A DNA stretch of 45,642 nt, from the NCBI GenBank assembly GCA_022780025.1, contig JALEXS010000036.1:1-45642 (forward strand). The letters are read 5' to 3'. The notes beneath the pieces were generated by a model. The model was not told the origin of the DNA and searched no databases. It worked only from the letters and a program-made list of their open reading frames with translations. Position 1 is the first letter of the stretch. The number at the start of each line of letters is the position of its first letter. The position numbers were made by a program, and so were the translations under genes. Shown here piece after piece: positions 1-45,642 of this stretch. The DNA is from Mollicutes bacterium. GTDB lineage: Bacteria; Bacillota_I; Bacilli_A; RFN20; CAG-826.

Positions 1-36
1 CCTGTAGAATTTAGAAAACAAACATTTGCTGTTTGA
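1..36 (+). CDS. C-terminal fragment of IS3-family transposase (truncated by window edge)
   Basis: cct gta gaa ttt aga aaa caa aca ttt gct gtt tga = PVEFRKQTFAV*. Confidence 0.45.
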   Translation, partial: PVEFRKQTFAV

Positions 37-64
37 ATATAAGTAAAAATTTTGGGGTTCACAG
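1..64 (+). mobile_element. Right end of a probable IS3-family (IS150-like) insertion sequence
   Basis: Frame 1 reads PVEFRKQTFAV* (1-36), like the C-terminal 'SPveyR.q' of IS3 OrfB transposases. It is followed by AAAATTTTGGGGTTCA, resembling IS3 terminal repeats that end in CA. Rest of element is outside the window. Confidence 0.5.
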
Positions 65-211
65 GGGTTTTGCAAGGTTATTTATAAAATAAACGAGTTT
101 TTGAATATTTTTTTATTTTTAAAAACTTTAAATATTTTATATATAACTCTTATAAAAATATTATAAACCTAATTAATATTAATCTCACTTTAATTATTAA
201 TTGTTATTAAA

Positions 212-254
212 AAAAGACTAATTAAATCTATAATTTAGAAATAATTAGTCTTTT
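212..254 (-). terminator. Rho-independent terminator-like hairpin downstream of lipoprotein gene
   Basis: AAAAGACTAATTA (212-224) pairs perfectly with TAATTAGTCTTTT (242-254). Confidence 0.7.
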
Positions 255-269
255 AAATTTTAATTACAT

Positions 270-1064
270 TTAAGCTTTTTCACTATAATTACTAGGATTT
301 AATTTAGTTCCACTATATTCTTGATAAGTATCATAAGAATAATTAAATGTTGATACTGAATAATTATAATTTGTATTATCCATTAAACTATATAAAATTG
401 TTGATTTACTTTTAATAATTTTATTATTTTTAATAGTTAAATAATCTTCTCTTTCATATTTAACAACAACAGTTTTACTACTATATTGTTCATATATTAA
501 ATATAATTTAACTTCTCCATCTTTAGATAAATCTACATCATGATAGTTATATTCAAATTTATATTTTATTGATTCATTTGAATCAATAAAATTCTTACAA
601 ACATCATATCCACCACCAAAATAAGCTCTAGAAAATCCAACACTTAAATTATCTTCACTAAAGTTTTCATCGTACTTAGCATATATTACATAATTATTTG
701 GATCATCTTTCCCATAATCTCTAATTAAATAAAACTTATTATCTTTAATACCTACTTCTTCAGTACCATTAATTTTATCAGCATCTCCATAAGTTTGAAC
801 AAAATCAGCCTTAACAAAGTTATCTTTATATCTAATCTTTGTATTATCTTCTTTTACTGTAACAGTAATTGCTCCATAATAATTTTCATCAGTTTGAGTA
901 CCTTCTTTTTTAGAACAATCATCACTTAAAGATATTAATTTGTTTTTAAATTTAGTAATAAACTGTTCTTCTGTTTCAGGTATCTCTTCTTTATTCTTAT
1001 TACAAGAAGCTAAGAAATTAATAGATATTAAAGAAGTTAATAATAATAAATACTTATATTTCAT
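270..1064 (-). CDS. Lipoprotein, unknown function
   Basis: Start trimmed to MKYKYLLLLTSLISINFLASCNK (lipobox LASC); the ORF-track start at 1097 lies within the upstream gene. Confidence 0.8.
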   Translation of the reverse strand: MKYKYLLLLTSLISINFLASCNKNKEEIPETEEQFITKFKNKLISLSDDCSKKEGTQTDENYYGAITVTVKEDNTKIRYKDNFVKADFVQTYGDADKINGTEEVGIKDNKFYLIRDYGKDDPNNYVIYAKYDENFSEDNLSVGFSRAYFGGGYDVCKNFIDSNESIKYKFEYNYHDVDLSKDGEVKLYLIYEQYSSKTVVVKYEREDYLTIKNNKIIKSKSTILYSLMDNTNYNYSVSTFNYSYDTYQEYSGTKLNPSNYSEKA

Positions 1065-1068
1065 ATTA

Positions 1069-2907
1069 TTAAGCCTCAATATAAAATCTATGGACATAAT
1101 CAGTTAAATTAACACTTAAAGTAATTAATTCACCATCTAAAGTAATTTCTCCTTCAGTATATCCAAAACTTGAGTTTTCTGAAGTAATATTTATATTAAA
1201 TGTAGTTCCACTAATACTATAAGTAAACTCTGTACTACTTATTAATTCATTAGTATCTCTATTATAATATTCAATAGTTCCATTAGTTTTACTACTAAAT
1301 TTCATAACTCCATCAAATCTATCATATATACTCTTATATCTATAAGTACTACTTAATACCTTATTAACTAATTCTTCATCAGTTAATTTAACTTTAATAG
1401 TATAAGTAACGCTTACTTTAATATCAGGATTAGATTCACTATAAAAAGTAATTACTAAATCTTTACTTTCTTTAATATCATTAACACTTAATTGATAATT
1501 AATAAATCCTTTACCTTCTTCAACTTTATTAATAGTAGCTAAAGAATCATCACTTAATTTAACTTTAATATCATTATAATCAACACCATTTACACTAGGA
1601 TATACATTAACTCTTAACTTATTATAAGTAGTATTAGTAAATATAACTTTATTTTTATTTCCACTAATAACACCACTATAAGTATCAGTAAATGTTAATT
1701 TAGTTAATTTAGGTCTAGCTACTTTAACACTTACATTAAAACTAATTCCAGTATTACTTTCTAATACAATATTAGCATCACCAAAATCTTTAATATATAA
1801 AGCATCTCCACTTAATTCATAACTAGTTTCATTATCTATAGATTTAACACTCATTGTTAAATCTATTGCTTTACTAGGACTATAAGATTTAGCTTCAAAT
1901 TTAATATATTTCTCAATAGGTAAAGCATCAAATTCGCAGTATATCTTTTGACCATTATCAAAATAATATGCACTAACTTCTTTAACTTCAGTTAAATAAT
2001 AATTCATTGGATCAGGACGAGATTCACCTAAAGTAGTTGAACTAGTTCTATCTTCATAACTTACTTCATAACTATAATTAACATTAACTTCATATTTATC
2101 ATTATCACCTCTAGTTTCACCAGTATAACTAGAGTAATTACTACTAATAAATCTACCTAAATTATCAAAATTAACTTCAAAAGAATAACTAATTTTAGTA
2201 TTTATTCCTTCTTCAGTATAACTATAAGAATAATCTGTTAATGAATAAGTAAGAAAATTATTATCTTTAATAATTTTTTTAGCCTTAATATTAGCTCCAC
2301 TAGCATTTAAATCAATATTATTAACTAAATTAGAATCAATAAAATTAGATGTATATAAACTAGCTTGCTTTGATAATTGACCAGGAACACTTTTTTCAAG
2401 TAAATAACTTAATCCATCTTCACTATTACTACCATTTTTATAAACAGGTAATTGAGAAGAGGAATCAACCCAAGTAGAAGCTTCTGTTCCATTTTTTTCA
2501 TAATCAGTAATTAAAAAGAACGCTCTAAAAGTATCTGTAGAAGATTCACTATTTCTATAAGTACCAACAGTAGCAAATTTTAAATAATTATCACTAATAG
2601 TTTTATTTTCTTTTTTATAAGTTAAACTTCTAGTTCCATTAGATATAGTCATCTCATCATTATAAATAGTAGTTTCTTCATCAATAACTTCTTTAGATGA
2701 TGTTTTATCTATTACTTCTTTATATTTAACTTTATTAGAACTATTAACCTCTAATTCATAAGCACTACTTAATTTATTAATAACTTCATCTAAAGCTACT
2801 GAAGTTTCTTTATTATCACCATTATTATTTTCTTCGTTTCTACAAGAAAATAATGAAATAGAAACTAAGCTCATTACTGGTAAAATTATTGCTCTTTTTA
2901 AATTCAT
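1069..2907 (-). CDS. Multidomain lipoprotein with Ig-like segments
   Basis: Signal peptide with lipobox SLFSC; SD-like AGGAGGAGG upstream; same layout as neighbour 2988..5171. Confidence 0.8.
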   Translation of the reverse strand: MNLKRAIILPVMSLVSISLFSCRNEENNNGDNKETSVALDEVINKLSSAYELEVNSSNKVKYKEVIDKTSSKEVIDEETTIYNDEMTISNGTRSLTYKKENKTISDNYLKFATVGTYRNSESSTDTFRAFFLITDYEKNGTEASTWVDSSSQLPVYKNGSNSEDGLSYLLEKSVPGQLSKQASLYTSNFIDSNLVNNIDLNASGANIKAKKIIKDNNFLTYSLTDYSYSYTEEGINTKISYSFEVNFDNLGRFISSNYSSYTGETRGDNDKYEVNVNYSYEVSYEDRTSSTTLGESRPDPMNYYLTEVKEVSAYYFDNGQKIYCEFDALPIEKYIKFEAKSYSPSKAIDLTMSVKSIDNETSYELSGDALYIKDFGDANIVLESNTGISFNVSVKVARPKLTKLTFTDTYSGVISGNKNKVIFTNTTYNKLRVNVYPSVNGVDYNDIKVKLSDDSLATINKVEEGKGFINYQLSVNDIKESKDLVITFYSESNPDIKVSVTYTIKVKLTDEELVNKVLSSTYRYKSIYDRFDGVMKFSSKTNGTIEYYNRDTNELISSTEFTYSISGTTFNINITSENSSFGYTEGEITLDGELITLSVNLTDYVHRFYIEA

Positions 2908-2928
2908 AAATCCTCCTCCTATCTAGCC

Positions 2929-2955
2929 AAAAGACACGAATAAATCGTGCCTTTT
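2929..2955 (-). terminator. Terminator hairpin after 2988..5171
   Basis: AAAAGaCACGA / TCGTGcCTTTT, 5-nt loop. Confidence 0.7.
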
Positions 2956-2987
2956 AGTTTAACATATTTTCTTAATTAAAATCGATA

Positions 2988-5171
2988 TTAACTTGGCTTT
3001 GTTGCATCGTCAAGATTTGCGATTCTGTCCATATATTTGATTGTACAGCCTTTATCTGATCCTCTATATAAGAATTTTAATGATAAAGTTGTGTTACTTG
3101 TAGCTTGAACATCTGTAACAGTGTAAGAATCTACAGTTAATGCATCTCCACTAGTAGGAGTAATTGTAAATGTAAAGTCAGCATTAATTACATATGTAAA
3201 TGTTACTTGTGGATTTGTAGTTGGTTTTGGTTTACCACTTTGAGATGCAATATATGATCCAGTGCCATCTTCATTAAAGTTTATCCATCCACAATCAGTT
3301 GTGTATTGTTTACTTTGAACAAAAATTGTATGGGTTGTAATAAATGCTTTTACGCCTTCAACTGTAGGTTTTTTACAAAGATTTACATAAATTGTTTTAG
3401 TTTTAGCTGCATCTTCAGTACTTGTTGCTTTAATTCCGATCTCGCCTTCTGCAGTTGGTGTAACGTAATATCCGTCTTCTTTCTTTTCTAATGTAGCTAA
3501 TTCACTACCTTTAACTAATTCTACAGTACAATCTTGAGGTGCTAAAGAAGGTAAAATAGCTGTATTAACTTTTTGAGCACCATCTTCAATAAAGAAAGTT
3601 GAACCGCCATTTCCTAAAGTTAAAGTCATTTCATTAATAACTGGAGCTTCAGAAGTTACTTTAATTTCTTTCATATCACCTTTACCATTATCGAATAATA
3701 ATGTAAGATCGCCTAATTTATTTACTGTAAATGTTTTATCTTTTTCATTATAAGCTAAGCCACCTTCTTCAACTGATCCGACAAGTTGTGGTTCAACTAA
3801 TGGTGAACCTTTAACATTACTTAAATAAGGATATAAAGTTGAATTTCCAACAACTACATTATTTTCATCAACATCATACTTTTTATATTCTTTATATTTA
3901 ATGTATTGTAAATTAACATCATATTCAGTAGTAAATAATTTATCAAAGTCTAATTCACATTCACCTTGATTTTTATCAGCTGCTCTATTATAAACTAATT
4001 CATAGTTATATTCGGTATATTTTAAAACAGCATCTTCTTTTAAAACATTATTTGTTCTATCTAAACCACTACTATAATAATCATTTTTAAATGATAAAGA
4101 ATGTAAGAAATTATCGCCGTCAATACTAAACTTTAATGTATAAACATGGCATGAAGTATTAATAGTGCTTGTACTTGTTATACCACTCATTTCAACACTA
4201 TAAGTTTTGCCATCTTCGGCTAATGTAGGTTCACTAATTTTAATTGTTTCTGGAATCATAGTTGTCGAATAGAAAACTATATCACTATTTTCACCAAAAG
4301 CTTTATTGACAATACTTTCTAAATAGCCAGTTGATTGTGTATAAGCAATTGCTTCATCTTCGCTCATTGATCCAATACCGTTATAAGTTTCACCTTCTTT
4401 TAAAATTTTATTAGTTTTTACAGAAGTGCTAGTTGTTGGGTCAGATGATGGTGAATTATCACCAAATCTTGTGGTACGTTGATTATAGTTAAATGTATAA
4501 GCTTTACCTGGTATATAACCTTTTGTAGTGGTTTCTCTACTAAAGCCATTAGAGCCACCTTCACTTGTCCAACTATCTAAAGTAATAAAGTTATTATAAA
4601 CTTTTGCTTCATTAACTTGATGAGTTTTACTAGAACCATTATCAGCATCATAAGTTAAAGTAGCACTCTTTAATTTTTCTGCTTCAACTTCAGTAGCCAT
4701 ACGAAGTTGCATTGCTGCCCAATCTACTTTTTCAGCTACTTCTCCATCTTTGTTAAACTCAAGAGCGGTCAAGTCAACTGGAGTAACTTCATCTGCTGGT
4801 TCAACATATGGAGCATCTTTTTCAGCTACTTTAATAGTGACATTACTCTCTGGCATTGTGAAAGTATATTGAGCATCAGTTTTAACTAATGCTATTTCTT
4901 TTAAACCATCATAAAAAACTTTTACATAATCTAAAACATAGTCTGCACTATCACTTACAACATCAAAAGTAATAGTAGTTCCTGCTTCAACTTTGTCAGT
5001 AACATTTAAATTTTGCACTTTCAAATGAGTTGCATTTAATGTTTCGACTGCATATTTTGTTGCTTCTGGTTCAGGTATTGGTGGGCAAACTTGATTACCA
5101 CAGCTAGTTAAACCGCCAAAAGTCATAAAGGACGTTGCTAATAACGTTAAAAATAAATTTCTTTTTCTCAT
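2988..5171 (-). CDS. Multidomain lipoprotein with Ig-like segments
   Basis: MRKRNLFLTLLATSFMTFGGLTSCGN lipobox; AAGGGGG SD before ATG. Confidence 0.8.
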   Translation of the reverse strand: MRKRNLFLTLLATSFMTFGGLTSCGNQVCPPIPEPEATKYAVETLNATHLKVQNLNVTDKVEAGTTITFDVVSDSADYVLDYVKVFYDGLKEIALVKTDAQYTFTMPESNVTIKVAEKDAPYVEPADEVTPVDLTALEFNKDGEVAEKVDWAAMQLRMATEVEAEKLKSATLTYDADNGSSKTHQVNEAKVYNNFITLDSWTSEGGSNGFSRETTTKGYIPGKAYTFNYNQRTTRFGDNSPSSDPTTSTSVKTNKILKEGETYNGIGSMSEDEAIAYTQSTGYLESIVNKAFGENSDIVFYSTTMIPETIKISEPTLAEDGKTYSVEMSGITSTSTINTSCHVYTLKFSIDGDNFLHSLSFKNDYYSSGLDRTNNVLKEDAVLKYTEYNYELVYNRAADKNQGECELDFDKLFTTEYDVNLQYIKYKEYKKYDVDENNVVVGNSTLYPYLSNVKGSPLVEPQLVGSVEEGGLAYNEKDKTFTVNKLGDLTLLFDNGKGDMKEIKVTSEAPVINEMTLTLGNGGSTFFIEDGAQKVNTAILPSLAPQDCTVELVKGSELATLEKKEDGYYVTPTAEGEIGIKATSTEDAAKTKTIYVNLCKKPTVEGVKAFITTHTIFVQSKQYTTDCGWINFNEDGTGSYIASQSGKPKPTTNPQVTFTYVINADFTFTITPTSGDALTVDSYTVTDVQATSNTTLSLKFLYRGSDKGCTIKYMDRIANLDDATKPS

Positions 5172-5194
5172 AAATCCCCCTTAAAAAGTAATCA

Positions 5195-5304
5195 ATCGTT
5201 AATCTTTGATAACTTGTTAACTATTTTATATCGTTTATTTATCTTTTTTTGATTTGTTTTTATCGTTAATATTGCATTAATAAAAATTAAAAAATAACGA
5301 TTAA
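5195..5304 (-). promoter_or_regulatory. Candidate promoter with ATTAACGAT repeats, for the 2988..5171 lipoprotein
   Basis: On the minus strand, TATAAAAT (5223-5230) is flanked by ATTAACGAT copies at 5195-5203 and 5262-5270; an inverted near-copy lies at 5294-5304. Confidence 0.35.
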
Positions 5305-5368
5305 ATCATTTATTTTTGTAATTATTTAATCTTAAATATAGCTAATAAATAATGGTATTTTTATAAAT

Positions 5369-7330
5369 TTACGCAATTCTAATAGTTAAAATACAATAAT
5401 ATCCGTAATAATCAACTAATTCTAAATTAACATTTATGTCATTGAACTTATAATTATCTTCATCTACTTTCGTATAATTTGCTTTAATTAAATCATTTTT
5501 ATAATTATTTATAGTTTCTTTAACAAGAGTTTCACTAGCTTCTTCATCGAATTTAATAAAGATTGATAAAGATTTTTCAGTTATACTACTTGGATCAAGA
5601 GAAATATTTAAAGCATTTTTAAAGAAAGGTAAATTATAATCTTTTCCTAATAAATTAGTTAAAGCATTATCGATTTGTTCGTCATAATCTTTCTAGCTAT
5701 TAAAATCAGTAAAGACATATTGAGTATTTTTTACTTCATAAAATAATGAATATTTATTACTCATATCATCATATAAAATAGATAAATTAATTCGATAATT
5801 ATTAGATTCATTTGTATATGTATATGTTTTATTTTCGTTATCTAAAAACGTTAACTTATATCCTTTATTAATTAATAAAGTTCTATAATCATTTAATATA
5901 TTATTAACAACTTCAATATCACTAATTAAATCAGTAAAAATTGTTATTAATCCAGTCTTTCTATTTAATGTATAATCATAAGTTATTCCATCTAAATAAG
6001 GTAAAGAATTAACGTCAATCATTACTTTATTAAATTCATCTTTATAACTATTATTATATTCATAAAACCCTTCTAAAGGTGTATATTTTGTTGCATTTTG
6101 AGTATCCAGGTTCATTATTTTATTATTTAAATCTTTAAAAATATATGTCAATTCACCATTTAATAAGCCTAGTAAAGAATACTCTAAATGTAACTCTAAA
6201 TTATTATCTTTATTAAATAATAAATATACACTTCCATCAATTGCGTTTTGTCCTTTATAATCACTAATGACTTCTTTAGTAAAATCATTACTAATTCCAT
6301 AAGGTAAATAATATTTATTATCTAATTTAGTAAATATTGCACTAGAAAAATTAAATGTAGGTACATCTACTTTAATTCCTTTATAAAATCTTTTCATTTC
6401 TTTAACATTATTTAATGAATCGATATCATAATATGACATTGTATTATCACTATTATATTTATAAAAAGATTTTACTAATATTTCATTATTATTATCATCA
6501 AAATCAATCTGCTCACTATAATAACTATCTTTATTATATTTATATAATGAATTTAATATAATTTCACCACTATACATTGAATCTATTACTTCTACTGTAT
6601 AATTGTTATTAGTCTTTATATTATTAAAAAAGTCTTCTAATTCCGTATATTTATTATCTAATTTAGAAATTACTTTGACATTATTTTTATTAACATCACT
6701 AACTTTTAAATAATATTCACTCATTACTTTAACACTATTTATTTCATATTCATCAGATACAATTTGAATTGTATCTAATGAATTATCTTTAAAATTAAAT
6801 ATAACCTTATTAACATCTAAATCATCATAAGTAATATGATATACTAAATCATTTTTATATTTACCAATATATTCATAACTATTATTACCATTATTTTTAA
6901 AATCTAATTTATTATTAATATAACTAGTAAAAGGACTTACTAAAAAAGAATCTTTATATAAAACTAATTCATCATTATAGTCATAAACAAATTTATGATC
7001 TATTTCGTTATTAATAGTTAAATAATCTTCATTAACATATCCATTATCATCTTTAGAATAATAATATTCATAATTAACAAAATTATCTTTATTATCATAA
7101 GATTAATAATATGCTTTATCTAATCCAATACTTGTAATACATTGATATTCAATTACTTCATTAGATTCTAATAATGTAATTGTATTATATCCAGTATATG
7201 TAATAGAAGTAATCTTATCTTCAATTAATTTATCAATTGGATCAATTTTATTAACATCTTCTTTATTACATGAAATTAATACACTAGATAAGCTAATAAT
7301 TAGTGAATATAAAATAAATTTAGTCTTCAT
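5369..7330 (-). pseudogene. Lipoprotein gene interrupted by two in-frame stops (TAA 7103-7105, TAG 5693-5695)
   Basis: ORFs 7103..7330 and 5693..6724 are in the same frame, which runs on to a TAA at 5369-5371 (...INVNLELVDYYGYYCILTIRIA*). About 654 codons, no frameshift; N-term MKTKFILYSLIISLSSVLISCNK is a lipobox. Confidence 0.8.
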
Positions 7331-7393
7331 AAATTCTCCTTTTATACATTATATATATAAAATAAAAATTGACATTAAATAATTACATGAAAA

Positions 7394-7414
7394 AAAGTAG
7401 TTATTCACTACTTT
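7394..7414 (-). terminator. Terminator at the end of the opp operon
   Basis: AAAGTAGT TATTC ACTACTTT, U-tract on the minus-strand transcript; overlaps the stop of 7413..8273. Confidence 0.7.
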
Positions 7415-8273
7415 ATTCTTTTATTTTAATTGTTTTATCGATGTTACCATCAACTTCAATTACTTGATTTAATAAGAATTTACAATGCATATCATATGTA
7501 TTTTCAGATTCTTTTGATTCATATGTACCATCATAAATTAAATTAGTAATTACATTTTTATCATTAAATGAACAAGTAACATTACAATCAAAGATAATTT
7601 GTTGATAAGTAAATTGAACTGTTCCTTTTAAAGAAATTTCATCTTTTTTACTAATAAAATAAGTTTTATTATTAATACTATTAATAAAATCAGTAGTTGC
7701 TCGATTATTACTAATAGAATTATTAATCATATTAGCTAATCCGCTTTGATAAGAGGAAATAGTTTTTTCATTATTAATAGTTTGAGTTTTAAACTCTTCA
7801 TTTTTATAAGTATTAGTAATTAAAGTTTTATCTTCTTTATTAAGATAATTTTCTTCAAAAGTTCCACTTATTTCTTCACCTGGATTATTAGTAGATTTAT
7901 CAGTTATTTGACTAATACTTTCTTGATAACTATAAAGATCATCTTTATTAGAATCACCTAAAAATCCAAAGTAAGTAATTTGAGTAAAATCAAACTTAGT
8001 GTCTTTACCTTGTTCATCTTTAGTGTTAGATAAAATAGATAATTTAACGCCTTGTTTAAAAAATAACCTTGCAGAACTAAGCTCTTTTTCTTTATTTTCA
8101 TTAAAATAATTATTAAAATCTTCTTCAGTAATATCTTTCTTTTTATCTATTTTATTAACTAAATAATCTTTAAAATTAGAGCGAGCTAAAATCTTATTAG
8201 TTTCTTTTTTATCACAAGAAACTAATGTAAAAATTGAAAAAAGAATTAATACTAATGTTAGCTTTTTATTCAT
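7413..8273 (-). CDS. Lipoprotein encoded at the end of the opp operon
   Basis: MNKKLTLVLILFSIFTLVSCDKK lipobox; start overlaps the oppF stop (8266-8268). Confidence 0.8.
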   Translation of the reverse strand: MNKKLTLVLILFSIFTLVSCDKKETNKILARSNFKDYLVNKIDKKKDITEEDFNNYFNENKEKELSSARLFFKQGVKLSILSNTKDEQGKDTKFDFTQITYFGFLGDSNKDDLYSYQESISQITDKSTNNPGEEISGTFEENYLNKEDKTLITNTYKNEEFKTQTINNEKTISSYQSGLANMINNSISNNRATTDFINSINNKTYFISKKDEISLKGTVQFTYQQIIFDCNVTCSFNDKNVITNLIYDGTYESKESENTYDMHCKFLLNQVIEVDGNIDKTIKIKE

Positions 8274-9978
8274 TATTATTTTTTCCTTCATCTAATTCAA
8301 TGATTTCTTTCTTATATTTATTAACTTCTTCAGTATTAGCCAAAATGAAATGTCCTGGAACAATTTCAACTAATTTAGGCTTTTCAACACTATAATCATG
8401 TGCCTTACTTGGTTCGTAAATTATACGTTTTCTATTTTTCTCTGAAATTGGATTTGGTTTAGGAATTGCACTTAATAAGCTCTTAGTATATGGATGAAGT
8501 GGATGTTTAAATAATTCATCACTACTAGCAAGTTCAACAATTTCGCCAAAATACATAACAGCAATACGATCACAGAAATATTTAACAACACTTAAATCGT
8601 GAGCAATAAACATAATTGTTAAGCCCATTTCTTCTTTTAAATCATTAAGTAAGTTAATAATTTGAGCTCTAATAGAAACATCTAAAGCACTAATTGGTTC
8701 ATCACAAATTAATAATCGTGGATTCATAATTAAAGCACGAGCAATACCGATTCTTTGGCGTTGGCCACCACTAAATTCATGTGGATAACGGTTAGCATAG
8801 TCAGCGATTAAACCAACCTTTTCTAATACTTCAACAACTTTCTTATGATTTTCTTCTCTATTATGATGTCCTTGAATTTTTAAACCTTCTTGAATAATAT
8901 CTTCAACAGTCATTCTTGGATCTAAAGAATCGATTGGATCTTGGAAAATCATTTGAATTTCACTCATGACTTTCTTATTATCTTTCTTTAATGGCTCTAA
9001 GATTTTATTGATTTCTTCAATCTTTTCATCTCTAGTCTCAACTAATTGAGCCATCTTTTGATTATGAGTTTCTTCATCTAAATTAGATTTATCTAATTCT
9101 AAAGAATTCTTTTTAAATTCTTCGTTGATATCTTTTAATTTAGCTTTTAAAATCTTGATTTTATCACCATTATTAGTTAATTTAGGAGCGTTCTTTTGAT
9201 CATATTTAATTTGCTTAATTTTAGCTTTTTGAACACGAACAATTTCATTACGTTTTGCTTCTTCTTTTTCTAAATTAAGCATTAAAATACTTTCTTTAGC
9301 TAAATAAGCATTTTCTAAATTGGTTTTACATTCATCTAATTGATGTTTAACTTCTTCTTGAGTTAATTTGCCTTCTTTTAAAGATGCTTCTAATTCTTTA
9401 ACTTTAAGAGCATAGGCATCTTTATTTGCTTTTTTAAGATCAGCAAGTTCTTTTTTAACACTCTTTTTATATTGATTAAATCTAATATTAGTAAATTTTA
9501 TTTCTTTTTCGTTCCATCTACTACCAGCACTAATTCGATAGCCATTATAGTAAACTGAACCACTAGTAATATCATAAAGTCTAATAATACTACGACCAGT
9601 TGTAGTTTTACCACATCCTGATTCACCAACAACGCCAAAACATTCACCTTCTTTTATTTGGAAAGAAATGTCATGGACTGCTTTAATCTTATATTTTTTA
9701 GGTCCTTTTCCGAAGAAAAAGAATTGTTTTAAATGATTAACACTTAATAAAACATGATTTTGTACTAATTCTTCTTTATAAGTACATTTACTAGTAATAT
9801 TTTTAATTTGTTCTTCTAAAGGAAGTTCACTTAAAGGGTTAATTTCGCTATCACTAGGTGGTACATGTTCACTATATTCATTAGAAGAATCAATTCTATT
9901 TTCATCTAAAACATCTGCTATTTCTTTAATAGCTTTACCTTCATCGGTGTTAGATATAGGATTTTTATTCTCCTTCAT
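8266..9978 (-). CDS. oppF: Oligopeptide ABC transporter ATP-binding protein OppF with internal coiled-coil-like insert
   Basis: Walker A GESGCGKTT, Q-loop MIFQDP, signature SGGQRQR, Walker B LLICDEP, C-term HPYTKSLLSAIP. Confidence 0.93.
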   Translation of the reverse strand: MKENKNPISNTDEGKAIKEIADVLDENRIDSSNEYSEHVPPSDSEINPLSELPLEEQIKNITSKCTYKEELVQNHVLLSVNHLKQFFFFGKGPKKYKIKAVHDISFQIKEGECFGVVGESGCGKTTTGRSIIRLYDITSGSVYYNGYRISAGSRWNEKEIKFTNIRFNQYKKSVKKELADLKKANKDAYALKVKELEASLKEGKLTQEEVKHQLDECKTNLENAYLAKESILMLNLEKEEAKRNEIVRVQKAKIKQIKYDQKNAPKLTNNGDKIKILKAKLKDINEEFKKNSLELDKSNLDEETHNQKMAQLVETRDEKIEEINKILEPLKKDNKKVMSEIQMIFQDPIDSLDPRMTVEDIIQEGLKIQGHHNREENHKKVVEVLEKVGLIADYANRYPHEFSGGQRQRIGIARALIMNPRLLICDEPISALDVSIRAQIINLLNDLKEEMGLTIMFIAHDLSVVKYFCDRIAVMYFGEIVELASSDELFKHPLHPYTKSLLSAIPKPNPISEKNRKRIIYEPSKAHDYSVEKPKLVEIVPGHFILANTEEVNKYKKEIIELDEGKNNNE

Positions 9979-11962
9979 TTTCTTTTACCCCCTTTAATGC
10001 ATTATTAATTCTTTCTTTAACAATACGTGGCATTTCAACTTTTGGAGCATCTGGATATAATAACCAAGTTGCTGCGTAGTGAGTATCACTTACTTTAAAG
10101 AAAGGTGGCTCATATTTAAAATCAATTGCCATCGCATATTTACTTCTTAAAGCAAAAGCATCTCCTTTAGGTGGGAAACGTAAATCAGGTGGAGTACCTG
10201 GAATTGCTTCAAGTTTTTCTTTAGAATCGATATCAGGAATAGATGATAATAAAGCCCATGTGTAAGGATGTTTTGGTTCGAAGAATACTTCACTTGATAA
10301 GCCATATTCAACAATCTTACCAGCATACATTACAGCGACACGATCAGCCATATTAGCAACAACACCTAAATCGTGAGTAATAAATATACAACTTAATCCT
10401 CTTTCATGTTTAAGTTTATTAATTAATTCAAGAATTTGAGCTTGAATAGTAACGTCAAGAGCAGTTGTAGGTTCATCACAAATTAAAATATCTGGATTAG
10501 CAGTTAAAGCAATTGCGATAACAATTCTTTGTCTCATACCACCACTAAATTCAAATGGATATTGCTTAAAACGTTTTTCAGGAAGAGGAATACCAACTTC
10601 TTTCATAACATCTAAAGCCATCTTTTTAGCTTCTTTTTTAGTAATTTTTGTTTTATTAACAAATTCTTCTTTAGCAGCTTCGATTTCTTTTTCTAATTTA
10701 GATATTTCTAATAAATAAGAAGCATAATCTTTATTTGGAATTTCTTCTAAAACTAATTCTTTTTTATCAGAAGTACGAGTTAAATTAATTTCAAAATTCT
10801 TCTTTTTCTCTTTATTAAATTTTTTAGTAGCTAATTCATTACGAGCTAAAATTTCATCAATTTCTTTAAGCAAATCAGGATTAGTTTGTTCTAATTCTCT
10901 ACGTAATAAACTAATCTTATTTTTATAATCGCTAATCTTATAATTGATAGAATCAACAGTTTCTTTTAACTTTAAAGTAATCTCAGCTTTATACTCAAGA
11001 TTATCTTTTTTAGCAACTACTTTAGCTTTCTTTAATCTAACTAATAATAATGGTTTTAATTCTAAATATCTGAGTTTAGCAGACTTTTTATTATTTTTAA
11101 TATAGTTTTTACGGTCTAAAATTCTTTTAAGATAATCAAATTCACCATCAATATTAAAATTCTTTTTATATTCTAAAATTTCTTCTAATGACTTTTGAGC
11201 ATGAGCTAATCTAATATCATAAACTTTATTTTTTTCTTCATCTTGAGATAAAGCTTTATGTCTATTAATATGATCGATTTGATAATTTAAATTATTTATT
11301 TCAACATCTAATAAATCATAAATTTTTCTAAAATGTTCTTTGATTTTTTCATCTAAAGTTAATTCATTTGTAGCTTCTTTAATTTCTTTATTTTTCTTAA
11401 TAAGTTTTTGTTCTTTTTTATAATCTTTTTCAAATTGATCTAATAAGCTTAACTCATTATCACATTTACTAATTTCATATTTATAATTAGCACGATTATT
11501 ACGGTAAGCAACTAATTCTTTAGAAATTAATTCATTATATCTTTTCTTTAAGATATTTGAATTAATCATTGTTGCTTCAATAATTTGTTTACCTACTTTC
11601 ATAATAGGATTTAAAGAACTAAGAGGATCTTGGAAAATCATTCCAATTTTATGTCCTCTAATACGGTGAAATTCTTCTTCACTAACTCTAACTAAATCTT
11701 CGCCTTCATAAAGAATTTGACCACTTTCAATAATAGCATTTTTAGGTAAAATACCCATGATAGTTTTACTAGTAACACTTTTACCGCTACCACTTTCACC
11801 GACAATGCATAAAGTTTCACCTTTATATAAATCAAAGCTTACACCTCTAACAGCATAAACCATCCCTGAATCGCTTCTAAAAGAAACTCTTAAGTTTTCT
11901 ACACTTAATACTTTTTCTTTATCTTTATATGTAATATTAACTCTTTTTTCCATATTATTCAT
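9965..11962 (-). CDS. oppD: Oligopeptide ABC transporter ATP-binding protein OppD with large internal coiled-coil-like insert
   Basis: Walker A GESGSGKS, Q-loop MIFQDPLSSLNP, signature SGGMRQR, Walker B ILICDEPTTALDVT, HPYTWALLSSIP. True start may be the Met at 11953. Confidence 0.93.
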   Translation of the reverse strand: MNNMEKRVNITYKDKEKVLSVENLRVSFRSDSGMVYAVRGVSFDLYKGETLCIVGESGSGKSVTSKTIMGILPKNAIIESGQILYEGEDLVRVSEEEFHRIRGHKIGMIFQDPLSSLNPIMKVGKQIIEATMINSNILKKRYNELISKELVAYRNNRANYKYEISKCDNELSLLDQFEKDYKKEQKLIKKNKEIKEATNELTLDEKIKEHFRKIYDLLDVEINNLNYQIDHINRHKALSQDEEKNKVYDIRLAHAQKSLEEILEYKKNFNIDGEFDYLKRILDRKNYIKNNKKSAKLRYLELKPLLLVRLKKAKVVAKKDNLEYKAEITLKLKETVDSINYKISDYKNKISLLRRELEQTNPDLLKEIDEILARNELATKKFNKEKKKNFEINLTRTSDKKELVLEEIPNKDYASYLLEISKLEKEIEAAKEEFVNKTKITKKEAKKMALDVMKEVGIPLPEKRFKQYPFEFSGGMRQRIVIAIALTANPDILICDEPTTALDVTIQAQILELINKLKHERGLSCIFITHDLGVVANMADRVAVMYAGKIVEYGLSSEVFFEPKHPYTWALLSSIPDIDSKEKLEAIPGTPPDLRFPPKGDAFALRSKYAMAIDFKYEPPFFKVSDTHYAATWLLYPDAPKVEMPRIVKERINNALKGVKENEGE

Positions 11963-13973
11963 CCGATCCTTTCAAAGATGGGTTAAAGGCATCTCTAAGC
12001 CCATTACCAAATAAATTAAACGAAATCATTAATAAAGCAATAATAATAGCAGGGACAACTAATAAATGAGGATAAGATTGAAGGAATTTTTGGTTATCAG
12101 ATAAAATAACACCAAGAGATTGTAATCCTTTAAGTCCAAGTCCTAAATAAGATATAGTAGCTTCACTAAAAATAACGCTAGGAATCATTAATACACTACT
12201 TGTAATAATAGTACCCATTGCATTAGGTAAAATGTGTCTAAAAATAAGTCGAACATTGCCAGCACCTAAAGTTCTACTAGCTAAAACGTATTCTCTACCT
12301 CTAAAACGATAGAATTGAGTTCTAGTAACAGCACTAGTTCCAATCCAACCAGTTAAACATAATGCTAAACAGAATATCCAGAATGATTGACCAAATTTTA
12401 AGATCATTAAAGTCATCATAACGATCCAAGGTATACCACTTAAAATATCAGTAAATCTTTCCATAAGTAAATCTGGTAATCCACCAAAATATCCAGCAAT
12501 AGACCCCCAAACTAAACCAAAGATAAAACAGATTGCACTAGATATTAAACCTAATAATAAAGATGTTCTTAAACCAATAAAAACAATTTTAAGTAAATCT
12601 TGTCCTACTTGATTAGTACCAAATAAGAAAGTAGGCATCTTGTCATAACCTAATAATTTATAATTATAAATACCACATTCAAATTTATAATAAACATTAC
12701 CAGTTTCATCACTAGATAACTTAACACTATTAACATAGACTATTGGAGTATCATCATATCCCATTTCATAAAGATTAACATTTATATAATTACTACGATT
12801 TGTAATAAAATCTTTAGGTAATTTACCTTTATCAATATAATTTTGAATACTACTTTGATCAATTGTCATTTGCTTTATACCATAGACTGCATCATAAGCA
12901 TCATAAGTAAAATCAACATAATAACAAGTAGCACCCTTAAGTTCACGGGCACCATTACCAAAACTATAAATATTCCAATAACTTAATTTATCACTACTAT
13001 CAATATATAATTTTTTACAAGCATCAGTAATAGATACATTTTCATCAGTAGTATTATTTACTTCATAGAAGAAATTCTTAATTGGAATAAATGTATTAGT
13101 TTTACTACTAGCTTTTAAATTAAATGAAATATAAGCATTTTCATATTTTGTAATTGTAGGAGCTTTTTCAGTTAATATAGAATTTAAATTAATAATTTTA
13201 TTATTTACTTTTTCATTAAAATCTTTTAAAACAATTTGATTTTCATTTAAAACTCCTGCTTCTTGAGTTTCACTAGGATATTCAAAAGTAATTGAATATT
13301 CACCTAATTCATAACCATCATAAGTATCATCACTAAGCATATAATTAATTAAATAATTATTAGTACTTAAATCAATAGATATTGAAGGAGAGAAATATTT
13401 AACTAAGTGGTTATTAATATATTCTTCACTATCATTACTTAATTTATCACTAGAAATAATAATACTTCCACCATTACCATAAGGAGAAGGAACATTAGTG
13501 ACACCTTGTTTAGGTAAAGATAATTTAACTATACTACTTTTTTCAAAACTAATTGTATATCCTTGAACTTTACTTTCACCAGGATACATATAACCATTAC
13601 TATCTTTAGTAGATGGATCAGCTATTTTATCTTTATATTCAACAGTTCCATCCCAAAAACCAGTACCAGCATCAAATAATTTAGGTGGCAAAAATTGTTC
13701 AACTGGATGTTGTTTTTCTGTATCATAAGTAATCGCTACAGGTAAAACAAAACTTAAAACAAGTAAAACACCTAAAATAACTGCGCCAGTAACACTAGAT
13801 TTATTCTTACAAAATCTTTTTAAAGCATCTTTAAAGAATGTGGTAGGTTTATTTTTAAATTTAGTATCATGAATTGATTTATCAATTTGAACTAATTTAA
13901 AATCATCATTATTTAATTTAACAGAATGAGAAACATTACCACTATCAATATATTGAAATTCTTTTTCTTCCAT
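11955..13973 (-). CDS. oppC: Oligopeptide ABC transporter permease OppC with ~360-aa insert after TM1
   Basis: FLFGTNQVGQDLLKIVFIGLRTSLLLGL and EYVLASRTLGAGNVRLIFRHILPNAMG permease motifs. Confidence 0.92.
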   Translation of the reverse strand: MEEKEFQYIDSGNVSHSVKLNNDDFKLVQIDKSIHDTKFKNKPTTFFKDALKRFCKNKSSVTGAVILGVLLVLSFVLPVAITYDTEKQHPVEQFLPPKLFDAGTGFWDGTVEYKDKIADPSTKDSNGYMYPGESKVQGYTISFEKSSIVKLSLPKQGVTNVPSPYGNGGSIIISSDKLSNDSEEYINNHLVKYFSPSISIDLSTNNYLINYMLSDDTYDGYELGEYSITFEYPSETQEAGVLNENQIVLKDFNEKVNNKIINLNSILTEKAPTITKYENAYISFNLKASSKTNTFIPIKNFFYEVNNTTDENVSITDACKKLYIDSSDKLSYWNIYSFGNGARELKGATCYYVDFTYDAYDAVYGIKQMTIDQSSIQNYIDKGKLPKDFITNRSNYINVNLYEMGYDDTPIVYVNSVKLSSDETGNVYYKFECGIYNYKLLGYDKMPTFLFGTNQVGQDLLKIVFIGLRTSLLLGLISSAICFIFGLVWGSIAGYFGGLPDLLMERFTDILSGIPWIVMMTLMILKFGQSFWIFCLALCLTGWIGTSAVTRTQFYRFRGREYVLASRTLGAGNVRLIFRHILPNAMGTIITSSVLMIPSVIFSEATISYLGLGLKGLQSLGVILSDNQKFLQSYPHLLVVPAIIIALLMISFNLFGNGLRDAFNPSLKGSDE

Positions 13974-13975
13974 AA

Positions 13976-15010
13976 TTAATTCTTAGCCCCCATTCTAATA
14001 CGTGGATCAATAAAGCCATAAGATAAGTCTACTAAAACGCCAGCAAGTAAACTAATAAGAGTAAATACAGCCATATCAACCATTAAGACGTTATAATCTT
14101 TTAAATTAATAGCATCTATAAATAAACTTCCAATTCCAGGGATAGCATAAAGTTGTTCAAGAATCATACTACCGCCTAAAACACTAATAAATGAAGAAAT
14201 AATTGATGGTAAAATAGGAACCATCGCATTTCTTAAAGCATGTCTAATAATTGATTGAGTTTTTGTTAAACCTTTAGTTCTAGCAAGTAAAAGATAATCA
14301 CTACTCATAACTTCACAAAGTTCAGCTCTAGTAAAACGTGTATAACTAGCAACAGAACCAAAACAAAGTGATAAAACAGGTATGACATAACCTGCTACTT
14401 TTGTACTAGTTGAGGCTGTTTCACTTGGCCATTGCATAGGTAGCCAATTATTAGAAAAACAAAGCCAAAGCATTAATAAAGAAATAACAACAAAACTAGG
14501 AACACTAATAAAAACCATAACAATAGTTGATATAAAGTGATCAGTTAATTTATTCTTTTTTAAAGCAGCGACTATACCAAATAAAATTCCTAAAGGAACA
14601 CTAATAAATACAGATATAATATTAATTCTTAAAGAATATGTTAATCTACCAGCAATAATGCTCATTGCATCGACATTAGGATCAATATCAGTTGATGTAC
14701 CCCAATCCCATTTTGTAAAAATGTTCCTTAGCCAGTTTCCATATTGGCTCATAACTGGTGTTGAATAATAATAATATGTACCAAAACCATAGTCATATTG
14801 CCATAAAAGTTCACCATAAGCTGGGTTAGGTTCACTGAAAGCTTTAACATAACCTAAAGCTACTTGTTTTTGATAAAAACCAAAAACAACACTAGGAAGT
14901 CCTGCTGGCTTAGAAATAGGAAGCATTTTCATAAATATAAAAGTTAAACTAAGAATAATAAAAGCAGTAACAACAGCTAATAAGATTCTTTTAATAACAT
15001 ACTTTGTCAT
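13976..15010 (-). CDS. oppB: Oligopeptide ABC transporter permease OppB
   Basis: MTKYVIKRILLAVVTAFIILSLTFIFMKMLP N-term; DYLLLARTKGLTKTQSIIRHALRNAMVPILP EAA-loop motif. Confidence 0.92.
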   Translation of the reverse strand: MTKYVIKRILLAVVTAFIILSLTFIFMKMLPISKPAGLPSVVFGFYQKQVALGYVKAFSEPNPAYGELLWQYDYGFGTYYYYSTPVMSQYGNWLRNIFTKWDWGTSTDIDPNVDAMSIIAGRLTYSLRINIISVFISVPLGILFGIVAALKKNKLTDHFISTIVMVFISVPSFVVISLLMLWLCFSNNWLPMQWPSETASTSTKVAGYVIPVLSLCFGSVASYTRFTRAELCEVMSSDYLLLARTKGLTKTQSIIRHALRNAMVPILPSIISSFISVLGGSMILEQLYAIPGIGSLFIDAINLKDYNVLMVDMAVFTLISLLAGVLVDLSYGFIDPRIRMGAKN

Positions 15011-15066
15011 CCTCTTCCTCCTAAATATACTTTTAATATTATATCAATAATATTAAATATGAAAAA

Positions 15067-15110
15067 GAAGAAATTAGCACAAGTATGATAAACTTGTGCT
15101 AATATTCTTC
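15067..15110 (-). promoter_or_regulatory. Long hairpin in the oppA-oppB intergenic gap (attenuator/processing candidate)
   Basis: ATTAGCACAAGT (15073-15084) / ACTTGTGCTAAT (15092-15103), 12-bp perfect stem, extendable by gaagaa/ttcttc around a bulged A. Confidence 0.7.
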
Positions 15111-15131
15111 AATTAATTAAATAATAACTAA

Positions 15132-17996
15132 TTAACCTTGATATGGGTTACGTTTTGTGTGTTTAACTTCAATATAACTTGATGAAGTTAATGTATCACT
15201 ACCACTAACAAATTGCATATCATAGTTAATTTGGAATGTAACTTTTGTACCAGTAATAATCTTGTCACTATTATCAGCATTAGTTGCATCATATTTGATT
15301 TTAAATGTAATAGTACCAGCATCACTATCTGCACCAGTAACTACTGCATCATTAACTAAATATGTAGCATAAGCAGTTTCAGATTGACTCTTATTATATT
15401 GGACGAAGACATAAATTCCATCATCACTATTAATAGCAACTTTTACATCTTTAGAACCACTAAGAATACTAGCTTTTGTCCAAGAAATAACTACATCATA
15501 AGATTTATCTTCTGAATTAAATTCCATCTTACTAACTTTTAAAGTAAATGGAGCAACGATTTGACCTTTAGAATCAATTGAAGTACCACTATTAGCAGCA
15601 GTAAATAAACTATCAAATGACCAAGTTTTACCTTCATAAACTAATGTATTATCAATGGTATCAGTTGGAACGCCCCAGTTAAGAGTAAATCCACTACTAT
15701 CATCACTCTTTAAAACTTCTAAGAAGTTTAATGGGTTTAAAGCATTACCAGAAATAGAACCAAATCCTAAATCGAAGTTACCAACTTGTAAATGTTTACT
15801 ATAAACATCTTCATAGTTACTAGTACCATCATGATTTACGACATCTAATTTAAATTTACCACCACTAACGGCGTTATCATTAAATGCACTTTCAATGTAT
15901 TCTTCAATCTTAGCACCATAGTTTTTAGTATCATCAGTATTCATCCAATAAATATCGATTGTTTCGTGATTTTTATTTGGATTAGTTAAGTCATAACTTC
16001 CTGCAGCAACACATTCTTGAAGAGCTTTTTTAAAGTGATTAATTGCAGCATCTTTATCATAACCATAAGTTTCTGGGAATCTAGTAGCTAAATTAGCTTT
16101 ATGATAAACTGTATCGTTATAAGATAAACCTGCTTCTGGATCATATAAATAAGCATCACCGAAGTAATCTTGTGAAGGAATTGTACCTAAACTTTCAGCA
16201 TATTCTTTTCTATTAATACATTCATTTAAACCTCTTAAGAAATTCTTATTAGACATAAGAGCTTTAACGGTGTATTTAACACTATTTGCTTTCTTTTTAA
16301 ATACTTTTTCATAGTGAGCATCCCATTGTGCTTGAGTTGCACTATTAACATTAAGTTTAAATGTAGAATCACCTAAAGTTTCATGTTTTCTAGGATCACT
16401 AGCATATTTTTCAAGTTGACCTTGAGGAATTGAAGAAGTATCAATTACTCCTTGTTCAAACAAATTTAAGACAGTTTGTTCATCTGCTCCTGCTTTAATA
16501 AAGCAGTGAATTCCAGGAATCTTATATCTAGATTTAATTGATTCATCATTATCTTTATAAATGTTATCGATATATTTATCATTCTTTTTAAAGACAATTT
16601 CATTTTGATCACTGTTCCAGCTTTCAAGCATATAAGGCCCCAAGCAAAGAATATTATCAACAACAGTTCTATTATGTTTACTATCGTTAGATCCGTAATA
16701 TGTCATACCACCGATTTCAGTAACAAAATCTTTTGGGAATGGCATTGTAAGATTACCAGCTAAACTATATTTAGCATAGAATGTTGTAGTTGATTTAGCT
16801 AATGTAAATACTAAAGTATCTTTTGTTCCTTCTTTAACTTTAATACCAACATTTAACTTTTCCCATAATTCATCATCAACACCACCATCACTTAAGTTAT
16901 AGTAAGCATTAGCACCAGCTAAAGTACCATCACTTGTAATAGAAGTCATTTCAGCACCACGGGATAAATTATTTTTCTTAGTTAATAATTGTTTATAAGC
17001 GTTGATATAATCTTCAATTTCAACTGGTCTACCATCATATCCTTTACCAGTAGAAGCATCATATTTTCCTAATTTTGTAGATGTTGTTCTATAAACTAAT
17101 CCACTATTTTCATATGTTTTAACTTTAACTTCAAATTGAGTAGCAAAGCCACTAGCATTAGCATTAGTTGGAACTGGATTTTCACTAATTGCTAAACTTG
17201 GATACCATTCATAACCAGTTTTAGTCTTATTCATTTTAGTTGACCATAAACCAGTAGAAATATAACCATATAAATCACCAGTAACACTACCTTGAGAATT
17301 CAAGTAATTAATATTACTTGGTTTAGTTGAAAGTAATGAGTGATAATATGACTTCCATTCAGTATTTTGTGAAGCATTAGCAAGTTCAGCAGGTTGAGTA
17401 ATTTCACCATCTGTTAAATTACCATAACCATAACCTGGAATATATTTATCAGCACCAGTTTTAACACGTGGATTATATAAAACATATCCACCATTTTGGA
17501 ATAAAGTAATACCCATTAAGGAATTATCTAAAGCCCAACCTTCAAGTTTTCCAATAATTTCAGCTTTTTCTTCATAAGATTTAGCTTGGAAATTATAACC
17601 ACCACTAGCTTGAGATGCACTTTCTTCTACTTTAATAGTAATTTTTTTACTAATACCACCATAAGTAGCTGTACAAGTAATAATTGCTTCACCAACACCA
17701 TTAGCAGTAATTTGACCATTTACTGGATTAACAGTAACGATACTAGGAGCACTTGAAACATATTCAAATTCTTTAGTAGCATTAGATGGGCTAATTTCCA
17801 TTGGAACTACAGAATTAATTTCTCCTTTATACATTAAATTATTACTAACACCAGCTTGTAAAGTGAAATCCTTAACATCTACTTTTTGAGTAGGTGATGG
17901 TGGAGTTGGTGTATCAGGGGTTTTTCGACAACTAGTAGCACCAAACGTGACTAAGCATAGAGTTGCAAATCCTAGTACAAACTTACCTTTTCTCAT
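15132..17996 (-). CDS. oppA: Oligopeptide-binding lipoprotein OppA with N-terminal BIG2-like Ig domain
   Basis: Lipobox VTFGATSCRK; Ig-like segment SPSNATKEFEYVSSAPSIVTVNPVNGQITANGVGEAIITCTATY; SBP_bac_5-like body; first gene of opp operon. Confidence 0.88.
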   Translation of the reverse strand: MRKGKFVLGFATLCLVTFGATSCRKTPDTPTPPSPTQKVDVKDFTLQAGVSNNLMYKGEINSVVPMEISPSNATKEFEYVSSAPSIVTVNPVNGQITANGVGEAIITCTATYGGISKKITIKVEESASQASGGYNFQAKSYEEKAEIIGKLEGWALDNSLMGITLFQNGGYVLYNPRVKTGADKYIPGYGYGNLTDGEITQPAELANASQNTEWKSYYHSLLSTKPSNINYLNSQGSVTGDLYGYISTGLWSTKMNKTKTGYEWYPSLAISENPVPTNANASGFATQFEVKVKTYENSGLVYRTTSTKLGKYDASTGKGYDGRPVEIEDYINAYKQLLTKKNNLSRGAEMTSITSDGTLAGANAYYNLSDGGVDDELWEKLNVGIKVKEGTKDTLVFTLAKSTTTFYAKYSLAGNLTMPFPKDFVTEIGGMTYYGSNDSKHNRTVVDNILCLGPYMLESWNSDQNEIVFKKNDKYIDNIYKDNDESIKSRYKIPGIHCFIKAGADEQTVLNLFEQGVIDTSSIPQGQLEKYASDPRKHETLGDSTFKLNVNSATQAQWDAHYEKVFKKKANSVKYTVKALMSNKNFLRGLNECINRKEYAESLGTIPSQDYFGDAYLYDPEAGLSYNDTVYHKANLATRFPETYGYDKDAAINHFKKALQECVAAGSYDLTNPNKNHETIDIYWMNTDDTKNYGAKIEEYIESAFNDNAVSGGKFKLDVVNHDGTSNYEDVYSKHLQVGNFDLGFGSISGNALNPLNFLEVLKSDDSSGFTLNWGVPTDTIDNTLVYEGKTWSFDSLFTAANSGTSIDSKGQIVAPFTLKVSKMEFNSEDKSYDVVISWTKASILSGSKDVKVAINSDDGIYVFVQYNKSQSETAYATYLVNDAVVTGADSDAGTITFKIKYDATNADNSDKIITGTKVTFQINYDMQFVSGSDTLTSSSYIEVKHTKRNPYQG

Positions 17997-18029
17997 AATT
18001 TTTACCTCCTATAATAAAAATAAACAAAA

Positions 18030-18096
18030 ATATTTCATTCTATTTATGCTTTGTAAATATATAACTTTTTAAGTTATATTTTTAAATATGAAATAT
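18030..18096 (-). promoter_or_regulatory. Nested inverted repeats in oppA leader
   Basis: ATATTTCAT (18030-18038)/ATGAAATAT (18088-18096) encloses ATATAACTT-TTT-AAGTTATAT (18059-18079). Confidence 0.45.
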
Positions 18097-18133
18097 CTAT
18101 TAATAAAAAATTAATAAATATTCAATAGTAATG

Positions 18134-18160
18134 ATTATATCACACTTTTTTTATATACAA
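18134..18160 (-). promoter_or_regulatory. Candidate oppA promoter
   Basis: On the minus strand, TTGTAT (18155-18160) and TATAAT (18134-18139, TGTGATATAAT context), 15-nt spacer. Confidence 0.4.
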
Positions 18161-18537
18161 AAATATAAAATTAACGCAATTAATAAAAAAATAAAAGAAA
18201 TAAATATATATCCAAGGGGTGAAAGTTTATTTTCTTTACGATTTTTTTGCTTTTTTTCTTTATATTCATAAAGATCTTTATACTTTTTTTCTTTCTTAAT
18301 ACTTAATGAATATGGGATTACACTAAATCCATAACTAATAGAATCAAAAAATCCTTCATTATTAACATAAGATAATAAACCAATAATAAATACAAAAAAT
18401 CCAGCTAAAAATAATCCATCACAAGCGATAGCTAAATTCATATTAAATCTTATTAGATAATAAATTAAAAAGAATATAATTCCGATAACTAATCCAATAA
18501 GAGCACTAAATAAAATAACTTTTAATTTATTCTTCAT
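18151..18537 (-). CDS. DUF3899-like small membrane protein
   Basis: Hydrophobic segments with CDGLFLAGFFVFIIGLLSYVNNEGFFDSISYGF, resembling the DUF3899 family. Confidence 0.6.
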   Translation of the reverse strand: MKNKLKVILFSALIGLVIGIIFFLIYYLIRFNMNLAIACDGLFLAGFFVFIIGLLSYVNNEGFFDSISYGFSVIPYSLSIKKEKKYKDLYEYKEKKQKNRKENKLSPLGYIFISFIFLLIALILYFCI

Positions 18538-18558
18538 TTTTTACTTTTTAATAACAAT

Positions 18559-18580
18559 AAGGAGCTCAAACGAGCTCCTT
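18559..18580 (-). terminator. Terminator downstream of S8 protease
   Basis: AAGGAGCTC AAAC GAGCTCCTT perfect 9-bp stem. Confidence 0.7.
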
Positions 18581-18603
18581 AATTATAACTTAATTTAAAC
18601 TAA

Positions 18604-21600
18604 TTATTTAGTTTTTTTCTTTTTTCTAATAGCTAATGTTGTAGCTAAACCACCAAGAGCTAAACTAGATAAGACAATTGAACTAGCAATAACGCTTCCG
18701 CCACAACCTTTTTTACCAGTTGAGTAACTGCTACTTGCTTGACCAACAATCTTAAATTGAGCATCTCTTAATCTAAATGAAATAGTTTGACCATCACTAC
18801 TTAAAGTGTAATTAGTGATTTCTGGAGTAAGTCCACTAGCTAAAATTCTATAAACTTTAAATCCAGCTTTGAAATCTTTAACACTAACTGTAACTATTTT
18901 ACTTGATTTAGATAAACTAATTGTTTGACCATTAGCATCTAATAAAGTTTCACTATAAGTTCTAGTTAATGTAGATCCTTCTAATTTATCAGTAATTTCT
19001 TCAGTTAATGAATAACCAGGAGTTAAGTTACTATCATTGAATAATACGCCACCTTTAGAAAGATTATTGACATTAAATAAGTATTTATTACTACCATAAG
19101 CAGCATCAACAGCTTCTAAATAAACCTTTCCATCTGGACTATTTTCTTTAATTTCACTTAATTTAACTTCAGCATAGTAACTTCCATCACTGACTTTTGT
19201 AAATTTACCATCTCCAATAAATCCACCATTGAAGCTAGCACTATATAAGTAATCTTCTTTGAAGTAAACTCTTAAATATTCAGTTCCTTTTACTTTAGTA
19301 ATTTCTACTTTAGTAATTTCTGGAGATTCACTATCAATAATAATTTTAACTTCTTTAGTAAATGTTTTTGTTTCACCAAATTTACCAGTTACACTTCCTT
19401 GATAAGTGAATTTCATTCTTAATGTGTATTCACCACTATCAAGCATTTCACTTCCACCTGCAGTTTTTGTTAATGGAATAAATGCATGAGCTCTATGAGC
19501 AATAAGATTTCCAAGCCAGCTAGCTCCAGCAAATGATTTTGCTAAGCCATCAGTAGAAGTACTAAATAATGGATCATAGAATCTTGGGTGATTTCTATTA
19601 CCACTAGCATCAGCTCCTAAAACATCAAGAGCATAATCTTTACCATCAGGTCCAATTAATTCAATATTTGAATTATTAATTGCTCTATTAACATAAAGTT
19701 GAATGAATAATCCACTTGTAGCACCACTAGCACCAACATAAAGTTTATTACCATCTACTTTATTAATAGGAGTTGTAATTTTCTTAATATTACTATTATT
19801 AAGCCACATTTGTTGCATATTAGTTAAGAATGCAGATTCTTTATAAATATCATTAATATTAATAGCGCCAATATATGAACCATAATCTGCTTCAACTAAA
19901 GATAATCTCTTAGCTAAAGTATTTAAGATATCACTACCATAGATTTTGCCTTCTTCTTTTTCAAAATCAAATGGTTCGACTGGTTCTTGAGCAAAATAAT
20001 CACCATAGAATCCCATATAAGGAATATTTAAATCAGTTAATTCAGTTTTAGATGTATCAACTGGTGATAAATATACATATCCTTCTAAATAAGTTCCGTT
20101 AGGGAATTTTTCTTCAATTGCAGCTTTTTCTTCAGTAGTTAAGCTAGTAGAAACATTAATTGTAGTTTCTCCATTACCTTTAATAACTACTTCATCTAAA
20201 TCAACTTTCTTAATTAATTTATCTTCAATTGATTGGAATTCTTTTCCCATATATTCTGGGAATTCTGGATCATTACCAGGTTGAACTTCTTCAGTATAAG
20301 TAACAGTATCTGGTTTTAAAACAAAGATTGAAGCTTTATATTTAACGTCACTAGTAAGTTCACTATGAGCTTTAAATGAGAATTTAATATTACCTTGAGC
20401 AATATCTTCATTATTATAAAGTTCAACTTTAGCTTTCTTTTCAGTTGTTCCTTCTAAATAAATCTTAGATTTAAGAGCTTCACCGACATCAACCATACCA
20501 GACCCACTTCTTCTAGGAGAATATAATGAATTAATACCTTCATCACTATCTTTACTTAAATCGACATAGCCTGTTTTACTACTTGTAACTTTAGCAGTAG
20601 ACATAGTTCTCATTGGAATAGTATCTTTATAGGCTTTAGTTTCTTCTTTAGTTCCAGTATTATTTTCACTTATTAATAAAGCAACAGCACCACTATAGTT
20701 AGGAGCACTCATACTAGTACCACTTAAATATTTATAAGCTGTTTTATCTTTAATAAATTCATAAGTTGTATAATCAGTTTTATCACCTGGAACTGGTCCT
20801 CTAATAGCACTACCTGGAGCAGTAATATCAGGTTTAATTCTTAAATCATAAGTTGCACCATCAGTAGAGAATTCACTCATTTTACCAACATTAGCATTAG
20901 CTCTATCGGTATTAGCAGCAATAGAAAGTACTTTATTAGATGCATTCTTTAAATTATTACGATCTTTTTGTAAAACCATTGCAACAGGAACTGTAATAGA
21001 TTCAACAAATTTAGAGAAATCCATTCTCATATTGAAATCTGTAGCACCTGGATCATTATTAACAATAATTACACCAGCTGCTCCATAAGTAATAGCATTA
21101 ATAATTTTGGTAGTAAAAGCAACACCACCACCTCTATCAACAACACAAATCTTATTAGCTAAAGGTCTAGCATCACTTCCTTCAGGGAAAGTTTTTTCAA
21201 AATCAGCAGTTTCACCAAATCCATCAATATAAACATATTCAATTTCAGTACCGATTTCATCAACTAATTTTGAGAAAGGTAAATCTTCATTTAAAGAATC
21301 ATTTCTTTCTTTAGTAGCTTGATCATCATAACTTACAGCATTACTTCCAACAATAAATGCTTTATCATAGTGTTGAATTTCAAGGTTACCACTACCAATA
21401 GTCATAACATCTTCACTATTTGCATAACTTCCTAAAGTACCATTATCAACAAAATCTTTTAAATAATTAGCATAAGGACCCATTGAATTATATAATTGAC
21501 GTCCGTTATTTCCAGCACTAACACTACAAATAGTTCCGTTTTCTTTTAATTTCTTAAATACTTTAAATGATTCACTCTTTCCGTCAAAATCATCTAAATC

Positions 21601-22659
21601 TTGGCCTAAAGACATATTTAAGACATCAACGTTAAGAGTTAAAGCATCATTTAATGCTTTTAAAATAACACTATCATTAGCACCAGTTGATGGAACAACA
21701 CTATTACTAACATCAATTGATAAAGGAACATTATCAGTAAAAACCTTCATTAAAGCAAGTTGAGCATCAGGTGCTACGCCTTGATAAGTAGGATCATTTC
21801 CAGCAATAATACCAGCAACGTGAGTACCATGTTCACTATAAGGTGAATAAGCATCAAAATCTGGAACATATTCAATTGAAGAATAGCTTGTATATTTTGT
21901 TTCTTTACCATCTTTTCTTGTATAATAAGCAATTACTTCGCCACTATCATCATTTTCAGTATAAACTGTACCACCATAATCATAGGCAAATGGTATTTTA
22001 CTATTTATATAAGTTGAGTGAGTTGTATCACTTTTAGCATAGAAACTATCACCAGCATTATTAATTAAAGTAGTAATTTCATCTTCAGTATATTTAACTT
22101 TAGATGCATCTAATGGTTGGAAAGCATTATGAGCAGTATAAAAACCACTATCTAATACAGCAACTAAAGTGCCTGCACCTTTATTAGATGAAGTAGGTAC
22201 ATTCATTGTATCTAAACTGTTATTAGAAACTGTACCAGTTCCACTACTACCACTATCTAAAGTAACTGATTCATTAATTGCATTATAATCAGCACCTTCA
22301 ATCTCACTATTTGTCATATCAGCAAAACGATATACCTTATCTTCAGTAACACTTTCAACTAAAGGCATATTTTCAATGACTGAGACTTTATCTTCATTAA
22401 CTCTTAATAACATTGCGTTAGTAGCTTTTGTGTAATTTTCAACAAATTCATAATTAAAACCAATGTAATTATGTAAAGCTTTTCTAAAAGCTTCTTGAGA
22501 AGCTTCAACATCACTTTCACTATTACTAAAAGGATCAACATTTAAAGAAACAATAATTGTTTTATTTAATGGATCTTTTGTTACTTTATTATAATCAGCT
22601 GAACTAATTGTAAAACTTAAAGCACCAAGAGTTAACATCATTAATCCTATTTTTTTCAT
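18604..22659 (-). CDS. Secreted S8 (subtilisin-like) serine protease with PA domain and C-terminal GCGGS/TM/Lys tail
   Basis: Asp motif VAVLDSG, His motif HGTHVAGI, oxyanion-hole SVSAGNNG, Ser motif SGTSMSAPNYSGAVALL; PA-like ICVVDRGGGVAFTTKIINAITYGAAGVIIVNND; C-term KKGCGGSVIASSIVLSSLALGGLATTLAIRKKKKTK. Confidence 0.93.
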   Translation of the reverse strand: MKKIGLMMLTLGALSFTISSADYNKVTKDPLNKTIIVSLNVDPFSNSESDVEASQEAFRKALHNYIGFNYEFVENYTKATNAMLLRVNEDKVSVIENMPLVESVTEDKVYRFADMTNSEIEGADYNAINESVTLDSGSSGTGTVSNNSLDTMNVPTSSNKGAGTLVAVLDSGFYTAHNAFQPLDASKVKYTEDEITTLINNAGDSFYAKSDTTHSTYINSKIPFAYDYGGTVYTENDDSGEVIAYYTRKDGKETKYTSYSSIEYVPDFDAYSPYSEHGTHVAGIIAGNDPTYQGVAPDAQLALMKVFTDNVPLSIDVSNSVVPSTGANDSVILKALNDALTLNVDVLNMSLGQDLDDFDGKSESFKVFKKLKENGTICSVSAGNNGRQLYNSMGPYANYLKDFVDNGTLGSYANSEDVMTIGSGNLEIQHYDKAFIVGSNAVSYDDQATKERNDSLNEDLPFSKLVDEIGTEIEYVYIDGFGETADFEKTFPEGSDARPLANKICVVDRGGGVAFTTKIINAITYGAAGVIIVNNDPGATDFNMRMDFSKFVESITVPVAMVLQKDRNNLKNASNKVLSIAANTDRANANVGKMSEFSTDGATYDLRIKPDITAPGSAIRGPVPGDKTDYTTYEFIKDKTAYKYLSGTSMSAPNYSGAVALLISENNTGTKEETKAYKDTIPMRTMSTAKVTSSKTGYVDLSKDSDEGINSLYSPRRSGSGMVDVGEALKSKIYLEGTTEKKAKVELYNNEDIAQGNIKFSFKAHSELTSDVKYKASIFVLKPDTVTYTEEVQPGNDPEFPEYMGKEFQSIEDKLIKKVDLDEVVIKGNGETTINVSTSLTTEEKAAIEEKFPNGTYLEGYVYLSPVDTSKTELTDLNIPYMGFYGDYFAQEPVEPFDFEKEEGKIYGSDILNTLAKRLSLVEADYGSYIGAININDIYKESAFLTNMQQMWLNNSNIKKITTPINKVDGNKLYVGASGATSGLFIQLYVNRAINNSNIELIGPDGKDYALDVLGADASGNRNHPRFYDPLFSTSTDGLAKSFAGASWLGNLIAHRAHAFIPLTKTAGGSEMLDSGEYTLRMKFTYQGSVTGKFGETKTFTKEVKIIIDSESPEITKVEITKVKGTEYLRVYFKEDYLYSASFNGGFIGDGKFTKVSDGSYYAEVKLSEIKENSPDGKVYLEAVDAAYGSNKYLFNVNNLSKGGVLFNDSNLTPGYSLTEEITDKLEGSTLTRTYSETLLDANGQTISLSKSSKIVTVSVKDFKAGFKVYRILASGLTPEITNYTLSSDGQTISFRLRDAQFKIVGQASSSYSTGKKGCGGSVIASSIVLSSLALGGLATTLAIRKKKKTK

Positions 22660-22679
22660 AAATTCTCCTTTCTTTTCAT

Positions 22680-22707
22680 TGAAAGACCATCCTAAAGGAT
22701 GGCTTTC
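22680..22707 (-). terminator. Terminator downstream of 22729..24192
   Basis: GAAAGaCCATCC taa AGGATGGcTTTC inverted repeat. Confidence 0.65.
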
Positions 22708-22728
22708 ATATTGTATTTAATATATTAC

Positions 22729-24192
22729 TTATTTAGCAGTTGAATGTAAATAATTATATACTGGTTCAAATTCTACACCAAAGTGAGAATAGATAACTTC
22801 ATCATTTGGAATAATATAGCCTTCACCAATTAAATAATTTGTAAAGACTACATCGTCACTAATATCTTCTTCAGTTCCATTTTTGTTATAGTCATAAATT
22901 ACACCAGTTTCAAGATATCCTGTTAAAAGTAAAATAATATCAGTTGAATCTAAAGCAGTTCCAAAGCCAAAGCAATTTCCATAATCTATTGCGGCATATC
23001 CTTTATTACCTTTATTATCATATTCACCATAACTTCCGCCTAAAAAACTATAATTTGTGAAAGCAGAACCTGATTGTAAATATCCTAAACCAAATTTTGT
23101 TGCTTGATATTGTAAATATTGTTGAGCTTCCATACCAAGTTGTTTTAATTGAGCAGCAGTTGCTAAACGTTGAGATTTTAATTCATAATTAGTTCCTTGA
23201 GTAGCAGCTACTTGATATAAATCGCCTGCACCATTTACAGCAAAGAAACTATATTGATCTGTTGCAGTTGTTTCACCTTTAATTACATATCCCCAATATT
23301 CATTTGAATAATAAACATCAGCTTTATTTCCACCAGTTAATCCAACACCTCTAACTGAATATGTATTGCTATTAACCATTTCAGTAAATTTTTTAAAATC
23401 ATCGTGAGCTTCCATTTTTTTACTTTTAATAGTTTCGAGGAATTTAGTATTACTAAAATCTAAATTTGGTAAATATTCAGTTGATTCAGGCAAGAATGTT
23501 GTAGCAAATGATCCGCTAATTTTATATGTGCTATATTTTCCACCTAAACTAATTTCTAAAGATAACAATCCATTATTAGCTTTAAATGTCATATCAGTAA
23601 TATAACTTGTGAATGAACCAAGTCTTAACATACCTGATAAATATATCATTTCATAATATGCAGCTTCATTAGTAAATTCACCATCAGCATTAACAGATAA
23701 ATCTAATGAATATTCTTTAACATCAAAAGTACCTTCAGTTTTTAATTTTTGAGCTTTTTTTCCTTCAACAAATGTATTAAAGAAATCATTAAACGTTATA
23801 GCAAATTCATCATAGCTTTTTGCAACTGTTTGATCTACATAACCTGCACTATAAATACTTCCTTTTTCTTCAAAGAAGCTTCCAACTCCAAGGCCTTCTA
23901 AATTAACTAAACCGCCAGTTGTGGTATTAGCAGTTTCAGCATTTGTAGTTGCAGTATAAACACAAGCATCTTTACTAAATTCGACAGCTGAATTATAAGT
24001 AATTTCTTTTAATGAAGAATAAGTTCCAGCAGTTTCAATTCTAAGTTCACTAGCTTCAGCTAAAGTTTTCATTGCACTATGAACAGTAGTTGTATCTTCT
24101 TTTGGTTTTTCTGGTTCTTTTCCATTTTTACAGCTTGTAACACCAAGAACGAGTGCACTTAAACTTAATGCATATAACAATGTTTTTTTCAT
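22729..24192 (-). CDS. Lipoprotein, unknown function
   Basis: MKKTLLYALSLSALVLGVTSCKNGK lipobox. Confidence 0.8.
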   Translation of the reverse strand: MKKTLLYALSLSALVLGVTSCKNGKEPEKPKEDTTTVHSAMKTLAEASELRIETAGTYSSLKEITYNSAVEFSKDACVYTATTNAETANTTTGGLVNLEGLGVGSFFEEKGSIYSAGYVDQTVAKSYDEFAITFNDFFNTFVEGKKAQKLKTEGTFDVKEYSLDLSVNADGEFTNEAAYYEMIYLSGMLRLGSFTSYITDMTFKANNGLLSLEISLGGKYSTYKISGSFATTFLPESTEYLPNLDFSNTKFLETIKSKKMEAHDDFKKFTEMVNSNTYSVRGVGLTGGNKADVYYSNEYWGYVIKGETTATDQYSFFAVNGAGDLYQVAATQGTNYELKSQRLATAAQLKQLGMEAQQYLQYQATKFGLGYLQSGSAFTNYSFLGGSYGEYDNKGNKGYAAIDYGNCFGFGTALDSTDIILLLTGYLETGVIYDYNKNGTEEDISDDVVFTNYLIGEGYIIPNDEVIYSHFGVEFEPVYNYLHSTAK

Positions 24193-24291
24193 TTTTTAAT
24201 TCTCCTTTTTTAATGGTTATAAAAAAGTTATTTTCGCCATGAATAATAACTTGCCATATTTTACTTTTATTATAAATAAAATAATTAGAAA

Positions 24292-24376
24292 AAAAGCCTT
24301 CTTAATATTTAATTAATAAAATACTAATATATACGATTATATCAATATTTTATGCTATATTAAGATAGGCTTTTTA
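24292..24376 (-). terminator. Possible terminator, long imperfect inverted repeat downstream of 24388..26634
   Basis: AAAAAGCCTtcTTAATA ... TATTAAGatAGGCTTTTT. Confidence 0.45.
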
Positions 24377-24387
24377 TAATAAATTAG

Positions 24388-26634
24388 CTAGATTTTTCTT
24401 TCTCTATATATACCAATATAGTTATGAGCAAAGCTATTTATGAAATAAAGTATTAATCCAGATTCATTTTTATAGAATGTTTGAGTGATAACTCCATCAC
24501 TATTATAGTTATAATCATAGACTGGCCAATCACTATTATTTTCAAATGCTTTTAAGATATTAGCATTTGCTAAAGCTGCATTATTCATAGCAGTATTTCC
24601 ATTTGATGCATGATATATAATATGAATTAATACACGATCACTACTACCATCATAATATTCACTAACTTCAAAATCTTTTTCATCTTGAATACCAGTTACT
24701 ACTGGAAGAGTTACTTCTTCTTGGAAACGATAATTAAGTAATTCTTGAACTTTGGAATATTCAGTAAGTCCGCTATAAGTCTTTTTATAACTAATAACCA
24801 TTACTAAATAAGAAATACCATATGTTTTATTAGTTGAATATAAGAATTGAATTGTAAATCTACCATCTTTTGAAGTCGCTTTATAAACTCCAGAAGTACT
24901 ATTTAAAGTAACAGTCCATCCAGCTTGTTCTAATTTTTCTTTATATTCACTAGATATATCATTACTCATTTCAATTTGTAATTGATAACTTGTTTCTGTA
25001 ACAGTTACTTTTCCACTACTAGCATCTTGGGTCTTATATTTTCCAAAATAATAACTTGTTCCATTAGTAATTTCAGGAATAGTTGGGATTTCTCCTCTAG
25101 TATTTTGATTTAAAAATGCATTTATATCATCTTTTGGGAATGAGGTAGCAAATTGAGCTAAGCCAACACTACAAGCGATTACACCTTTATTAACATTCTT
25201 ATATACAGGATATTCTTGTAAGAATGTAGTTTTAGAAAAATAAGTTAGGATAATGAAAGTTGTATCATTAGGATTAATTAAATAAGCATGTCCATTACCA
25301 ACTGATTTTGATTTCCATCCTTTTCTAACTAATTCTAAGAAATATGTTTCTAAATCATCATTACCTAAATTAATCATAAAATAATTTAGACCAATTCCAT
25401 TACGACTATTCATGTTATAGCCAGCTTTATAGAAGATTGTGTCATAAATTCTATTTTCTAATCTAGGAACACTTTCAAGTAATCCACCAAAATAAGTTTC
25501 TGATAAATCAACTGAACTATATTGGTAAGAAATATCACTATTAAGTAATGAATAAAGTAATACTTGAATACTTTTATTTTTAGTAACATATTGCATTTGA
25601 ATTCTAAATGTACCTAAAGGATCCATTGCTCCTTTACCATCACTATTTGAGAAATTAAATGTTGTTAAACCTAACTTTTTCTCTAAGTAATTTGCAAGAT
25701 AATTGACACCATTTGATGTATCATCTTCACCTACTTTTTTAGTAGTATCTGGCTTATAATATATAACACTTGCTGGTAATCCATTATTAGTTAAATAGGT
25801 TCTAGCACTCACTATATTCTTGCCAGAATCTTTTAAAACCCCGTCAAACGAAGATATTTTTGTTAAATTTACATAACGACCTTCACTAGCAAATATATGT
25901 ACAGGGAGCTTATCTTTTTCTTTATATTCTTTATCATCTAGATAACTTACTTTGACATAAAATTCTTCATTATTTGTTTCATCAACACCGAAATTTAAAT
26001 TGAATTCATAATTAGGATTTATTGCTTCATAATATTCATTCTTTTTAACTTCGTTAATTTTATAGCCAGCTTTTGTTAATTTATCTTTATAAACAAGAAC
26101 ATTAGAATAATCTAGATTTTCACCATAAATATAAAATGATCCATCACTACTTATTTTATGTGTATAAACTGTACTATAGAAAAATGGAACACAATCTGTG
26201 ACATAATAATTGCCTAAATAACTTCTAAGTCCAGCGACTTTTCCCATCTCTTCTTCATCACCATTACTAACACTATTATCTAATATAACTTGATTAACCC
26301 AATCACCAGTTTGTTCAGTTAATATCCAACCTGCATAAACGTCAATTGAAGCATTAACAATACTATTTTTATAGAAAACATTTTCTTTAGTTAAATTGGT
26401 TGCACTACTTTTATCTTTATACCGATTAACAAAAGTATATTCACCATTAACTCTACTAGGACTAAATAATTCAGTTATCTTACTACCTTTTTTATAAGTC
26501 TCTACTTTAGTAGTATTTAATTCATCTTCAAGATGATAAGTAATAGTAATATCTTTATTTTCATCATTACAACTTACTAATGAAAAACTACTTATAATTA
26601 ATGATAACCCTGCTAAAATAAATTTATTTTTCAT
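24388..26634 (-). CDS. Lipoprotein with List_Bact-like N-terminal repeat and several copies of a ~65-aa module
   Basis: MKNKFILAGLSLIISSFSLVSCND lipobox; ITYHLEDELNTTKVETYKKGSKITEL...VYAGWIL resembles an InlB-type B repeat. Confidence 0.8.
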   Translation of the reverse strand: MKNKFILAGLSLIISSFSLVSCNDENKDITITYHLEDELNTTKVETYKKGSKITELFSPSRVNGEYTFVNRYKDKSSATNLTKENVFYKNSIVNASIDVYAGWILTEQTGDWVNQVILDNSVSNGDEEEMGKVAGLRSYLGNYYVTDCVPFFYSTVYTHKISSDGSFYIYGENLDYSNVLVYKDKLTKAGYKINEVKKNEYYEAINPNYEFNLNFGVDETNNEEFYVKVSYLDDKEYKEKDKLPVHIFASEGRYVNLTKISSFDGVLKDSGKNIVSARTYLTNNGLPASVIYYKPDTTKKVGEDDTSNGVNYLANYLEKKLGLTTFNFSNSDGKGAMDPLGTFRIQMQYVTKNKSIQVLLYSLLNSDISYQYSSVDLSETYFGGLLESVPRLENRIYDTIFYKAGYNMNSRNGIGLNYFMINLGNDDLETYFLELVRKGWKSKSVGNGHAYLINPNDTTFIILTYFSKTTFLQEYPVYKNVNKGVIACSVGLAQFATSFPKDDINAFLNQNTRGEIPTIPEITNGTSYYFGKYKTQDASSGKVTVTETSYQLQIEMSNDISSEYKEKLEQAGWTVTLNSTSGVYKATSKDGRFTIQFLYSTNKTYGISYLVMVISYKKTYSGLTEYSKVQELLNYRFQEEVTLPVVTGIQDEKDFEVSEYYDGSSDRVLIHIIYHASNGNTAMNNAALANANILKAFENNSDWPVYDYNYNSDGVITQTFYKNESGLILYFINSFAHNYIGIYRERKI

Positions 26635-26646
26635 ATTTCAATCTCC

Positions 26647-28308
26647 TTATTTAGCTAAATAAGCCTCAACACTTGCATAACTTGTAGTTCCAAAATTATC
26701 AAGAGTATGGTCTAAATAAATAAGACCTAAATAATTAAATAAATACCAAATATCTATTTTAGTAATATTATTAGCATCGTCTTTAGTTATTTTAAAAGCA
26801 CCACCATAACTTGCTTCTTCTAGTCCAAATCCATAATAATTAGCGAATTGTTCTGTAAAAGATGTATCTCTAGTTATATAAGCATCATTAGGTTCACTAT
26901 AAATCATAGTGTCAATGTAATTTAATACTTTTAATGATTTAGGATATCTTAAAAAGTCAGTTACACCAGCATCATATTCACTAAAATCACCTACTTTATC
27001 ACTAACTACAACTTGATCTTTATCATCTAAAGTAAATTTATAAATACCATTATATTCACCCTTATTTCTTAAGTTAATATAACCTTCAGTTTTTAAAGTA
27101 TTATCTTCTTCTAATCCTTCACTAGTAGGAATAGATAAATAATATTCATTAGTATAATATTCATTAGTTTTAGTAATAATTATAGCATTACCATCACCAT
27201 CTTTAACAATATTACCTTCACTATCATGCTTATTAGTAACTCTAATACCATGGAAATTATTATTTAATAATAATTCTTTAGCTTTAGATAATTCACTAGG
27301 TACTTCTTGAGCACTACCACCATTATTAACATAATCTTTAATTTCAGTTAAACTAACATTATCAAAATTATCAATTGTTCCATATAAATAACCTAATAAT
27401 TGTTCATAACAATCTAAAGTATAATCAATCGATGATATTGAATTATTTTCATAATTAATAGTTAAATAAATACAACTAATATAAGGAGCAATCTTTTCAA
27501 TAAATCTACTAGCAACTGCAAAAGATTTTTTAATCTCTAAATCAGTGATCATATATTGATGCTCACCAATTTTCATATTCTTTTGATAAGTTTCTATATT
27601 AGGAACATCTTTAAAAGTTGGTATTTGATTATAAATACTATTACTATAATCACCTTTATTATTAGTACAAAATTCATATGGAGTAATAGTTTTATCACTA
27701 TTTTTATAATATTTAAATACTTTATTATTATTATCTAAAGCATATCCATATGAATTACTATCATCATCAAGATGAGTTTCATAATAATATTGACCATCAA
27801 AATATCTATCTAATTTAAAAGTTGATCCTATTATAGTAGATTCTTGTAAAGCATGATAATTAGACTTAGTTTTAATTAAGTCAATTGCTGATTTAAGTTC
27901 AGTAGAGTTCTTTTCATCAAGGACAACTCCTGAATTACATAAAATTGGACAATAAGCTATTTTATTACCATCTTCTGTTGTAATTTTAGCAACTGTTTTA
28001 CCTATTTTATTAGCTCTAATAACATTATTATCAAGCAAAGTTGCAACACTTTCATCAATAATTTCAATCTTAACTTTTTGATTAGTAGCATTACTTGGTA
28101 ATATTTTATATCTAAGTTGAGCCTCTCCTAAATAAGCTAAAGTAATTGAATCATCTAAGAAATAAACGGCTTCTACTTTAACTTCTTTAGGAGGAACAGG
28201 AGTAGGTTCTTCAATATCTGGATCAATAATAGGAGGCAATGAATTAGAACTATTACAAGAAGCTAATGATAAAGTTAATAAACTTAATAATAATATATTC
28301 TTTTTCAT
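26647..28308 (-). CDS. Lipoprotein with N-terminal BIG2-like Ig domain
   Basis: MKKNILLLSLLTLSLASCNSS lipobox; KVEAVYFLDDSITLAYLGEAQLRYKILPSNATNQKVKIEIIDESVATLLDNNVIRANKIGKTVAKITTEDG. Confidence 0.8.
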   Translation of the reverse strand: MKKNILLLSLLTLSLASCNSSNSLPPIIDPDIEEPTPVPPKEVKVEAVYFLDDSITLAYLGEAQLRYKILPSNATNQKVKIEIIDESVATLLDNNVIRANKIGKTVAKITTEDGNKIAYCPILCNSGVVLDEKNSTELKSAIDLIKTKSNYHALQESTIIGSTFKLDRYFDGQYYYETHLDDDSNSYGYALDNNNKVFKYYKNSDKTITPYEFCTNNKGDYSNSIYNQIPTFKDVPNIETYQKNMKIGEHQYMITDLEIKKSFAVASRFIEKIAPYISCIYLTINYENNSISSIDYTLDCYEQLLGYLYGTIDNFDNVSLTEIKDYVNNGGSAQEVPSELSKAKELLLNNNFHGIRVTNKHDSEGNIVKDGDGNAIIITKTNEYYTNEYYLSIPTSEGLEEDNTLKTEGYINLRNKGEYNGIYKFTLDDKDQVVVSDKVGDFSEYDAGVTDFLRYPKSLKVLNYIDTMIYSEPNDAYITRDTSFTEQFANYYGFGLEEASYGGAFKITKDDANNITKIDIWYLFNYLGLIYLDHTLDNFGTTSYASVEAYLAK

Positions 28309-28327
28309 AATCTACATTCCCTCCTAA

Positions 28328-31021
28328 TTAAAATGTTTTTTGTTCATAATTGAAATGCATGAAATCATTAGTTGGATTTTCAGTACTATACTTTTGGAAA
28401 ATAAGCTTTAATGTAGCATCACTTATTTTAATTAAAACACCACCATGATAATCATCATATGTTCCAGTATAATAAATTTTTCTTACTGTAGATCCTTTAA
28501 ATGAATCACTACTAACAGATAAATAAGTTCTACTTAAAACAGGATTATTAACAAATTTATTAAATAATAATTCTTTTAAAGCAGTAGTATCTTTGAATGC
28601 TCTAGTAGAAATAGTGTATAATTCTTCGTTAAATGAAACTTTATTTAAATAAGCGTTTCCTAAGAAAGCTTGAGAATAAATTGTTAAGGTTTTTTCAGGA
28701 ACATTATAGACTGAATCAGTCTTATTTGCAGGATAAGCAGCTAAATAACTATAAGTTGGATCTTTAGTAGCTAATTCAAATAAAACACCATCAACTGCTT
28801 TATATTTAGTATTTTCACTACCTACTGTAATAGATGTTAATCTCTTACAACCATAGAACATATAATCAGTTTCTCTAGATGAACTACTATTAACTTTAAA
28901 TGTAGTAACACTACTAGGAATATTAATAGTTTCTAATGATTCATCACCATAAAAGCATCCATAATCGACAGTTTTAAGACCTTCTGGTAATGTAATTTCT
29001 TTTAAACTTGTATATCCAGATAAAGATTTACTAGCTAATGATGTTAATTTTGAAGGTAATGTTAACGAAGTAACTGCACTATTACCATTAATCATGTAAG
29101 CTCCAATAGAAGTTAATCCATCAGGAAGTTTTAATGTCTTTAATTTTGCATTATTACATATAGCATAATTTCCTAATTTAGTAATTGAATCAGGCAAAAT
29201 TGCTTCAGTAATACCAGTATTCTTAAAAGCATTATCTCCGATACTAGTAATTCCATCATAGAAAGTAAAACCAGTAAATTTTTCACAATTTTCAAAAGTA
29301 CTAGCTGGTATATCTAAAATTGTAGTAGGCCAAGAAACAGTTGTTAATTCATTACAACCATTAAATACACCGTCATCAAGACTCGTTACAGCATGAATAT
29401 CAACACTTTCAAGATGAGAACCACTAAATGCATTTTCTGAAATTGCAGTTAAAGAAGTAGGTGCAGTATAAGTTTTTTCTTCTTTCATTGGAGGATAACA
29501 TAATAATTTAGATTTATCTTTATTATAAAGAATGCCTTCACTAGTTGAGAAATCAGCATTATCTTCACTAATTGTAATTTCTTTTAAAGCTTCATTACCT
29601 TTAATCGCATTAGGATCTAAGCCTTCATCATCATCTTTTGTAGATGTACCATTATCATTATAAGTTTTTAACGCTTTAGGTAAATTAATCTTAGTTAAAT
29701 TAGGATTACTACTTATAGCCATATTTCCTATATAAGTAACTGTATCTGGAATAGTTAATTCTGTTAAATAAGGTAAGCTTTGGAAACAAGAACCTTGAAT
29801 TCTTTCGAGCGCTTCAGGTAAAACAAATGATTTTAAATTATCGCAACTTGGAAACATTCTTTCGATAATTTTTATATTTTTAGGAAGTTTTACAGTTTCT
29901 AATGAAGTGCATTTAACAAATAAAGATTGTAATTTACCTTCTACTTTGCCTTTAGAATCAATACATCCCTTAATTGAATCAGGTAATGTAACTTTAACTA
30001 AACTTGAGCAACTGTTATATAAGTTCATACCAATATATTCAATACCTTCAGGTAAAGAACCATCTTCTAAGGATTTACAGTTATAGAAACAATTATATCC
30101 AATATCTTTTAAAGTTGATGGATAATGTAATGTATATAAAGATGTACAACTATAAAATGCAGTATTACCGATAGCAATGACACCTTCACTAATTTTAATT
30201 CTTTCAAGAGTTTGACTATTTTTAAAACAGTTATTACCAATTTTGGTTACTTTATAAGTTTCATTATTAGTAGGATTAACTACTTCAGTAGGTGTAATTA
30301 CAGCAGTACTAGTTCCTTTATATGTAGATAATGTAGCTTCTTTAGTTTCATCATCAAAAGTAACAGCAAAATCACCTTGTTCAGCAACTGTTAATGTTGG
30401 CATAACGTGAATTTTAATTTCATCAGTTAAAGTACCACATGTTGCAGTAATAATAACAAAACCATCACTTTCAGCAGTGACATTACCTTCTAAATCGATA
30501 GTTACATAACGATCATCATAACCTTCAATCTTTTTAATACCCCATGTTACTTCTTTATTTGTAGCATTTTCAGGTAAAACAGTTGCAGTTAATTTAAATG
30601 TATCACCAACTTCAACTTCTAAATTTTCTCCTTGATTAATAGTGATACTTTCTACTTCAATTGGAGCAACATTAATAACTATTGTATCTTCAAGTCCATC
30701 AACTGTTGCTTTTAAAGTGAGTGTACCACCTCCAGATGCAGTAAATTCACCTTGTTGAGAAATAGTACCAATTGTAGCAGGATCTGTAACTCCATCATCT
30801 ACAAAAGAAAATGCTACTTTTGAAGTAGTATCAGCTGGAGCAACTTCGACTTCAAATTTGTGTTTATCTCCTACTTTAAGAGTTAGACTATCGCCATCTT
30901 TGAAACTTATTGACGTCGCTTTGACTTCTTTTTGACAACTGGTCAAAGTATAAAAAGTTGTGGTAGATATCCCTAATCCTAAGATTAAAGAAGATAACCT
31001 TAAAATGTTAATTTTTTTCAT
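28328..31021 (-). CDS. BspA-like leucine-rich-repeat (LRR_5) lipoprotein with two BIG2-like Ig domains
   Basis: Lipobox TFYTLTSCQK; two Ig segments; many repeats such as ITKLGNYAICNNAKLKTLKLPDGLTSIGAYMINGNSAVTSLTLPSKL. Confidence 0.9.
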   Translation of the reverse strand: MKKINILRLSSLILGLGISTTTFYTLTSCQKEVKATSISFKDGDSLTLKVGDKHKFEVEVAPADTTSKVAFSFVDDGVTDPATIGTISQQGEFTASGGGTLTLKATVDGLEDTIVINVAPIEVESITINQGENLEVEVGDTFKLTATVLPENATNKEVTWGIKKIEGYDDRYVTIDLEGNVTAESDGFVIITATCGTLTDEIKIHVMPTLTVAEQGDFAVTFDDETKEATLSTYKGTSTAVITPTEVVNPTNNETYKVTKIGNNCFKNSQTLERIKISEGVIAIGNTAFYSCTSLYTLHYPSTLKDIGYNCFYNCKSLEDGSLPEGIEYIGMNLYNSCSSLVKVTLPDSIKGCIDSKGKVEGKLQSLFVKCTSLETVKLPKNIKIIERMFPSCDNLKSFVLPEALERIQGSCFQSLPYLTELTIPDTVTYIGNMAISSNPNLTKINLPKALKTYNDNGTSTKDDDEGLDPNAIKGNEALKEITISEDNADFSTSEGILYNKDKSKLLCYPPMKEEKTYTAPTSLTAISENAFSGSHLESVDIHAVTSLDDGVFNGCNELTTVSWPTTILDIPASTFENCEKFTGFTFYDGITSIGDNAFKNTGITEAILPDSITKLGNYAICNNAKLKTLKLPDGLTSIGAYMINGNSAVTSLTLPSKLTSLASKSLSGYTSLKEITLPEGLKTVDYGCFYGDESLETINIPSSVTTFKVNSSSSRETDYMFYGCKRLTSITVGSENTKYKAVDGVLFELATKDPTYSYLAAYPANKTDSVYNVPEKTLTIYSQAFLGNAYLNKVSFNEELYTISTRAFKDTTALKELLFNKFVNNPVLSRTYLSVSSDSFKGSTVRKIYYTGTYDDYHGGVLIKISDATLKLIFQKYSTENPTNDFMHFNYEQKTF

Positions 31022-31150
31022 AATTTCCCCTCACAATATATTAAAACTATAGTTTAAAATAAAAAAATAAAGGATAAAAAAATATCTCTTTATTTTGTAT
31101 TAATAAAATTAAAATTTATTCGATAATAGGTTATATTTTATGAATTTATA

Positions 31151-31957
31151 TCATTTATCTTTGATATTTAAGTTAAGTATTTTTTGGTATAAGTCTTCAA
31201 TTAAGTGTTCATTTTGAGATGTAATTACTATTTTATTTTTCTTAAGTGAAACCTTTAAATCATCGTTTTTAGTTTTACTTCTTACTAGGTCTTCTGTTTC
31301 TCTAACACTTAATTTATTCTTATAAATCTCGTTTTTAATATTAATAGCTTCAGATTCACTAAGTCTAGAAATAGCTTTAGCATGTCCATAAGATAATTTT
31401 TCATTGACAACATCTTTTAATATCTCTTTAGGTAAATTTAATAGCTGTAAAATATTAGATACTTGGGATGTAGATTGCTTTAATAATTTAGATAAATCTT
31501 TGTTTTTATAATTAAACGATTTTCTTAAATTATTAATTAAATATGCAACTTCTACAACATTATAAGATTTTTGTTCAAGAGTATCAGCTAATAAAACTAA
31601 TAAAGTTTCTTCATCATTAAAGTTAGCAATAATAACTGGAATTTCTTTTATTTTTAATATTTTACATGCAATAAATAAACGTCTACCAATGACAATTTCA
31701 TAATGATCTTTAACATGCCTAACAACCAATGGTCTAATAAAACCATTATCTAAAATATATTCTTTATATTCGCTTAAGTTTGATTCAGAAATACGTGCTT
31801 TTTTTAAAAATTGATTATCTTCTATTTCATTTAATGGAATATTAACAATAGATTCACGAGCATAATTTTGCTCTATTGTTGGAATAACATCTGTATTTGA
31901 AAACTTTTCTAATAAAGTTTTCAAATCATTATTAATAATTTTATTTTGATTTTTCAT
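31151..31957 (-). CDS. parB: ParB/Spo0J-family partition protein with divergent CTP-binding motifs
   Basis: NIPLNEIEDNQ...NGFIRPLVVRHVKDHYEIVIGRRLFIACKI..IPVIIANF; HTH LSKLLKQSTSQVSNILQLLNLP; follows parA. Confidence 0.87.
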   Translation of the reverse strand: MKNQNKIINNDLKTLLEKFSNTDVIPTIEQNYARESIVNIPLNEIEDNQFLKKARISESNLSEYKEYILDNGFIRPLVVRHVKDHYEIVIGRRLFIACKILKIKEIPVIIANFNDEETLLVLLADTLEQKSYNVVEVAYLINNLRKSFNYKNKDLSKLLKQSTSQVSNILQLLNLPKEILKDVVNEKLSYGHAKAISRLSESEAINIKNEIYKNKLSVRETEDLVRSKTKNDDLKVSLKKNKIVITSQNEHLIEDLYQKILNLNIKDK

Positions 31958-32717
31958 TTTGGATAATTTCTTTAGCTAATTGATTATAAGCTAAAGTTCC
32001 AGCACTATTTGGTCTATATAATATTGAAGGTAAGCCTTTTGCACTAGCTTCACTTAAAGAAATATTACGAGGAATAATTGTATGATATGTATTTTCTAAG
32101 AAATATTTACGAACTTGTTCTACTACTTCATTTCCTAATTTAGAACGAGGTTCAAACATTGTTAATAAGAATCCTTCTACTTGTAAAGCTTGATTATATT
32201 TTGATTGAACATTTTTAATAGTAGCTAATACTTGAGCTAGTCCTTCCATTGCAAAATATTCACATTGGATTGGAACTAATACACTATCAGCAGCTACTAA
32301 AGCATTTAAACTTAATATACCTAAAGATGGTGGACAGTCAATTAATATATAATCATATTTATTTTTTACATATATCATTAAATTCTTTAATAATTCAAAT
32401 GGTTTAGCTGAATTTTTAGAAATAATTTCGCTTTCTAAATTAGATAATTTTAAATTACTAGGAACTACTTCTAAGTTCTTCATTGCAGATTTACGAATAA
32501 TTTTTAAAATATCGCAATCTAAAATTAAAGCATCAAAAATAGTTTTATTAATTAAAGAGATATCAACACCAAGTCCACGAGAAGAATTTCCTTGAGGATC
32601 AAGATCTATTAATAATACTTTTCTTTTTAAATGTGCTAAAGAGGCGCCTAAATTAATAGAGGTTGTAGTTTTACCTACTCCACCTTTATGATTACAAATC
32701 GCAATTATTTTACCCAT
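31941..32717 (-). CDS. parA: ParA/Soj ATPase
   Basis: MGKIIAICNHKGGVGKTTTSINLGASLA deviant Walker A; LLIDLDPQGNSSRGLG; YDYILIDCPPSLG. Confidence 0.95.
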   Translation of the reverse strand: MGKIIAICNHKGGVGKTTTSINLGASLAHLKRKVLLIDLDPQGNSSRGLGVDISLINKTIFDALILDCDILKIIRKSAMKNLEVVPSNLKLSNLESEIISKNSAKPFELLKNLMIYVKNKYDYILIDCPPSLGILSLNALVAADSVLVPIQCEYFAMEGLAQVLATIKNVQSKYNQALQVEGFLLTMFEPRSKLGNEVVEQVRKYFLENTYHTIIPRNISLSEASAKGLPSILYRPNSAGTLAYNQLAKEIIQNEKSK

Positions 32718-32725
32718 ATTCTTTA

Positions 32726-33424
32726 TTATAATGGTTTATTTAAAATTGTAGAATAAGAACGTGGATATTTTTTATCAGTTTTATTATTTTTAGTTATTAC
32801 TACAATATATCTATCTTGATTAATAAGAGGTAATGTATATTTAAATTCTAAATTTATACTACTATTTAATGCTTTTAATGTATTTTTTGCTTTTATTTCT
32901 TCTTCTTTATAACTTATTCCTTTATAAGCAAAAAATGTTCCATTTATTTTAATAAAAGGGAGTATTAATTCAGAGATAATTCTTAATTCTGAAACAGCTC
33001 TAGTAATAGCGTAATCAAAATAATTATGATATTTATCATCCAATTCTTCAAATCTAGAATTAATAACATATATATTATTTAAATTTAATTTTTCTTTAAC
33101 TAATGATAAAAATAAACATTTCTTTTTATTTGTTTCAACTAAATAAAAAGAAACATTAGGATATTTTATAGCTAAAGGAATTGAAGGAAATCCAGCTCCT
33201 GGTCCTAAATCAACTACATTAGTATTATCTTCAAATTCTTTATATAAAATTAAAGAATAAGAATCATAAAAATGTTTAATAATAAAGTCTTCTTCATTAA
33301 GAATTGCAGTTAAATTATATTTTTTATTTTCTTCAATTACAAAATTATAAAAAGTAATTAACTTTTCTTTATCATCATCACTTAAATTAAATACATTTAA
33401 TAAATCTAAATCTTTAATAATCAT
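32726..33424 (-). CDS. rsmG: 16S rRNA m7G527 methyltransferase RsmG (GidB)
   Basis: KYNLTAI...IIKHFYDS; VVDLGPGAGFPSIPLAI; DYAITRAVSEL. Confidence 0.95.
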   Translation of the reverse strand: MIIKDLDLLNVFNLSDDDKEKLITFYNFVIEENKKYNLTAILNEEDFIIKHFYDSYSLILYKEFEDNTNVVDLGPGAGFPSIPLAIKYPNVSFYLVETNKKKCLFLSLVKEKLNLNNIYVINSRFEELDDKYHNYFDYAITRAVSELRIISELILPFIKINGTFFAYKGISYKEEEIKAKNTLKALNSSINLEFKYTLPLINQDRYIVVITKNNKTDKKYPRSYSTILNKPL

Positions 33425-35298
33425 CTTAAATCACCTTTTTTAATATGAATTATTAAAGCATTAATATCACTTGGATTTACTCCACTAATCCTACTAGCTT
33501 GTCCAATATCTTTTGGTTGAACTTTATTAAATTTTTGTCTAGCTTCTAAAGCTAAACAATCTAATTTAGAATAATCAAAATTCTCAGGTAATTTAATTGA
33601 TTCTAATTTCTTAGCTTTTAAAGCTTCAACTCTTTCGTTTTCAATATATCCAGCGTATTTTACTAAAATTGATAATTGTTTTTCACCAATTGGATCTAAT
33701 TTAATGTCACTAGGATAATCAACCATATATTCTTTTAAACGAGAAAAAGTTACATTATTTCTTTTTAAAATATCTTCATAGGTAACGCCATTTTCAAGTC
33801 TATCATAACCTAGTTCAACTAGATAATCATTAACTTTACTAGTTCTTCCAAAGTGGTTATTTTTTAAATAATCCTGCAAAACCCCAATATTTTTCTTTTT
33901 TTTGATAAATTCATCATATCTAGATTGACTAATTAAACCTAACTTATAACCATATTCAGTAAGTCTTAAATCAGCATTATCATGTCTTAATAAAAGTCTA
34001 TATTCAGCTCTACTTGATAATAATCTATAAGGTTCTTTTGTTCCCTTTGTAATTAAATCATCAATCATAACACCAATATAAGCTTCATCTCTATTTAAAA
34101 TAAATGGAGGTAAATTTTTAATATATTGACCAGCATTTATACCAGCCATTAAACCTAATCCAGCAGCTTCTTCGTATCCACTTGTACCACAAATTTGACC
34201 AGCAATAAATAATCCTTTATATTTTTTAACCATTAAGGATGTATCAAATTGAGTTGGATCAAGAGCATCATATTCAATAGCGTAAGCGTATTTTAAAATT
34301 TTAGCATTTTCTAATCCAGGTAAAGAATGAACCATTTTATCTTGAACATCAATTGGCATAGATGTAGAAAAACCTTGTAAATAAATACTATTAGTATCAT
34401 AACTTTCTGGTTCTAAAAATAATTGATGACGTGGTTTATCGCTAAATCTAACTATTTTATCTTCAATTGATGGACAATATCTTGGACCAACACCTTTAAC
34501 TAATCCACTATACATAGCACTTTCAAGTAAATTATCTTTAATAATTTTATGAGTTTCAGGAGTTGTATAAATTAACCAACAAGGAATTTGTTCTGAAATA
34601 GGAATAAAATCATGATCTTCATAAGAGAATCCTTCATCTTCAACATTGCCTAATTGAATTATTCCTTTTGAAAAATCGATACTTTCTTTAGCAATACGTT
34701 GAGGAGTACCAGTTTTAAGTCTAATAATTTCAATACCCATTCTTTTTAAAGAATCGCTTAAACCAATTGATGGCTTTTCTCCATCAGGTCCACCTGATGT
34801 TTTATTATGACCTACAAGAATTTCACTATTCATATAAGTACCGGTTGCTAAAATAACAGCTTTTGAAAAAATATCTTGGTTTTGCGAGGTTTTTACTCCA
34901 AAAACAGTACTTTTATCATAAAGTAAATCCACAACCATATCTTCTAAAATATCAAGATTTTTAGTTTCTTTTAAATGTTCTTGAATAAAATGAGGATATC
35001 TTTTTTTATCAGCTTGAGCTCTTAAACATTGAACACCAGGACCTTTTTTAGTATTAAGCATCTTCATTTGTAAATATTCATGATCAGCTGCTTTACCCAT
35101 AAAGCCACCAAGAGCATCAATTTCTCTTACGACAATACCTTTTGCACTTCCACCAATTGATGGGTTACATGGCATATTGGATACCATTTTAAAATTTAAT
35201 GTAATTAAAAGAGTTGCAAATCCTCTATTTGCACAAGCTAAAGAAGCTTCAACACCTGCGTGTCCTCCTCCAACAACAATAACATCATATTTTTTCAT
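33421..35298 (-). CDS. mnmG: tRNA uridine-5-carboxymethylaminomethyl modification enzyme MnmG (GidA)
   Basis: VIVVGGGHAGVEASLACANRG; CNPSIGGSAKG; PYRLLSSRAEYRLLLRHDNADLRLT; ends in TGA. Confidence 0.97.
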   Translation of the reverse strand: MKKYDVIVVGGGHAGVEASLACANRGFATLLITLNFKMVSNMPCNPSIGGSAKGIVVREIDALGGFMGKAADHEYLQMKMLNTKKGPGVQCLRAQADKKRYPHFIQEHLKETKNLDILEDMVVDLLYDKSTVFGVKTSQNQDIFSKAVILATGTYMNSEILVGHNKTSGGPDGEKPSIGLSDSLKRMGIEIIRLKTGTPQRIAKESIDFSKGIIQLGNVEDEGFSYEDHDFIPISEQIPCWLIYTTPETHKIIKDNLLESAMYSGLVKGVGPRYCPSIEDKIVRFSDKPRHQLFLEPESYDTNSIYLQGFSTSMPIDVQDKMVHSLPGLENAKILKYAYAIEYDALDPTQFDTSLMVKKYKGLFIAGQICGTSGYEEAAGLGLMAGINAGQYIKNLPPFILNRDEAYIGVMIDDLITKGTKEPYRLLSSRAEYRLLLRHDNADLRLTEYGYKLGLISQSRYDEFIKKKKNIGVLQDYLKNNHFGRTSKVNDYLVELGYDRLENGVTYEDILKRNNVTFSRLKEYMVDYPSDIKLDPIGEKQLSILVKYAGYIENERVEALKAKKLESIKLPENFDYSKLDCLALEARQKFNKVQPKDIGQASRISGVNPSDINALIIHIKKGDLR

Positions 35299-36698
35299 TA
35301 ACCGACACTTCCATCCATATCTAGTTTAATTAATTGATTAAGTTCAACAGCATATTCCATTGGTAATTCTCTACTAAATGGTTCAATAAATCCCATGATA
35401 ATCATTTGGGTAGCATCTTGCTTTGAAATACCACGACTCATTAAATAATATAATTGTTCTTCATCTATTTTACTAACAGTTGCTTCATGTTCTAAAAATG
35501 AAGAATTATTCAAACATTCATTCTTTGGTATAGTATCACTTTTAGAAATATCATCTAAAATTAAAGTATCACATTCGACATGAGCTTTTGAATTTTTAGC
35601 ATTAGCTTTAATTCTAACAGTACCTCTATAATTACTTACACCACCATTTCTAACAATAGACTTAGAAATAATTTGAGATGTTGTATTAGGTGCTTCATGA
35701 ATCATTCTAGCACCAGCATCTTGAAATTGTCCTTTACTAGCTACTGCAATAGAAATACAAATTCCTTTAGCAAATGGTTCTTTTAAAATACATGCTGGAT
35801 ATTTCATATTAACTTGAGAGCCAATATTTCCATCAATCCATTCCATTTTACCATTTTCATAAACTGCAGCTCTTTTTGTAACTAAATTAACGATATTATT
35901 CGACCAATTTTGAATAGTTGAATAACGACATTTTGCATCTTTACATACAATAATTTCAACAACTGCAGCGTGTAATGATTCTTTTGAGTATATAGGAGCA
36001 GTGCATCCTTCAACGTAATGAACTTCTGCACCTTCATCAACTATAATTAAAGTTCTTTCAAATTGACCAGTTTTTTCATTATTAATTCTAAAATAAGATT
36101 GTAATGGTTTTTCTAATTTAACACCTTTTGGAACATAAATAAAAGATCCACCACTCCAAACAGCACCATTAAGAGCACTAAATTTATTATCTTGATAAGA
36201 AACAACAGTTCCAAAATATTTTTTAAATAAATCTGGATATAATTTTAAAGCTAAGTCAGTAGAAAGGAAAATAACTCCTTTTTCTCTAACTTCTTCAAGC
36301 ATATTATGATATACCATTTCTGACTCATATTGAGTAGCAGCACCTGCTAAATATTTTTGTTCAGCTTCAGGAATTCCTAATTTTTTAAAAGTATTTTTAA
36401 TAGTTTCAGGTACTTCATCCCAAGAATTTTCTTCTTTTTTACTATATCTTGTAAAATATGTATAACTATTAAAATCTAAATCAGTAACATCAGGTCCAAA
36501 ATTAGGAAACTTTAATTTTAAAAATGTTCTATAAGCTTGGAGTCTATATTCAAGCATCCACTCAGGTTCATTTTTAGCTTTAGAAATTGTTCTTACAACC
36601 TCTTCATTTAAGCCTTTTCCAGTATCAAAAATAGATTGAGAATCATCTTTAAAATCATATTTATAATCATCAGTTATAATATCAGTCTTTTTTGCCAT
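35298..36698 (-). CDS. sufB: Fe-S cluster assembly scaffold SufB
   Basis: Start trimmed to [12 protein letters not shown], preceded by [51 protein letters not shown]. Confidence 0.95.
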
Positions 36699-37137
36699 CT
36701 TTCTCATCTCCATTCATCAACTCTTTTAAACCATTCCAACCTAAAGTAGCACATTTAATTCTAGCAGCTTGCTTATATGTGTTTTGAAAAACTACTGCTT
36801 CATCAAGAGTTTCTTCATCATATGGTTTTTCATAAATCATATTAAAATATTCATTAATAATTTTATTAGCTTCATCAAAGTTTTTACCTTTTACAAGGTC
36901 GCACATAATGTCAGTGCTAGATGTACAAATAGTACAAGCAACTCCATCAAATTTAACATCTTCAATCAAGTTATTTTTAGCTTTAAGATAAATAGTTATA
37001 TCATCAATACAACTAGTAGAGTCCATTCTAATTGTTTTATATTCATCAACATTTGTAGGAGTTATTTTATTATTAGGATTATTATAATGATCCATAATAA
37101 TCTCTCTCATCATAATAGGATTAAGCAAAGTAGGCAT
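36682..37137 (-). CDS. sufU: SufU-like Fe-S/sulfur-transfer protein
   Basis: [15 protein letters not shown]; conserved Cys motifs [26 protein letters not shown]; start uncertain. Confidence 0.92.
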
Positions 37138-38377
37138 CTAAAAAATCTCCTCCAGTCTTTAAGGCTTCATATAAAGAATCAATTTCTTCTTTTGTATTGT
37201 AAAAATAAAAACTTATTCTTACAGTTGCTACAGTGTGTAAAAATTCATGTAAAATTTTAGCACAATGTTCACCACTTCTAACACATATGCCTTTACTATT
37301 TAAATAACTAGCTTCATCTTGAGCAAAGACATCTTTTACATTAATTGTAATAATTGAGCCTTCTGCATTTTCGTTATAAATAATGACGTTTTGCAAGGTT
37401 TTTAATTTATTTATGGCATATTTTCTTAATTCAGCTTCATATTTTTCAATGTTTTCCATACCTAAATTATTTAAATAATCTATAGCAGCACCTAAACCAT
37501 ATATACCAGCTAAATTCATAGTTCCAGCCTCAAATTTTGCAGGTGGTTCTAAAAATGCAACATTTCCACACATATCAAATCTAGCGTTATTTCCACCACC
37601 ACTCATAAATGGATCAGTCTTTCTTAATAAATCATATTTGCCATATAAAACACCAATTCCAGTTGGGCCACACATTTTATGGGCGCTGAAAGATAAGAAA
37701 TCACAATCTAAATCTTTAACATCGATTTTCATATGAGGGACACTTTGAGCTCCATCTACTACTAAAATAGCACCATGTTCATGAACTACTTTAGCAATTT
37801 CTTTAATATCAGCTAAGAAAGCTAATACATTAGTAATTTGAGCTAAAGCGACAATTTTAGTGTTTTTTGTTATAGCACTTTTTACTGCTTCAACTGTCAA
37901 TCTACCTTCTTTATTTAAAGGAATGTAATTGATTTTACAATGAGTCATTTCTTTAACTTTAAACCAAGGTAAAACATTACTTGCGTGTTCTGCTTCAGTT
38001 AATAATATTTCATCATTTTCAGTCATGTTTTTCATACCATAACCAAAGGCAACTTGATTTATAGACATTGAAGTACCACTAGTAAAAACAACTTCTTCTT
38101 TATTAGCATTAATAAATTTAGCAACTTTAGTTCTAACTTCATCAACTTTTTGATCAACTTTAAAAGCTAAATCATAATCTCCACGATGTGAATTAGCATT
38201 TTCATTTAAATAATATTCATCTCCACCTTTAATAACTGAATATGGTTTAAAAGTAGTAGCAGCACTATCAAAATATATTAAACTATGGCCTTGTTGGGTC
38301 TTATTTTCTAACATTGGGAAATCTTGTCTTATTTTATAAACATCAAACATATCTTTATAAGCTCCCATTAATTTCAT
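37121..38377 (-). CDS. sufS: Cysteine desulfurase SufS
   Basis: YFDSAATTFKP; LSFSAHKMCGPTGIGVLYGK (PLP lysine); RSGEHCAKILHEFL catalytic Cys; start may be downstream. Confidence 0.96.
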   Translation of the reverse strand: MKLMGAYKDMFDVYKIRQDFPMLENKTQQGHSLIYFDSAATTFKPYSVIKGGDEYYLNENANSHRGDYDLAFKVDQKVDEVRTKVAKFINANKEEVVFTSGTSMSINQVAFGYGMKNMTENDEILLTEAEHASNVLPWFKVKEMTHCKINYIPLNKEGRLTVEAVKSAITKNTKIVALAQITNVLAFLADIKEIAKVVHEHGAILVVDGAQSVPHMKIDVKDLDCDFLSFSAHKMCGPTGIGVLYGKYDLLRKTDPFMSGGGNNARFDMCGNVAFLEPPAKFEAGTMNLAGIYGLGAAIDYLNNLGMENIEKYEAELRKYAINKLKTLQNVIIYNENAEGSIITINVKDVFAQDEASYLNSKGICVRSGEHCAKILHEFLHTVATVRISFYFYNTKEEIDSLYEALKTGGDFLDAYFA

Positions 38378-39158
38378 TAAATATCTTTTCTTTTAAGTCA
38401 CCATCAAAATATTGAGTAATAGGTATTAAATAACCTGTAGTAATAAGTTTTCTAGCATCAGTAATATTTAAACCTCTACTTAATAAATAGAATAAATGAT
38501 CTTCATTTAATGCACCAATAGCACATCCATGACTTGCTTTAATATCATCACAATCAATCTTTAAAGTAGGTGAAGCAATAGCTTTACTTGTTTCATCAAA
38601 TAAGATTACTTTTACACTTTGTTTTGCACTAGATTTTATTGAATCTTTTTCAATATGAGATGTACCAATACACTTAATAGTTGCATTATTTTGAGATACA
38701 CCAAATCCAGTTAAGATTGACGATGTTCTTTCATTTAAATGTGAGAATGAAATACTATAATATTTATTATTATTATTTTTAGCTAATGAAGCAAAGCGGA
38801 ATTCACTTGCACTATTTTCACCATATAAAATAACATTACTATTTAATATAATATCTGTATCACTTAAATCAGCAAAATACGTATTAAATATGGCGTTTCT
38901 GCAAAGATTTGCTTTCAAATTAAGCCTTTTTTTAGTTTCATTATTTACAATTTTTAACTCTAAAGAAGCATTATTTTGAATGAAAAAATTAACATTTGTA
39001 TCATAAAAATCAGTCATAATAATTGATGCTTTTACATTACTTAAAACATCAATATTAATTTCTTCTATGTTTTCTTCTAATGATAAAATAACCTCTTCGC
39101 TATTTTTAATTGACAAAGTATTATTATTTTTAATTAAATCACTATTACTTATTTTCAT
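38355..39158 (-). CDS. sufD: SufD-like scaffold protein, short form
   Basis: Position between sufC and sufS; KIDCDDIKASHGCAIGALNEDHLFYLLSRGLNITDARKLITTGYL SufD C-terminal motif. Confidence 0.92.
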   Translation of the reverse strand: MKISNSDLIKNNNTLSIKNSEEVILSLEENIEEINIDVLSNVKASIIMTDFYDTNVNFFIQNNASLELKIVNNETKKRLNLKANLCRNAIFNTYFADLSDTDIILNSNVILYGENSASEFRFASLAKNNNNKYYSISFSHLNERTSSILTGFGVSQNNATIKCIGTSHIEKDSIKSSAKQSVKVILFDETSKAIASPTLKIDCDDIKASHGCAIGALNEDHLFYLLSRGLNITDARKLITTGYLIPITQYFDGDLKEKIFNEINGSL

Positions 39159-39984
39159 AATTTATTGCTTCTTTTGTTGCACATGCTCCAAGTGAAACTT
39201 TATTCATTGATGCATTAGTGTCTTCTTTTTCTATTTCAATACCAAGTTCTGTCTTAATCCATTCATAACCCATGGTATCTATTTTTTCAATTAAACTAGC
39301 ATCACCACTAGTAGCAATTCTTCCATTAATCATAACAAAACATTTTGTTGGATGAATTAAATCAAATAATCTAGCATAGTGAGAAATAACTAGGAAACTA
39401 ATATTTTGAGTTTCGAATTGCTTTTTAATACATTCACTAACGATATTAATAGCATCAACATCAAGACCACTATCAATTTCATCAAGCATAGCAAAACTAG
39501 GATTTAATAACATCATTTGTAAAATTTCATTTCTTTTCTTTTCACCACCACTAAATCCTTCATTAAGCATTCTATTCATCATATCAAATGGCATATGAAC
39601 TTCTTTACATGCATTTTCTAGTGATTTATAAAATTTGTATAAACTAACTTTCTTTTCATTATGAGAATTAATTGCGTTCTTATAAAAATCAGCAGTGATA
39701 ACACCAGGTATTTCACATGGATTTTGAAATGCTAAAAATAAACCTTTACGACTTCTTTCATCAATAGACATCTTCAAAACATCTTCACCATTATAAGTTA
39801 TTGAACCACTTGTAACTTTATATCTAGGATTACCCATTATAGCAGCCATAAGAGTTGACTTACCATGACCATTTGGTCCTAATAAAGCGACCATTTCATG
39901 ATCATTAATTTCTAAGTTTACACCCTTAAGGATTTCTTTATTTTCTATACTAACATGTAAATCTTTAATTACTAATTTCCCCAT
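39145..39984 (-). CDS. sufC: Fe-S assembly ATPase SufC
   Basis: Start trimmed to MGKLVIKDLHVSIENKEIL after TTGAGGAATGATT; Walker A GPNGHGKST; FSGGEKKRNEI; LDEIDSGLDVDA. Confidence 0.97.
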   Translation of the reverse strand: MGKLVIKDLHVSIENKEILKGVNLEINDHEMVALLGPNGHGKSTLMAAIMGNPRYKVTSGSITYNGEDVLKMSIDERSRKGLFLAFQNPCEIPGVITADFYKNAINSHNEKKVSLYKFYKSLENACKEVHMPFDMMNRMLNEGFSGGEKKRNEILQMMLLNPSFAMLDEIDSGLDVDAINIVSECIKKQFETQNISFLVISHYARLFDLIHPTKCFVMINGRIATSGDASLIEKIDTMGYEWIKTELGIEIEKEDTNASMNKVSLGACATKEAINYENK

Positions 39985-40005
39985 AATCATTCCTCAAACG
40001 TTGAT

Positions 40006-40034
40006 ATTTTATATCAATTTGAATATGATAACAA
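40006..40034 (-). promoter_or_regulatory. Candidate suf operon promoter
   Basis: On the minus strand, TTGTTA (40029-40034), 17-nt spacer, TAAAAT (40006-40011). Confidence 0.55.
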
Positions 40035-40094
40035 ATAATAAGACTATTTTTTTAAATAATTTTGATTACTAGCTCCAAAAACAACAAAAATCTA

Positions 40095-40123
40095 TTGAGA
40101 TATTTATACTATAAGTATAAAAT
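40095..40123 (+). promoter_or_regulatory. Candidate promoter of the prsA-like/hit operon
   Basis: TTGAGA (40095-40100), 17-nt spacer, TAAAAT (40118-40123). Confidence 0.5.
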
Positions 40124-40171
40124 AGAAAAAGCTATTTGAAAGGTAGTTATATTTTTAGGAGGAAAAACGAG

Positions 40172-42079
40172 ATGAATAAATGCAAAAAGGCATTATCAAT
40201 GTTAGTTGGTTTAACTTCTACTTTTTCTATGACTGCTTGTAATAGTATAAAAGCAACCAAGAAAGCTGGTTCTTTACTTGACTATACTACAAGCGATGGA
40301 ACTAAAGTAGACTTTACTACTAACGATCTTCTCATCAATTATTTTGAAGAAAATTCTGCTTCTACTAGCGATGTTTATAATATTGTCTACGAAGCAATGT
40401 TAAAGAAATACTTTGAAAAAGAAGAAAACAAAACAACCTTAACAGAACTTGAACGTAAAGCTAAAGACGACGTCAAAAAGAAAAAAGATGATGCTCAAAG
40501 TAACGCTGATTCAAACAAAACAAAATACAAAGATGAATGGGAAAAGATTCTTGATACTGAATTAAGTGATTATAAAGAAGGTAAAAGAACTGAAAAAGTA
40601 CTTTATAACAAATACTTAGTCACTGCTATGAAGTCTAAATTAAGTGATATTTTCTATGATGAATTCAAAGATTGGAACTGGAAAGATAAATATCAATCCG
40701 GAACTAAAGAATATGAATTACAAAAAGAATTCAATATCTTTAGCGGAAATAATGGTTATCTTGAAAAAAGAATTCCTTATCACGTTTCCCATATTTTAGT
40801 TAAAGTTGATGCTTCAAGTAATACAATTTATAATGGCGAAATTAGTGCTGATGATGCAAGTCAAATTTATAACGTCGTTGATCCATTAGCTCATGGCGAT
40901 TTCAAATTTGGTACTGTTGCTGAAATGAACTCTGATGACTCATCTAAATCAAGCTATGGTAATTTAGGTATTATGGATATAGCTACTAGCTTCGTTAATG
41001 AATTTAAATTAGGCATTTATATTTATGACGCTTTATTTAATGATAATGAACAAGTTAAAGAAGCAATCAAAGGTGATCCATTCAATATGGATGCTGAAAC
41101 AACTGATTATTTTGAAAAATTAGGTGTTAACTTTATCCCTTATACTGCTGTTGAAGATATTTATAAATATAGAAATACAACTTTAGATGCTCAAAATAGA
41201 CAAGTTAACGATGGTAATGCAAATTATTATCCACGTAATATCTTATTTAATAAATATTTTAATAGTCATAACATTTCCTTTATTACTAAAGAAAGTTCTG
41301 ATTTCGAAAATGCAGCTGCTTTAAAACTTAATGGTAAAACTGGTAATGATGGTAAAACTTATTACACAGATTTAAATGATCAAGGTAAATGGTCAAATGG
41401 TTCTAAACTTACTGATGCTTCATTAACTGGATTTAAAGAAATTACATTTAAAAATGGTGTTAAAAAAGAAATTTTATGTGATGAAAAAGGTAATCCAATT
41501 ATCGTTACAAGAGCTGGAACTAGTGATTATCAAGGAATTCACTTCATTGTTGTTGAACGTGATGGATTAGAAACTACTAAAGATGGTGTATCTCTTGAAC
41601 AATATTATGCAGCTGATACTCCATACTTAACAGATGGTACTATCAACCCTAACTTCCCATTAAATAGTGATAATCAACCTCTTAATACTTATATTAATAA
41701 TACAATCAGTGATTATAATACTTATAAGTCAAGAGCTGAAAACCTTAAAACAACTATTAAAGATTTCGATTCAACTTATGATGAAAGAGTCTACGAATGG
41801 TTATTACAAACTAGCGAACTTGGTCAAGCTGATATTATCGTAAAATATGGTGATAAAGAAGTTAATTGGACAGAAAAAATTAATAAATATGTTTATCAAC
41901 GTATTGAAAAGAATGCTTCAAGTTACACAATTAGTGAAGATACTTGGGAAGAATATATTGATTACTTAAAGAATCAAGAAACTCAAAGAGCTACAAAATT
42001 AATTCCTGAAACTTGTGCTGTTGGTTTCTCAAGTGGTACTGGCTATGATGCCGAAGGAGTTTGTTATTATGCAAAATAA
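40172..42079 (+). CDS. PrsA-like lipoprotein with parvulin-type peptidyl-prolyl isomerase domain
   Basis: Start trimmed to MNKCKKALSMLVGLTSTFSMTACNS after AGGAGG (40157-40162); HVSHILVKVDASS...LAHGDFKFGTVAEMNSDDSSKSSYGNLGIMDIATSFVNEF is parvulin-like. Confidence 0.85.
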   Translation: MNKCKKALSMLVGLTSTFSMTACNSIKATKKAGSLLDYTTSDGTKVDFTTNDLLINYFEENSASTSDVYNIVYEAMLKKYFEKEENKTTLTELERKAKDDVKKKKDDAQSNADSNKTKYKDEWEKILDTELSDYKEGKRTEKVLYNKYLVTAMKSKLSDIFYDEFKDWNWKDKYQSGTKEYELQKEFNIFSGNNGYLEKRIPYHVSHILVKVDASSNTIYNGEISADDASQIYNVVDPLAHGDFKFGTVAEMNSDDSSKSSYGNLGIMDIATSFVNEFKLGIYIYDALFNDNEQVKEAIKGDPFNMDAETTDYFEKLGVNFIPYTAVEDIYKYRNTTLDAQNRQVNDGNANYYPRNILFNKYFNSHNISFITKESSDFENAAALKLNGKTGNDGKTYYTDLNDQGKWSNGSKLTDASLTGFKEITFKNGVKKEILCDEKGNPIIVTRAGTSDYQGIHFIVVERDGLETTKDGVSLEQYYAADTPYLTDGTINPNFPLNSDNQPLNTYINNTISDYNTYKSRAENLKTTIKDFDSTYDERVYEWLLQTSELGQADIIVKYGDKEVNWTEKINKYVYQRIEKNASSYTISEDTWEEYIDYLKNQETQRATKLIPETCAVGFSSGTGYDAEGVCYYAK

Positions 42080-43964
42080 AAAAGTATTAGCCTTAGCTTT
42101 AGCTGCCTTTGCAACTTTAGGATTAACAAGCTGTGGTAAAAAAATCTATCCTGGACTTAAAACAGATAGTATCACTATTCAAAATGGTGAAGGTGTATTT
42201 TCTAAAGATGATTTAACTTATATTTATGAAAAATTACACGATAGCAGTTCTACTCCAAGTGAAGTTAGAGATGCAATCTTATCAGAATATGCTAAAAAAT
42301 ATATTGGTGACTTCAAACTTAATGATGAAGGTAATGGTGTTATCTTAGTAGGTTATGATAAAACTAAAGAAGGAACTGATGTTGATGATGCTGCTAAATT
42401 AGCATTTATTAAAAAACATGAAATATATCATGATAAAGATGCTACTACTGGTAAATATAAGACTGAAGATGAAACTTCTTCTTTAACAGATACTATTAAA
42501 GCTAGAGTTGCTACTATTAAAAACCTTATATATAAGAATATAGTTACTAAAATCTATAACGAAGCTAATAGTGATTCTTATAAAACAAACAATTATTTCT
42601 ATGAATATAAATTTGCTAGAGCAAAATTTGAATCAAGTAAAATCACTGGATTTGATGATGATTTAAAAGATGCTAGTACAAAAGTTAATATTTATGATAA
42701 GAAATATGAACAAGAATTAGTATTAAGTGGTAAAAAATACACAATTCCTGAAGGAACAGTATTTACTAATAAAATCTTAATTGATTCTTCAATTAGTACT
42801 GAAAATCTTGATTCTATTATCGGTAACGATAATTCTACTGGTGTTCAAGTATTACATTTAAATTTATATGTTGATTATATTAATAGATCAGTTATGCCTG
42901 ATATCTTAAATAATTTATTAATTGAACAATATATTTATGATAATCAATACACTACATTAAGTAGAACTCAAGCTAGAAAAATTAACTATATTGCAATTAC
43001 TACTACTTCTAATAATATAAATAGTGCTCGTAGATTAATTAATACATTTGTTACTAATTATATTATTAATGGCACTCCTGCTACTCAAGATAATTATACT
43101 CCAATTAATTTTGATATCTTAGCAGATGCTTGGAAGGGAGTTTATGATACTGATGGTGTCTTAAATATTTCTGGTTCTGAAGCTGGTGAAGCTTTATTAA
43201 CAGATACTAAATCTAGATATACTAAAGTTACTACTCATGATGAAGCTATTGGTTTAGCTAGCGGTAATACAACTTCTTATATCGATAAAGTTAATCACTA
43301 TTATTATCAAGATACACAATATGGTGCATTAATGGAAAACTTTGCAAAAATTAACCAAAATGCTCATGATTCTGTATCAAATGAACAATGGAATTCATTT
43401 ACTAATAGCGGAAGTTATAGCTATGAAAAAGGTTTAGAAATCAAAACTAACGATATCTTAGTTAGTGATTATACTAAAAATATTTGGGGAACTACTTCAA
43501 GTGGATTTAGTGATTTACCATCATCCGTTACTAGTAACTTATTCGATTACATGGTCTCTATTGATACTGATGTTATTCCTGGTGAAGAAGCTTCATTTAG
43601 TTCAGATTATGTTGTCTTAAAGAATGGTCGTTACTTCTTAAGAAGAAGCAATTCTCAATCAGATGATTTATTAGATAGTATCGTCATTAAAGATGGTGAT
43701 AGTACAACATTCTATATCGTTGAAATTGAAGCTGCTTTATCTCAAAAGAAAATGGCTTTAAGTGCTACTACTGAAAACGGTGGTTATGATCCAATTACTA
43801 AAGAAGAAATTGCTAGAGAAGTTGGTTATACATTAGCTAGTGGTGATACTTATAAAAATACTGCATATTTATATTACTTAGAAAAATGTAATATTAAATA
43901 TCACGATCAATCTATATTCGATTACATGAAGGAAACATATCCTGACTTATTCGATGAAGATTAA
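42069..43964 (+). CDS. Lipoprotein, probable SurA/PrsA-N-like relative of the upstream gene
   Basis: Start trimmed to MQNKKVLALALAAFATLGLTSCGKK, inside the 3' end of the previous gene with SD GAAGGAG; no parvulin motif seen. Confidence 0.8.
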   Translation: MQNKKVLALALAAFATLGLTSCGKKIYPGLKTDSITIQNGEGVFSKDDLTYIYEKLHDSSSTPSEVRDAILSEYAKKYIGDFKLNDEGNGVILVGYDKTKEGTDVDDAAKLAFIKKHEIYHDKDATTGKYKTEDETSSLTDTIKARVATIKNLIYKNIVTKIYNEANSDSYKTNNYFYEYKFARAKFESSKITGFDDDLKDASTKVNIYDKKYEQELVLSGKKYTIPEGTVFTNKILIDSSISTENLDSIIGNDNSTGVQVLHLNLYVDYINRSVMPDILNNLLIEQYIYDNQYTTLSRTQARKINYIAITTTSNNINSARRLINTFVTNYIINGTPATQDNYTPINFDILADAWKGVYDTDGVLNISGSEAGEALLTDTKSRYTKVTTHDEAIGLASGNTTSYIDKVNHYYYQDTQYGALMENFAKINQNAHDSVSNEQWNSFTNSGSYSYEKGLEIKTNDILVSDYTKNIWGTTSSGFSDLPSSVTSNLFDYMVSIDTDVIPGEEASFSSDYVVLKNGRYFLRRSNSQSDDLLDSIVIKDGDSTTFYIVEIEAALSQKKMALSATTENGGYDPITKEEIAREVGYTLASGDTYKNTAYLYYLEKCNIKYHDQSIFDYMKETYPDLFDED

Positions 43965-43979
43965 TCTAAATTAATTTTA

Positions 43980-44005
43980 AAAAGGAGTTTGCAAAAACTC
44001 CTTTT
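43980..44005 (+). terminator. Terminator between the second lipoprotein and hit
   Basis: AAAAGGAGTTT GCAA AAACTCCTTTT. Confidence 0.7.
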
Positions 44006-44030
44006 AATATAATTAAAGGAGTAAATATTT

Positions 44031-44459
44031 ATGGAAGAATTTGAAAAAAATTGTGTATTTTGTAATATTGGTTTACATTTAATACCTTCAAATATCATTT
44101 ATGAAGATGATGATATTTTAGCTTTTTTAGATGTTAACCCAGCAACTTATGGACATACTTTAATTATTCCTAAAAAACATTATGATAATTTCTTATGTTG
44201 TCCTAAAGAAGTTATGCATAAAATTATGGATTTAGCTCAAAGAATTGGTCAAGTTTCAATTAAAGAATTAGGTGCTAAAGGTGTCAATATATTAACTAAT
44301 TGTGGCGAAGCTGCTGGACAATCAGTTAAACATTTTCATGTTCATGTAATTCCTAGATATGAAGCTAAAGAAGGATTCCAAATTACAATGAAAGGTAATT
44401 TAAAAGATTTAAATTTACCATCATTAGCAATTCAAATTAAACAAGATTTGAAAAAATAA
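44031..44459 (+). CDS. hit: HIT family (histidine triad) protein
   Basis: NCVFCNI; AFLDVNPATYGHTLIIPKKH; HFHVHVIPR triad. Confidence 0.96.
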   Translation: MEEFEKNCVFCNIGLHLIPSNIIYEDDDILAFLDVNPATYGHTLIIPKKHYDNFLCCPKEVMHKIMDLAQRIGQVSIKELGAKGVNILTNCGEAAGQSVKHFHVHVIPRYEAKEGFQITMKGNLKDLNLPSLAIQIKQDLKK

Positions 44460-44507
44460 TTGAATTCTGAAGGCTTTTCAAATTAAATAAGCATTTTTTA
44501 GAAAATT

Positions 44508-44533
44508 AAAACCATTCATTATTGAATGGTTTT
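44508..44533. terminator. Bidirectional terminator between convergent hit and yhaM-like genes
   Basis: AAAACCATTCA TTAT TGAATGGTTTT followed by T-run. Confidence 0.8.
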
Positions 44534-44561
44534 TTCTTTATTTATTTAAATATATTATTTA

Positions 44562-45491
44562 TTAAATATCATGTCTTTTATAAAACGAAGCATTATCTAA
44601 AGCAAATATACGATCAGTATATTCACCATCATTAACATCTTTATAAGCTTTATCTAATACCATCATTTTAGCATCCATATCGTCAATCATTGATAATAAT
44701 AAAGCTTCTCTAGTTAAAGGAGTTACAGGTGAACCGTATTCTTGTTTACCATGATGAGCTAATATCATATGTTCAAGTAACATTGGTATTTCTCCAGTTA
44801 TATTTAAATTATCACATGTCTCTTTAATAATACTCATACCAATAGAAATATGACCTAATAAATTTCCTTCATTTGTATAACTTGGTGATATTGGATCACT
44901 AAATTCGATAACTTTACCAAGATCATGTAATAAACATCCAGTAATTAATAAATCATAACTAATATCATTATAAATTTTACATACTTGTTCAGCTACTTTA
45001 CACATACAGACACTGTGATGAATTAATCCATGATAAAATTCATGATGATTTCTTACTGCAGCTGGAAAAATAATATAATCATTATAATATTTATCAAATA
45101 TAGCATTTAATATTTGAACTAAAGTTTCATTATGAACACTATTTTTATAATAATTAAAATCATTAATAAGTTCTTCTTCAGGAATCGGACTACTCATTAT
45201 AACTGAAGAGAAATCGCTATATTCTTTATTAGCGATATTGTCAGAAGCAATTCTTAATTGTAATTTATCTTTAAAAGAAGTTACATCTCCATCAATTAAT
45301 AATAAAGCTCCTTTTTTAAAATTTTCTAAATCTTTAGCATCAATATCCCACTTCTTACCTTCTATTGTTCCAGATTTATCTTGAAGTAAAATAGACATGT
45401 AATTTTTTCCAGTAGTTGTTACACCTTTTGTAACATCTTTAACTAGGAATACTTGTGATATAGTTTCACCAATTTTGAAATCTTTAATCAT
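44562..45491 (-). CDS. yhaM: YhaM-like 3'-5' exoribonuclease (OB-fold + HD domain)
   Basis: OB-like TTGKNYMSILLQDKSGTIEGKKWD; HD motifs HHEFYHGLIHHSVCMCKVAE, LLHDLGKVIEF, ILAHHGKQEYGSPVTPLTREALLLSMIDDMDAKM. Confidence 0.95.
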   Translation of the reverse strand: MIKDFKIGETISQVFLVKDVTKGVTTTGKNYMSILLQDKSGTIEGKKWDIDAKDLENFKKGALLLIDGDVTSFKDKLQLRIASDNIANKEYSDFSSVIMSSPIPEEELINDFNYYKNSVHNETLVQILNAIFDKYYNDYIIFPAAVRNHHEFYHGLIHHSVCMCKVAEQVCKIYNDISYDLLITGCLLHDLGKVIEFSDPISPSYTNEGNLLGHISIGMSIIKETCDNLNITGEIPMLLEHMILAHHGKQEYGSPVTPLTREALLLSMIDDMDAKMMVLDKAYKDVNDGEYTDRIFALDNASFYKRHDI

Positions 45492-45520
45492 AACTTTTTA
45501 TCTTGTATTCTAAATTTATC

Positions 45521-45642
45521 TCAATAATTGAGTAATTTAGAATTTCTCCTTTCTTGAGAATGTTGGAAAAGATCTCCATCTATTGTATAATGAATCTGCT
45601 GTGGATTTGTTTCTATAACCATACAGCGTTGACTGTTTAAGG
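45521..45642 (-). CDS. C-terminal fragment, possible diacylglycerol/lipid kinase family protein (truncated by window edge)
   Basis: Minus strand frame reads LNSQRCMVIETNPQQIHYTIDGDLFQHSQERRNSKLLNY*; 'xxIDGDxx' resembles the DagK-family C-terminal IDGE strand; AT-rich third positions. Below ORF-track length cutoff. Confidence 0.4.
   Translation of the reverse strand, partial: LNSQRCMVIETNPQQIHYTIDGDLFQHSQERRNSKLLNY

Follow-up and report, generated by a model that had tools for sequence, protein, structure and literature searches.

A cysteine-containing C-terminal tail in apparently wall-less Bacilli and its candidate partners, an Lgt paralogue and a CPBP protease

A tail of about 35 residues, which ends a large secreted subtilase and other secreted proteins of a Mollicutes bacterium (assembly GCA_022780025.1), is real and very probably a sorting signal. 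By analogy with known systems, it is probably a C-terminal lipoprotein sorting signal: a paralogue of Lgt (prolipoprotein diacylglyceryl transferase) would lipidate its Cys and a CPBP (Rce1-like) protease would cut off the following helix, so that a C-terminal lipid anchor would be left. The subtilase gene lies in the window, by which we mean the whole stretch of DNA analysed (45,642 nucleotides of contig JALEXS010000036.1), and the genes of the two candidate enzymes were found outside the window in the same genome.

The subtilase (S8) is encoded by a 1351-aa ORF at 18604-22659 (minus strand), in which a Peptidase_S8 domain (2.9e-41) and a PA domain (2.2e-12) were detected together with the catalytic triad motifs VLDSG, HGTHVAG, and GTSMSAP. 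Its N-terminus, MKKIGLMMLTLGALSFTISSADY (22591-22659, minus strand), looks like an export signal peptide and has no lipobox, in line with the preliminary description. The final 36 residues (18607-18714, minus strand) were KKGCGGSVIASSIVLSSLALGGLATTLAIRKKKKTK, exactly as described there, and comprise KKGCGGS, a hydrophobic helix, and RKKKKTK; inspection of this tail found no LPxTG. Genes for lipobox proteins (a crude test counted nine in the window; 270-31021, minus strand) lie on both sides of the tail-bearing protease gene, so the cell also lipidates proteins at the N-terminus in the usual way.

A search of the subtilase's own genome (G000) with the last 41 residues alone retrieved three further proteins with E values of 8e-9 to 2e-5, namely an Ig-like (Big) protein (contig C66, 12225-15092, plus strand) and two GDPD proteins (C66, 23999-26485, plus strand; C78, 23089-25014, minus strand). 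Each of them has a signal-like N-terminus as well as the tail, which is thus carried in this genome by four secreted proteins of three unrelated kinds and has the form GC-x-G-[SND], hydrophobic helix, and K/R. A profile built from the four tails matched 27 of the 96 family genomes, as many as 10 times in a single genome; this recurrence and the sharing within the own genome show that the tail is more than a chance resemblance. With a 25-tail profile, matches were obtained in 79 of the 279 genomes of the order (17 of 56 genera, up to 11 per genome). When 296 genomes were drawn from the class, only one outside the order matched at 1e-6, which shows that the profile is specific and that few tails occur beyond the order. 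The tail-bearing proteins included subtilases, Endonuclease I, nucleases, glycoside hydrolases 3 and 32, GDPD proteins, and proteins with Ig-like, collagen-like, or carbohydrate-binding domains. The profile search that the preliminary description had called for therefore showed the block to be shared by many other proteins, several per genome, and the proposed non-LPxTG tripartite signal with an invariant Cys was borne out. A tail of the form DTGCGASINVAGSVVIALIAVAGVALVIKRKF was seen in a genome from another family of the class (locus L099, G473:C144, 283-1602, plus strand), so the order may not be the limit of the system. At the DNA level, the pattern GGNTGYGGNGGN had five sites in the own genome, of which those on contigs C40 and C53 were rejected as tails because they are not at protein ends.

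The Gly-Cys pair was invariant in all 53 distinct tails read. The second position after the Cys was Gly in 49 of them and the third was Ser, Asn, or Asp in 50. The distance of the Cys from the protein end was 29-35 residues. Free variation of the Cys and Gly positions, or a block confined to this one protein, had been named beforehand as the mark of a plain membrane anchor; instead, Gly-Cys was constant and the block occurred on many proteins. A motif-blind profile of the helix and basic part only still recovered proteins with Gly-Cys in place, although the loci had originally been fetched with a motif-bearing profile and the test is therefore partly circular. The lone strong motif-blind match marked as lacking the Cys (L149) reflected an alignment offset, since this protein has KKGCGG. 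Of the 45 tail proteins whose signal peptide was clear, one had a lipobox-like Cys, as against 30 of 54 other secreted proteins of the same loci, by a crude regular expression that misses some lipoproteins among these 54. Judging by these sequences, the tail seems to take the place of N-terminal lipidation.

CPBP proteases (PF02517) were detected in 94 of the 96 family genomes, usually as one copy, and tail-bearing genomes usually had an extra one. In the own genome, a CPBP protease is encoded outside the window (locus L120, C66, 982-1716, plus strand); it matched PF02517 at 1.9e-16 and carries the motifs by which the myxosortase family is recognized (EExxxR, FxxxH, and HxxxN/D). A tree of sampled copies separated the extra class from the housekeeping class with an SH-aLRT of 100, and the motifs EExxFR, FxxxH, and HxxxN/D were conserved in the alignment of the extra class; no solved structure was found for the CPBP protein by sequence search. 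Among the 279 genomes, the extra CPBP and the tail were both present in 68, only one of the two in 13 and 11, and neither in 187 (Fisher, 1.5e-39), and the association persisted when stratified by genus (CMH, p = 5e-16). Within the window's genus, the extra CPBP occurred in 1 of 26 genomes, the own genome, which bears the tail; the sole other tail-bearing genome of this genus is 52% complete. A tail gene was found within 20 kb of the extra CPBP gene in 10 of 25 cases, compared with 0 of 26 for the housekeeping CPBP gene.

In genus g30, extra-class CPBP genes were observed with neither an Lgt paralogue nor a detectable Gly-Cys tail nearby (L214, 8850-9617, minus strand; L215, 3456-4226, plus strand), and the gene following the CPBP gene in L215 (4267-5364) encodes a protein ending in a helix and RKKKKAK, with no Cys. 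The g30 genomes are the doubtful cases that are left, and their CPBP may be a relative with another job, possibly acting on a different signal. A scan of named genomes with alignment A1 gave one relative, G004, and a match inside a Salipiger ORF that was rejected as chance; alignments A4 and A2 were too variable for use.

Near the extra CPBP gene, a partner gene recurred in 16 of 19 neighbourhoods, mostly as the immediately next gene, and this gene encodes the Lgt paralogue. Nine further CPBP neighbourhoods, picked mostly among apparent exceptions, were paired in five cases (G159, G142, G259, G099, and G238) and unpaired in four (G133, G094, G054, and G030). In the own genome, the Lgt paralogue gene (PF01790; locus L120, C66, 228-998, plus strand, outside the window) overlaps the CPBP gene by 17 bases, on the contig that also carries two tail genes. 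Eight paralogues were assigned to PF01790 with values of 1.6e-28 to 2.8e-35, above the cut-off, and a profile search related the paralogue to the E. coli Lgt structure 5AZB (2e-18); in a tree, a fully supported split set it apart from the housekeeping Lgt. Residues equivalent to R143, G154, and R239 are kept, and N146 and E151 are replaced by Cys in all 16 aligned paralogues (GRxGCxxxGCCxG), so that diacylglyceryl transfer by this protein is not assured.

Counting all Lgt hits, with the paralogue and the housekeeping enzyme taken together, at least two Lgt copies were associated with the tail within genera (p = 3e-8), and 63 of the 67 genomes that combined the extra CPBP with two or more Lgt copies had the tail, as did 9 of the 182 with neither, several of these 9 being incomplete. 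One of the four apparent exceptions among the 67, G159, has a GH3 protein with the tail KGCGSAVGLSV...KKRKEDK, which scored below the cut-off. Tail-bearing genomes with a single Lgt hit (e.g., G133, G148, G150, and G152) were also found; most of them, not all, are incomplete.

On the proposed pathway, the protease would be exported by Sec via its N-terminal signal peptide, and the C-terminal helix would halt it in the membrane with the basic tail inside. The dedicated Lgt paralogue may then, at the outer face of the membrane, join a diacylglyceryl group to the invariant Cys through its thiol, and the adjoining CPBP glutamic intramembrane protease would cut just after the lipidated Cys, with the helix being discarded, as suggested by MrtX with MYXO-CTERM and Rce1 with CAAX. 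The enzyme would remain on the outer surface, held by its C-terminal lipid. It is by analogy that we infer the lipid, the order of the steps, and the cleavage site. We consider it rather likely that these components make up a self-contained C-terminal lipoprotein pathway, in which an Lgt paralogue, its active-site loop remodelled and rich in Cys, would lipidate a C-terminal Cys of inverted topology and its partner CPBP would remove the helix.

Cleavage of the tail by CPBP could also take place with the lipid coming from the housekeeping Lgt, from another enzyme, or from none, the Lgt paralogue having a related but different job. MrtX cleaves MYXO-CTERM in E. coli, a host having only its own Lgt (PMC11980579), and sorting by CPBP only is favoured as well by the altered active-site residues of the paralogue and by G133, which has tails and the extra CPBP yet one Lgt hit. 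We nevertheless regard this explanation as unlikely, because the paralogue is tied to the tail system by genes that overlap or neighbour each other in most neighbourhoods and by the three-way co-occurrence. It is very unlikely that the CPBP/Lgt pair serves ordinary N-terminal lipoproteins and is linked to the tail only indirectly. Both families can act on N-terminal lipoproteins elsewhere, and LnsB, a CPBP-family protein, functions in lipoprotein N-acylation in S. aureus (PMC7387801). However, Lgt was found in 263 of the 279 genomes irrespective of the extra pair, lipobox proteins are abundant, as in the window, and the pair follows the tail within genera, with CPBP genes lying near tail genes.

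A hydrophobic helix followed by Lys/Arg would by itself anchor a protein, and the tail might accordingly be a single-helix membrane anchor that is never processed. Such an anchor needs no invariant Gly-Cys at a fixed place and would not follow two specific enzymes across genomes, and other C-terminal-helix proteins of the same loci lack the motif; we therefore judge an unprocessed anchor highly improbable. Processing by a sortase or rhombosortase, as for LPXTG or GlyGly-CTERM signals, is hardly credible here. The tripartite layout is the same, and LPXTG_anchor gave weak sub-threshold matches to 12 of 25 tails (best, 0.006). In contrast, sortase (PF04203) and rhomboid (PF01694) were each detected in only 4 of the 279 genomes of the order, none of them tail-bearing, and no rhomboid was detected in the own genome; the control genomes were positive in both searches. 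The preliminary description had anticipated a rhomboid, a sortase, or another membrane protease as the partner; the last of these was found, in the form of the CPBP glutamic protease usually beside the Lgt paralogue, and the former two were not found in tail-bearing genomes. It had also held that peptidoglycan anchoring would make no sense in a wall-less host. PBP transpeptidases (PF00905) were detected neither in the own genome nor in 91 of the 96 family genomes, which makes such an anchor unlikely here and agrees with that view, the host being apparently wall-less; one tail-bearing genome, G016, does have PBP transpeptidases.

The closest described counterpart is MYXO-CTERM/MrtX of Myxococcota (PMC11980579), which likewise has a tripartite tail with an invariant Cys preceding the helix, numerous clients in each genome, and a CPBP glutamic protease partner. 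Cleavage of MYXO-CTERM by MrtX was shown to depend on the tail Cys, and for the cognate acyltransferase Lgt was named only as a leading candidate (PMC11980579). The present system differs from MYXO-CTERM in its motif, GC-x-G-[SND], in a protease that falls far short of the Mrt models in score, in the dedicated Lgt paralogue found with that protease, and in its hosts, which are PBP-less Bacilli rather than Gram-negative bacteria with type II secretion. Synerg-CTERM/MrtS and JDVT-CTERM/MrtJ (NCBIfam NF040589 and NF033192) are likewise known pairings of a Cys-CTERM with CPBP, and MrtS and MrtJ were among the nearest named CPBP models; however, the tail matched no model, and ten CPBP proteins all scored below the cut-offs, with best scores of 21.6/100 (Mrt_core), 40.9/130 (MrtS), and 29.8/75 (MrtJ) bits. 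The Lgt/LspA lipoprotein pathway similarly uses an Lgt-family enzyme and an outer-face Cys beside a helix, followed by an intramembrane cut, whereas here a C-terminal Cys precedes the helix, in inverted topology, CPBP takes the place of LspA, and the paralogue has Cys instead of N146 and E151. From LPXTG/sortase and GlyGly-CTERM/rhombosortase, which share the order of motif, helix, and basic tail, the system differs in lacking LPXTG, in having Cys as the invariant residue, and in the absence of either enzyme from tail-bearing genomes.

No NCBIfam model (June 2026) matched a tail at its cut-off, and no known Cys-CTERM model was among the matches of 25 tails, for which the best match of any model was Loki-CTERM (0.0012); for the window's tail the best was Heimdall-CTERM, which scored 15.6 bits where its cut-off is 24. 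No paper on the tail or on an Lgt-CPBP sorting pair was found in the literature searched, which did not extend to a 2024 article by Haft (J Bacteriol 206:e00173-23) that reportedly describes three Cys-containing signals. We file the system as a variant of the Cys-CTERM/CPBP systems, of which the Lgt paralogue is the distinguishing part.

If the proposed pathway is correct, these apparently wall-less Bacilli would have a Cys-CTERM system for which a candidate acyltransferase is identified, and this system could guide the search for the acyltransferase that MYXO-CTERM-like systems still lack. The display of large enzymes on the surface of cells that have no sortase, and apparently no wall, would be explained as well. 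Since the paralogue gene lies beside the CPBP gene and follows the tail across genomes, the lipidation step can be tested directly, and two genes and a single short tail are enough to do so. For the annotation of many uncultured genomes, the system would supply a tail model together with two partner enzymes.

Several other genes adjoin the pair or the subtilase. In genus g26 (L123-L128), the CPBP/Lgt pair is flanked by genes for GH3-type proteins (about 1000-1150 aa), of which some bear the tail and others end in a plain C-terminal helix, and for a lipobox protein that is conserved and has about 360 aa. In the window, two oligopeptide-type ABC ATPases (570 and 665 aa; 8266-11962, minus strand) are unusually long, the ATPase domain of each being interrupted by a Lys/Glu-rich, probably coiled-coil insert that well exceeds 100 residues, and the adjoining permease (672 aa; 11955-13973) has a large insert after its first helix. 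The oligopeptide transporter operon beside the window's protease (8266-17996) is resembled by the one that the CPBP/Lgt pair adjoins in G099 (L218, G099:C21:57000-76000, 8993-18933).
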